In this document: one piece after another, positions 1 through 39,541 of the stretch
Layout: the number at the start of each line of letters is the position of its first letter
Position numbering within the stretch: position 1 is the stretch's first letter
Virus record (IMG/VR): IMGVR_UViG_3300032294_003279
Coordinates: 1-39,541 of that record
Strand: one strand, 5' to 3'
DNA from: a virus
DNA: 39,541 bases
The notes under the pieces: model-generated
Database searches by the model: none
What the model was told of the DNA's origin: nothing
What the model saw: the letters and a program-made list of their open reading frames with translations, nothing else
Program-made: the position numbers and the translations under genes

Positions 1-587
1 CCGTACCGGCTGTCGTATTCGTAGTTGGCCTGCTGCTGGCGGTTGTAGGTGTTGGCATTCGCTTCCGCCTGCTGGTTTTTGATTTTGTTGTTGTATTCAG
101 CAAGCGTCACGTCTTCCTGTCGGATGGCTTGCGGACTGAACGCCAGGTTTAGAGCCTGCAACGGCATCCAGGTTTGTGCTTCCTGCCTTAGCTGTTGCTG
201 CATGCCGATTCCCTGCCCCATCAAGGCCAGGGAGGTTGTCCCCATATCCCTGGCCTCAAGCGTCTGGCGCTGCTGTCCGCTAAGCCCGGCCGTCAGGCCC
301 TTAAAAGCGGCGGACTTTGAGATTTTTTCGGCTACGTCCGCCGGCATCTCCCCCTGGGCCAGTGACTTTGCGGTTTGCTCCGCTTTGGTTACGCTGCCCC
401 TAAACCCGGGCATCAACTCTTCGAGACCGTCGAGCTTGAGCTTTGCCGATTTCGTCAGGGTCCCCTGCAGCCGGTCAAAAGAACCCTCCTGGCCGATGTA
501 TTTCTCCAATGCCGTCTGCAACTCCGGCAACGAGAGCTGCTCGTATACCGGTGTCTTAAATTCTGGTTTTGATGGTTTGTCGGCCAT
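1..587 (-). CDS. Helical phage protein, truncated at the window edge
   Basis: The reading frame starts at ATG 587, with a GAGGAG ribosome binding site about 5 bases upstream, and stays open to the left edge, giving at least 195 residues. I do not recognise the family. The protein is rich in Gln, Ala, Leu and Lys with few aromatic residues, so it is probably mostly alpha-helical. Its last visible part is very rich in Gln and Asn, around a repeated pattern of NNKIKNQQ and NRQQQAN. It is the last gene of the virion arm inside the window, downstream of the fibre genes. Helical Gln/Ala-rich proteins at this place in podovirus-like genomes are often internal virion or DNA-ejection proteins. That role is inference from position and composition only. 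The opposite-strand frame over the same bases is a shadow. Confidence 0.75.
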   Translation of the reverse strand, partial: MADKPSKPEFKTPVYEQLSLPELQTALEKYIGQEGSFDRLQGTLTKSAKLKLDGLEELMPGFRGSVTKAEQTAKSLAQGEMPADVAEKISKSAAFKGLTAGLSGQQRQTLEARDMGTTSLALMGQGIGMQQQLRQEAQTWMPLQALNLAFSPQAIRQEDVTLAEYNNKIKNQQAEANANTYNRQQQANYEYDSRY

Positions 588-596
588 TGTTTCTCC

Positions 597-959
597 TCAG
601 ACCAGTTTTGCCCAGAATTCCGGGCCCCTGGAAAATTCCCGATCGTGGTATTTCGGCCTTGCGAATTCTATCCTGACAGCCTTAAGCACTTCCGCGGCTT
701 TCGAGACCAGCGCTTTCCTTGTCGGCTTGTCTTCGGCGGTAAAAAACAAAACCTTCCAGGTGCCCCCTCCCTTGGCGGAACAGCCGAGCACGCCTTTCTT
801 GGAGACAAAAAGACCTCCGTCTCGGCAGGCTTCTTCGACAAGACCGGCTACCGATATTTTTTGGTAGGCCGGGATAAACCTCGACAGGTATTCCGAGATC
901 AACTCAGCCATGTCGCGGTCTATTGTTTTTGGCTGTTTTACGCTTATGGCTTCTAGCAT
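597..959 (-). CDS. Conserved-looking hypothetical protein, 120 aa
   Basis: The frame runs from ATG 959 to a stop at 597, 9 bases before the next gene. An AGGA sequence about 10 bases upstream of the ATG is a modest ribosome binding site. I do not recognise the product. The N-terminal half reads as helical (MAELISEYLSRFIPAYQ), and the C-terminal half has mixed charge with a central segment (GTWKVLFFTAEDKPTRKALV) that looks like strand-turn-helix. No signal peptide or membrane segment is visible. The gene sits between the glycine-rich appendage protein and the truncated helical protein, so a virion or assembly role is possible but not shown. One copy of the TGTCAAGATT motif lies just upstream, at 993-1002. 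Confidence 0.7.
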   Translation of the reverse strand: MLEAISVKQPKTIDRDMAELISEYLSRFIPAYQKISVAGLVEEACRDGGLFVSKKGVLGCSAKGGGTWKVLFFTAEDKPTRKALVSKAAEVLKAVRIEFARPKYHDREFSRGPEFWAKLV

Positions 960-992
960 GGGGGTGTCCTAAGTTTAAGTTAGGCAATTGTT

Positions 993-1002
993 TGTCAAGA
1001 TT
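993..1002. promoter_or_regulatory. TGTCAAGATT motif, copy 1
   Basis: This exact 10-mer lies in the 51-base gap between two minus-strand genes. Read on the minus strand it contains TTGACA, a perfect -35 hexamer, with AT-rich candidate -10 sequence 15 to 17 bases further on (TAAACT or AACTTA). The same 10-mer recurs at 29325, 29532 and 29554. It could be a promoter element, an operator overlapping a promoter, or both. Confidence 0.4.
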
Positions 1003-1010
1003 GCCCTGCT

Positions 1011-1820
1011 TCATAGCTCTAACTGCCCCGAAGACGTAAACACATGATACGTCTTATTGTCTTGGCTTCGGTAACTGACGGTGCCTCCTGGCGCGGCTTG
1101 TTGGCCCAAATATCGTACCACCACAATTCCTTGCCGCCCAACACCTCCTCCGCCTCCGCCTCCGCAACCGTACATTGAGGCTGATCCCCCGCCCCCTCCC
1201 CCGGCTCCTGTCCCTCCAGGTGCGCTATTGGGGCATGCACCTCCCGAACTTCTCCCGCCCCCGCCAGACCCTACGTGAGAAGACCCGATAACAGCTGACA
1301 TGTTGGTCTCGACAGCCACTCCTTGAGCCCCCAAACCGCCGAAATCACATGTCCTTCCGCGATTGTTACCGTACCAATCTCGGTTTCCAACAAATGCGCT
1401 TCCCCCTGGCCCAGAGTAGCCTCCCCCACCTCCTCCATTTGTTATTCCAAAACTTGACCTATAGACAACTGACCCCCCTCCGTATCCATTTGGCGTGCCT
1501 TGCGTTCCTCCGTTGTCCCCTCCGCCAGTCCCCCCAGATGCGGAATAGGTTACTCCTTTAAAAGCAAAAGAACTGGTTTGTCCGCTTCCGCCAACCACTA
1601 CTTGGCCAATTTCTGACGGGGGCGGTGTGCCGAGCATATTAGTAGCGATAGAAAATAAAGGTCTAACCCCTCCTCCCCCTCCCCCTCCTGCCCCATTTGA
1701 GTTGCCTCCTCCCCCGACAACAAAGACTTCAATGGTTTCAGGGGGTAATCTCCCGTAAATTAAAAAGTTCTTCCCGACAGAGGTTCCGATAAACCCAAAT
1801 GGGAGAACAGGCCATGGCAT
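1011..1820 (-). CDS. Glycine-rich virion appendage protein
   Basis: This 269-residue protein is dominated by glycine, with runs of five to seven Gly from about residue 36 onward. The blocks have a regular pattern of Gly-rich turns separated by short polar or aromatic strands. Near the start, TIEVFVVGGGG, and at the end, YHVFTSSGQLEL, match the usual borders of the phage glycine-rich domain: a beta strand leading into poly-Gly and a C-terminal strand of the form YHVFTSSG. Such domains occur at the distal tips of tail fibres and in other virion appendages, where polyglycine helices can pack together. The gene starts at ATG 1820, right after the TAA of the upstream fibre-module gene, so the two are likely co-translated. 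The function is a family-level inference; no enzymatic motif is visible. Confidence 0.75.
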   Translation of the reverse strand: MPWPVLPFGFIGTSVGKNFLIYGRLPPETIEVFVVGGGGNSNGAGGGGGGGVRPLFSIATNMLGTPPPSEIGQVVVGGSGQTSSFAFKGVTYSASGGTGGGDNGGTQGTPNGYGGGSVVYRSSFGITNGGGGGGYSGPGGSAFVGNRDWYGNNRGRTCDFGGLGAQGVAVETNMSAVIGSSHVGSGGGGRSSGGACPNSAPGGTGAGGGGGGSASMYGCGGGGGGGVGRQGIVVVRYLGQQAAPGGTVSYRSQDNKTYHVFTSSGQLEL

Positions 1821-1822
1821 GG

Positions 1823-2203
1823 TTAAGGCGTGTAGTTAAAGGAACCCGACCCATACATTCTCAAACCGTCAGACACAAAGGTCAGGATATCGGTCCGATT
1901 TGCGGTGGCAGTAAGGGTTGGGGTCAGATTTCCGGTAGACCATCGAAAAGCATCCCCAAACTGAAGCGTACGTCCTCCTAGGTTGTCTTGCCGAACAAAA
2001 AGAACATAGACGCCTCCGTTTTTCATGTTGGTGGGGTTTCCCAGGATCCGGTTACCCCCGAGAGTGACGCTTGCCACCTGATTTGAGGCCAGGTCCCAGG
2101 TTATTGTCGGAGCGTCGGTTAGTAAGGAGGCCTTGAAGTTGTGGGCGGCGGTATACTCCTGCGCCCAAGCCAAGACGGCCACCCCTTTTGGGAATGTTTC
2201 CAT
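1823..2203 (-). CDS. Small tail-fibre-type beta module, 126 aa
   Basis: The central part (TITWDLASNQVASVTLGGNR, then LGNPTNMKNGGVYVLFVRQD, then LTFVSDGLRMYG) follows a module seen widely in phage fibre and tip proteins. It has the pattern W-D-L / V-T-L-G-G-N-R / N-P-T-N / G-G-x-Y-V-L-x-V-R-Q-D, ending in a strand around LTFVSDG. It is predicted to be all beta. It has no signal peptide or membrane segment. In other phages this module is usually the C-terminal part of a longer fibre; here it is a free-standing gene with an unrelated N-terminus of about 25 residues. It lies in the fibre block between the helical 116-aa protein and the glycine-rich protein, so it is probably a small subunit of the same appendage. 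Confidence is good for the module and lower for the exact role. Confidence 0.72.
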   Translation of the reverse strand: METFPKGVAVLAWAQEYTAAHNFKASLLTDAPTITWDLASNQVASVTLGGNRILGNPTNMKNGGVYVLFVRQDNLGGRTLQFGDAFRWSTGNLTPTLTATANRTDILTFVSDGLRMYGSGSFNYTP

Positions 2204-2238
2204 GAAGGTTTACGCCTCGCTCGGGCGCATCGGTTTTG

Positions 2239-2589
2239 TTAAACCGAGAAAAGCGCGTCTTTGGCCGCGTTGTGTTCCGCGATAACCTGATCGATGAAAG
2301 TTTTGTACTCTTGGTTGTTCGTGCGGATAGCGCCAAGCTCGTCTTCCAGGGAGTACTTGGAACGAATCTTTTCCTGGGTCTTACGGTTGAGTTCAACCGC
2401 TGTGAACAAAACCCGGCGAAGAACCGGCATGTTTTCTGAAGGGACTTCCGAGATTTCGGCGTCAGGGTTTGCCGCCTGCACGTCGGAGAGTCTTTCAGTC
2501 TTATAGACGTGGCCCTCGGAGTAGTCCCCGAGGTGAGTCAATGAGGCCGATTCAGGTTTCGAGAGTACGGATCTGGATTGAATAATCAT
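2239..2589 (-). CDS. Hypothetical protein of the fibre block, 116 aa
   Basis: I place the start at ATG 2589, because it lies 2 bases after the stop of the RCC1 protein gene. An in-frame ATG at 2631 would add 14 residues but overlap that gene by about 40 bases. A GGAGGG sequence lies 14 bases upstream of ATG 2589, which is rather far, so the longer form is not excluded. The N-terminus is Ser-rich. The second half (around VELNRKTQEKIRSKYSLEDE to the end) is highly charged and helical. No known domain is recognised. Fibre blocks often include small assembly chaperones, and a helical, charged protein directly after a fibre gene would fit that, but this is inference. Confidence 0.65.
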   Translation of the reverse strand: MIIQSRSVLSKPESASLTHLGDYSEGHVYKTERLSDVQAANPDAEISEVPSENMPVLRRVLFTAVELNRKTQEKIRSKYSLEDELGAIRTNNQEYKTFIDQVIAEHNAAKDALFSV

Positions 2590-2590
2590 G

Positions 2591-4759
2591 TTAGTAGACG
2601 ATCCCTCCAAGATGAGCCCGGCAGGGCACAAACGAGATTGATCCCAAAAATCCGCTACCGCTCGCGCTAGAGCCCCAGCAATAGACGTCGCCGTTGCTGA
2701 AGAGAATACGCACTGTCGGGTTTCCGACCGTCAGGGAAGCCTGTTGGCCGCGGACAACTCTTGCGTCAATGATCGTGCCTTCTTGAAGAACCGGATCATC
2801 AATACGAACCCGTCGGAAAAATCCGGTCGAGGTAAAGGTGTCGCCCGAGCCGTTTTGGCCGTTGCCGTTAAACCCGGTCATGTAGACACGACCGTTTGAC
2901 ATCACCACGATCGTCGCGGTACGGATAAAGTTGGTGGCTGGCGTATCGTTCCACATTCCGCCAACGTGGCGAAGCATGGAGATCGTAAACCCAAGGGCGT
3001 TACCCGTGACCAATTGGCTGGAGCCAAACTCGTCGGTAGCGGTACGGTAAGTCGCGTTTTCCTCGTGTTGGCTATCCCGGAACATTAGCTGGGTCGGGAG
3101 ATACTGGGCTGCGGTCAAGTTTCCGACACCTGCAAACCCACCTCTTTGGGACGAACCGGTCGCGTCTTGCGTGCCCCAGAAAGCCCAGTAATTGTTGGCG
3201 GTCTTGGCGTAGCGGAAGGTACCAGAGAAAGACCATGCTTCGTCAAGAGTGGCAAACTGGGTCTCGAAAGTGGCACCAGTCCACTGGGTGTTAAAGTCTG
3301 CGTTGGTCATCCCCGCAGGTGTAACCCAGGCCGTCGGGGTCGCCCATACTCCGCCGCCAACCGTGGCCGTGGAGATTTCCGCGAGGTTACCGAAGTTGTT
3401 GGTGGTCGACCCGATCCCAAGGACTCCGTAGGTGTTCGTCCCGCAGGACAGCATTCTTCCGGTGTTGGTCAGAATGGTGAAGGTGCCGCTTGCCGTCGCA
3501 TCGATCCGGGTCGAATTGGCGAAAATGTCGACCACCCATTCGCCAGCGTTTAGATTGAGGGCCGCACGGGAGAACTGCACCGGAAGCGAAATGGTGGCAG
3601 CGGTGTTGTTACCGACTGCCGTGCAACCGGAGTTCTGGCCCCAGTAGAACACTCCGGATTCCGTGGCCAGATTAGTGTCGTCTTTCTCGACCAGGGCAAA
3701 GCTTTCTGCGGAATTCGCGATAGCCGTGACTTTCTTGATGCGTTTTCGGGTTCCGTTGGCGGCCGGCTGGTTGATGGCCGAATTGGCGTTGACCGTTCCG
3801 GTGGCCATGAAGGTCGGGATTCGCACCGGGGACGCGATAGTCGCGCCATAGCCGGTCCCGATACCCATGAAATTTGAGGTGTTGTCCCCCCAGGTCCACA
3901 GGAAGCCGTGAGTGTCCACCGCGTAAACCCTGGTTGAATCGGTGTGGTTCTCCTGGTTACCGGAAAAAACATGCACAATCTTGGGCGTATCGGTCGAACC
4001 GATTTGCGGATAGTTGTGGTTCGGGAACACAACCTGGGTAAAACGACCACGGGCAGTCGTGTCTGCCGTGGTGGTTCCGGCTGGGCCGCTGCTGATCAAA
4101 CCGAGGCCGAGTTGGCCGTTGGCGTTGGCTCCGGCGGAATACAGATTCCCGTTAGCGTCGGTTATGTAGGAGGTGGCATTAAAATTAAAAACTTTGTGGG
4201 CCTTTGCGCCACGGGGCAGGACCGCGTGCCTTGCCGGAGTGCTTGCATAACCCGAAGCCGTCGACGGGGTGGCGGAGTCTGCGGCGGAAGAAACTCCGCT
4301 CGCAACCAACGAGGCTCCGCCAAAGTAAACTCTCCCGTCCCTTGAGATAAGGTGGCTTCCGTTGTCTCCGGAAAGCGAATAACCGTGCTTCGGATAATGG
4401 AAACGGTCGGCTCTTGTAGCCGGGTCCAGGGAGGCTTCCAAAGAATCCCAGGAAGGATTCGCCCCGGCTCCGTTGGTACGGAGAATGTAGCCGGAGGTGG
4501 AGGGAGCAAGAGCCTGTAAGCCGCTGGCCCCGCGGAAAAGAATCTGACCCTGGGTGTTAAGAATGCTTAGGTCGCTGCCTTGGGCGAGAAGATCCCAGTG
4601 AGTTGCGACGGTCGGAAGGTTTCCGGCTGCGGGAGTCGCGTTTTTGTAAATGTAAGAGCTGCCTTGGTACGAAACGACGTCGTCAGCTTCGTAGGTGGTG
4701 GCTCCGTTGTAAGCTCCCTTCCAAACAAACTTAATTTTTCCTAGGTCGAGTGTGGGCAT
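2591..4759 (-). CDS. RCC1-type beta-propeller tail protein
   Basis: This 722-residue protein has an N-terminal appendage-type segment (VWKGAYNGATTYEADDVVSY), as in many phage fibre and carbohydrate-binding modules, followed by a linker with a repeat typical of fibres (GQILFRGASGLQALAP). From about residue 140 it carries seven or eight RCC1-like repeats. Each has the hallmark of a strand ending in x-W-G or x-A-G, then x-N-x-x-G-Q-L-G-x-G. Clear examples are LYSAGANANGQLGLG, LWTWGDNTSNFMGIG, VFYWGQNSGCTAVG, MLSCGTNTYGVLGIG and VYMTGFNGNGQNGSG. This predicts a seven-bladed propeller. In cells, RCC1 folds bind proteins or DNA; in a phage fibre block a receptor- or glycan-binding role is the natural inference. 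A candidate promoter (TTGACA at 4801-4796, TAACCT 16 bases on) lies just upstream. Confidence 0.85.
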   Translation of the reverse strand: MPTLDLGKIKFVWKGAYNGATTYEADDVVSYQGSSYIYKNATPAAGNLPTVATHWDLLAQGSDLSILNTQGQILFRGASGLQALAPSTSGYILRTNGAGANPSWDSLEASLDPATRADRFHYPKHGYSLSGDNGSHLISRDGRVYFGGASLVASGVSSAADSATPSTASGYASTPARHAVLPRGAKAHKVFNFNATSYITDANGNLYSAGANANGQLGLGLISSGPAGTTTADTTARGRFTQVVFPNHNYPQIGSTDTPKIVHVFSGNQENHTDSTRVYAVDTHGFLWTWGDNTSNFMGIGTGYGATIASPVRIPTFMATGTVNANSAINQPAANGTRKRIKKVTAIANSAESFALVEKDDTNLATESGVFYWGQNSGCTAVGNNTAATISLPVQFSRAALNLNAGEWVVDIFANSTRIDATASGTFTILTNTGRMLSCGTNTYGVLGIGSTTNNFGNLAEISTATVGGGVWATPTAWVTPAGMTNADFNTQWTGATFETQFATLDEAWSFSGTFRYAKTANNYWAFWGTQDATGSSQRGGFAGVGNLTAAQYLPTQLMFRDSQHEENATYRTATDEFGSSQLVTGNALGFTISMLRHVGGMWNDTPATNFIRTATIVVMSNGRVYMTGFNGNGQNGSGDTFTSTGFFRRVRIDDPVLQEGTIIDARVVRGQQASLTVGNPTVRILFSNGDVYCWGSSASGSGFLGSISFVPCRAHLGGIVY

Positions 4760-4773
4760 GTGTTATTCCTCAG

Positions 4774-4801
4774 AGGTTAGTGTTTGCCGTTTTTCTGTCA
4801 A
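4774..4801 (-). promoter_or_regulatory. Candidate promoter of the RCC1 protein gene
   Basis: In the 48-base gap upstream of the RCC1 gene, the minus strand reads TTGACA (4801 to 4796), a 16-base spacer and TAACCT (4779 to 4774). The plus-strand sequence TGTCAAGACC is a two-mismatch relative of the repeated TGTCAAGATT motif. The -35 is perfect and the -10 is poor, so this is tentative. Confidence 0.35.
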
Positions 4802-4807
4802 GACCTT

Positions 4808-6313
4808 TTAGAACGTTGCAACGACGTGGCCATTCGAGTCGAGCGTCACCGAACTGAAAGGCGCAAAGATCGAATCAAAATAGTTGGAAAGAGTAAAAGA
4901 GCCGCTCCCGTAGTCAGCAACAAGCCGGTCTCCGTTTACCCGGAAACCCCAAAAGCCTGAAGTATTGACTGCGGAAGCTTCATACCGGTTGTTGGTAAGA
5001 TTGTAAGCCAAGACCTGTCCGTCGATTGTCGGGGTAACCGTGTGGACATTGATTCCCCGAATTTGGCTCGCGTTGTATTGCGCGGTGGCGGCCGCCGTTG
5101 TGATGGCCGAGTCCACATACCCCTTGTTTGCCGCATCGGTGGAGGTAACAGGAGTGGCGACTTTCGAAATTAAAGTTGTTCCGGTCCCATTAGGTGTGAT
5201 GGATATGTTACCGTTCGACGAAGAGACGATTGCGTAACCGCCAACATTCAGGTTCCCGCCCAACAAGGGTGCCGGGTCGCTAGAAACCGAAGACAGGCCT
5301 CCACCACCGCCACCGCCACCTCCCCCACTAGCCACCCATGAAACGATTCCAGCGCCATTGGTGGCGAGAACTTGTCCGGCGTTTCCGTCGACTGTCGGGA
5401 AAGCAAACGTCCGGTTTGTCCCGCGGATTTCGAGCGAGGAGAAAGATCCTTGGGCACCGCTGATGTTGCCGGTGGCCTGAACTCCGGCTGAAGTCGTGAT
5501 GGCTCCGCTGGAAATGGCCCCGGTGGTGTTAACCGCAGTGTTGCCAGCGATAGTACCGCTGGTGATTGCACTTCCGGAGACTTTGCCGGCCGTCGAAAGG
5601 GTGGGGATCTTGGACTCGGAAATCGGTCCAGTGATGTCGGCGTCGGTGATCTGACCCGCTGGGATGGTGAGGTTTAGGGTTGCGTTGCCAAGATCGGTGA
5701 AGGTTGCCGTACCCGTGGCGTCTCCGGTAACCGTCAAAACCGGGCTGCGGGTCGAGAAGACAGGCGTCCCGGTTGCGTTGGCCACGAGGATCTGGCCGTT
5801 GGTGCCAGCCGCGGTCGCCTGGATCGCGGAGGACCCGTTTCCAAAAAGCACGCCCTTGGAGGTGAAAGTGCTGGCCCCAGTACCCCCATCCGCCACCGCC
5901 AAATCCACGGCCAAACTGGAGACCGTGGAGTTCTGGAGAGTAACCTTATTGAAAATACCACCTGAATTGTTCGCCCCGTCGAGGTTGACTTCGGCGTAGC
6001 CGAAGAAAGCGTTGTTAATTGGGTACGACGATGTGCCAAGTGCTGAAAGGGTTAAGGAGGAAAATGTAGCGCCACCCGTAAAGCTTGCCGCAGACGTGAA
6101 CAAAGTGGCTCCCGAAAACGACGCAGGGGCCGCCACCGAAAAGCCGGCGGTGGCCGCCGAAGTGATGGCTACCCTGGTCGAACTGAGTTGGACCGGAGAG
6201 GCTACCCCGGCACCGTCTTCGATCGTGGCGAGGTTTTCCGTCATCCCGGAAGCGTTAAGCTTCAGGAGTTCCGGATAAGAAGAAGACACCGACCTGCCTG
6301 TTAGGGTAGCCAT
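4808..6313 (-). CDS. Tail fibre protein with a polyglycine hinge
   Basis: This 501-residue protein is rich in Ser, Thr, Ala and Gly and built of short beta repeats, as expected of a fibrous trimeric phage protein. Recognisable fibre repeats include LAVADGGTGASTFTSKGVLF and GNGSSAIQATAAGTNGQILV near residues 140-178, and LGGNLNVGGYAIVSSSNGN followed by ISITPNGTG after residue 350. A DAANKGYVDSAI segment of the type found before fibre C-terminal domains comes next. Ten consecutive glycines occupy residues 330-339 and probably form a flexible hinge between shaft and tip. The gene follows the tiny 42-aa frame with a GGAGG ribosome binding site 10 bases upstream of ATG 6313. It is the probable main fibre of this cluster, and the RCC1 protein just after it may attach to it. 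Confidence 0.85.
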   Translation of the reverse strand: MATLTGRSVSSSYPELLKLNASGMTENLATIEDGAGVASPVQLSSTRVAITSAATAGFSVAAPASFSGATLFTSAASFTGGATFSSLTLSALGTSSYPINNAFFGYAEVNLDGANNSGGIFNKVTLQNSTVSSLAVDLAVADGGTGASTFTSKGVLFGNGSSAIQATAAGTNGQILVANATGTPVFSTRSPVLTVTGDATGTATFTDLGNATLNLTIPAGQITDADITGPISESKIPTLSTAGKVSGSAITSGTIAGNTAVNTTGAISSGAITTSAGVQATGNISGAQGSFSSLEIRGTNRTFAFPTVDGNAGQVLATNGAGIVSWVASGGGGGGGGGGLSSVSSDPAPLLGGNLNVGGYAIVSSSNGNISITPNGTGTTLISKVATPVTSTDAANKGYVDSAITTAAATAQYNASQIRGINVHTVTPTIDGQVLAYNLTNNRYEASAVNTSGFWGFRVNGDRLVADYGSGSFTLSNYFDSIFAPFSSVTLDSNGHVVATF

Positions 6314-6317
6314 TTAG

Positions 6318-6446
6318 TTAATCTCCTCCCAAATAAAGTGCACAAATTCCCAAGTTTCCGCTGGGTCCAAATTGAGTGTGTCCCATGTTTCGTTCGAACA
6401 CGTCGAAACAATCTGCATATAGACCCAGTTCTACACGGCTTTTCAT
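6318..6446 (-). CDS. Possible 42-aa small protein between adaptor and fibre genes
   Basis: The 138-base gap between the 427-aa gene and the fibre gene is almost filled by one frame. It runs from ATG 6446, 5 bases after the upstream stop, to TAA 6318-6320, 4 bases before the fibre start. The product would be 42 residues, beginning MKSRVELGLYADCFDVFERN and ending GICALYLGGD. The ribosome binding site of the fibre gene lies inside its last codons. There is no clear binding site ahead of its own ATG, so translation would rely on coupling to the upstream gene. I recognise no family. The tight fit supports a real gene, but the weak start leaves it uncertain. Confidence 0.45.
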   Translation of the reverse strand: MKSRVELGLYADCFDVFERNMGHTQFGPSGNLGICALYLGGD

Positions 6447-6451
6447 TTTGT

Positions 6452-7735
6452 CTAGACCAGTGCGGTAATTTGTCCGGCAGAAAAGGCCGGACCCTGGATC
6501 TGAAGCTGGCTTCTGGCCCCTCCCCGCATTTCGGCCAGCTCTTTTTGCAAAAGCGCCACGGCCTTACTTTCATAAAACGCCGCCTTTTCCGGCTCTTTTT
6601 CCCGGAGGGCGACGACCATTTCCTTGATCGCCGGGTAGTTCCGAATGTCCATTTTATCGTGGTCGCGGTGCTTCGCCTTCCAGCGCTTTTTATAGAGAAT
6701 GTGAATGCACTCTGGGGCGTACCCGCTTCTTAAAAAATACTTCCGTCTCCACTCTCCGGCGACAAAGGCCTCGCCGCGGTCGACTAGCGTATCGTAACCG
6801 CTCGTCCCTTTTTCCTGGTACCCAGGTCCGTTTTCATGGAAGTCGTATCTCCGGTCAAAAAGCGAGACAGGTTTGTTGGCCATGTCGACGGCCAGGACAG
6901 TTCCCACAATGGAAGGAAGGTGAATTTCGTTGGTGTTGGTCACCCCGATTTTGCAGCTATCCACCGTCCCGTACCAGCACCCACGGGCAAACAGGGCTTC
7001 CTCGGCATTGTTGATAAGGTCGACCAACTCGGCGTCGGAAACCCGAAGACCGTCCATAAGGTCCAGGGCGAGTTTTGCACGCATGTCCCCAAGGCTGTTG
7101 GGGATCGTGCTGGCCTTTTTGGTCTGGTAGTTGACGCGACGGGCCGCCTCGATGGCCCGGTCGGTCTTGACCGTCAGACGCTCGATGGCCTTGTTCTCCA
7201 GCGCCTGGGCCATTTCAAACTGGTTGTTCTCTTCCCGGTACAAAGCCAAAATCATCAATTTCAGGGCGTCGATGTCGTCAATAATCAAAAGGTTGTTGTC
7301 AGAAATAGCCGGAACATAATTTAATTTCCCGGTCACTTCCACCCTGGCCGGGGAGGAACCTTCGATGGCGTAGGTCCGGAAGTCGGAAGAAGTCGGGACA
7401 AAGTTAAGAGGAAGCACATCCCCGGTGTCAGTGAGAAAAGCTTGGACTCCGTTGGTCAAAAAACCAGCTGCCGCTGTGGTGCTGGCGACACGCGTCGCGC
7501 TTTCCAAGCCGAATCCTGAAATCGTGGTGATGTCTCCGGTGGAAGCCGGGAGAGTAAACTGCCCGTTGGTTACGGCGACCGAATACCTTGCTAAAACGCC
7601 AAGCCAGGCGCGGACGCTGTGGAGTCTTCGCTGGGCCTCGTTGATGCGGGCCACAACTCGGGAGTCGGTCGAGCAGACTCCGTTGTCTACATACGGAGAA
7701 AGCGCCGTCTTCGCCTCGAGCAAGGTAAGTGGCAT
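6452..7735 (-). CDS. Internally duplicated neck/adaptor-like virion protein
   Basis: This 427-residue protein appears to consist of two related halves. The first (about 5-200) starts DNGVCSTDSRVVARINEAQR, followed by an aromatic stretch, TNGQFTLPASTGD, and later LNYVPAI and IDALKLMILALYREE. The second (about 215-415) starts DGLRVSDAELVDLINNAEEA, followed by GCWYGTV, TNTNEIHLPSIVG, and later NYPAIKEMVVALREKEPEK. Both end in a helix of the type AxALExKAIERL or ESKAVALLQKEL. Helix-strand units with an N-terminal D-(8 to 10)-LINxAxxxL pattern are usual in phage head-completion and tail-adaptor proteins. Its place near the nozzle-like 800-aa protein fits that role in a podovirus neck. The assignment is by pattern and context; no single family is certain. 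The start ATG overlaps the upstream stop (TAATG). Confidence 0.7.
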   Translation of the reverse strand: MPLTLLEAKTALSPYVDNGVCSTDSRVVARINEAQRRLHSVRAWLGVLARYSVAVTNGQFTLPASTGDITTISGFGLESATRVASTTAAAGFLTNGVQAFLTDTGDVLPLNFVPTSSDFRTYAIEGSSPARVEVTGKLNYVPAISDNNLLIIDDIDALKLMILALYREENNQFEMAQALENKAIERLTVKTDRAIEAARRVNYQTKKASTIPNSLGDMRAKLALDLMDGLRVSDAELVDLINNAEEALFARGCWYGTVDSCKIGVTNTNEIHLPSIVGTVLAVDMANKPVSLFDRRYDFHENGPGYQEKGTSGYDTLVDRGEAFVAGEWRRKYFLRSGYAPECIHILYKKRWKAKHRDHDKMDIRNYPAIKEMVVALREKEPEKAAFYESKAVALLQKELAEMRGGARSQLQIQGPAFSAGQITALV

Positions 7736-8100
7736 TAGGAGGAAGCCTTGAGGACTTTGACTTTAAACGTGACGGTTCCCGGCGTTTGGGCTGTCAGAAA
7801 CGTTGCTCGGATATAGACGGTGTTGGAGGAAGCATATCCGTCGTAAATTACGCCGGAGGGGGGATTGTTGGGGACTCCGATCAAAACCGGATCCCCGGAG
7901 CTTGCACCAGCCACCGCAACAGAAGCCGTCCTTTGGGTCGGAACCGTGGTTACCGCTGTTCCGTTAAAATTGGTGGAAAACGTTTTTTCCAAAATCACGT
8001 TTTGCGTTGGGATGGAAAGGTACTGGGCAAAAAGATCCAACATCTGCTGCGGGGTTCCGTAGCAGGTTTGGGGAGGCAGGGAGCCGGAGATTAGAGCCAT
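7735..8100 (-). CDS. Small virion-type protein, 121 aa
   Basis: The gene starts at ATG 8100, 1 base after the stop of the third collar gene, and its stop overlaps the next start (TAATG). The N-terminal third, around TPQQMLDLFAQYLSIP, is helical. The remainder is beta-rich and small-residue-rich, with patterns such as AVAGASSGDPVLIGVPN and TVYIRATFLTAQTPGTVTFK. These are typical of small phage baseplate or tip proteins that present a jelly-roll or Ig-like sheet: the end reads like a solvent-exposed beta sandwich (xVTFKVKVL). I do not recognise a named family. The location between three collar proteins and the adaptor-like protein supports a virion role. Confidence 0.65.
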   Translation of the reverse strand: MALISGSLPPQTCYGTPQQMLDLFAQYLSIPTQNVILEKTFSTNFNGTAVTTVPTQRTASVAVAGASSGDPVLIGVPNNPPSGVIYDGYASSNTVYIRATFLTAQTPGTVTFKVKVLKASS

Positions 8101-8101
8101 G

Positions 8102-8857
8102 TCAGTATTTTATAACCCAATTCAAAAACACAAGAGGGGGCAGGTTGGGATGGGGCTGAGCGGAGGAATCCGACGTCGCGTCCGACACAAAACCGTAGTT
8201 CCAGGTTAGGGTAAATGAACTGCCAGGCCAACGACTGGAACTCCCACCATCTCCGCCATTTCCGCGGTTCCCGTCCTCGTAACTCCCTCCCCAGCTAACG
8301 GAAACGTCATGGGTATGAGTGTGCTGGTTGAGGCCGGACTCTTGCGGGGAAAGCGTGTGGTTTTCAAGACCACCAACAGCCCCCATACTCGAACCGTTTA
8401 CGCCATTGGTGGTCGAGGCGGTAAGCCGACCGGAAGAGTTTAAACCGCCCATCAACTCAAACCCCGCAACTGTCCTTCCTCGTAAGTCGGGCAAGTTAAA
8501 AGTAGTCCGACCATTTCCAAGGCCGTAAGTAATGTTAATTGCGCTAAACAAATCAGCATAGTCCCGCCTACTAACTTCTTGGCCGTTGCAAAGAAGCCAT
8601 CCGTCAGGGGGCTGCTGGGACGGAAATGGGAATATGGCTCCGGGAAGGTAAAACTTTAGCGTACCCGATCTGGACAAATACAAGGGATCGGTGGTGACGC
8701 TACTACCACCGACAACCCTGGTCACGGTCCCGGTGGTCGTTACGTTGGCTTGAAGGGTGGAAAGCGAAAGTTGTTGCGTTTGGCCTTGGGGGGAGACCAA
8801 CGGAAAAGTTAGACCGAAGGTTGCATTAGTTACTTCGGGGAGTTCGCTTATTTTCAT
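8102..8857 (-). CDS. Phage tail-collar protein, copy 3 of a tandem set
   Basis: I choose ATG 8857 because it overlaps the upstream stop as ATGA; a longer in-frame start at 8974 would run deep into that gene. The 251-residue product has three parts. Residues 1-40 (MKISELPEVTNATFGLTFPL) match a common phage attachment segment. The middle holds a tail-collar domain: GWLLCNGQEVSRRDYADLF, then ITYGLGNGRTTFNLPDLRGR. The last third contains an HTHTHD metal-binding-like run and a variable Gly/Ser-rich loop, ending in HPNLPPLVFLNWVIKY. In T4 gp12-type proteins the collar domain and the His-x-His motifs, which bind metal, form the receptor-binding tip. Copies 1 and 2 upstream share the architecture but have a different variable centre, so this looks like a set of alternative or heteromeric tip proteins. 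Confidence 0.88.
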   Translation of the reverse strand: MKISELPEVTNATFGLTFPLVSPQGQTQQLSLSTLQANVTTTGTVTRVVGGSSVTTDPLYLSRSGTLKFYLPGAIFPFPSQQPPDGWLLCNGQEVSRRDYADLFSAINITYGLGNGRTTFNLPDLRGRTVAGFELMGGLNSSGRLTASTTNGVNGSSMGAVGGLENHTLSPQESGLNQHTHTHDVSVSWGGSYEDGNRGNGGDGGSSSRWPGSSFTLTWNYGFVSDATSDSSAQPHPNLPPLVFLNWVIKY

Positions 8858-9612
8858 GTTTTGATAATCCAATTGAGCAAAAGAAATGGCGGCAGGTTGG
8901 GGTGAGGCTGGGTTGCCGGCACAGAGCCTGAGTTTGTAGACGGCTGGATATCTAGAGTCAGTTCTGTGGAACAATCACCGGCATTAGTATTAAAATTCCG
9001 TCTTGGCCTTCCGGTATTCCTACTTAAGTTGTTCCCAGTCCTGTCCGGACCTGTTGGGACAGAAAACGATGACGAGACTTGGTGCGTATGTCCTACCAAC
9101 GGTGTTTGGGAATCAGACAAAACATGCTCTATTTCACCGGTAACTGAACCTAAAGAGGTGGCTCCGGCAACGCTAACGCGACCCGAAGCCGTAACCCCCA
9201 TGTCGTCGAGCCCAAAAACAGCCCTGCCAATGAGGTTGGGGATACTAAAGTTAGTCCCGGTTCCTCCGTAAGTGTACCCAATAGTGTTGAATAAGGCCTG
9301 GTATTGGGAAACGGCTAGCGACCTCCCGTTGCAAATAAGCCACCCGGTCGGGTCTTGTTCACCGGCAAAAAGGGACATTAAGCCTGGGGAAGAAAAAGAA
9401 ACCGTCCCGGTGGTGGTGATGGGGGTCGGGTCGGAAACAAGCCCTTGCCCGGCGGTTACAGACCTAACAGTTCCATCTCCTAAGAATTGTTTAATTTGCA
9501 GAACCGAGACCTGTTTGGTTACGCCGGATTGGACGCAAGGTAGGAACGAATCAAGTGTCGGGGGTTGAGCCAATTCGGACGTCCGTAAATCTGTAATTTT
9601 AAAAATTGCCAT
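8854..9612 (-). CDS. Phage tail-collar protein, copy 2 of a tandem set
   Basis: This 252-residue protein has an N-terminal attachment segment (FKITDLRTSELAQPPTLDSF), a linker, RSVTAGQGLVSDPTPITTTG, and a collar domain: GWLICNGRSLAVSQYQALF, then YTYGGTGTNFSIPNLIGRA. The variable part includes the single GHTHQV motif, and the C-terminus (HPNLPPFLLLNWIIKT) is nearly the same as in copy 3. It starts at ATG 9612, 1 base after the stop of copy 1, and overlaps copy 3 by 4 bases, so the three are translationally linked. The role is inferred from the collar family: receptor-binding or tip-stabilising protein of the tail. Its variable segment (about 170-225) is Ser/Thr/Asn-rich and is not shared with its neighbours. 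Confidence 0.88.
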   Translation of the reverse strand: MAIFKITDLRTSELAQPPTLDSFLPCVQSGVTKQVSVLQIKQFLGDGTVRSVTAGQGLVSDPTPITTTGTVSFSSPGLMSLFAGEQDPTGWLICNGRSLAVSQYQALFNTIGYTYGGTGTNFSIPNLIGRAVFGLDDMGVTASGRVSVAGATSLGSVTGEIEHVLSDSQTPLVGHTHQVSSSFSVPTGPDRTGNNLSRNTGRPRRNFNTNAGDCSTELTLDIQPSTNSGSVPATQPHPNLPPFLLLNWIIKT

Positions 9613-9613
9613 A

Positions 9614-10393
9614 TTATGCCTTTATAAGATATTTAAGGACAAGGCATGGCGGCACATTATTGTGCGGAAGAGCGGCATTTGCGCCGGGTAATGAAGAGGT
9701 TGTCGGGGTTGAAGCCGAGGACGTGTAGCTCCCTGCCCCGACCTCGCCTAACTGACCGTAATCGCTGTAACATTCTGGCGGGGGAACATCTGGGTCATCC
9801 CAACAAGCAGTGTCATTACACCCGCCGTACACGACCATAGTTCCGCTAGCTGTATGCGTATGTGCACGGACAGCAGACTGTGCTGCTGTAAGCAAATGGT
9901 CCTGAGCTCCCCCCGTAGCCCCAAGAGTCAAATAATCGCCGGAAGCAAAAGTCGCTCCGTTTAGGGGACTGGCTTGCTGGTTGTTCTGCGCTGCGCCGAA
10001 AGGAATCCTGCCGCGAAGGTCAGGGACTTTAAAATCCTGGTTGGTATCAAAACCGTATCTTGTGCCGATAACACCAAAAAGATCCGGAAACACCGACCTG
10101 GGGACAGTTTGACCGTTGCAGTATAGCCAGCCGTCGGGTGGCTCCACCGCAAGGCCGGCATAAGGAATGACCATGCCGGGAAGATGAAACGAGACGGCGA
10201 TGGTTTGGGGAGAACCGCTGACAGAAACCTGGAGGTTTGTGCCGGCGTTGATTTGGGAAACTGTCCCGCGAGTCACAAGATCCAGGACGTTGTTTAAGGC
10301 GGTCTTGCGGGTGATGCCCCCGATCAAGACGGGAACCCAGGCGGTTTCGTCCAGCGTTGAAGCCTGCGGGAGGTCTGAGATCCTGGTGGCCAT
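9614..10393 (-). CDS. Phage tail-collar protein, copy 1 of a tandem set
   Basis: This 259-residue protein begins with ATRISDLPQASTLDETAWVP, the clearest form of the attachment segment shared by all three copies (I-S-D-L-P, then a V-P-V strand and a T-R-K-T helix). The collar domain follows: GWLYCNGQTVPRSVFPDLF, then GTRYGFDTNQDFKVPDLRGR. An RAHTHTASG motif starts the variable part, which here holds a Cys- and acid-rich loop (GGCNDTACWDDPDVPPPEC) that could form disulfides or bind metal. It ends PHNNVPPCLVLKYLIKA. ATG 10393 overlaps the previous stop (TAATG). Of the three copies this is the most divergent in the centre, while N-terminal and C-terminal anchors are kept. Confidence 0.87.
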   Translation of the reverse strand: MATRISDLPQASTLDETAWVPVLIGGITRKTALNNVLDLVTRGTVSQINAGTNLQVSVSGSPQTIAVSFHLPGMVIPYAGLAVEPPDGWLYCNGQTVPRSVFPDLFGVIGTRYGFDTNQDFKVPDLRGRIPFGAAQNNQQASPLNGATFASGDYLTLGATGGAQDHLLTAAQSAVRAHTHTASGTMVVYGGCNDTACWDDPDVPPPECYSDYGQLGEVGAGSYTSSASTPTTSSLPGANAALPHNNVPPCLVLKYLIKA

Positions 10394-10578
10394 TAGTTCA
10401 ACTCCAGAAATTCCCCGTCCGTGATCTGGAAGCCTGACCCAGCCACGTTTTCAATGACGAATTCGCTGCCGTTTTCGTCAGCAAGGTAGTCGCGGACTTC
10501 GGCTGCGCCGACAACAATGTTGGTGAAAACCCCCTGGTCGCACCCACACTCCAGTATGGAACAATCTTCGTCAGGCAT
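10393..10578 (-). CDS. Small acidic Cys-containing protein, 61 aa
   Basis: I place the start at ATG 10578, which overlaps the end of the 800-aa gene by 8 bases and has a GGAGGAACC binding site just upstream. A longer frame from 10620 lies inside the upstream gene and is unlikely. The product is strongly acidic and begins MPDEDCSILECGCDQG, with three Cys in a short span. The rest reads as a small beta-rich domain (EFVIENVAGSGFQITDGEF). I do not recognise it. It lies between the nozzle-like protein and the collar proteins and ends in a TAATG overlap with the first of them. It is probably a small virion accessory protein, and the Cys cluster suggests a metal site or disulfide. Confidence 0.6.
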   Translation of the reverse strand: MPDEDCSILECGCDQGVFTNIVVGAAEVRDYLADENGSEFVIENVAGSGFQITDGEFLELN

Positions 10579-12973
10579 TGCAGGTTCCTCCGATAGGTTC
10601 AACGACCCGGGAAGCAACAAACATGACCTTGGTCAGGGCAAACTGCCCTTCCCACTCAAACCGGAATTGAAAGCTGTGCCCGAGTTTGGCCAGGTTCTTT
10701 GTGGAAGTGACACAGTCGTTGGGAGGGTTAGGCAAACGAATCTGGGAGCGATACTGATCCTTGACGTTGGCCGGAAGATAAATCCCGCAAACACTCGGGG
10801 AAGGAATCACGGTAGGAGCCTCGACCGCCGTGGAAAATTCTATCGTAAAAGAGTTGGCGTTCCTGGTAACCGTGCAGGTAATCGAAGTTCCATCCGGGTT
10901 GGCTGAGGCCAAGGCGGCGTTCAGCGCGGCCTGCAAGGTATTAGCCGTGGTGAGCTGCCAGCTTTGCAAGGTCGTGTTAAACTCGCGAAAAGTCTCCCGG
11001 GTATTCCCAAGCCTGACGTAGTACTCGGGGGCGGGGTTCTCAAAATCGACTTTCCATGTGGTGGCAATTTCCACGAGCTTAATTCCGGAAGGGACGCCCT
11101 GGATTCCGGCAATCGCGTTGACGGTCGCAACTGTGTCAATGCAGGTTTCGTATTCGGAACAGGTGTTAAACGTATGCCATGGAAACCAGCATGGGTTTTC
11201 GTCAGGCCGCCAGTAGGCGTTGACCATGGTGTCGCCGGAAAGCTCGCCGATCCAGATATCCCCACGTTCCAGCTTCTTCAGGTTATAGGGCGTCTCAAAG
11301 TCGTAAGCCCGGGTCTCAATCGCGCACTGGATCTTCCGGTTGGAAGCCCCAAGGGGGAAATCAAACAGAGCCCACGGATAATTTTCCCAAAGAGAGTTGC
11401 TGTTTGACTCCGAGTCGTAGGAAAAAATAAAACACCGTGGGAGACGCTTTGTGACTCCGCTAACCAGCTGCAATACGTCCAGACCGGTCCATACCCCGTC
11501 CCAAACGGCGGGGCGTTTGTTTCCGGCAACTCCCATCCCGTTAAAATCAAGGGCAGCAATCCCACGAAAAGACACCGGCCTGAGCTGGATAGGCTCACCC
11601 TGGATGTTTAGGTAGTTTTCCCTGGGGGAGACGGTGAGCATCAGACGGTTGTCGAAATACACCGCCGACGAGGCCCCAAGGAGGCCTTCGGTGTCGAAGT
11701 CCAGGACAGCGTCCATTTCAGACGACAATGGAGTCATGTTGTAGCCATCAATCTGGGCCCTGGCATGACGGTAAGACCTCACGCCGTCCTGACTCCTGAA
11801 GTAAACGTCGTTATTCACCGCGACAATGGAGCGATCGGCCACTAAACCGATATTGTCCAAGGCTACACGCATAAACCCGGGTGTGTTCTTCCATTGCTCC
11901 CGCGGTACCGCCACGGAGAAAGTTACCGCTCCTCTCTCGCCAAAAACCAAAAGGTCCCCCTGCCCGGTGGAAGTGTCGGAAATAGCCTGGAAGGCAAAGC
12001 CACGAATCTGGCCCATCTGAGACGGGATTTGGAAGCTTCCCCCCTCGTTGAGGTAAGTTGTCTCGGTAAACCGGAGCAAATCGGAGTCGTCTCCGTTGTT
12101 GGCTTTGATGACAAACCCGCCCTTCCCGGCTGAGCTGACTCCGGTTGGGATCTTAAAAGAAGTCGAACTGACATAGCTAAGTTTCCATGTTCCGCTGATG
12201 TTAGGGGTGGAGCTATGCCCTGAAATTGTGACGACATCGCCGTCCACAAATCCGTGGACCCCATCGGTAGTGATAATGGTTTCGGCCCCGGCTGTGGAGG
12301 AAACAATCGTAAGCTGGTCGGACGAACCCCCGTAAACCAAGTCCCCGGCGCTAAAACTGTCCTTAGAAGGGTTGACTACAAACAGACGGCCCTGTCCGTA
12401 AGCCATAAAGGTTCCGACGGGTACCGAGGCGATTTTCCCAAGCGTTCCCGTCGCCCCTACCCCAACCTGGTAGAGGTCTGCCCCGTCGTAAACCAAGGGA
12501 CTGTCGATACCGTTTTGAATAACCAAAAACTTTTCGGCCTGGCAGTAAAACACGCGGGTGGTGGCATCCCAGCGAAAGGGCTCGTTGATCCCGGAAGCCG
12601 GCAACCTGGCCACGTACCCCTCGACGGGTCGGATCTTGAAGACATACCCGCCGGAACAGGCGATCAGGCAGGAGAGCTCAGGGTTTGTCTTATTGGTGTA
12701 GAAAAAGGCCCCCTGGAAATAGTTCCCGGTTTTTTCGTTGTTGGCATCTCTTCCAGTCGTAAAGAGAGCAAGGCTCCCGGGATAATCTGGGTCATCAGTA
12801 AGGAAGATCTGCTGGTTGCCGGGACGGGTCTTGGCTCGCCCACCACGGAAAGTTGTGTTGATGGCCATCCGCACGGAAGTTGGATCGCCGATAGCCGGAA
12901 AGACAGAGGAGTCCATTCCGCGGCTCCAGTTGTACTGGCCGTCAAAAAGGGTCATTTCTTGTTGCGAGGCCAT
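10571..12973 (-). CDS. Large tail nozzle-like virion protein, 800 aa
   Basis: The 800-residue product has an N-terminal segment (LFDGQYNWSRGMDSSVFPA, then SVRMAINTTFRGGRAKTRPG) and alternating beta segments such as FLVIQNGIDSPLVYDGADL and YGQGRLFVVNPSKDSF. These resemble the propeller region of T7 gp12-type tail tubular protein B and related nozzle proteins: the initial R-x-x-x-N-x-x-x-x-x-G-G-x-x-x-T-R-P-G pattern, then strands ending Y-D-G. T7 gp12 has about 790 residues, so the length fits. The C-terminal 200 residues are different, with several Cys and strand-rich stretches. A hole in the tail below the adaptor is the expected location. The family link is by pattern, not by search; the alternative is an unrelated large fibre-like virion protein. 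It is preceded by the nuclease-like gene and followed by the collar set. Confidence 0.7.
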   Translation of the reverse strand: MASQQEMTLFDGQYNWSRGMDSSVFPAIGDPTSVRMAINTTFRGGRAKTRPGNQQIFLTDDPDYPGSLALFTTGRDANNEKTGNYFQGAFFYTNKTNPELSCLIACSGGYVFKIRPVEGYVARLPASGINEPFRWDATTRVFYCQAEKFLVIQNGIDSPLVYDGADLYQVGVGATGTLGKIASVPVGTFMAYGQGRLFVVNPSKDSFSAGDLVYGGSSDQLTIVSSTAGAETIITTDGVHGFVDGDVVTISGHSSTPNISGTWKLSYVSSTSFKIPTGVSSAGKGGFVIKANNGDDSDLLRFTETTYLNEGGSFQIPSQMGQIRGFAFQAISDTSTGQGDLLVFGERGAVTFSVAVPREQWKNTPGFMRVALDNIGLVADRSIVAVNNDVYFRSQDGVRSYRHARAQIDGYNMTPLSSEMDAVLDFDTEGLLGASSAVYFDNRLMLTVSPRENYLNIQGEPIQLRPVSFRGIAALDFNGMGVAGNKRPAVWDGVWTGLDVLQLVSGVTKRLPRCFIFSYDSESNSNSLWENYPWALFDFPLGASNRKIQCAIETRAYDFETPYNLKKLERGDIWIGELSGDTMVNAYWRPDENPCWFPWHTFNTCSEYETCIDTVATVNAIAGIQGVPSGIKLVEIATTWKVDFENPAPEYYVRLGNTRETFREFNTTLQSWQLTTANTLQAALNAALASANPDGTSITCTVTRNANSFTIEFSTAVEAPTVIPSPSVCGIYLPANVKDQYRSQIRLPNPPNDCVTSTKNLAKLGHSFQFRFEWEGQFALTKVMFVASRVVEPIGGTCNA

Positions 12974-12982
12974 GGGAAAAGG

Positions 12983-13387
12983 TTATCCCCTCTTTGGATT
13001 CCGCAAGACGTCCCAGTTGTCCCGCCACTCGCAGTTGGGAGCGAAGTAGACGGACTGGGTGCGCGGAAGTTTCTCAAAAGGCACCACAAAAACCGCGTTG
13101 AGCTTGGTATGGTAAAAAACGAACGCATCCACCACACCTTTGCCGTAAGGCTTTTTCGTATTGGTCTGGTGAAACCCGGATCCCCGTAAGGCAAAAAACT
13201 TCAGCTTTGAGCGTCGGGAATCCTCATACCCGGAGGTGGTCTTGACCTGGATGCGCTTTAAATTCCCCTTGTAGTCCGTAATCAAATCATACCCCTGGTC
13301 ATAGATGGGCTGGCTGACAAGGAAGCCTTGCTCCAAAAGCACGGAGGTCACCTTGCAAACCCCGATGGCTCCCAGGGCCTGACTCAT
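12983..13387 (-). CDS. PD-(D/E)XK nuclease-like protein (PDDEXK_5 type)
   Basis: I choose ATG 13387, which overlaps the stop of the endolysin gene as ATGA; an in-frame upstream start at 13495 would lie inside that gene. The 134-residue protein matches the pattern of a small PD-(D/E)XK nuclease group related to the intron-encoded I-SspI type. A helix, GAIGVCKVTSVLLEQGFLV, is followed by a catalytic-type Asp (YDLITDY, D34) and the strand KRIQVKTT with Q47 and K49. After this it has an alpha/beta tail (VDAFVFYHTKLNAVFVVPFE) seen in that group. An N-terminal Glu that often adds to the site in this fold is not obvious, so activity is uncertain. Its location in the lysis cassette is unusual and suggests an accessory or selfish gene. 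Confidence 0.72.
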   Translation of the reverse strand: MSQALGAIGVCKVTSVLLEQGFLVSQPIYDQGYDLITDYKGNLKRIQVKTTSGYEDSRRSKLKFFALRGSGFHQTNTKKPYGKGVVDAFVFYHTKLNAVFVVPFEKLPRTQSVYFAPNCEWRDNWDVLRNPKRG

Positions 13388-13914
13388 AGCCAGTCCTTCC
13401 CGAGAACGTTGACGGCCATTCTCCGGCGACGGTAAACCCCGTCCCCATCCCGGCTGCCCCCACCGTTTGTGTTTCCCTCGATCGTCACGAGCCAATCCCC
13501 CTCGTTTTTTTCCACAAGGCCAACGTGCGCCACCCGGCCCATCGAATTGAACCAGATGCCGAAGACGTCGGCTGGCTTGAGGGGCACTCCCCTCCTCTGG
13601 CGGTCCCAGGTCGGCTTAGCCACAAAGACGGGAGACCAAGCCGAGCGAGGGTAGGGGTTGAATAACGAAGCACCGAAAGCCTTGTCTCCGACCCAGACGA
13701 TGAATGCCGCGCACCACGGCGCTTTGGTGCCTTCAAGCTTTACGGATGCGAGGATCTCGTCCACCAGGGGCCCGTCGTTTCGACCCGTGGCTTCCTTGAT
13801 ACCAAGGGCTCGACGGGCCTGTTCGACGACGAGAAGCCTCTGCGCCTCAACTCCTGGACCAGCCAGAGAGTGGGAAAGAAACGCAAGAAAAAGCGCAACA
13901 TAGGCTATTTGCAT
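13384..13914 (-). CDS. Exported CHAP-type endolysin
   Basis: I place the start at ATG 13914. The longer frame from 14316 is the antisense-like extension through the holin and spanin genes and is Gly/Arg/Ser-rich without domain sense. From 13914 the 176-residue product begins with a signal peptide-like run (MQIAYVALFLAFLSHSLAG), then a CHAP-like domain. The catalytic Cys lies in APWCAAFIVWVGD (C68), the His in RVAHVGLVEK (H130) and the acid in IEGNTN (E146, N148). This order C, H, E/N is typical of CHAP amidases and peptidases that cut peptidoglycan cross-links. An N-terminal signal suggests Sec export or SAR-type release rather than strict dependence on a large holin pore. It overlaps the membrane-protein gene by 10 bases and the nuclease-like gene by 4. 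Confidence 0.85.
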   Translation of the reverse strand: MQIAYVALFLAFLSHSLAGPGVEAQRLLVVEQARRALGIKEATGRNDGPLVDEILASVKLEGTKAPWCAAFIVWVGDKAFGASLFNPYPRSAWSPVFVAKPTWDRQRRGVPLKPADVFGIWFNSMGRVAHVGLVEKNEGDWLVTIEGNTNGGGSRDGDGVYRRRRMAVNVLGKDWL

Positions 13915-14246
13915 GACAAGATGGCGGCCAGAAGGAGAAGACCGAAGACTGAGACGAACACCATCAGCCGCGTCCTCGGGCAGGCCTCCTTCCAGTCGTC
14001 CTTGAGAACCCCCCGGTCGACGTAGCGATCGAGCATCTTCCAATCCAGCTGGAGGACGCTCCACGCCAAGAAAGTGCAGAAAAGAAAACGAACCGCCCCA
14101 AAGACCAGAACATGAAGGCTTCCCAAATCGACAACCCCGGCGGTCGTGTCGAATCCCTGAAGGATGGGGCCGAGAAGAAAGAAAATGATGATAGCGACTG
14201 CCAAAGCCGCCAGTCCCTGCAAGTTCGAGCGAAGCCAGCGGATCAC
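13905..14246 (-). CDS. Three-segment membrane protein, candidate holin
   Basis: This 113-residue protein has three hydrophobic segments: around 10-31 (GLAALAVAIIIFFLLGPILQ), around 42-65 (SLHVLVFGAVRFLFCTFLAW), and at the C-terminus (LMVFVSVFGLLLLAAILSC). A charged loop of about 30 residues joins segments 2 and 3. The small size, number of segments and position directly before the endolysin, with a 10-base overlap, fit a class I-like holin. A holin sets the time of lysis by opening the inner membrane. Sequence similarity to a named holin family was not recognised, so the call rests on topology and neighbours. The XhlA-like protein two genes upstream may share the role. Confidence 0.65.
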   Translation of the reverse strand: MIRWLRSNLQGLAALAVAIIIFFLLGPILQGFDTTAGVVDLGSLHVLVFGAVRFLFCTFLAWSVLQLDWKMLDRYVDRGVLKDDWKEACPRTRLMVFVSVFGLLLLAAILSCK

Positions 14247-14626
14247 CAGGGAATCCCGATAAACTTACGCGCCAGCCAAAGAAGAGGTCCCCTGGCGGCA
14301 AAAAGGACGGCCACAATCAAGGCCCCGCGCCAAAACCATAGTTCTTTAAGGGCTTTACGCTGTTTGGCCTTCCAGTACTCGGCTTTAGCCAAGGCTTCAT
14401 TGCGTTCCTTGACCGCCTGCTCAAGCTGTTCGGTGTTGGTGAGACAAAGTTGTTTGGCGGAAGCCAATTGCTTCTTGGCCTCATCCAGGTGCTTTCGGGT
14501 TACTGGGTCGGCGGTCTGGTAAGCCAGATCCAGCCGGGTCTCAGCTACGGAAAAGTCGGGGCTACCCTTATAAGTTGTTGAGCAGCCAGAAAGGAAAAAA
14601 CAGGCTACCAGCAGGATGACGCCCAT
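14243..14626 (-). CDS. Unimolecular spanin-like lipoprotein (u-spanin)
   Basis: From ATG 14626 the 127-residue product begins with a hydrophobic run and a lipobox (MGVILLVACFFLSGCSTT, lipid-attachment Cys at 15), then a long coiled-coil-prone helix (about 40-95). It ends in a C-terminal membrane segment (about 101-119: GALIVAVLFAARGPLLWLA) followed by basic residues. An outer-membrane lipid anchor at one end and an inner-membrane anchor at the other is the defining plan of unimolecular spanins such as phage T1 gp11, which disrupt the outer membrane in the last step of lysis. A GTG 15 bases upstream (14641) would add a Lys to the signal n-region and may be the true start; the Shine-Dalgarno is weak for both. 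It implies a host with an outer membrane. Confidence 0.75.
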   Translation of the reverse strand: MGVILLVACFFLSGCSTTYKGSPDFSVAETRLDLAYQTADPVTRKHLDEAKKQLASAKQLCLTNTEQLEQAVKERNEALAKAEYWKAKQRKALKELWFWRGALIVAVLFAARGPLLWLARKFIGIPW

Positions 14627-14661
14627 GGCTGATTTTGACACAGTTTTGTCAAAAGCAAGCG

Positions 14662-14895
14662 TCAGGGTTGGCCGGAAATCTTTGTCCAGATCCAGGACCA
14701 AACGATCGAAATACAGAAGCCGACGGCGGCGGCCCACCCAAAGGCGATATTCATGTGCTTCTCAACGGCACGAAGACGCTCGTCATGCCCGGTCAGATGG
14801 GCGTCGTGCTTGCGAAGCATCTCCGCCAGCCCGTCCAGCTTGGCGTCAATTCCTGCCAGTCTTGCGACTATTTCGCTTACTTCCTTGCGTGGCAT
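14662..14895 (-). CDS. XhlA-like lysis accessory membrane protein
   Basis: This 77-residue protein has a charged N-terminal helix with coiled-coil heptads (EIVARLAGIDAKLDGLAEML, then HLTGHDERLRAVEKHM) and a single C-terminal membrane segment (about 49-70, FGWAAAVGFCISIVWSWIW). The size, the internal E-x-R-L-R-A-V-E-K pattern and the topology match the haemolysin XhlA family, whose members sit near holin and endolysin genes and help membrane damage. The gene overlaps the upstream 94-aa gene by 50 bases, as the first gene of the lysis cassette. Whether it acts as the holin, with the three-segment protein as antiholin or vice versa, cannot be told from sequence. Confidence 0.68.
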   Translation of the reverse strand: MPRKEVSEIVARLAGIDAKLDGLAEMLRKHDAHLTGHDERLRAVEKHMNIAFGWAAAVGFCISIVWSWIWTKISGQP

Positions 14896-15130
14896 AAATC
14901 TCGTCCAGTTTGGTTAGTTTTTTGTTAAGCCTGTCCCGTACCGCCTCAGGGTTGAGCCGGAACCCGCAGACACGACAGAGATCCTCCGCCGTCTGGAAAA
15001 ACTCCCGGAAATGTTCCGGGGTGAACGCCCAATCCGGTTTACGCTTTGCCTTGCAGGGAGTGATCGCCAGATCAAGGTCGGCAATCGCCTGCTCGACAAT
15101 CGCAGCCGTTAGGTCAATCCATCCCCTCAT
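14846..15130 (-). CDS. Hypothetical protein, 94 aa
   Basis: I choose ATG 15130, which has a GGAG sequence about 10 bases upstream and overlaps the previous gene by 17 bases; a start at 15163 is also in frame. The product is mainly helical (DLTAAIVEQAIADLDLAI, then a central PDWAFTPEHFREFFQTAEDL, then NPEAVRDRLNKKLTKLDEI) with two Cys in a C-R-V-C pattern. I do not recognise it. It overlaps both neighbours, linking the post-capsid small gene to the lysis cassette, so it is likely translated in the late operon. No membrane segment or signal peptide is seen. Confidence 0.62.
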   Translation of the reverse strand: MRGWIDLTAAIVEQAIADLDLAITPCKAKRKPDWAFTPEHFREFFQTAEDLCRVCGFRLNPEAVRDRLNKKLTKLDEIYATQGSKRNSRKTGRN

Positions 15131-15431
15131 CCGACTCCATTCCGTCTTCCACCGCGCTTTCAAAGGTGGTGGGTTCCAGTTTGGGAGTCGCCACTGCTTC
15201 CAGGTGCACTTCGCGCCCTTCCACGGCCTCGAGGATCAGCTTGCCCCTGCGATATTGCAGGCGGCAAACAGCCTCAAAAGACTCGCCGGGTTCCACATCC
15301 TCGGGAGGCAGGAATCCAGGCGGGATCGGGAAAACGACCAGGTCCTTGGCGACAGGTTTTTCCTGTTGGCCCAGGTCCTTGGCAGTTTCCTTGGACTTGG
15401 GTACGACGGGTTGTTCGGAGGGTCCTTGCAT
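15114..15431 (-). CDS. Hypothetical acidic protein, 105 aa
   Basis: The frame runs from ATG 15431 to a stop overlapping the next gene. The first 35 residues are polar and Lys/Gln/Glu-rich and likely disordered; the middle has strands (SFEAVCRLQYRRGKLILEAV, then EGREVHLEAVAT), and the end is acidic (ESAVEDGMESDEGMD). I recognise no family. The start codon lies 12 bases after a strong hairpin (15443-15470), and the only good ribosome binding site (GGGGGAG) is part of the hairpin stem. Translation may therefore be reduced or controlled. It follows the capsid and 80-aa genes and could be a low-copy virion or assembly protein. Confidence 0.62.
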   Translation of the reverse strand: MQGPSEQPVVPKSKETAKDLGQQEKPVAKDLVVFPIPPGFLPPEDVEPGESFEAVCRLQYRRGKLILEAVEGREVHLEAVATPKLEPTTFESAVEDGMESDEGMD

Positions 15432-15442
15432 AAAAGAAAGAC

Positions 15443-15470
15443 TCCCCCGGGGTTTTTAGGCCCCGGGGGA
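15443..15470 (-). terminator. Strong GC hairpin after the capsid block
   Basis: TCCCCCGGGG (15443-15452) pairs perfectly with CCCCGGGGGA (15461-15470) across an 8-base loop. On the minus strand the stem is followed by AGTCTTTCTTTTA, an interrupted T tract, so it is a plausible factor-independent terminator of the capsid transcript. The plus-strand side also has a T run (15476-15480). It lies between the 80-aa and 105-aa genes, and its 3' arm contains the Shine-Dalgarno of the latter. Confidence 0.7.
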
Positions 15471-15478
15471 ATCAATTT

Positions 15479-15721
15479 TTAGGCGTTAACCCGATTGATC
15501 AGAACAATGAGTTCGTTGACCTTGGACGCCAATTTTGCAATCGCTGCGGCTGCCGTTGCATTGTCGGTTACCGCTGCAATTGTGTTCGGCGTTGTCAAAC
15601 TCCCACCAGAACTATCCGTGAGGGAGGTCACATTCGTCCATGTCCCGCCGTTGGCGAGAACATTACGAACCTGGGCCGCAAGAACCTTGTCCTGGGTTGT
15701 TACCTGTAAAGGAAGAGGCAT
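15479..15721 (-). CDS. Small protein encoded next to the capsid gene, 80 aa
   Basis: The 80-residue product follows the capsid gene by 22 bases with an AGGAGG binding site. The first half is polar and beta-like (MPLPLQVTTQDKVLAAQVRN, then NGGTWTNVTSLTDSSGG), and the second half is helical with Ala-rich heptads (NATAAAAIAKLASKVNELIV, then LINRVNA). The pattern of a short beta head and a trimer-type helix is like that of small capsid-decoration or head-fibre proteins. I do not identify a named family. Being read before the hairpin, it would be made in high amount with the major capsid protein, which fits a decoration or minor capsid role. Confidence 0.65.
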   Translation of the reverse strand: MPLPLQVTTQDKVLAAQVRNVLANGGTWTNVTSLTDSSGGSLTTPNTIAAVTDNATAAAAIAKLASKVNELIVLINRVNA

Positions 15722-15743
15722 TAGAATTATCCTCCTTCTTTAC

Positions 15744-17024
15744 TTACACAACCGCAGGGGCGCTGCGCTTGTGGCGGATGACATACCCGTGATTCGGGAA
15801 GATCGGCTTGCTGCCGTTGGCAAAAATGCCACGGAAGAAACCAACCGTCGAATCGGGGTTCTTCTCACGATCCGGGATGTTCCTCCAGGTGAACTCGCCG
15901 CGGTAATTCTGCGGCGCGAACTCCATGGAACCAAAACCGCTGAGGGGCTTCGGAACCAGGCTGGTGAACACCGTCGGGCAGAACACGATAGAATCTTCGT
16001 ATTCGGCCGTGAGGTAGTCGGGGTTGAGGTCGTAGCGCACGCCACGGGGGTTGGCATCGCCAGCCGCCACGCGGGTATACGGACGCACCCGGACCCAGTT
16101 TCCGCCCGTGTAGTTGAAGCGGGGCAGGAACGGATCGACCAGGTGGAAGTAGTTCCGGTAGGTCCGCTGCACGCCGAGGGGGGCGAGCAATTCGCTGACC
16201 CGATCGCTCCAACGGAAGTCCTGGCGGACATCGGCGTTGGCGCGGATCAGGGCGTCGCTGGCTTCCATCGAGGTGATGAGCAGGAACACCGGGGCACCGT
16301 TGATCCGGCTGTAGGCTTCGGCCGCAGCGCCGTCGCGCAGAAGCGCGAAGTACAGGCGGTCGAGCATACCCTGGGTCAACTCAAGGTTGTTGGCGGCGGT
16401 AACCGTGTCGGGGGCTCCGAAACGGCTAGCGGCTCCGTCATTGGTGGTGTCAGGTTTGTTGACGATGCCAAACGTGGTGTTTTCACCAGCGCCGGCAGCA
16501 CGCAGAGTGGCGGTCAGCTTGTTCTCGGACAGACGGATGTACTCGTCCCGATAACGCTCAATCCAGACTTCCCGAGTGGACTCGGTCAGGATGGACATGA
16601 TGTTGGAGAGCTGCTCCTTCCGTTTTAACGGAAAACGCAGGTCGTTCAGGGAGACGTCCGGGCTGTTCAGGCTCGTGTGCTGGAGGTTGTAGCTCCGCAG
16701 ACGGGTACCGAACTCGACCGTGCCGCCCAGAGGGGCGACGGCGTTGGAGCTGCCGGAATCAGTGCCGGTGCCGTCGTTGGCGTTGCCAACAACCGCGTTG
16801 CTCTGAAGGCTGGTCCAGTTAGCCTTGAGGTTGCCGCTCGCGTCATACGGGAGGGAACGCTCATAGATGAGGGTCGAAACGGAATCACCCATTTCGTCGG
16901 GCCAAGCATCCTGCTTGACCAGTTTGAGCCAGGGGCTCGTGTCGACAGTCTTGCGATAGATGTCGGGACCGATACGGCCGGACTCTTTCACAAGCAGCTG
17001 CTCGACGGAGTAAGTAGTAGCCAT
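15744..17024 (-). CDS. Major capsid protein
   Basis: This 426-residue protein forms the phage head shell. It has the usual size and an N-terminal region (SVEQLLVKESGRIGPDIYRK) followed by TVDTSPWLKLVKQDAWPD. A long helix-rich stretch (about 125-185), around LSNIMSILTESTREVWIERY, is typical of HK97-fold capsid spines. The segment MEASDALIRANADVRQDFRW and the C-terminal VFCPTVFTSLVPKP, then TWRNIPDREKNPDSTVGFFR, resemble the usual A-domain and P-loop strands. The fold is inferred; the call rests on size, sequence pattern, position after portal and scaffold, and the strong leader. It has no visible scaffold fusion. An AGGA ribosome binding site sits about 11 bases upstream of ATG 17024. It is probably expressed from its own promoter (17240-17212). 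Confidence 0.85.
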   Translation of the reverse strand: MATTYSVEQLLVKESGRIGPDIYRKTVDTSPWLKLVKQDAWPDEMGDSVSTLIYERSLPYDASGNLKANWTSLQSNAVVGNANDGTGTDSGSSNAVAPLGGTVEFGTRLRSYNLQHTSLNSPDVSLNDLRFPLKRKEQLSNIMSILTESTREVWIERYRDEYIRLSENKLTATLRAAGAGENTTFGIVNKPDTTNDGAASRFGAPDTVTAANNLELTQGMLDRLYFALLRDGAAAEAYSRINGAPVFLLITSMEASDALIRANADVRQDFRWSDRVSELLAPLGVQRTYRNYFHLVDPFLPRFNYTGGNWVRVRPYTRVAAGDANPRGVRYDLNPDYLTAEYEDSIVFCPTVFTSLVPKPLSGFGSMEFAPQNYRGEFTWRNIPDREKNPDSTVGFFRGIFANGSKPIFPNHGYVIRHKRSAPAVV

Positions 17025-17055
17025 TGTGGTAGTTATCCTTTCAAAAGTGAGTTAA

Positions 17056-17094
17056 GAAACTGTAAGCCCATTACCGATAGGTAGTGGCAGTTTC
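17056..17094 (-). ncRNA. Hairpin in the capsid gene leader
   Basis: GAAACTG (17056-17062) pairs perfectly with CAGTTTC (17088-17094). Inside, CCA/TGG and TACC/GGTA pairs close a four-base loop (GATA on the plus strand). It lies 32 bases upstream of the capsid ATG and just before its ribosome binding site, so it may protect or control the capsid message. Confidence 0.5.
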
Positions 17095-17108
17095 CGTGTT
17101 TGGTTCCC

Positions 17109-17179
17109 CCGGCGGCATCCCGGAGCTTTTATTGCCCGATGCTTTGACCCGTCATTGACTATCCGGCGGCGGCCCGGAG
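17109..17179. repeat. Two 17-bp near-repeats in the capsid leader
   Basis: CCGGCGGCATCCCGGAG (17109-17125) and CCGGCGGCGGCCCGGAG (17163-17179) differ at only 2 of 17 bases and are 54 bases apart. Each contains self-complementary CCGG halves that can fold on themselves. They lie in the untranslated leader of the major capsid gene. A small hairpin (GCATC/GATGC, minus strand) joins part of the first repeat to the space between them. Confidence 0.6.
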
Positions 17180-17211
17180 ATACGCCCGTGTCTTAACGTG
17201 TCTAGCTAATC

Positions 17212-17240
17212 TAAAAATATACCAGACTGGAATCTGTCAA
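17212..17240 (-). promoter_or_regulatory. Candidate promoter of the capsid unit
   Basis: On the minus strand TTGACA (17240 to 17235), a consensus -35, is followed by AT-rich sequence (TATATTTTTAG). No hexamer at the ideal 17-base spacing is a good match to TATAAT, so the -10 is uncertain. It lies just after the beta-helix gene and about 190 bases before the capsid ATG, creating the long leader. Confidence 0.4.
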
Positions 17241-17252
17241 GTAGGCTCTAGG

Positions 17253-19049
17253 TTACCCAAGAGCAATAATGTCGGCGGGTATGGCGGTTTTCTTGAGCTT
17301 TTCTCCGACGGACCCAGCAACGCTCGAGGCCGACGAAAGGGCATAGTCCCAAACATTAGCCTGGGTCAAAACTGCGGTGCCGACGGTGTTGTCGACCGCC
17401 ACGCCTGCGGCCACGGAGTTTGCGGCTGGGACGGCACAGGTTCCAGTAAGGTTGCCTGCGTTGTAGGTGACCCCGGAGCGGACGTCTGTGACGGCTGGGG
17501 GAGTGACAACGGAAGATGGGTTAACGAGGGTGACTGCGTTCCCGGAGACATCCCTAAAAATAACAACGCTGTTCGGTTGGAGGTTGATTCGGCACTCGTT
17601 ACCGACTGGGGCTTGACCTCTCAGACCAAACTCAAGTTCTTGCACCGTAATTGTAGAACCTTGAACACCAGCTGCGCCTACGGTGGAGATTAACCCAACA
17701 GACCCTGTCCCCCATGCGTTGCCAACGGCTCTTCTTATGTAGGCAAAAGATGAAGCGGCCCCAATCCTTACCCCTTCAGACTGGCTTCCACTTCCGGCGA
17801 TAGCTGAACCATTAAGAGTTAAGGTTGAGCCAGAAGATATCGTAAGATAGCCTTGATTTTGAACACCGTTAAATGGCCCTCCAGTACAATTCCCATTTAT
17901 GACTGTCGTATTAGCCCCTTGGACGTAAAAACCAGGTTGGTTCCCTGTACCGGTAGAAGGAGCTGACACATTCCCATTGACAGTAAATGTTCCGCTAGTC
18001 CTGTTGTGTTGAACAATAGACCCTAATCCACCCGTAGCAAAGATATCCCCATTAAGTGTAACCGATTGGTTGCCTGAGCCTGACGTAGTTAAAAGAGATC
18101 CGGGGCCTGTTCTTTGTAAAGAACCATGAATAACCAAAGACCCAGAACCATCGTGTGTAACAGTGGTCCCGCTAGCAGAGCCTACAGTCCCATTGTTAAA
18201 CCCAAAATTTATAATTCCGTTAACAGTCCCAGATAAAGCCAGAAGACCACCATTTCCGGTTCCGGTATGGACAAAACTACCTGAAAGTTGACAGGAGCCG
18301 CTCCCAGAAGAAGCTATACATCTTGAACCAGAAGCCCCTTGGTAACGACAAATTCCGTTTACCGTAACATTTGTGTTCTGCGCTTCAATTGCGCCGTTGT
18401 TTTGAGTTGTGGTTGGGTCTGTGCTTACTTCTCCAGTTACGTTGAGTGTACCACCAGTCGAGCTGACTCCAGGGCAATAGATGGCTTTTCCGGCAATAAC
18501 ATTACCCGTAATATTAACTGTTCCTCCTGCCATAGATATTGCCGGAGTATTCCCGCCTATTGCGAGTTGGGTGCCGACCACATTTCCGTTAATGTTAATG
18601 ATACCCGTAGAAGCTTGGCGGAGACCATGCCTATTAGCCGCAGATCCGGACCCGGCAGTAACATTTCCGTTCACAGTCAATGTGCCTGAGTTACTTACTA
18701 GTACAGTGTAAAGTGTGCTTGTGGTTCCCTGCGTAGCCCCAAAAATATTTCCGTTAATGGTCGAGCTTCCTGGGGAGGCGTAGTTAACAGAAACAGTCGT
18801 GCCTCCGGTAGCCGCGGACCCAGAATAAACATCTGCGGTTAAGGAGATACCAGAATTAAGCACAAAACCACCGCCAGCATTGATACCTGTGGCAGATTCG
18901 GTCCGTATGCTTAAAACTGTTACGTTTTGATCAAGCGTAACAGTAAAATTGTTAGCAAAAACATCGTCGGCCGACGTGGGCAAAGTCCCGCCATCCCAGG
19001 TCGCCGTGGCCGACCAGTTTCCGTTTGCGACTGCCCAGCGATTAGCCAT
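17253..19049 (-). CDS. Beta-helix virion protein, 598 aa
   Basis: The N-terminus (ANRWAVANGNWSATATWDGG, then LPTSADDVFANNFTVTLDQN) is a common phage head/tail accessory motif with W-N/D-G-G-x-x-P-x-x-x-D-D-V. From about residue 60 to 470 there are many repeats of about 20-30 residues containing x-V-N-G-N-V or x-I-N-G-N-x. Examples are TLTVNGNVTAGSGSAANRHG, IININGNVV, NITGNVIAGKAIYC, VTLNGDIFATGG and TVNGNVSAPSTG, which predict a right-handed beta-helix. The end, with VWDYALSSASSVAGSVGEKL, is a short C-terminal motif found in several phage surface proteins. It lies next to the capsid gene and may be a head-attached or tail-spike appendage. No hydrolase site is evident. Confidence 0.75.
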   Translation of the reverse strand: MANRWAVANGNWSATATWDGGTLPTSADDVFANNFTVTLDQNVTVLSIRTESATGINAGGGFVLNSGISLTADVYSGSAATGGTTVSVNYASPGSSTINGNIFGATQGTTSTLYTVLVSNSGTLTVNGNVTAGSGSAANRHGLRQASTGIININGNVVGTQLAIGGNTPAISMAGGTVNITGNVIAGKAIYCPGVSSTGGTLNVTGEVSTDPTTTQNNGAIEAQNTNVTVNGICRYQGASGSRCIASSGSGSCQLSGSFVHTGTGNGGLLALSGTVNGIINFGFNNGTVGSASGTTVTHDGSGSLVIHGSLQRTGPGSLLTTSGSGNQSVTLNGDIFATGGLGSIVQHNRTSGTFTVNGNVSAPSTGTGNQPGFYVQGANTTVINGNCTGGPFNGVQNQGYLTISSGSTLTLNGSAIAGSGSQSEGVRIGAASSFAYIRRAVGNAWGTGSVGLISTVGAAGVQGSTITVQELEFGLRGQAPVGNECRINLQPNSVVIFRDVSGNAVTLVNPSSVVTPPAVTDVRSGVTYNAGNLTGTCAVPAANSVAAGVAVDNTVGTAVLTQANVWDYALSSASSVAGSVGEKLKKTAIPADIIALG

Positions 19050-19050
19050 A

Positions 19051-19323
19051 TCAGGTCTTGGTTAAACTTGTGAGATTGCCGCTTCCGTCATACCCAAGCG
19101 TCAGCGTGGCAACCGTCGTTCCGCCTGCCCCGCCGGTCTTGTAGGTGACCGAGGTAAGATTTCCACTGGTGTAGCCGAGGGCTCGGTAATCGTGGATTGG
19201 GATATCCCAACCGGCGACTTTGCTTGAAATCGTTCCGCTGACCGAAACAGGAACGGGGCTCGCCCGAAGTTGGGCGTCAGTCAAACTCTCAATTGGAAGA
19301 GGGCTACCTGGGAAAACGCTCAT
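19051..19323 (-). CDS. Small conserved phage protein, 90 aa
   Basis: The N-terminal part contains LPIESLTDAQLRASPVPVSV, a sequence of the form S-L-T-D-x-x-L-R-A-S-P-V-P-V-S that I recognise from many phage genomes, where it is annotated as a hypothetical virion protein. The rest is a small beta-rich unit (SVTYKTGGAGGTTVATLTLG, YDGSGNLTSLTKT). It has no membrane segment. Its stop is 1 base from the beta-helix gene start. The paired location suggests the two are partners in one appendage or decoration. Confidence 0.65.
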   Translation of the reverse strand: MSVFPGSPLPIESLTDAQLRASPVPVSVSGTISSKVAGWDIPIHDYRALGYTSGNLTSVTYKTGGAGGTTVATLTLGYDGSGNLTSLTKT

Positions 19324-19332
19324 TTAGGTCTC

Positions 19333-20187
19333 TTATGGTACCTCAGTTTTTTGGTGGTCAAATCCAAGGTTCACCATCTTCCTCTTAACACGAACCACGC
19401 GCCTTGCCATTTTGGCCACGGCGTCTCTGACAGATTGATCAGATTTTTTGCCCATCAAGTGGGTGTAGGGCTTTCGGTCTTCTGTCGCTCTGGTCTCCGC
19501 GCCTTTCCGTTGCGGCAAAAAGTGGTCAAAGAGAACCTCTATCTTGGTTCCGCTGACGCCGGCGCAAGCTGCCAAGAGCATCTGCTCGGCAATGACAGCC
19601 TTGGACCAGTGCATTTCAAAACCCTTGTATTCCTGCCAAAACCAACGATTAGCGGGGTCGGTAACCAGCTTTATGCCCTCGTTAGAGTACCAATCCACGA
19701 AACCAAGATTCTTCCCGCCAAAGATTCCCACATTGACGGCCTTGATGGGGAAGCATTCGTTGAACACGTAACGATTCGGGCAATTACGGTAAAATTTTTC
19801 GGGATCGTACCTCCAATCAAAAACGTTCTCGTAGCTTTGGGCAAATATGTCGGCTTTAAGCAGCCTTTCCGGGAGACCTTGCCAAAGCACCGCATCGTAA
19901 TCGGTATGGACAAACGGATCCCCCCTACGGGCAATTTCGCGGTAAGCAAACAGCTTGGAAAGGGACCAGGCTTCGGGGTATTCCTTGGGTACGGCGTCAA
20001 GCTCGGTGGTAATGCTATCAAAGGCAATCCCTTCAAAGTGGGGCTTTGACGCTGAGTCCGTGATCATGTGGACTTCACCAAAATTGTGCTGGAGGTAACA
20101 CACGCAGATCTTGGTCAGGTCTAACACAAACGGGTCCGGGCGATTGTTGTAGTACCCGGAAGTGCAATAGGAAAGATAGGCTTTCAC
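19333..20187 (-). CDS. Glycosyltransferase-like protein in the virion gene block
   Basis: The 284-residue product begins at GTG 20187, overlapping the upstream stop as GTGA. Its features match small GT-A-type glycosyltransferases, close to the DUF6734 style: WSLSKLFAYREIARRGDPFV, then a D-x-D motif (HTDYDAVLW, D96 and D98), then AVNVGIFGGKN and a helix AEQMLLAACAG. A late THLMGKKS motif provides a His that could complete metal binding. It is not a known virion part and sits between the appendage genes and the capsid-adjacent genes, so it may modify a phage protein or host polysaccharide. The family call is from motif pattern; substrate and acceptor are unknown. Confidence 0.65.
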   Translation of the reverse strand: MKAYLSYCTSGYYNNRPDPFVLDLTKICVCYLQHNFGEVHMITDSASKPHFEGIAFDSITTELDAVPKEYPEAWSLSKLFAYREIARRGDPFVHTDYDAVLWQGLPERLLKADIFAQSYENVFDWRYDPEKFYRNCPNRYVFNECFPIKAVNVGIFGGKNLGFVDWYSNEGIKLVTDPANRWFWQEYKGFEMHWSKAVIAEQMLLAACAGVSGTKIEVLFDHFLPQRKGAETRATEDRKPYTHLMGKKSDQSVRDAVAKMARRVVRVKRKMVNLGFDHQKTEVP

Positions 20188-22046
20188 AACACCTCGCTGA
20201 ATTTCTCTTCCAAGTAACTTAAGACAGCCGACCTCTGGGAGCTTGAAAGAACCCCGTCATACAACATAACCTCGGCCATGCTCCCGCGAAACCCCAAGTC
20301 GTCATAGGCGAGAGTTCGGCCAAGAAAAACCTGCTGCGAGTCTGGATCGAGGCTACCCTGTTTATAGGGTGTCGAATAACTCCGTATTTGTACAGAATCC
20401 ATTAAAATAGTCCCGCTTAGGACGTTCTGGGGCTGGAGCGTTCCAATCCCCAGAAGCGGCACCCCAATCGGGTTAACATTAGAATGGTCAGTGCTGTAAC
20501 TTGAGGATGCAACATTTACGCGCGGGTAAATTTGTGTTGGCGTCTTGCGATAAGAAAGCACCCAAGCACCGTTGGACTCAGGGCCTCTTTGTAAAATAGC
20601 ATAGTCGTTTTCAAAACCGACAGGCCAAGGCAAGGATGGGTTCCATTCAGTTATGCGGCGGTAACTCGCCCTCCCGTTTTGTAGATCCGTTAAGCTTCCG
20701 TCCCTGAAATACTTTCCGTTAAAGTTAAGCTCCGGCCCACCTGGATTGACATGGGTTATTCCGCTAACCTCGACATACGGGATATAGGTTGCCGGGAAAA
20801 AGGTCCTCCCCGAATAACTGGCGGTTTTCTGACCGCCTTCGATCGATGAGCCGTACACTGAACAGGCCCAATCCCCATTCTTTCCTGTTCGTATGTTCAT
20901 AATGTGCCACTGTTGCAACTCGGAAACACTGGCTAGAGGCAGGTTCCAAACCCGGGTATTTATCCCCAAAGAGCTGCTGATACGAACACCGCCGCCGACA
21001 TTTTCGTAATACTCTCCTCCGGAAAAACCAAGACCCCCGATAGGGGTTGCCATTTGGGTCCACTCGGGGAACGCGCCGAGCCTTAAAACAAAAAAGGCCT
21101 CGAGCCCGGTGGAGGTAAGCTCGCGGCCTTTCCAAGGATTCCGGAACCTTAAATATTTTGGGTTCCCGGGAGCCGGATCAAACCCAAAACAACGGATGGG
21201 CTCAGTGGTGCCGTCCGGACCTGGAATAGGAACACCCAAGTTGGTGAGCTCGCGGGAAAACGGCGAGTCCCCACGGTCTACATTCTGCTCAAAATGTTCG
21301 GCGTATAATATGCCGCCTTGATTAGAAGTCACAAAGCCGCTTTCGTCTACCCAGATAGTAACCCGTCTTTGGCCCTCAACCCCAAGATAAGTACTACCCC
21401 CTTGATTTTCGACTACCGGGTTTCCTGTAGCCGGGTCAAAATTCGGCCCCGTAGCTGTGAACGCATACCAACCAACAAGAAGACTTGTAGTCCCGAGTTC
21501 TCCACCACCAAAATAGTCTTCGCCAAACCCGATGTCGTATGGGTAGAGAGACCCGGTAAGGCTTCCGGTAAGGCTTCCACCGGAACCGACAATAATCGGG
21601 TCGGGATCGGGAGGGGCCTGAAGTGCGATAAAATTCGAATTAACGCTGCTGGAGGAGTCGATCAGAACGTAGATGTCTTCGGTGGGGATAAAACTCCCGC
21701 AAAACTTAACCCCTGCGTTTCCACCTGGGACCAAAATACAATCGACGTTGGGGATTTTCGGGGGACGACCGATGCCGACATACATCTGATACCCGCTTTT
21801 GTTCTGAAAGAAGAGGTAGGTTCTTTTTGGGTTTTTCCTGAAGACTCTCACAGCAAGCCCGCCGGGGACAAACCCGGACCTGTTCTCTATCGGCCCGCGG
21901 CTGACTCCGTTAAGCTCAGCCAAACCGCTCAGGGATATTGTGGCGGGGACACTGGTCTTGGCGTTGAGCTTGTTGAGCAGACTTACGGTTTTTCGCAGCG
22001 ACGCGTCTGCCCCGTCTGAAATGCTTGGAAGATCGCTCATTATCAT
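20184..22046 (-). CDS. LamG-type appendage protein A (paralogue of the next)
   Basis: This 620-residue protein shares a plan with its neighbour. The N-terminal segment around DGADASLRKTVSLLNKLNAK is followed by SGLAELNGVSRGPIENRSG, then a beta region (KRTYLFFQNKSGYQMYVGIG and SFIPTEDIYVLIDSS). The linker QAPPDPDPIIVGSGGSLTGS comes next. After this it is a large beta domain whose end, GSMAEVMLYDGVLSSSQRSA, then LSYLEEKFSEV, is the usual closing strand and helix of LamG/concanavalin-like glycan-binding domains. A second ATG (22040) is also possible. A short tandem duplication gives SLTGSLTGS here but SLTGS in the paralogue. It likely attaches to the virion and binds glycans; no catalytic residues were recognised. 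Confidence 0.75.
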   Translation of the reverse strand: MIMSDLPSISDGADASLRKTVSLLNKLNAKTSVPATISLSGLAELNGVSRGPIENRSGFVPGGLAVRVFRKNPKRTYLFFQNKSGYQMYVGIGRPPKIPNVDCILVPGGNAGVKFCGSFIPTEDIYVLIDSSSSVNSNFIALQAPPDPDPIIVGSGGSLTGSLTGSLYPYDIGFGEDYFGGGELGTTSLLVGWYAFTATGPNFDPATGNPVVENQGGSTYLGVEGQRRVTIWVDESGFVTSNQGGILYAEHFEQNVDRGDSPFSRELTNLGVPIPGPDGTTEPIRCFGFDPAPGNPKYLRFRNPWKGRELTSTGLEAFFVLRLGAFPEWTQMATPIGGLGFSGGEYYENVGGGVRISSSLGINTRVWNLPLASVSELQQWHIMNIRTGKNGDWACSVYGSSIEGGQKTASYSGRTFFPATYIPYVEVSGITHVNPGGPELNFNGKYFRDGSLTDLQNGRASYRRITEWNPSLPWPVGFENDYAILQRGPESNGAWVLSYRKTPTQIYPRVNVASSSYSTDHSNVNPIGVPLLGIGTLQPQNVLSGTILMDSVQIRSYSTPYKQGSLDPDSQQVFLGRTLAYDDLGFRGSMAEVMLYDGVLSSSQRSAVLSYLEEKFSEVL

Positions 22047-22049
22047 GAG

Positions 22050-23693
22050 CTAATAGATAGAGTATTTGGAGTTAAGGTACTCCCAGACTTCTTCAAGCTC
22101 GTTCTCCGATAAGGGTTTTTTGTAAATCAGAATTTCTGCAACGTCCCCCCTGAAGTAGGAAAAACTATTGTTTTTATAGTAGCCACCGATCCGCATCGGT
22201 TCGTAGCCACGAAAACCAAAAATAAAACTCCCTACGCTATAATAAGCAGCGAGCCTCTCGGAATCATTTACAAAATAAGTCGTTTGGTTTAGGTTTTTAT
22301 CAAACCTAACTGTTTCAATATGCCAATTTGTCATTTCGGAATTGTCCTGTGATATAGGTGATGCTACCCATTCTGTGGTAACATTCGTAAAAAGATTGCC
22401 TTTATAAAACCATTGCCCCTGTTGGTAACGAATCTCGCCGGGGTCTCCAGGGGAACCAGTAATATCCTGGATAACCATTGGGTTTGAATAAGTACTTACC
22501 CCTGGGGGCAAATAATTTCTTTTAACCACAACACAAGTTGCGCCGTCGAGATCTTCCGGGCGCAGGCCGGCAAAAGGAGACGCAGCAGACTGAAAAAACC
22601 TTTGCCCGTCAAACCGGACGTGGGAGGTCTCCCATTCGCAATTCAAGTTGCCGAGATATAACCCATCGTTAGGATATTGAAGTAAGCGACCTGCTTGACT
22701 AAAAGAAGGTGCCGACCAAAACATATCCTGGTATTGATAACCTCTGGGCGCAAGAGTTACGGGGTAAAGAGTGGTTTGGTAGCCACCGTCATCATAATGA
22801 AATAGAGTCCAATCGCTATTTTGCCCGCGATAAAGATCACATTTTCCACCAAGATTCATCCCGTCTTCTGACTTTCTGTACAAAAAGTGTTTTTCCCCGT
22901 TAACTAAAAGAACGTCTTCTCTCCTTGTATAAACGCCGTTTACTTGGGCGACATAGAAGCCAGGGTTATGGACATAAGAACCGCTTACCGTAAAAATGTC
23001 CCTCATAAAAAGTGGGCGTAAGTCAAAAGCTGAGATTTGCTGGTTATAGCTGCTAAGATCTGGCCACTGACTTACATACCTTTGGCCAGAACTGTAGGTT
23101 CCATTTAATCCGCCGATGTCGACGATCGAGTTTGCCTCCAACCAACAAACTAAAGGCCCTCTATCAAGGGAAAAATAACTTTCCCCAAATCCAACATCAT
23201 AGGGATAATACGAGCCGGTTAGGCTTCCGCCCGACCCGACAATAATTGGGTCTGGGTCTGGGGGTGCCTGCATGGCGATGTAAACCAAACCTGAACCGAG
23301 AGTGCCACCACCACTGGTAATCCAGACATCTTCCGTCGGAATAAAGCTTCCGTCATACACCACACCTCCACCGTTTGGGGGAAGAAAAATCGAAGTGGCG
23401 GTCTCGGGGGTGCGGCCAATACCAACAATCATCCCGACTTTCAAACTTGTGTTTTGAATAAACAAATATGTACGTTTTCGGTTTGCGCGGAATATTTTTA
23501 CATGCCCCAGGCCTCCAGTGAGAATGCCGGATCGATTTTCGACAACGCCACGACTAACGCCGGAAATATCCGACAAAACCGACAAATCTAATGTCGGGGC
23601 GGAGACTGTCTTCCCCTCAATCTTGTTGAGGAGACTTACCGTCTTTCTAAGCGAGGCGTCCGCCCCATCAAGAATGTAGGGCGAGTCATCCAC
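22050..23693 (-). CDS. LamG-type appendage protein B (paralogue of the previous)
   Basis: The 547-residue product has the same three parts as protein A. The first is an N-terminal segment (DGADASLRKTVSLLNKIEGK), then SGVSRGVVENRSG and a beta region with KRTYLFIQNTSLKVGMIVGI. The next is the linker QAPPDPDPIIVGSGGSLTGS. The last is a C-terminal LamG-like end (GDVAEILIYKKPLSENELEE, then VWEYLNSKYSI). The middle is quite different, with aromatic-rich loops (YNQQISAFDLRPLFM and others). Two paralogues in tandem with conserved ends and divergent centres suggest duplication followed by selection for distinct targets. The N-terminal part is probably a virion anchor. The gene is 6 bases after the scaffold gene, within the head assembly group. 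Confidence 0.75.
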   Translation of the reverse strand: MDDSPYILDGADASLRKTVSLLNKIEGKTVSAPTLDLSVLSDISGVSRGVVENRSGILTGGLGHVKIFRANRKRTYLFIQNTSLKVGMIVGIGRTPETATSIFLPPNGGGVVYDGSFIPTEDVWITSGGGTLGSGLVYIAMQAPPDPDPIIVGSGGSLTGSYYPYDVGFGESYFSLDRGPLVCWLEANSIVDIGGLNGTYSSGQRYVSQWPDLSSYNQQISAFDLRPLFMRDIFTVSGSYVHNPGFYVAQVNGVYTRREDVLLVNGEKHFLYRKSEDGMNLGGKCDLYRGQNSDWTLFHYDDGGYQTTLYPVTLAPRGYQYQDMFWSAPSFSQAGRLLQYPNDGLYLGNLNCEWETSHVRFDGQRFFQSAASPFAGLRPEDLDGATCVVVKRNYLPPGVSTYSNPMVIQDITGSPGDPGEIRYQQGQWFYKGNLFTNVTTEWVASPISQDNSEMTNWHIETVRFDKNLNQTTYFVNDSERLAAYYSVGSFIFGFRGYEPMRIGGYYKNNSFSYFRGDVAEILIYKKPLSENELEEVWEYLNSKYSIY

Positions 23694-23699
23694 GAAGGC

Positions 23700-24998
23700 T
23701 TACCCCTTTTCGATTGCGTCCAGGAAGCTTACGCCAGGGTCGAGCTTTTCGGTTTTCTCCGGGGCTTGCCCACCGCCAGCGGCTGGGGTCGCTTTGCGGT
23801 ACTCTGACAGATCGGAGCGAAGACCGGTAAGTTCCTGGTTAGTTTTGGCCACGTAATCCTTGAACACCTGGATCATCAAAGGAAGAGAAACAGCCTGATA
23901 GGTCAAAGCCGCCCTCTGCCGATGGTCCAAAGGCTCCGCGTCCAGTTTTTCTGCCTGGGTGCGAAGTTCGTCGATGGTCTTGTTCCACCCGTCGTTACCT
24001 TCGATTTTCTTCAGGATCGGGAGTTGTTCCTGGAACTCGTTCCAAACCTCACCAAAAGCTTTCTTGGCCTCCGCGTCGTACTTGGCGCGTTCGGCCCTTT
24101 CCTGCTCCTCTTCGGCTTTCTCCAAAGCCTGAAGGGTGGCCTGGCTGTCCTTGACCATGGCTTCCCTCCGTGCGTTTAACTGAACAAGCTCGTCGACTTT
24201 CATGCGTACAGCCAGGGCGTCGGCGGCATCCATGTCACCGGTCAATTCCTTAAGCATGGCCCTGCGCTTGGCCCCGTCGGCTTCTGAAACCGTGTCCAAG
24301 ATGGCATTGGGTTTCATCTCGTAGGCTTTGGCGAGGTCAGCGATCGCCTGGGTTGCCGATTTGATCGGCTCCCCGACAGTTGCCTTGTATTCCCGGGTGG
24401 CTTCCAGACGGCTAAACCGAAGCTCGCCCTCCAATTCGTCCCGTTCCTTCTGGAACTGCTCCAACTTGGCCTGAAGGCTCTTGAGCTGGCTGTCGGTCTC
24501 AACGTCCCCGCCTTTCTTCTCAACCGCTTCAGTCCGGTCGGCGATTTTGCCCTCAAAATCCTTGAGCTTGGCTTTGGCGTCACGCAGTTCTTTTGTCAGC
24601 TTGGCGAAGGCGGTTTGGGCTGCCGGCGGAGTGTTTTCGGGCAACTTCTCAGTCTCAACCTTGTTCTCGGTCTCGGCTTCCTTGGCGGCGGCCTCTTTCT
24701 TCTCCTCGACGCCAATCTTCCCAAGCTGGTCCAAAATGGATCCGGGGATTTTCGAAGCGGCTTCTTCAGTGGCTTTAGCCGGCTCGCTTTTCACCGCTTC
24801 CGTCTTGGCGGAAGGTGCGGCGGAAGCCTCGGGCTTCGGAGCCTCAGCTTCGGGGGTCGGGGCTTGGGCGGGAGCCGGGGACTCGTTTGTTCCGAGGGCT
24901 TGGTCCAGGAAGTCCGAAAAGCTGGGCTCCTGGGTTTTGGCGGTAACGGCAGCTTCCGTTTTGGGGGATACTACTTCTTCGGCGGTGGCGGTGGGCAT
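23700..24998 (-). CDS. Scaffold-like head assembly protein
   Basis: This 432-residue protein is rich in Ala, Glu and Lys, with a disordered N-terminal third (Ala/Pro/Glu repeats, about 40-90) and a long coiled-coil-prone centre (about 125-210, 265-320). A shorter C-terminal segment follows: AAGGGQAPEKTEKLDPGVSF, then LDAIEKG. Scaffold proteins of tailed phages have this charged, helical, low-complexity composition and lie between the portal and the major capsid gene, as here, although two LamG-type genes intervene. Some contain a terminal capsid-binding helix, which the end might be. The identification is by composition and position, not family recognition. ATG 24998 lies 7 bases after the upstream gene with a GGAGGAATAG binding site. 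Confidence 0.7.
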   Translation of the reverse strand: MPTATAEEVVSPKTEAAVTAKTQEPSFSDFLDQALGTNESPAPAQAPTPEAEAPKPEASAAPSAKTEAVKSEPAKATEEAASKIPGSILDQLGKIGVEEKKEAAAKEAETENKVETEKLPENTPPAAQTAFAKLTKELRDAKAKLKDFEGKIADRTEAVEKKGGDVETDSQLKSLQAKLEQFQKERDELEGELRFSRLEATREYKATVGEPIKSATQAIADLAKAYEMKPNAILDTVSEADGAKRRAMLKELTGDMDAADALAVRMKVDELVQLNARREAMVKDSQATLQALEKAEEEQERAERAKYDAEAKKAFGEVWNEFQEQLPILKKIEGNDGWNKTIDELRTQAEKLDAEPLDHRQRAALTYQAVSLPLMIQVFKDYVAKTNQELTGLRSDLSEYRKATPAAGGGQAPEKTEKLDPGVSFLDAIEKG

Positions 24999-25004
24999 GG
25001 TGGG

Positions 25005-25292
25005 CTATTCCTCCTGCTTGGCCTCGCTCCAGGGTTCTGGAAGCGGGGCTTGGGGTTTCTTGATCTCCTTCAGCGCCTCGATGTTTCTTAAAGCGTCATA
25101 ATAGCCCTCACGCCTTGCGTTCATTAGGGCGTTGTATTGGATGGAGTCGACCCCGGCGGGAACTCTCGCCTCGATCGGGAGAGCAACATCCTTTAAGACC
25201 TCGAACCCGGCCTTCAAGGCATCGTCGGTTTCCCAAAGCTTTTTCCATTGAATCTGCAAATCTTCGCGTTTGGCCCAGTCTGTGATTTTCAT
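25005..25292 (-). CDS. Small head assembly-region protein, 95 aa
   Basis: This 95-residue protein lies between portal and scaffold. Its first part (ITDWAKREDLQIQWKKLWET) is helical and aromatic, followed by DDALKAGFEVLKDVALPIEA, then YNALMNARREGYYDALRNIE. The end is acidic. Small helical proteins at this place occur in many podoviruses and assist head assembly, but I do not recognise a named family. An AGTCAA/TTGACT hexamer lies just upstream (25311-25316), too near the ATG to be a normal promoter. Confidence 0.65.
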   Translation of the reverse strand: MKITDWAKREDLQIQWKKLWETDDALKAGFEVLKDVALPIEARVPAGVDSIQYNALMNARREGYYDALRNIEALKEIKKPQAPLPEPWSEAKQEE

Positions 25293-25322
25293 ATTCGTAT
25301 GACTCTATTTAGTCAAGACGCT

Positions 25323-27533
25323 TTACGCAAGGCTATTCTGACGGATCTTCTGGGCGGCCTCGGCATCGCGGATGGCCATCCTCTGCTGCGTGTCGGCGAT
25401 CTTGAGCTGCTGGTCGAGCTTTGCGTTCTGCATTTTGATCTGGGCCTCAACCTGGGCTTTCTGTAAGGCCATCGCAGTCTTTGGATCGACCCCGCCTCCC
25501 TGCCCGCCTTGCATCGCCTGGGCCTGGGCTGCGCGACGAGCCTCGGCTTCCATTTGCTTGCCAATGTTCTCGATAGCCTCCCGCATGAGATTAAGAACTT
25601 CCCGGGCAGCCCCCACTTCTTGCTTACGCATAGGATCGCCGGCAAGCTGCTCGAGATGGGCGGTGCTGTGGGGGTATTGGAGTTGGAGGTAACCCATCGC
25701 AACCCTCGGGTCGACCTGGTTTTGCTGAAGCGCCTGGAGAAAGCGCATCGCATCTTCGAGATGAACCTTGGCGTGAACTGCGTGATTCTCGCCGGGGTTA
25801 ACGCTGACCCCGCGTCCGCCCTGCATGGTGCTGTTCTCAAGCTCCGCAATCTTAGCATCGACAGGGATACGCTCCTGCTCGGTTTTGGGGAGGTAACGGT
25901 CGACTTGGTCGTAACCGACCCTGGCCGCCACGCGGTCACGAATCAGATTGCGCTGACCGATTTCGTCAAACCTGGGGAGAATCTGCAAGAACTCGTTAAA
26001 GGCCAAGATGCGGGCTCCGGGGCTTCCGGCTCCCACGGCACGGACGGCATTGACCCGGTAGACCTTCTGGACGGCCTCCCAAGGAACGCCTCGGGCTTCC
26101 AGCCGCTTACGGAAATCAAGGGCCTCCCGGCCACCCGGCTCGTCCGATCGGTATTTGACGGTGGAAAGCCGGCGAAACATTTCGGAAAGGAGTTTCTGCC
26201 AGGGCGTGTAATAAAGGTTCATAGCCTGGGTCCCCAGGATCGACTGCTGGGCAAGCTGAGCCTGGACTTCGGTGGCGGTCCTGGCATCGCCTTCGGGCAT
26301 CACCTGCTTCTGGTTGTAGGTCCCGGTGTTGTTTTGCCGGACAACTTCCAAATCACGGACGATCGGAAGAACGTTGCCGGCGAGATTGGGCATGGCCTTG
26401 TCGACCACGTTGATGCCGGGAGGAAGCACGGACAGCGGTCCGTTGTACATCAAGGTCAGATTGCTGACGTCCTCCCCGGTCGCAGGCTGGATCATCAGGG
26501 CGGAGGAAAGCATCGCGCCGTCGACGACGGCGTTGCGAAGGCGGTTGGACAGCTGGACAAAGGGGAAAAGCTTGTACCCAAGCCCGCGGACAGAATGTAA
26601 AAGTCCGTTGGTGCCAATCCCGTAAGCGAAAAGGCAGAACGCCTCGTTGGCGTGTTTGAATCGGCTTGGCTTCTTGAAAAGAAAATCGCTCTCACTTCCC
26701 GCCCTGGTTCCGATGTAGTGAGAAATGGTTCCGTCAAACTCTTTCACAAAATAGTGAACGCAACGGACTACTTTGGAGCGGGCATGGGAATACGTGAGAT
26801 CGTTGTTCTTAAGTTCCTCCTGGAGTTTCTCCCAATCGCGGCCTGTCGCTTTGTCTGTCTCGGAAGCGAGAAGGATGGTCTTGCGGGTCTCTTCAACATT
26901 CCAACCAAGCTCTTTGGCGACCTTGGGATTTTCGATAAAGCCGTACAACTCTCCGACTAAAAAATTTCTCTCGATGACCGCAATATCAAATTTGGAGTCT
27001 GAGGCCGGGGTTCCCCGCGGTACCTTGAAATCCTTGAGTCCACAAACATTCCACTGCCAGTTGCGGTTATCTTCGAAATAGGTAAAGCCGACGCCGTACG
27101 CAACAAACTGGTGGGAAAGAAGCTGTTGCTTGTAGAAAAACTCATCCCAGTCCGTGACGGTGCGATGAAACTCTTCCGAGATAATCTGCTCCCACTCCAC
27201 CCGCTCGGACGGATCGCCAAACGAGGTTTTGACCTGGGCAAGCTGAGGGACGGAGTTAACCAAATCAGAGTACGCGGAAAGCGATGTTTCCAAAGCTGCT
27301 GCCGCCTCACCAAAATTAAGGTTGGCGCGATACCCCTGGCCAAGGGCCTTTAACTGGCTGGGGGAATACGGGGGCTCCCCGTCCAACATCGACTGAATTT
27401 TTTGCCGATCGATGGCCGCAGCGTCGTCAGCCTGGCGCATCGCCATGTAAATGGCATGTGCGCTTTTAGAGTCCTTAATCCTTGTCTTGGGGGCTTTTCC
27501 GGACTCGGAGATTGTTTCGAGTTCGATTGACAC
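25323..27533 (-). CDS. Portal protein
   Basis: This 736-residue protein is probably the portal, the dodecamer at the head vertex through which DNA enters and leaves. The size fits podovirus (P22/T7-type) portals. Signs are the N-terminal helical region, the segment WDEFFYKQQLLSHQFVAYGV, then GFTYFEDNRNWQWNVCGLKD, a long central domain with NRLRNAVVDGAMLSSALMIQ, a large C-terminal helical part (LNLMREAIENIGKQMEAEAR), and a Gln/Ala-rich tail (VEAQIKMQNAKLDQQLKIAD). The position right after large terminase is standard. It starts with GTG at 27533; the Shine-Dalgarno is weak, so translation may depend on coupling. The terminase stop is 32 bases away, and a TCTTGACG sequence overlaps that stop. 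A plus-strand frame of 363 residues here is a shadow. Confidence 0.85.
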   Translation of the reverse strand: MSIELETISESGKAPKTRIKDSKSAHAIYMAMRQADDAAAIDRQKIQSMLDGEPPYSPSQLKALGQGYRANLNFGEAAAALETSLSAYSDLVNSVPQLAQVKTSFGDPSERVEWEQIISEEFHRTVTDWDEFFYKQQLLSHQFVAYGVGFTYFEDNRNWQWNVCGLKDFKVPRGTPASDSKFDIAVIERNFLVGELYGFIENPKVAKELGWNVEETRKTILLASETDKATGRDWEKLQEELKNNDLTYSHARSKVVRCVHYFVKEFDGTISHYIGTRAGSESDFLFKKPSRFKHANEAFCLFAYGIGTNGLLHSVRGLGYKLFPFVQLSNRLRNAVVDGAMLSSALMIQPATGEDVSNLTLMYNGPLSVLPPGINVVDKAMPNLAGNVLPIVRDLEVVRQNNTGTYNQKQVMPEGDARTATEVQAQLAQQSILGTQAMNLYYTPWQKLLSEMFRRLSTVKYRSDEPGGREALDFRKRLEARGVPWEAVQKVYRVNAVRAVGAGSPGARILAFNEFLQILPRFDEIGQRNLIRDRVAARVGYDQVDRYLPKTEQERIPVDAKIAELENSTMQGGRGVSVNPGENHAVHAKVHLEDAMRFLQALQQNQVDPRVAMGYLQLQYPHSTAHLEQLAGDPMRKQEVGAAREVLNLMREAIENIGKQMEAEARRAAQAQAMQGGQGGGVDPKTAMALQKAQVEAQIKMQNAKLDQQLKIADTQQRMAIRDAEAAQKIRQNSLA

Positions 27534-27565
27534 GTCTTCGCGATTCTAACACTGACCTCGAATCG

Positions 27566-29299
27566 TCAAGAGACACCCCAACTTGCCCCCAAAAGCTGCC
27601 GGTCCTGGTACGAAGCCACGTCCAATTTGCGGGCTTGCTTAAGCCAGTCCTTGCCACGGTTGGCCGCCAGCTTGCCCCCAGACACGGCCCCAAGGCGTTG
27701 CCGGCAAAGGTCGACCAAAAGACAGGCCGCATCCGCTAAGTCGGGGGACTTCCCCATCCTGGCCTTCATGTCCTTCTTGGGTTCCACGACCAGCTTCCCC
27801 CCGGACATGGTGCTGTATTTTCGAGAAGTAAGCTCTCGAGCCAGTTCCGGGGTGATTCCCTTAAGCTGGTTGCCACGGAGAAACTCCACCCCCACCCACC
27901 AAAGCTCGCTGACCCGGTTGCTGAACTTTTCGTTGCCCTTGATCGGGGAAACCACGCTTAACGGAAGCTCTGTGGGTTTTTCGCCGAACTTCACCCGGAA
28001 GATCCGGTTGCTCCAGGTCTCGCTTAAAATGTCGCAAAACGGATCGCCGGCTCCGGTGGCGTCAATCGCCAGATGCTCGGGCTTAATGCCCTCCCTTTCG
28101 CAAATTTCACGGACCATCCTGGCAATTTGAAAGTTTCTCGGCTCATTGGCCTTCGTGGCGTCTTCCCGCAGAATGTGAGCTTTCTCAAAACAAATGGTGG
28201 TCAGGCCCAGGTCGCTCTTGCCGTAACTGCCGACGTAAAGAACCGACCTGTCCCCGCCGTTGGTAAACGCCGGGTCAAAACCAGCCACCCGTGTCGGCTG
28301 CCCGTCCCACTTGGGCAAAGCCTCTCCTTCGAATTTCCGGATGTCGGCCTCGCTGTAAATGTTCTGCTCAGCGCCAACGGGCGCAGGGAACGACCGGATA
28401 AACCGCCAGTAGGAAAGACTATTTTCCCCTTGAAACTCCCTGGCTTCCCGCAGTTGCCGGGAAGTTAACAAAAACGGCCACTGGTCATCGGCATCGAGGT
28501 TGGGCGTTCTCTCGCCGTCCAGGTGGACACAGTAGCCACGGGAGGTCTCCCAGCCGTCCATATCGGCGTTGACGCTGTTCCAGGTATTGGTCGGAGTGAT
28601 GAACTGGCCGAATGGGTCGTAGGCGGAGGCAAAGTTACCGAGAGCGATGCACTGGAAGAACGGATTGGAGTCCAGGTTGTGGATGGCCTCGAAGATCGCC
28701 GGGGAGACGTCCGTGGCCTCGTCGACCAAAAGGAGCACCCGCTTGTTCTTTAGCCCGATCAGCTTCTCGGTTGCTTCCTTTTCCTTGTCCTTGGCCGACG
28801 GGATCAGGGTGATGGAAGACCGGTCGCTACCGGCCTCGTCCAGAATCAGCTTTCCCATCGAATCGACAATCCGGCCAGGTAAGCCCGGGATCTGCAAATG
28901 CCGTTCCCGGATCACACCCCACATCCGCTTTCTGGCCTCTCGGACGGATGTCGTGGTAACCAGGACAAGGGTGTTGAAGGGGTCGCAAAGCCAATTGACC
29001 AATCCCCAGATCCCGATGCAGTGGGTCTTGCTGGAAGACTTGGGCCCGGAGATCCCAAGGTAATTCCATTTGCAGGCTTCCTCGAAAATCCGCTCGGCCC
29101 AGGGGTTCCACTGAAAGCCGTTTTTGTTCTTCTTGGCGTCGTAGGGCCAAAGGAGCTCCACTACCCGCCTGAAATGCCCGTATTTCCCAAGGCCTCCAAC
29201 CTCCGGGCCGTAGTTTTCCCGGAATCCCATTAGCTCAATCGTGACCTCGGTGGTGCCAATTGGCCAAATCCGCCCGTATTTTTCAAAGCCTTCAGCCAT
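27566..29299 (-). CDS. Terminase large subunit
   Basis: This 577-residue DNA-packaging motor protein has a clear ATPase and nuclease. Walker A is GISGPKSSSKT (82-92) and Walker B with catalytic Glu is LLLVDEATDVS (189-199). The C-terminal RNase H-like nuclease has acidic residues in GFDPAF (D342), AIDATGAGD (D413) and SPDLADAA (D520, D523). It pumps DNA into the prohead at the portal and cuts the concatemer. The usual small subunit was not identified next to it; the control region lies upstream instead, and none of the small proteins in the window is clearly a small terminase. It is the first gene of the left arm, preceded by tandem TGTCAAGATT-type motifs at 29325-29345. Confidence 0.93.
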   Translation of the reverse strand: MAEGFEKYGRIWPIGTTEVTIELMGFRENYGPEVGGLGKYGHFRRVVELLWPYDAKKNKNGFQWNPWAERIFEEACKWNYLGISGPKSSSKTHCIGIWGLVNWLCDPFNTLVLVTTTSVREARKRMWGVIRERHLQIPGLPGRIVDSMGKLILDEAGSDRSSITLIPSAKDKEKEATEKLIGLKNKRVLLLVDEATDVSPAIFEAIHNLDSNPFFQCIALGNFASAYDPFGQFITPTNTWNSVNADMDGWETSRGYCVHLDGERTPNLDADDQWPFLLTSRQLREAREFQGENSLSYWRFIRSFPAPVGAEQNIYSEADIRKFEGEALPKWDGQPTRVAGFDPAFTNGGDRSVLYVGSYGKSDLGLTTICFEKAHILREDATKANEPRNFQIARMVREICEREGIKPEHLAIDATGAGDPFCDILSETWSNRIFRVKFGEKPTELPLSVVSPIKGNEKFSNRVSELWWVGVEFLRGNQLKGITPELARELTSRKYSTMSGGKLVVEPKKDMKARMGKSPDLADAACLLVDLCRQRLGAVSGGKLAANRGKDWLKQARKLDVASYQDRQLLGASWGVS

Positions 29300-29324
29300 A
29301 ACCCAATGGGAAAACCATAGGATT

Positions 29325-29345
29325 TGTCAAGATTCCGTCAAGATT
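29325..29345. repeat. Tandem TGTCAAGATT-type motifs, left side
   Basis: TGTCAAGATT (29325-29334) and CGTCAAGATT (29336-29345) are spaced 11 bases apart, one helical turn. On the minus strand they give TTGACA and TTGACG, -35-like hexamers upstream of the terminase gene; TTGACG with a 16-base spacer is followed by TATGGT. This looks like an operator overlapping a promoter for the late arm. Confidence 0.55.
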
Positions 29346-29523
29346 TTTTGGTCGATTTCTATAATTTGTTGATCTTTAACTACTTCCCAAAGCTGCACAT
29401 TGAGCTAACGACCCGTCCATGTAAGTCACTAACTTCCAACTATTTCCATTAACTCCTTCAGTTAGAGTAAATTACCTGTGCAACCTGGGAAATGCAATCG
29501 GCAACAATAAGCAAAGATTTCTG

Positions 29524-29552
29524 TTGACTCATGTCAAGATTGTCAAGATACT
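29524..29552 (+). promoter_or_regulatory. Candidate integrase promoter
   Basis: On the plus strand TTGACT (29524-29529), a 17-base spacer and GATACT (29547-29552) make a good sigma-70-like promoter 20 bases upstream of the integrase ATG. The spacer and -10 overlap two copies of the TGTCAAGATT-type motif, so a protein bound there would block transcription. Confidence 0.5.
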
Positions 29553-29563
29553 GTGTCAAGATT
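29532..29563. repeat. Triple TGTCAAGAT repeat before the integrase
   Basis: Three copies of TGTCAAGAT lie at 29532, 29541 and 29554, spaced 9 and 13 bases. The first two are back to back. They cover the spacer and -10 of the candidate integrase promoter and reach to 8 bases before the ATG. Together with the pair at 29325-29345 and the copy at 993, this is the clearest repeated control element in the window. Confidence 0.65.
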
Positions 29564-29571
29564 CTAACACC

Positions 29572-30798
29572 ATGAAACCGATTATTATTCAGAAGGGCTG
29601 GGCCAAGGTCAGAATTTACGAGTGCCCTCTTCGTCGGGGAGACGAGGAATACATGACCTACATCATCTCCTGGTACATCGGGAAAAAGCGCATGCGCCGG
29701 GGCATGGCATCGCTCGAACTGGCCAAACGCGAGGCCAAGGCAATTGCCGAACAATTGGCCGACGGCTCAGCCACGACCACCGAGATCACGCAGAAAGAAC
29801 TCCAGTACTACCGCCAGTGCGAAAACATGCTCAACGGCGTCCCGCTGGACCGGGTGGTTCGTTCCTGGGTCGAGCAGAATCCCAAGGAGGTCAAACAGGT
29901 CAGACTCAAGGAGCTGGTCGAAGAGTTTCTCAAGCGCAACGATGCCGACCCCAACCTTTCGAAATCGCAAAAGCTGACCATACGGCATCACCTGACCAGG
30001 TTCTCGGAAAGGATGAACCGCCCGATCTCCGTCATCACCCCCAAGGACATCGACGAATATCTCGATGACCCCCAGTACGCCCCAAGGACACGGCACAATC
30101 ACCGTGCGTCCATTATCGTCCTCTTCAATTACGCCAGACGCAAAGGCTACTTGATGGAAGACAAGCGGCACGCAGCCGAGAAATCCGAAGAAATCCGTTT
30201 CAAGCGTCCCGACGTGGAGATCTATTCCCCAGAACAGGCCGAGGCCATGTTGCAACTGGCCGAATCCAAGCTCATCCCGGCCTTGGCTATTGGCCTCTTT
30301 TCGGGCGTTCGCACCGCCGAGTTATGCCGGCTTAGCTGGGAGGACATTGATTGGGTCGGGGGTAACATCCGTTTGGACCGAAACATCACCAAGACCAACC
30401 AATCCCGTCTTGTTCCCCTCCTCCCGAATCTTGCCGAGTGGCTTGCTCCGTACAAAGGCAAGAAGGGGAATATCATGGCCTCGATGGGAACCAAGGAGCC
30501 GACCCGCTTTATCAGCCCTTGGCTCACCAAGACAGACAACCCCAAGCTCCCGCAGAAGTGGATCGATAACGGAATGCGTCACAGTTTTGCTTCTTACTAT
30601 CTTGCCTATACGCAAGACGCGGCCAGGACAGCCCTGGCCTGCGGACACTCGGTAAGCATGTTGATGGGCACTTATAAAACGGTGTCTCTCAACGGGGTGT
30701 CCATAACCCAGGAGGTGGCCAAGCGATATTTTGAGATCCGCCCGGTGGCGGCAGAAAATATCGTCCCAATCAGGCATGCCAAATCAAAGAAAGCCTAA
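29572..30798 (+). CDS. Tyrosine recombinase (phage integrase)
   Basis: From ATG 29572 the 408-residue protein has a SAM-like N-terminal core-binding domain (about 105-190) and a C-terminal catalytic domain. Catalytic residues are Arg in FSGVRTAEL (R247), Lys in ITKTNQSRLVP (K274), Arg in DNGMRHSFASY (R336, followed by H337), His in CGHS (H359) and the nucleophile Tyr in MGTYKTV (Y368). The first position of the usual H-x-x-R motif is Asn (N333) here, a tolerated change in some integrases. RHSFASY and the later EVAKRYFEIRP are typical of a group I associate with Verrucomicrobia, but I cannot test this. A TTG 48 bases upstream is in frame but lies in the repeats and is not the start. The enzyme inserts and removes the phage genome, so the phage is likely temperate. 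Confidence 0.92.
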   Translation: MKPIIIQKGWAKVRIYECPLRRGDEEYMTYIISWYIGKKRMRRGMASLELAKREAKAIAEQLADGSATTTEITQKELQYYRQCENMLNGVPLDRVVRSWVEQNPKEVKQVRLKELVEEFLKRNDADPNLSKSQKLTIRHHLTRFSERMNRPISVITPKDIDEYLDDPQYAPRTRHNHRASIIVLFNYARRKGYLMEDKRHAAEKSEEIRFKRPDVEIYSPEQAEAMLQLAESKLIPALAIGLFSGVRTAELCRLSWEDIDWVGGNIRLDRNITKTNQSRLVPLLPNLAEWLAPYKGKKGNIMASMGTKEPTRFISPWLTKTDNPKLPQKWIDNGMRHSFASYYLAYTQDAARTALACGHSVSMLMGTYKTVSLNGVSITQEVAKRYFEIRPVAAENIVPIRHAKSKKA

Positions 30799-30949
30799 CC
30801 AGACCACGGCGACCTTCACCATACCCAAGCATCTTTTAACTTGGGTACAGTCGGAGGCTACGAAGCGGGGGCAATCGACCTCTGAGTATATTCGGGGTTT
30901 GCTCCTTAAACAGTGGGACAAAGCTTCCGAAACTAAAAAAGAAAAATAA
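30776..30949 (+). CDS. Small ribbon-helix-helix protein A, 57 aa
   Basis: The start ATG 30776 overlaps the integrase 3' end by 23 bases; a longer in-frame start at 30731 lies deeper in that gene. The 57-residue product has a disordered N-terminus, then a strand TATFTIPKH and two helices (LLTWVQSEATKRG, then STSEYIRGLLLKQWD), the order of a ribbon-helix-helix (Arc/CopG-type) DNA-binding fold. These proteins act as dimers or tetramers on short, closely spaced operators. It is a candidate for binding the TGTCAAGATT motifs upstream of the integrase. A second such protein is encoded 132 bases on. The end is Lys/Glu-rich. Confidence 0.75.
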   Translation: MPNQRKPNQTTATFTIPKHLLTWVQSEATKRGQSTSEYIRGLLLKQWDKASETKKEK

Positions 30950-31080
30950 TAGCCTAAAAGGGATAAGGTTTATTGCGGATTAGGTGGCGTATAATTGGCG
31001 CATTTGTTAAGTATAAGTAGCGTATTTATAAGTATTTACGCTCTTGCCAATAAATACTTGAGCTACTAAGATTCCCCCTT
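30950..31080 (+). promoter_or_regulatory. Early-arm control region with TATAAT box and inverted repeat
   Basis: TATAAT (30990-30995) is a perfect -10; the best -35 at 17 or 18 bases is weak (GGTTTA or GTTTAT). Downstream, AAGTA occurs three times, and AAGTATTTA (31030-31038) pairs perfectly with TAAATACTT (31051-31059) across 12 bases. This is a plausible operator or binding site for a repressor of the early genes. There is no T tract to make it a terminator. No open frame was seen here. Confidence 0.45.
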
Positions 31081-31260
31081 GTGAAAAGGGGATTCCACGA
31101 CAATAAAGCAGAAAAAACCAACCTGCTCCTCCCCAGTAAACTAAAAATCAGGACTCTGGACCAGGCGAGGAAGGAGGGCGTCTCAATGTCGCAACTCGTG
31201 CGAAAACTTTTGGAGAGCTATTTGGCGGAAGCGGCAAAAGCCGAAAAAATAAAAATGTAA
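31081..31260 (+). CDS. Small ribbon-helix-helix protein B, 59 aa
   Basis: A GTG-start frame of 59 codons plus stop fits a second ribbon-helix-helix protein. The strand is KTNLLLPSKL, then helix 1 RTLDQARKEG, then helix 2 SMSQLVRKLLESYLAE, and a Lys-rich end. It parallels protein A. The GTG at 31081 is the only upstream start in frame before a stop at 31051. There is no good Shine-Dalgarno; the start codon sits in the loop of a small inverted repeat (CCCCTT and AAGGGG, about 31075-31090). An ATG at 31186 is internal to the domain and would destroy the fold. Its length is below common gene-calling cut-offs, so it is easily missed. Likely a DNA-binding regulator; its target is unknown. Confidence 0.6.
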   Translation: MKRGFHDNKAEKTNLLLPSKLKIRTLDQARKEGVSMSQLVRKLLESYLAEAAKAEKIKM

Positions 31261-31320
31261 AAAAAAAGAAGAAATTACTTGCCATGTATGCGCTGACGCT
31301 TACACCTAGTCGCCTCTCAC

Positions 31321-31629
31321 ATGAGACTTACCCTCGAAACTAAGTCGGTTAGGATTTTTACCCAACCCAGCGGCCATTTGGCCGTGGAGCTGGAGCCCAT
31401 CGGAGAAGACGGTTGGCCGAAGGATCTTCCGAGTGAAAACATCTACACAATCTCCGAGCTAACCAAACGTCTCGGAGTTTCTCGTCGCACAATCTACAGC
31501 TATTTTCGTCGGCACCATAATCCCCTCCCCCACTCGAAAGCGGGGGGCCGTCCGCGTGTGACCGAATCGGATTTGATGTCCTGGCTCTCCAGGGAAAAGA
31601 CCAAAGCCAAGATCGTGAGCATCGTATGA
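31321..31629 (+). CDS. Helix-turn-helix protein, excisionase-like
   Basis: The 102-residue product has a beta-rich N-terminus (1-35) and a winged-helix/MerR-type helix-turn-helix: YTISELTKRLGVSRRTIYSY, then FRRHHNPLPHSKAGGRPRVT, then ESDLMSWLS. This pattern (sensor helix S-E-L-T-K-R-L-G-V-S-R-R-T-I-Y, followed by a wing and an anchoring helix) is the helix-turn-helix_17 type found in excisionases and phage regulators. It may be the Xis partner of the integrase or a repressor. It is encoded before the replication operon and on the same strand. No good Shine-Dalgarno lies before ATG 31321. Confidence 0.72.
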   Translation: MRLTLETKSVRIFTQPSGHLAVELEPIGEDGWPKDLPSENIYTISELTKRLGVSRRTIYSYFRRHHNPLPHSKAGGRPRVTESDLMSWLSREKTKAKIVSIV

Positions 31630-31674
31630 TTTCAACCCAAATAAAAAAGAGGGCTGTCGCAAAGAAAGGAATGA

Positions 31675-32133
31675 ATGACACCCACCAAGGAACTGATTGC
31701 AATCGATCCGGGAAAGTCCGGAGGGATTGCATGGAAGATGGCCTACGGCGCGCGAGCCGTGGCGATGCCGGCCACGGAGCCGGACATCGCACAGAAATTA
31801 AAGGAGATCTATTATCACCTGGACAAACCTACTGTCCTGATCGAGGAGGTGGGCGGCTACATCGGGAGGCCGCAGCCGGGTTCAGCCATGTTTACTTTTG
31901 GTCGCAATTTCGGGTTCTTGTTAGGCGTTCTGACCTGCCTCTCGGCCAGGATCGTTCTGGTCCGACCTCAAAGATGGCAAAGCTTCTTAGGGCTTGGAAC
32001 GAGCGACGGGAACCGAACCAAGTGGAAAAACAAGTTAAAGTCAAAGGCTCAGAACCTTTTTCCAGATCTTGACGTAACCTTGGCAATATCAGACGCTTTA
32101 TTACTTTTGGAATACGGGAGAAAGACAGAATAG
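31675..32133 (+). CDS. RuvC-like Holliday junction resolvase
   Basis: This 152-residue protein has the RNase H-fold pattern of RuvC and its phage relatives. Strand 1 carries Asp 11 (LIAIDPGKSGGIAW), a later strand has Glu 57/58 (VLIEEVGG), and the C-terminal helix has Asp 140 (AISDALLLLEYG). The central Gly/Phe-rich loop (SAMFTFGRNFGFLLGVL) fits as well. It would cut branched DNA formed in replication or recombination, before packaging. The ribosome binding site GAAAGGA lies just upstream of ATG 31675; a nearby ATG 31671 is in another frame. It is followed immediately by the helicase gene (TAGATG), giving a replication and recombination operon. Confidence 0.82.
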   Translation: MTPTKELIAIDPGKSGGIAWKMAYGARAVAMPATEPDIAQKLKEIYYHLDKPTVLIEEVGGYIGRPQPGSAMFTFGRNFGFLLGVLTCLSARIVLVRPQRWQSFLGLGTSDGNRTKWKNKLKSKAQNLFPDLDVTLAISDALLLLEYGRKTE

Positions 32134-33402
32134 ATGGAACTGTATGACTGGCAGAAGGATTCGGCTGAGGCTCTTTTGGCGAGCCTGCGGGAGCACCATG
32201 TCGCAGCGGATTGGAGCGACACCGGCACCGGGAAGACGGCTAAGGCTGTCTGGGTTGCCAAGCAGTTGGGTAAGCCAGTCGCTATCATCTGCCCAAAAGC
32301 CGTAATCCCAGCCTGGAGGAACTGGTGCAAGGAAGCCGGAATTGAGCCGACCTTTATCCTCAACTACGAAAAGCTTCGGGCCGGCTCCACGCCATACGGA
32401 GACTTTGTTGGTGGGGCCTGGGTATGGTCACAGCCGATTGTATACGACCAACTCTTTATCTGGGACGAGGTCCACAAATGCAAAGGACCTAATTCTCTCA
32501 ACGGGAAGATGTTAATCGCCTCCCGCCCTTACTACACGCTTATGTTGTCGGCTACCTTCGCCTCAAACCCCCTCGACATGAAGGCCACCGGGTATGTCCT
32601 GGGCTTGCACAAATACGCGGATTTCTGGCCATGGTGCATCAAGAACGGGGTTAAGAAAGCCCCGTGGGGAGCCATGTCGTACTTTGGGGGGAAAAAGAGC
32701 CTGGCCGTGATCCACCAGGCCATGGCCCCTAAATCGAGCCGGGTCAAGATTCGTGAGCTGGGAGACAAATTCCCCGACAATGAGGTATTCGCGGAAGCCT
32801 ACGATTGTGGGGATGTTCAAGGCCTATACGACGATCTGGAGCGCAGATTGGCCGAGTTGGAAGTTAGCAAGGCGGCTGACAAGCCCCACCCGATGACGGA
32901 AATCCTGCGGGCAAGGCAGGAATCAGAATTGTTGAGGGTCCCGATCTTGGCGGACTTGACGGATTCATTGCTCGACGAGGGGAGGTCGGTGGTTATTTTT
33001 TGCAACTTTCGAAATTCTCTTGACGCGCTTTTGTCATTGTTTAGTAAATCCGGCTCAATGATCTGGGGAGGGCAATCTACCGAGGAGCGCGAGGAGATGA
33101 TTTCCGATTTTCAAAGCGACAAGACCAACGTGATGTTGTGCCAGGTCCAGAGCGGTGGCGTAGGTGTGTCCCTGCACGATGAGAACGGTGTTCGCCCTCG
33201 TAGTTCCCTCATCTGCCCGACCTATTCCGCCATCGACCTTAAGCAGGCTCTGGGCCGCATCCACCGGGCCGGGGCCAAGTCCAAGGCTGTGCAAAAAATA
33301 ATTTTCGCCGCCGGCTCCATTGAGGAGCAGGTGATGAAGAAAGTCAGAGCGAAACTGAAGAACATCGAAACCCTTAACGACGGAGACATCGAAACGATAT
33401 GA
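32134..33402 (+). CDS. SNF2/SF2-type DNA helicase or translocase
   Basis: This 422-residue protein has all major SF2 motifs. Q/I region YDWQKDSAEALLAS, Walker A SDTGTGKTAKA (about 29-37), DEVH box FIWDEVHKC (111-114), motif III MLSATF (138-142), and C-terminal motifs IFCNFRNS, VMLCQVQSGGVGVSL and QALGRIHRAGAKS (371-383). The Q-A-L-G-R-I-H-R-x-G form of motif VI is that of the SNF2/Swi2 group. Such phage proteins move along duplex DNA and may help replication, transcription or recombination. It lacks long insertions and N-terminal extensions. It sits between the RuvC-like and Cas4-like nucleases, which suggests joint action in DNA processing. Confidence 0.88.
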   Translation: MELYDWQKDSAEALLASLREHHVAADWSDTGTGKTAKAVWVAKQLGKPVAIICPKAVIPAWRNWCKEAGIEPTFILNYEKLRAGSTPYGDFVGGAWVWSQPIVYDQLFIWDEVHKCKGPNSLNGKMLIASRPYYTLMLSATFASNPLDMKATGYVLGLHKYADFWPWCIKNGVKKAPWGAMSYFGGKKSLAVIHQAMAPKSSRVKIRELGDKFPDNEVFAEAYDCGDVQGLYDDLERRLAELEVSKAADKPHPMTEILRARQESELLRVPILADLTDSLLDEGRSVVIFCNFRNSLDALLSLFSKSGSMIWGGQSTEEREEMISDFQSDKTNVMLCQVQSGGVGVSLHDENGVRPRSSLICPTYSAIDLKQALGRIHRAGAKSKAVQKIIFAAGSIEEQVMKKVRAKLKNIETLNDGDIETI

Positions 33403-33575
33403 AAACCAAAACTGAAAAGTTAACGGAGCAACTCCAGTTCCTGGCCAACAGATTCTACGTTCTGGGAGTCCAGTACTTCGAGGGCATCAAGGGGCGGGAC
33501 ATTCCCAAGTGGGAAGACGAGCTTCAGGCAGCCGTCGACGAATACGAAGATATCCGCGACGAGTGGGTTAGCTGA
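33399..33575 (+). CDS. Small helical protein between helicase and nuclease, 58 aa
   Basis: The 58-residue frame starts at ATG 33399, overlapping the helicase stop as ATGA, and ends TGA 33573-33575, overlapping the next ATG (TGATG). The product begins MKTKTEKLTEQLQFLANRFY and ends DEYEDIRDEWVS. It is helical and acidic toward the end, with no known domain. Overlap at both ends with real genes and sensible amino-acid content argue strongly for a true gene. It is under 60 codons and so easily missed. It may be a cofactor of the helicase or nuclease. Confidence 0.75.
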   Translation: MKTKTEKLTEQLQFLANRFYVLGVQYFEGIKGRDIPKWEDELQAAVDEYEDIRDEWVS

Positions 33576-34681
33576 TGGGCGCACACCACGAGTTCTCCCC
33601 TTCCCAGTTGATGTACCGGGAGGCGTGTCCCGGTTGGAAGACCGAGGAGGGCGAGCAGTCTGTCCAGGCGGCGGAGGGCACGATGATGCACCACGCCCTG
33701 GAAACTGGAGACCTTAAGGGTCTTAACGAAGAGCAAAGCCGCTGCGTGAGCCTGGTCAGCGACCTGTTTGTTTCGATGCGGGAGGAGCTTGAACAGGAAG
33801 GCTCCAAAGCTGAGGTCCACCAAGAGCTGAGACTTGGAATCATGGGGCTGACCTTTGGGACCGCCGACCTTGTCCTGGTTAACGGAACCAACGCCAAAAT
33901 CGGGGACGCCAAGTTCGGGTGGAACGCCGTTGAAGATGCAGAAACCAATCTCCAGGGCTGGGCTTATGCCATCGGTGTGTACGAAAAATGGCCTTCGGTG
34001 GAGTGCGTCGAGGTTGTCTTTGCCCAGCCGAGGCTGGACACCGTAAGCAGGGCGCAGTTTTACCGGAAGACCGACCTGGAGCGCATGAGGCTTCGGGTAA
34101 TGACGGTCATCGCTAGGGCCAAGGACCACAAACCGGAAGACTTGAGGCCCAGCGAGTTCACCTGCCTTTACTGCGGAGCCAAGGCCACCTGCACGGCGCT
34201 CCACAAGAAAGCCCTGGTCATTTCCAGTAAATTTGTCGAGCTGACTCCAGACCAGCAGCTTCTGGACATTTACAACCCAGAGCAACTGGCCACGCCAGAG
34301 TTGCGTGGGAAGGCGGAAATTCTGCGGAGAATCTTGGAGCCTTGGTGCGACAAGGTACGCAAAGAGAACTTACGGCATGTCCTTGAGACCGGAGAGGAAA
34401 TCCCTGGTTTCGAGGTCAAATCGCGTGCGGGACGCCGATCTGTCACAGACCCGCAAATCACATGGGAACTGGTCAAGGACCGGCTGACTCCTGAGGAGTT
34501 TGCCGGAGTGACCGAGGTCTCAGTGGCGCAACTGCTCAAAGCCTATTCCGACAAGGCTCCGCGAGGGGCCAAGGAAAAGCTCAAGCAAGAAATCGAGGAT
34601 CGGCTCACCGATGCGGGAATTCTGCAAGGGGGAGACGAAATTCGGTACCTACAACGAACAAAGGAAAAACAAAACAAATGA
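33575..34681 (+). CDS. Cas4/RecB-like PD-(D/E)XK nuclease with Fe-S cluster pattern (DUF2800-like)
   Basis: This 368-residue protein has the plan of the phage DUF2800 family of RecB/Cas4-type nucleases. The start FSPSQLMYREACPGW holds Cys 18. The core has E84 (HQELRLG), D98 (GTADLVLV), D111 and K113 (IGDAKFGW), the catalytic pattern of PD-(D/E)XK. A cluster CLYCGAKATC gives Cys 197, 200 and 206. One N-terminal Cys plus three C-terminal Cys is the arrangement that holds a 4Fe-4S cluster in Cas4 and AddB. The enzyme probably resects DNA ends in recombination or replication. The last third is Lys/Glu-rich and helical. It overlaps both neighbours by 1 to 4 bases. Confidence 0.83.
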   Translation: MGAHHEFSPSQLMYREACPGWKTEEGEQSVQAAEGTMMHHALETGDLKGLNEEQSRCVSLVSDLFVSMREELEQEGSKAEVHQELRLGIMGLTFGTADLVLVNGTNAKIGDAKFGWNAVEDAETNLQGWAYAIGVYEKWPSVECVEVVFAQPRLDTVSRAQFYRKTDLERMRLRVMTVIARAKDHKPEDLRPSEFTCLYCGAKATCTALHKKALVISSKFVELTPDQQLLDIYNPEQLATPELRGKAEILRRILEPWCDKVRKENLRHVLETGEEIPGFEVKSRAGRRSVTDPQITWELVKDRLTPEEFAGVTEVSVAQLLKAYSDKAPRGAKEKLKQEIEDRLTDAGILQGGDEIRYLQRTKEKQNK

Positions 34682-35433
34682 AAACATCATTCGCCAAACC
34701 GGCGACCAAACCCCAGCCCCGTGCCGTTGCGCCCGTAGAAGAGCCATCGGAATCCGCGGAGCTGGCCACCACCGAAACCGCCTCGACCAGCCTGGCCATC
34801 CAGGGATCGGTCGACGGCCAGATCCAGGGCGAGTTCAGCCGTCGGGACCTCACGATCCCGAAGATAAACCTCGTCAACAAGACCGGGGAGCTGTCCAACC
34901 AATTCCCTCCTGGCTCCTTCGTCTACAACCGGGAGATCCTCCTGGGGGATGGTAAGAAGCCGGCGACCATCACGGTCACCCGGATCGCCAAGTTCTATCT
35001 CCAGGACGTCCCTTACGGCTCCGGCGAGATGCCCAAGAACTTCACATCCATCCGTGACGTGCGGGCGGCGGGTGGAGCTCTTGCCGGCGATCAGGACGTG
35101 GAAGAGGGTACGGACACCTACTCCGAGGCCATGACCTGCATTGTGCTGGTCAAGTCTCCGGCCAAGGCCCACCCGCTCTTCCCGTTTGAGTTTGCGGGGG
35201 ATCACTACGCGTTAGCCCAGTGGCTTCTCACAAAGTCGGCCTACAAGGCGACGGGTCGCAAGCTCTTCACGGATTCGCAGTTTGTGCTTCGTGAGGGGAT
35301 CGATACGGCGGCTTACGAGCTGACCTCCAGTCTCCGCACCAACAGCGCGGCCAGCTGGTACGTACCCACGGTCAAATTGGCCACACGCCACACGCCCGAG
35401 TTCATCGAATTCGTGCGCGGCCTGGTCAAATAA
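34678..35433 (+). CDS. Candidate ssDNA-binding or recombination protein
   Basis: The 251-residue product starts at ATG 34678, overlapping the nuclease stop as ATGA. After a disordered Pro/Ala/Glu-rich N-terminus (1-45), it has a core with IPKINLVNKTGELSNQFPPG, then ITVTRIAKFYLQDVPYG, and a second half with strands and helices (AMTCIVLVKSPAKAHPLFPF, then SSLRTNSAASWYVPTVKLAT). DUF2800-type nucleases are often followed by an SSB-like (DUF2815) gene, so a single-strand-binding or recombination-mediator role is likely from context. The sequence does not clearly match that family, so the function remains a hypothesis. No membrane segment or catalytic motif is seen. Confidence 0.6.
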   Translation: MKTSFAKPATKPQPRAVAPVEEPSESAELATTETASTSLAIQGSVDGQIQGEFSRRDLTIPKINLVNKTGELSNQFPPGSFVYNREILLGDGKKPATITVTRIAKFYLQDVPYGSGEMPKNFTSIRDVRAAGGALAGDQDVEEGTDTYSEAMTCIVLVKSPAKAHPLFPFEFAGDHYALAQWLLTKSAYKATGRKLFTDSQFVLREGIDTAAYELTSSLRTNSAASWYVPTVKLATRHTPEFIEFVRGLVK

Positions 35434-35434
35434 C

Positions 35435-35815
35435 ATGACGGAAGTTCCCACCCATGGTGTGCAGGGAGAACCTGCAACGGCCACCCAACCTGACAGTGCC
35501 TCCTCGGCTTTTGAAACAGGTGCGGAACTTTACTGCCCGTCCGTGACGGAAGTCGCGGACATGGCCTGGGACGTGATCCACCGGATCATGTCCAGGGGCA
35601 GCGATAAAAGCGTGTTTGGCCAATGGTTTCACACCGACAGCCGCAGATACAACGCCGACCGATGCATCAACCACATCTGCCAGGCGATGATGCAGCTGGA
35701 CGGAAACCGTCCGGCCAAGGACGCAAACGGAGAGGATGCGGTGGATCATCTGGAACGCGGGATGGTGAGAGCCGCGTTCTTGCTCTTCAAAACCAAGAAA
35801 GGAAAAGTTGAATGA
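35435..35815 (+). CDS. Possible dATP/dGTP diphosphohydrolase-like protein, 126 aa
   Basis: The C-terminal half (FGQWFHTDSRRYNADRCINH, then ICQAMMQLDG, then DAVDHLERGMVRAAFLLF) resembles the PF18909 (formerly DUF5664) pattern found in phages: W near the start, a Y-x-x-x-x-x-x-H helix, then D-x-x-x-H-L-x-x-A-x-x-x-x-x-F-L. This group is annotated as the N-terminal part of dATP/dGTP diphosphohydrolases. The first 30 residues are polar and disordered. If right, it would alter the nucleotide pool during DNA replication. The match is from memory of the pattern and is moderate. It starts 1 base after the previous stop and overlaps the next start as ATGA. Confidence 0.55.
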   Translation: MTEVPTHGVQGEPATATQPDSASSAFETGAELYCPSVTEVADMAWDVIHRIMSRGSDKSVFGQWFHTDSRRYNADRCINHICQAMMQLDGNRPAKDANGEDAVDHLERGMVRAAFLLFKTKKGKVE

Positions 35816-36120
35816 GGAACAAAAAACAAAATAACAAGAAACAGAAAGTCGGGGTCAAGGTGGACATGGACAAGGATCTGGCCAAGTACGCCCAGCGGGT
35901 AAACCAAGACGAGCTGGGGATCATCCAGTGCTTGGGTAGCAAGGATATCGAGATGTGCGAAGTCAGCTTCCAGACGGACGACAAGACTTTCTCCAAGGTC
36001 GCGGATATCGGAAGGGATCTGATCCAGTCCGATAAACACAAGCTTTTTGGGTACGCCATCGTCCGGGCCATCGAGGACGTGATCGCCGAGGAGAAGGGGA
36101 AAAAATGTTCGAGGGCTTGA
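35812..36120 (+). CDS. Hypothetical protein, 102 aa
   Basis: The start ATG 35812 overlaps the previous stop by 4 bases. The first 20 residues are Lys/Asn/Gln-rich, followed by a helix VDMDKDLAKYAQRVNQDELG and a middle region with two Cys. The end is helical (LFGYAIVRAIEDVIAEEKGK). I recognise no family. It lies in the early operon between the possible nucleotide-metabolism protein and the tiny gene at 36123. It has no signal peptide or membrane segment. Confidence 0.65.
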   Translation: MRNKKQNNKKQKVGVKVDMDKDLAKYAQRVNQDELGIIQCLGSKDIEMCEVSFQTDDKTFSKVADIGRDLIQSDKHKLFGYAIVRAIEDVIAEEKGKKCSRA

Positions 36121-36122
36121 GA

Positions 36123-36278
36123 ATGAGGCTTTTCGTATGGCTAGCAACCAGATGGTTCCCTCACCTCACGTTCTCCACGGACCCGACGACTGGATCCGTC
36201 GTTACTATGATTTTTTCCTGCAAAGAGGAAACAGTCGACCGGGTCATGTCGTGGATGGTCAAGGAGGACCTTCTGTGA
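36123..36278 (+). CDS. Small protein, 51 aa
   Basis: A 51-codon frame starts at ATG 36123, 2 bases after the previous stop, with GAGGG about 9 bases upstream, and ends TGA 36276-36278, overlapping the GTG start of the next gene. The product begins MRLFVWLATRWFPHLTFSTD and ends SWMVKEDLL. It is aromatic-rich at the N-terminus and otherwise unrecognised. It replaces the first part of a longer overlapping frame that starts at 36137 in a different reading frame; the ribosome binding site and the overlap pattern favour this version. It is too short for many gene finders. Confidence 0.6.
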   Translation: MRLFVWLATRWFPHLTFSTDPTTGSVVTMIFSCKEETVDRVMSWMVKEDLL

Positions 36279-36532
36279 GCGAGCGTGAACTTAACCGGCT
36301 ACGGGACTTTTACCACGGTCTGACCGACGAGCTGGGGCGGGTGCGCCAACACGCCGAGGAGGCCAACAAGGTCTCCGAGGGGCTGATGCACCTGTGCCAG
36401 GACCATCTGACCATCCTGGGAGAGCTCGAGCAGCAAAACGCGGACCTCCGCAAAGAGAACCGAAACCTCAAGGACAAAATCAACCAACAACTCAAGGAGG
36501 ACGACAGATGCAGCAGTTTATTGTCGGCCTGA
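36275..36532 (+). CDS. Coiled-coil protein, 85 aa, GTG start
   Basis: I choose GTG 36275 as the start, because AAGGAGG lies at a good distance upstream and the codon overlaps the previous stop (GTGA). A longer frame from ATG 36137 has no good binding site and would overlay the 51-aa gene. The 85-residue product is almost all coiled-coil: LNRLRDFYHGLTDELGRVRQ, then TILGELEQQNADLRKENRNL and KDKINQQLKEDD. The heptad pattern suggests a dimer or a fibrous assembly. Role unknown; it may work with the small membrane proteins encoded just after it. The last 24 bases overlap the next gene. Confidence 0.7.
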   Translation: MSERELNRLRDFYHGLTDELGRVRQHAEEANKVSEGLMHLCQDHLTILGELEQQNADLRKENRNLKDKINQQLKEDDRCSSLLSA

Positions 36533-36735
36533 TCCTGGGATGGATCGGCCATTACACATGGGTATGGCTAAGGCACCGCTCGGTGTTCCACACCACCGCC
36601 TACACAACCAATTCAGGGAAGACATCGTACGTCTCGTACACATGGCCGAAAAGCTTGAAGCTTCCGGCCAAGCTCTGGCCTTTCCGCAAAGCCGAGGATG
36701 TGTTCGTGGGCAAAAACCGGGGGCGCAGAAAATGA
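36508..36735 (+). CDS. Small membrane-anchored protein, 75 aa
   Basis: I choose ATG 36508, with AAGGAGG 7 bases upstream, over a longer frame from 36394 that lies inside the coiled-coil gene. The product starts with a hydrophobic, aromatic-rich segment (QFIVGLILGWIGHYTWVWLR), which would be a membrane anchor, and continues with a polar, basic tail (SYTWPKSLKLPAKLWPFRKA and on). It has no known domain. The end, GKNRGRRK, is basic. It overlaps the next gene by 4 bases. Small membrane proteins in early phage operons can act in superinfection exclusion or host takeover, but no evidence picks one. Confidence 0.62.
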   Translation: MQQFIVGLILGWIGHYTWVWLRHRSVFHTTAYTTNSGKTSYVSYTWPKSLKLPAKLWPFRKAEDVFVGKNRGRRK

Positions 36736-36851
36736 TGGAAGCCATCAAATTCATGTTTACCGCGGCGGCTGTCGTTTCCCTGCTGACCCTGGTGGTCTTT
36801 TTCTGCTGCTTTGGGGCCTGGCTCTTTGACAAATGGAGGAAAGAACGATGA
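36732..36851 (+). CDS. Tiny single-span membrane protein, 39 aa
   Basis: The 39-codon frame starts at ATG 36732 (ATGATG, so 36735 is an alternative), overlapping the previous stop by 4 bases. The product is one hydrophobic helix (FMFTAAAVVSLLTLVVFFCC, then FGAWLF) and a basic tail (DKWRKER). A longer frame from 36540 in another gene is a shadow. The ATGA overlaps at both ends make it likely real. It is short enough to be missed. Function is not known. Confidence 0.6.
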   Translation: MMEAIKFMFTAAAVVSLLTLVVFFCCFGAWLFDKWRKER

Positions 36852-37051
36852 CCAGCCAACCTATCCCCACCGCCGAGGATATCCGGCTGGCCCGACTGGA
36901 GAAGGCCATCGAGACCATCGAGGCGGAAAATTTCAGCCTGAAACAGAAGGTCAAGGAACTGGAAGACCAGATTCGATACGACTTCCCTCCCCTCAAGGAG
37001 CCCATCGAAGTCATCGGGTCATGGCACAAAACGAAAGGAAACAGCCAATGA
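36848..37051 (+). CDS. Coiled-coil protein, 67 aa
   Basis: Start ATG 36848 overlaps the previous stop as ATGA and has GGAGG 10 bases upstream; a start at 36833 is also in frame but lies before the binding site. The product has a helix with a heptad pattern (RLARLEKAIETIEAENFSLK, then QKVKELEDQI) and a short polar end. It resembles the 85-aa coiled-coil protein in character, not sequence. Role unknown. Confidence 0.65.
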   Translation: MTSQPIPTAEDIRLARLEKAIETIEAENFSLKQKVKELEDQIRYDFPPLKEPIEVIGSWHKTKGNSQ

Positions 37052-37254
37052 GCGTTGATGTGAGAATCCGTGCCATTGAGGACACGGAAAACGAAAAACT
37101 TCGGTTTGAGATTCATTTGGACCGGTTCGGGGCCACGGATCTGGAATTGGCGGCGGCACAGAGGATTTATCCAAAGGTCGCCAACCTACTCGAGATCGTC
37201 ACCCACGAGGTCGAGAATCCCCCGGAGGAACCCTCAAGAATCATCGTCCCGTAA
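37048..37254 (+). CDS. Small acidic protein before the polymerase, 68 aa
   Basis: Start ATG 37048 overlaps the previous stop as ATGA, with GAAAGGA upstream. The product has strand-like SVDVRIRAIEDTENEKLRFE, then IHLDRFGATDLELAAAQRIY, and a helix PKVANLLEIVTHEVENPPEE. It reads as a small alpha/beta domain with an acidic character. I recognise no family. Its stop is directly followed by the ATG of DNA polymerase (TAAATG), so it may be a polymerase partner; this is inferred from position. Confidence 0.65.
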   Translation: MSVDVRIRAIEDTENEKLRFEIHLDRFGATDLELAAAQRIYPKVANLLEIVTHEVENPPEEPSRIIVP

Positions 37255-39012
37255 ATGTACGCCGTCGACTTTGAGACGACGTACTCCAGTGACGTCAACA
37301 TAGACACGTTTGGGCAGTGGCACTATCTGCGCCACCCGTCCACCGACATCTATCTTGTGTCCATCGTCGGTCCGGACGTGGAGTACGTGGGTCGGCCGGA
37401 AAAGGCTCCCTGGGACAAGATCGACGGGAAGCACTGGGTCGCGCACAACTACTCCTTTGACGGGGCGGTGATGCAAGTGTTGCGGGAACGTGGGGTTACC
37501 AGCGCGGCCCCAAGCACATTTACCTGCACCGCCAATTTATCCGTTTTTATGGGAGCCCCACGCAACCTGGGCGGGGCGTCCAAGGAACTGCTCGGAGCCG
37601 TCGTGAACAAGGACCCTCGGGCCTTTATGAAAGGCAAAACCTGGAACGATGTTGTGGCCTTGGGCAAGTCCAAAGAGATCGAGGACTATGCCCTGAACGA
37701 CTCCCGCCACTGTCTGGATCTGGCGCAATCCTTCCTGGCCAGGATGCCGGAGAATGAGCAAAGGCTTTCCCGGCAAACGATTGAGATGGGATGGCGTGGC
37801 TTTGCGGTCGATTCAGCCCTGGTCGACAAGGGGCTCAACGTCCTGGACTGGACAAGGATCAAGGCCAACGAAAAGCTTCCGTGGGCCAACGACGACCATA
37901 CCGGCGAAGTTCTGAAAGTCTCCGAGCTGGCTCGTGCCTGCCGGGAGGCCGGAATCCCGGTGCCTCCCTCCACCTCCGAGGATGACCCGGCCTGCGTGCG
38001 CTGGGAGGAAGAATACGGGGAGAAGTTCCCATGGGTCGGGGCGATGCGGGACTGGCGAAAGGCCAACATGCTTTTCACCAAGATGGAGATTCTCTGGAAA
38101 CGCCGGCGTCCGGACGGGACGGTCCCATTCGGTTTAAAATATTTCGGGGCCCAGACAGGCCGGTGGTCGGGGGAATCCAAGTTCAATTTTCAAAATCTTC
38201 CCAAGGGAGAGATACATGGAGTCGACCTCAGGGCCTGCATCGTACCCAGATCGGGCAAGAAATTCATCATCTCCGATTTGGCGCAGATTGAGCCCAGGGT
38301 TCTAGCCTGGCTCTGCGGGGACGAGACTCTCCTTAACGCGATACGTCATGGCTACGGGATCTACGAAGCGTTCGCCGTGGCCTCCGGGATTTGGAACGGC
38401 AACAAGGGCACGCTCAAGAAGGGCGATCCGGCCAAGTACGCCTTGGCCAAGGCCCAGGTCCTGGGGCTGGGCTACGGCTGCGGGTATAAGAAGTTCGTTC
38501 TGGTGGCCAGGATGATGGCTGGTCTTGACTTAAATGAGGTAAGATCAAAGGAGATCGTCGACAACTACCGGCGCAAGAACCAAAAGGTCGTCAGTCTTTG
38601 GAACAAGCTCGAGCGGACCTTCAGGGAATCCCAGAACGAGGACTGCCACATCGAGCTGCCGTCGGGCCGCGCCCAGAAGTATTTCGGGATCTCCAGCCAG
38701 ATGGGTCCCCACGGCCGTCCCGACTGGAGGGCGAGCGTCAACATGGGCGGACCCAAGTTCCCCTTCTGGGGCGGGAAGCTGTGCGAGAACCTGGTCCAGG
38801 CCACCGCCCGGGACGTGTTTGGCGAGTGCCTGCTGCGCCTGGAAGACGCCGGTCTACAGGTCCTGGCCCACGTTCACGACGAGGTGATCCTGGAAGTCGA
38901 CCAGGATGTCACCTGCGAGGACGTCAACCGCCTGATGGCCGTGACCCCCGACTGGCTGGAGGGCTGCCCCATCGAGGCGGAATCCCACGAAGCGGAGTGT
39001 TACAAGAAATGA
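37255..39012 (+). CDS. Family A DNA polymerase with 3'-5' exonuclease
   Basis: This 585-residue protein replicates phage DNA. The N-terminal DEDDy exonuclease has AVDFETT (D5, E7), AHNYSFDG (D69) and YALNDSRHC (Y145, D149). The polymerase domain has TGRWSGESKFNFQNLP (301-316), motif A ISDLAQIEPRVLAWL (D341, E346), motif B around KAQVLGLGYGCGYKKF (from K399, including Y407) and motif C VHDEVILEVD (H541, D542, E543). No 5'-3' exonuclease domain is present, as in T7-type and other small phage enzymes. Motif A has L-A-Q-I-E-P-R in place of the usual Y-S-Q-I-E-L-R. It is the largest gene of the early arm, follows small accessory genes and is followed by a zinc-ribbon protein. No primase or replicative helicase was found in the window. 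Confidence 0.93.
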   Translation: MYAVDFETTYSSDVNIDTFGQWHYLRHPSTDIYLVSIVGPDVEYVGRPEKAPWDKIDGKHWVAHNYSFDGAVMQVLRERGVTSAAPSTFTCTANLSVFMGAPRNLGGASKELLGAVVNKDPRAFMKGKTWNDVVALGKSKEIEDYALNDSRHCLDLAQSFLARMPENEQRLSRQTIEMGWRGFAVDSALVDKGLNVLDWTRIKANEKLPWANDDHTGEVLKVSELARACREAGIPVPPSTSEDDPACVRWEEEYGEKFPWVGAMRDWRKANMLFTKMEILWKRRRPDGTVPFGLKYFGAQTGRWSGESKFNFQNLPKGEIHGVDLRACIVPRSGKKFIISDLAQIEPRVLAWLCGDETLLNAIRHGYGIYEAFAVASGIWNGNKGTLKKGDPAKYALAKAQVLGLGYGCGYKKFVLVARMMAGLDLNEVRSKEIVDNYRRKNQKVVSLWNKLERTFRESQNEDCHIELPSGRAQKYFGISSQMGPHGRPDWRASVNMGGPKFPFWGGKLCENLVQATARDVFGECLLRLEDAGLQVLAHVHDEVILEVDQDVTCEDVNRLMAVTPDWLEGCPIEAESHEAECYKK

Positions 39013-39263
39013 AAATACGCCCCCACTTCAACCCGACCTTTGGAAGATGGAAAACCGCACCCTACGGAAGGAACCAGAATGAAAGAACCCGAATGGAGAA
39101 AATGTCTGAGATGTGGAAAGCGTTTCACCGAAGAGTCTCTGCTCTGCTCGGTCTGCGACGCAAAGCCCACAAAGGTAAAAAAGTTGAGGGCGAAAAGATC
39201 AGCCCCGGCACGAAGGCGACGGACCGCCTGAGGGCTCAACTCCACCGGAGGAACAGGCGATGA
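39009..39263 (+). CDS. Basic protein in overlapping frame, 84 aa
   Basis: This frame starts at ATG 39009, overlapping the polymerase stop as ATGA, and ends TGA 39261-39263, overlapping the next ATG. The 84-residue product is very basic, with MKIRPHFNPTFGRWKTAPYG, then EMWKAFHRRVSALLGLRRKA. It overlaps the zinc-ribbon gene (39079-39231) in a different frame over nearly all of that gene. Overlaps at both ends follow the habit of this operon and argue for it; the lack of any recognised domain argues against it. Either both genes are used or one is a chance frame. Confidence 0.4.
   Translation: MKIRPHFNPTFGRWKTAPYGRNQNERTRMEKMSEMWKAFHRRVSALLGLRRKAHKGKKVEGEKISPGTKATDRLRAQLHRRNRR
39079..39231 (+). 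CDS. Zinc-ribbon protein, 50 aa
   Basis: From ATG 39079 (AAGGAA upstream) the 50-residue product has two Cys pairs, KCLRCGKRF (C9, C12) and LLCSVCDAK (C23, C26), spaced as in a zinc ribbon, followed by a basic tail (KKLRAKRSAPARRRRTA). This suggests DNA or RNA binding or contact with host RNA polymerase. It is near the DNA polymerase gene in the early arm. A start at 39040 in the same frame is possible but lacks a good binding site. It shares its bases with a second frame (39009-39263); the metal-binding pattern makes this the more convincing of the two. Confidence 0.7.
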   Translation: MKEPEWRKCLRCGKRFTEESLLCSVCDAKPTKVKKLRAKRSAPARRRRTA

Positions 39264-39541
39264 AACTCCCAAGCTGGTGGCCGCACGACCCCTGGGATTG
39301 TACGCACAATGAGCGCACATTGGAGCAGGAGCGCCTTGTCGGGAGGCTTGGCATCCTGACCAAGCGGATCGAGCAACTGGAAATCCAGTTTGCGGGGCTC
39401 TACGACTCGGGCTGCGAACTGATGGGAAGGATCAAGTCCCTGGAAAACCAGATGCTCTGGAACCAACCGGTCGAAACAAACGACCGGATTGCGGAAGCCG
39501 TCCGGAAAGAGCGCGACGCCAACAACGCCAACAGAAAACCC
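39260..39541 (+). CDS. Coiled-coil protein, truncated at the window edge
   Basis: The frame starts at ATG 39260 with GGAGGAACAG upstream and stays open to the right edge (94 residues visible). The N-terminus is aromatic (MKLPSWWPHDPWDCTHNERT), followed by a helix with a coiled-coil pattern (LVGRLGILTKRIEQLEIQFA, then LMGRIKSLENQML). The rest is cut off. I recognise no family. It continues the early operon past the polymerase and zinc-ribbon genes. Confidence 0.65.
   Translation, partial: MKLPSWWPHDPWDCTHNERTLEQERLVGRLGILTKRIEQLEIQFAGLYDSGCELMGRIKSLENQMLWNQPVETNDRIAEAVRKERDANNANRKP

Follow-up and report, generated by a model that had tools for sequence, protein, structure and literature searches.

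What is the short sequence repeated between the large terminase and integrase genes of this phage for, and which protein would bind it? The stretch of DNA analysed here (the window) spans 39,541 bases and is a virus record of IMG/VR. The gap in question, at 29300-29571, separates the large terminase gene (27566..29299, minus strand; phrog_2), the first gene of the leftward arm, from a tyrosine integrase gene (29572..30798, plus strand; PF00589 and phrog_1). The initial annotation read the repeat as the binding site of one regulator, possibly a ribbon-helix-helix (RHH) protein, that could control both arms.

Copies of the repeat in the window

Scanning of the window recovered all four exact copies of the 10-mer TGTCAAGATT that had been listed, at 993, 29325, 29532 and 29554, each on the plus strand. 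One-mismatch copies are located at 29336 and 29541, in agreement with the earlier list, and at 32742, which that list lacked; the further variant named at 4796, TGTCAAGACC, has two mismatches and is weak. At one mismatch or fewer, the window holds seven matches compared to 2.0 expected (sd 1.4; maximum 6 in 100 shuffles). A weight matrix derived from sites across the phage family gave eight matches, six of which fall in the ~4.6% of the window that is intergenic. The motif is thus not as common inside genes as between them, and most of its copies are intergenic; the copy at 32742 sits inside a helicase gene.

In the gap, the copies form a left array of two (29325..29334, TGTCAAGATT; 29336..29345, CGTCAAGATT) and a right array of three (29532..29541; 29541..29550, TGTCAAGATA; 29554..29563), all on the plus strand. 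The spacing is 11 bp in the left array, and 9 then 13 bp in the right array, so the proposed interval of one helical turn is true of the first pair only. The outlying single copy (993..1002, plus strand) supplies, in its complement, the -35 (TTGACA) of a predicted promoter of the gene 959-597, with the -10 TAAACT at 977-972.

Conservation of the arrays among relatives

A search with the integrase yielded six close relatives at 90-97% identity, and a search with the terminase yielded thirty-one loci, including a second, distant group with integrases 62-70% identical. Neither the integrase DNA nor the terminase protein had a match among 50,697 phage records; the best integrase protein matches, from Akkermansia phages, are ~25% identical, and a scan of genome contigs gave one distant match. 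The phage family concerned is uncultured and has no close isolates. In one relative (G002), the integrase frame is broken near its 3' end (L006 10001-11220), by a frameshift or a sequencing error.

Alignment of 13 attP regions from relatives whose integrases are 62-97% identical revealed that 28 of the 35 array columns are invariant, compared to 64 of 211 columns outside the arrays and core (Fisher p 5e-8, which is only a guide as the sequences are related). Repeat conservation therefore extends across the relatives, and GTCAAGA, invariant in all 13 at the left copy 29325..29334, is on this alignment the core of a conserved motif. Copies of GTCAAGA flank the same gap in every integrase-bearing (int+) relative with a contig covering both sides. 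Next to the terminase there are two of them, spaced by 11 bp, and next to the integrase two or three. Of the latter, the middle copy reads GTCAATA in the distant group, and the third is lost in a sub-group (L025, L027 and L038). The inner copies of the two arrays are 195-197 bp apart in all int+ relatives that span the gap.

Two predicted divergent promoters overlapped by the arrays

The predicted terminase promoter (29314..29341, minus strand) consists of a -35 TTGACG (29341-29336) and a -10 TATGGT (29319-29314) separated by 16 bp. The left copies form its -35 and fill its spacer, the complement of 29336..29345 giving TTGACG and the copy at 29325..29334 occupying the spacer. The pattern TTGAC(G/T)-16-TAnnnT is kept in 13 of 13 relatives, which bears out the claim that the repeat provides the -35 of a leftward promoter. 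On the other side, the predicted int promoter (29524..29552, plus strand) has a -35 TTGACT, a 17-bp spacer and a -10 GATACT. Of the right copies, the first fills the spacer, the second overlaps the -10, and the third lies directly 3' of the -10 and continues into the start region. That the motif covers the spacer and -10 of this promoter, as first noticed, holds in every relative aligned. The promoter layout, with a -35 of TTGAC or TTGC type, a spacer of 16-17 bp and a -10 of GATnnT or TAnnnT, is likewise found in 13 of 13; in the distant group, the hexamers are weaker and the layout is kept. If these promoter predictions are right, a protein bound to the repeats would keep RNA polymerase away from both the terminase and the int gene.

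A probable attachment site between the arrays

Between the arrays lies a probable attP, which the initial annotation overlooked. In the window, its core reads GCTAACGACCCGTCCATGTAAGTCACTAAC, an imperfect inverted repeat whose left half (29398..29414, minus strand; GGGTCGTTAGCTCAATG) matches the 5' end of a tRNA-Lys gene by BLAST and ARAGORN. In plasmid records, GGGTCGTTAGCTCAATG matched tRNA-Lys(UUU) genes starting at the same base in Proteus and cyanobacterial records; of five loci taken, ARAGORN called a tRNA in all but one, where a disrupted gene has the same 5' sequence. In the right part of the core (29415..29430), bases 29416-29420 vary among near relatives and are presumed to be the overlap, followed by the conserved GTAAGTCACT; the phage side of the core comprises GTTAGTGACTTAC plus 6 bases. 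Most members of the distant group have GGGGTCATAGC(C/T)CAATTGG as the left half, and one member (L029) has the Lys-type half. Of the five matches taken for the former, four records gave tRNA-Ala(UGC) genes and one gave tRNA-Asn, each in register. These matches strongly suggest an attP directed at the 5' ends of tRNA genes, in which the variable block would be the overlap. A pattern scan for an integrated prophage with a tRNA junction returned only an unrelated phage tRNA cluster, and the core had no match in E. coli at the sensitivity used.

Repeated 9-11 bp sites are present on both arms around the core, in the window and in relatives. A separate family of inner repeats flanks the core at 29393-29402 (TGCACATTG, left) and 29478-29506 (TGTGCAA and GCAATCGGCAA, right); it differs between the two groups of relatives, and integrase arm sites or excisionase sites are possible identities. 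An IHF-like sequence at 29362-29374 occurs in the close group and is not conserved in the distant group, and was thus left out of the evidence.

A third promoter-like element, TTGCAT-17-TAATTT (29469..29497, minus strand), points toward the tRNA sequence. Its pattern TTGnnT-17-TAnnnT is found in 13 of 13 relatives, 54 bp from the tRNA start where measured; once the phage has integrated, the element would provide the tRNA with a promoter again. On a more speculative reading, to which we give a small chance, this promoter (29497-29469) would read through the core toward the terminase in the free phage and into the host tRNA once integrated. Integration would then itself be part of the switch, with the late genes unplugged, the tRNA promoter re-supplied, and the two remaining promoters held shut through the shared operator.

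A cassette of putative DNA-binding proteins that accompanies the integrase

Three small genes follow the integrase on the plus strand. RHH1 (30776..30949) extends across the int stop codon and would therefore come under the int promoter as well; RHH2 (31081..31260) is found in the close group only. RHH1 and RHH2 are RHH-like by matches to RHH_1, RHH_5, CopG_antitoxin and the Arc-like phrog_582, all of which fall below curated cut-offs, with RHH2 matching the Arc-like repressor family. The third product (31321..31629), put forward together with these two for binding tests, is an HTH_17 excisionase-like protein rather than an RHH protein, and matches phrog_66 (excisionase and transcriptional regulator). 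The int, RHH1 and HTH genes make up a cassette that is present in int+ relatives and missing from relatives lacking the integrase (int-), RHH1 and the HTH gene occurring only with int. Relatives of RHH1 were absent from the phage collection, and among viral contigs were found in the same int+ phages only.

The N-terminal domain of the integrase is predicted to adopt a beta-beta-beta-alpha, arm-domain-like fold (structure model; pLDDT 85); a PDB fold search with this domain gave no significant match. In the distant group, two perfect palindromes, GGTGTTTAACACC, lie upstream of the HTH gene (L047/L091 of G004, ~6750-6830) and are likely operators of another regulator.

Motif copies at other promoters and arrays

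Across 15 related contigs, 21 same-strand clusters of GTCAAG were counted, compared to a mean of 1.4 for permuted hexamers (next highest 11). Thirteen are the attP-flanking arrays; three, spaced by 8 bp in G003, G011 and G015, proved to be one orthologous coding artefact and were rejected as real arrays. The motif sites are not confined to attP, as copies occur at other promoters and in other arrays of int+ relatives, where the same site overlaps -35 or -10 elements, as it does in the window. In G001, a triple array with 11-bp steps precedes an early gene. In G002, G004 and G008, copies 36 bp apart lie at the -35 and just past the -10 of another early-gene promoter, with diverged sequence between them, and the orthologues in the int- G003 and G015 lack both that promoter and its motif. 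At the place of the window's copy at 993, AATCTTGACA...TAAACT is found in G004 and G014 and not in the int- G003 and G011. A pair of GTCAAGA copies lies at the 3' end of a small-terminase-like gene (terS) in three int+ phages and is absent from two int- phages; it is within coding sequence and has no recognisable promoter.

Overall, the int-RHH-HTH cassette is missing from int- relatives, as are nearly all of the arrays, so that sites and cassette appear gained and lost together, in a comparison that covers few lineages and includes one partial exception. This is the int- G009, in which the left pair persists in decayed form and one GTCAAGAC remains at the promoter downstream of the portal gene. 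The sites outside attP are few and in few lineages.

Several further features of these genomes were observed. A palindrome-like element, AACCCAATGGG(TT), at 29300-29310 in the window and at 17896 and 34984 in G001 and 25322 and 41575 in G002, adjoins both the terL-side and terS-side GTCAAGA arrays and hence both ends of the early region; the versions in G004 differ (AACTCAATTGG). The terS-like gene is 14-18 kb from the large terminase gene in G001, G002, G004, G003 and G015; the early region between them has the opposite orientation, and this holds whether or not the member carries int. Just 3' of the portal gene (window 25285-25325, minus strand), a late promoter TTGCxT-17-TAnnGT is present in all relatives examined, with TTGAC...GTCAA around its -10; similar elements are found in most members, including one int-. 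In addition, three consecutive similar genes at 8102-10393 (minus strand) are tail-collar-like with DGWLxCNGQ motifs, apparently through fibre-gene triplication.

Candidate operators of a lysogeny regulator

Our tentative preference, at close to an even chance, is that 29300-29571 is an attP combined with a divergent promoter hub, in which TGTCAAGATT is the operator of a protein of the int-RHH-HTH cassette, most likely RHH1. The gap would double as attachment site and promoter hub, with the core between the arrays and one promoter on each side, that of the large terminase reading leftward and that of int and RHH1 reading rightward. RHH1, co-transcribed with int, would bind TGTCAAGATT. On the left array, it would mask the terminase promoter over its -35 and spacer, and on the right array the int promoter from its spacer through the -10 to the start. 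In a lysogen, the structural genes would be kept silent and int and RHH1 itself limited, and motif copies at further promoters would extend the control of the regulator. One regulator for both arms is the most economical reading because the motif recurs at other promoters, and in that outline the original proposal stands, whereas its assignment to an RHH protein relies on sub-threshold matches. Against the operator reading are the 2+3 layout around the core, which is exactly arm-type-like (PMC3203893), the terS pair within coding sequence that has no recognisable promoter, the exception of G009, and the small number of sites and lineages outside attP.

The repeats bracket a probable attP core that carries a tRNA 5' end, which makes integrase arm-type sites a serious rival and a close second. 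Accordingly, the P arm would carry two of the five copies and the P' arm three; Int would bridge these sites to the core during recombination and repress its own gene through the promoter overlap, and the sites at other promoters would be unrelated or minor. The fixed distance of the arrays from each other around the tRNA-derived core in all int+ relatives and the predicted N-terminal fold of Int agree with this. So do the five 10-bp arm sites of ICEMlSymR7A (PMC11963761), the 2+3 direct repeats of phage Pixie at a tRNA-Lys site (PMC3203893), and the known autoregulation of int via an overlapping att site (PMC2951348). As the sole role, arm-type sites were favoured at first and demoted once arrays turned up elsewhere in the relatives. 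Moreover, the copies coincide with -35 and -10 elements, one copy is lost in a sub-group that keeps Int, and the fold search left the arm-like domain without a significant match. We give arm binding by itself a lower but appreciable chance of explaining the repeats; the two roles could both apply. A dedicated regulator, RHH1 first, is favoured for two reasons: it accounts for the copies found at other promoters, and with a promoter on either side of attP, the operators of these promoters would bracket the core in any case.

Compared to RHH1, the HTH_17 protein is an improbable binder, whether through dual use of the sites or as the true regulator, in the manner of P2 Cox or RdfS, a directionality factor at attP and a transcriptional regulator elsewhere. 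It travels with int and matches phrog_66; winged-HTH directionality factors bind att sites and promoters, and the MerR-like BldC binds direct repeats (PMC11963761). However, the two groups of relatives share GTCAAGA but not the putative recognition helix of this protein; the inner repeats, which do differ, suit it better, and its own upstream region (30950-31320) has no motif copy.

There is little chance that no phage protein is involved and that the copies represent either a strong -35 (TTGACA) with its context or the box of a host regulator, such as a PhoB-type tandem repeat with an 11-bp period. The complement does supply TTGAC at the terminase promoter and at 993, and 7-bp repeats at an 11-bp period are similar in geometry to a Pho box. 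A coincidental -35 was ruled out by copies in spacers, on the -10 or past it, where a -35 makes no sense, and most arrays vanish along with the int cassette; a Pho box fits neither in sequence, which is not CTGTCAT, nor in orientation, the left array being reversed relative to its own promoter. Terminase (cos) sites were ruled out, as int- relatives lack the terS array.

Comparison with known systems

The L5 repressor consensus, GGTGGMTGTCAAG, contains TGTCAAG and overlaps a -35. Like the operators and stoperators of L5 and other Cluster A mycobacteriophages (PMC9283540), the motif is a short asymmetric site at promoters and elsewhere. It differs in its few sites, tandem arrays, mixed orientation and lack of a G-rich half; stoperators were rejected on the number and orientation of the sites, the L5 type having >20 oriented with transcription, and no homologue of the L5-type repressor was found here. 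As with the phage RHH repressors (Arc and relatives), very small RHH-like proteins are encoded beside short repeats about a helical turn apart, whereas here the motif is not palindromic, the assignment of RHH1 is sub-threshold and its binding is a prediction.

Pixie (PMC3203893), Cluster J (PMC3706429) and ICEMlSymR7A (PMC11963761) likewise combine a tyrosine integrase with an adjoining tRNA-related core that is flanked on either side by 10-bp direct repeats, arranged 2+3 in Pixie and as five sites in ICEMlSymR7A, and share with this phage the overlap with the int start region. Unlike in these arm-type attP systems, the motif here also occurs at other promoters of relatives, the repeats overlap the terminase promoter, the core corresponds to a tRNA gene's 5' end, and the attP is predicted from its sequence. 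In KplE1/HK620-type elements (PMC2951348), the att region overlaps the integrase promoter as it does here, so that an att-binding protein would repress int; here, the other flank also overlaps a late-gene promoter. The parts are of known kinds, and their combination is unusual.

Altogether, the choice of this phage between dormancy and multiplication looks, from its DNA, to be governed by a phage-encoded switch protein docking at the repeats. Within one integrase family, the tRNA-Lys and tRNA-Ala versions of the core suggest target switching by exchange of an acceptor-stem block, and the core match predicts where the host attB should be sought. A family of uncultured phages thereby gains a lysogeny-control region with a candidate operator, a probable attP core, predicted promoters and putative regulator genes, and unexplained intergenic repeats become testable parts.
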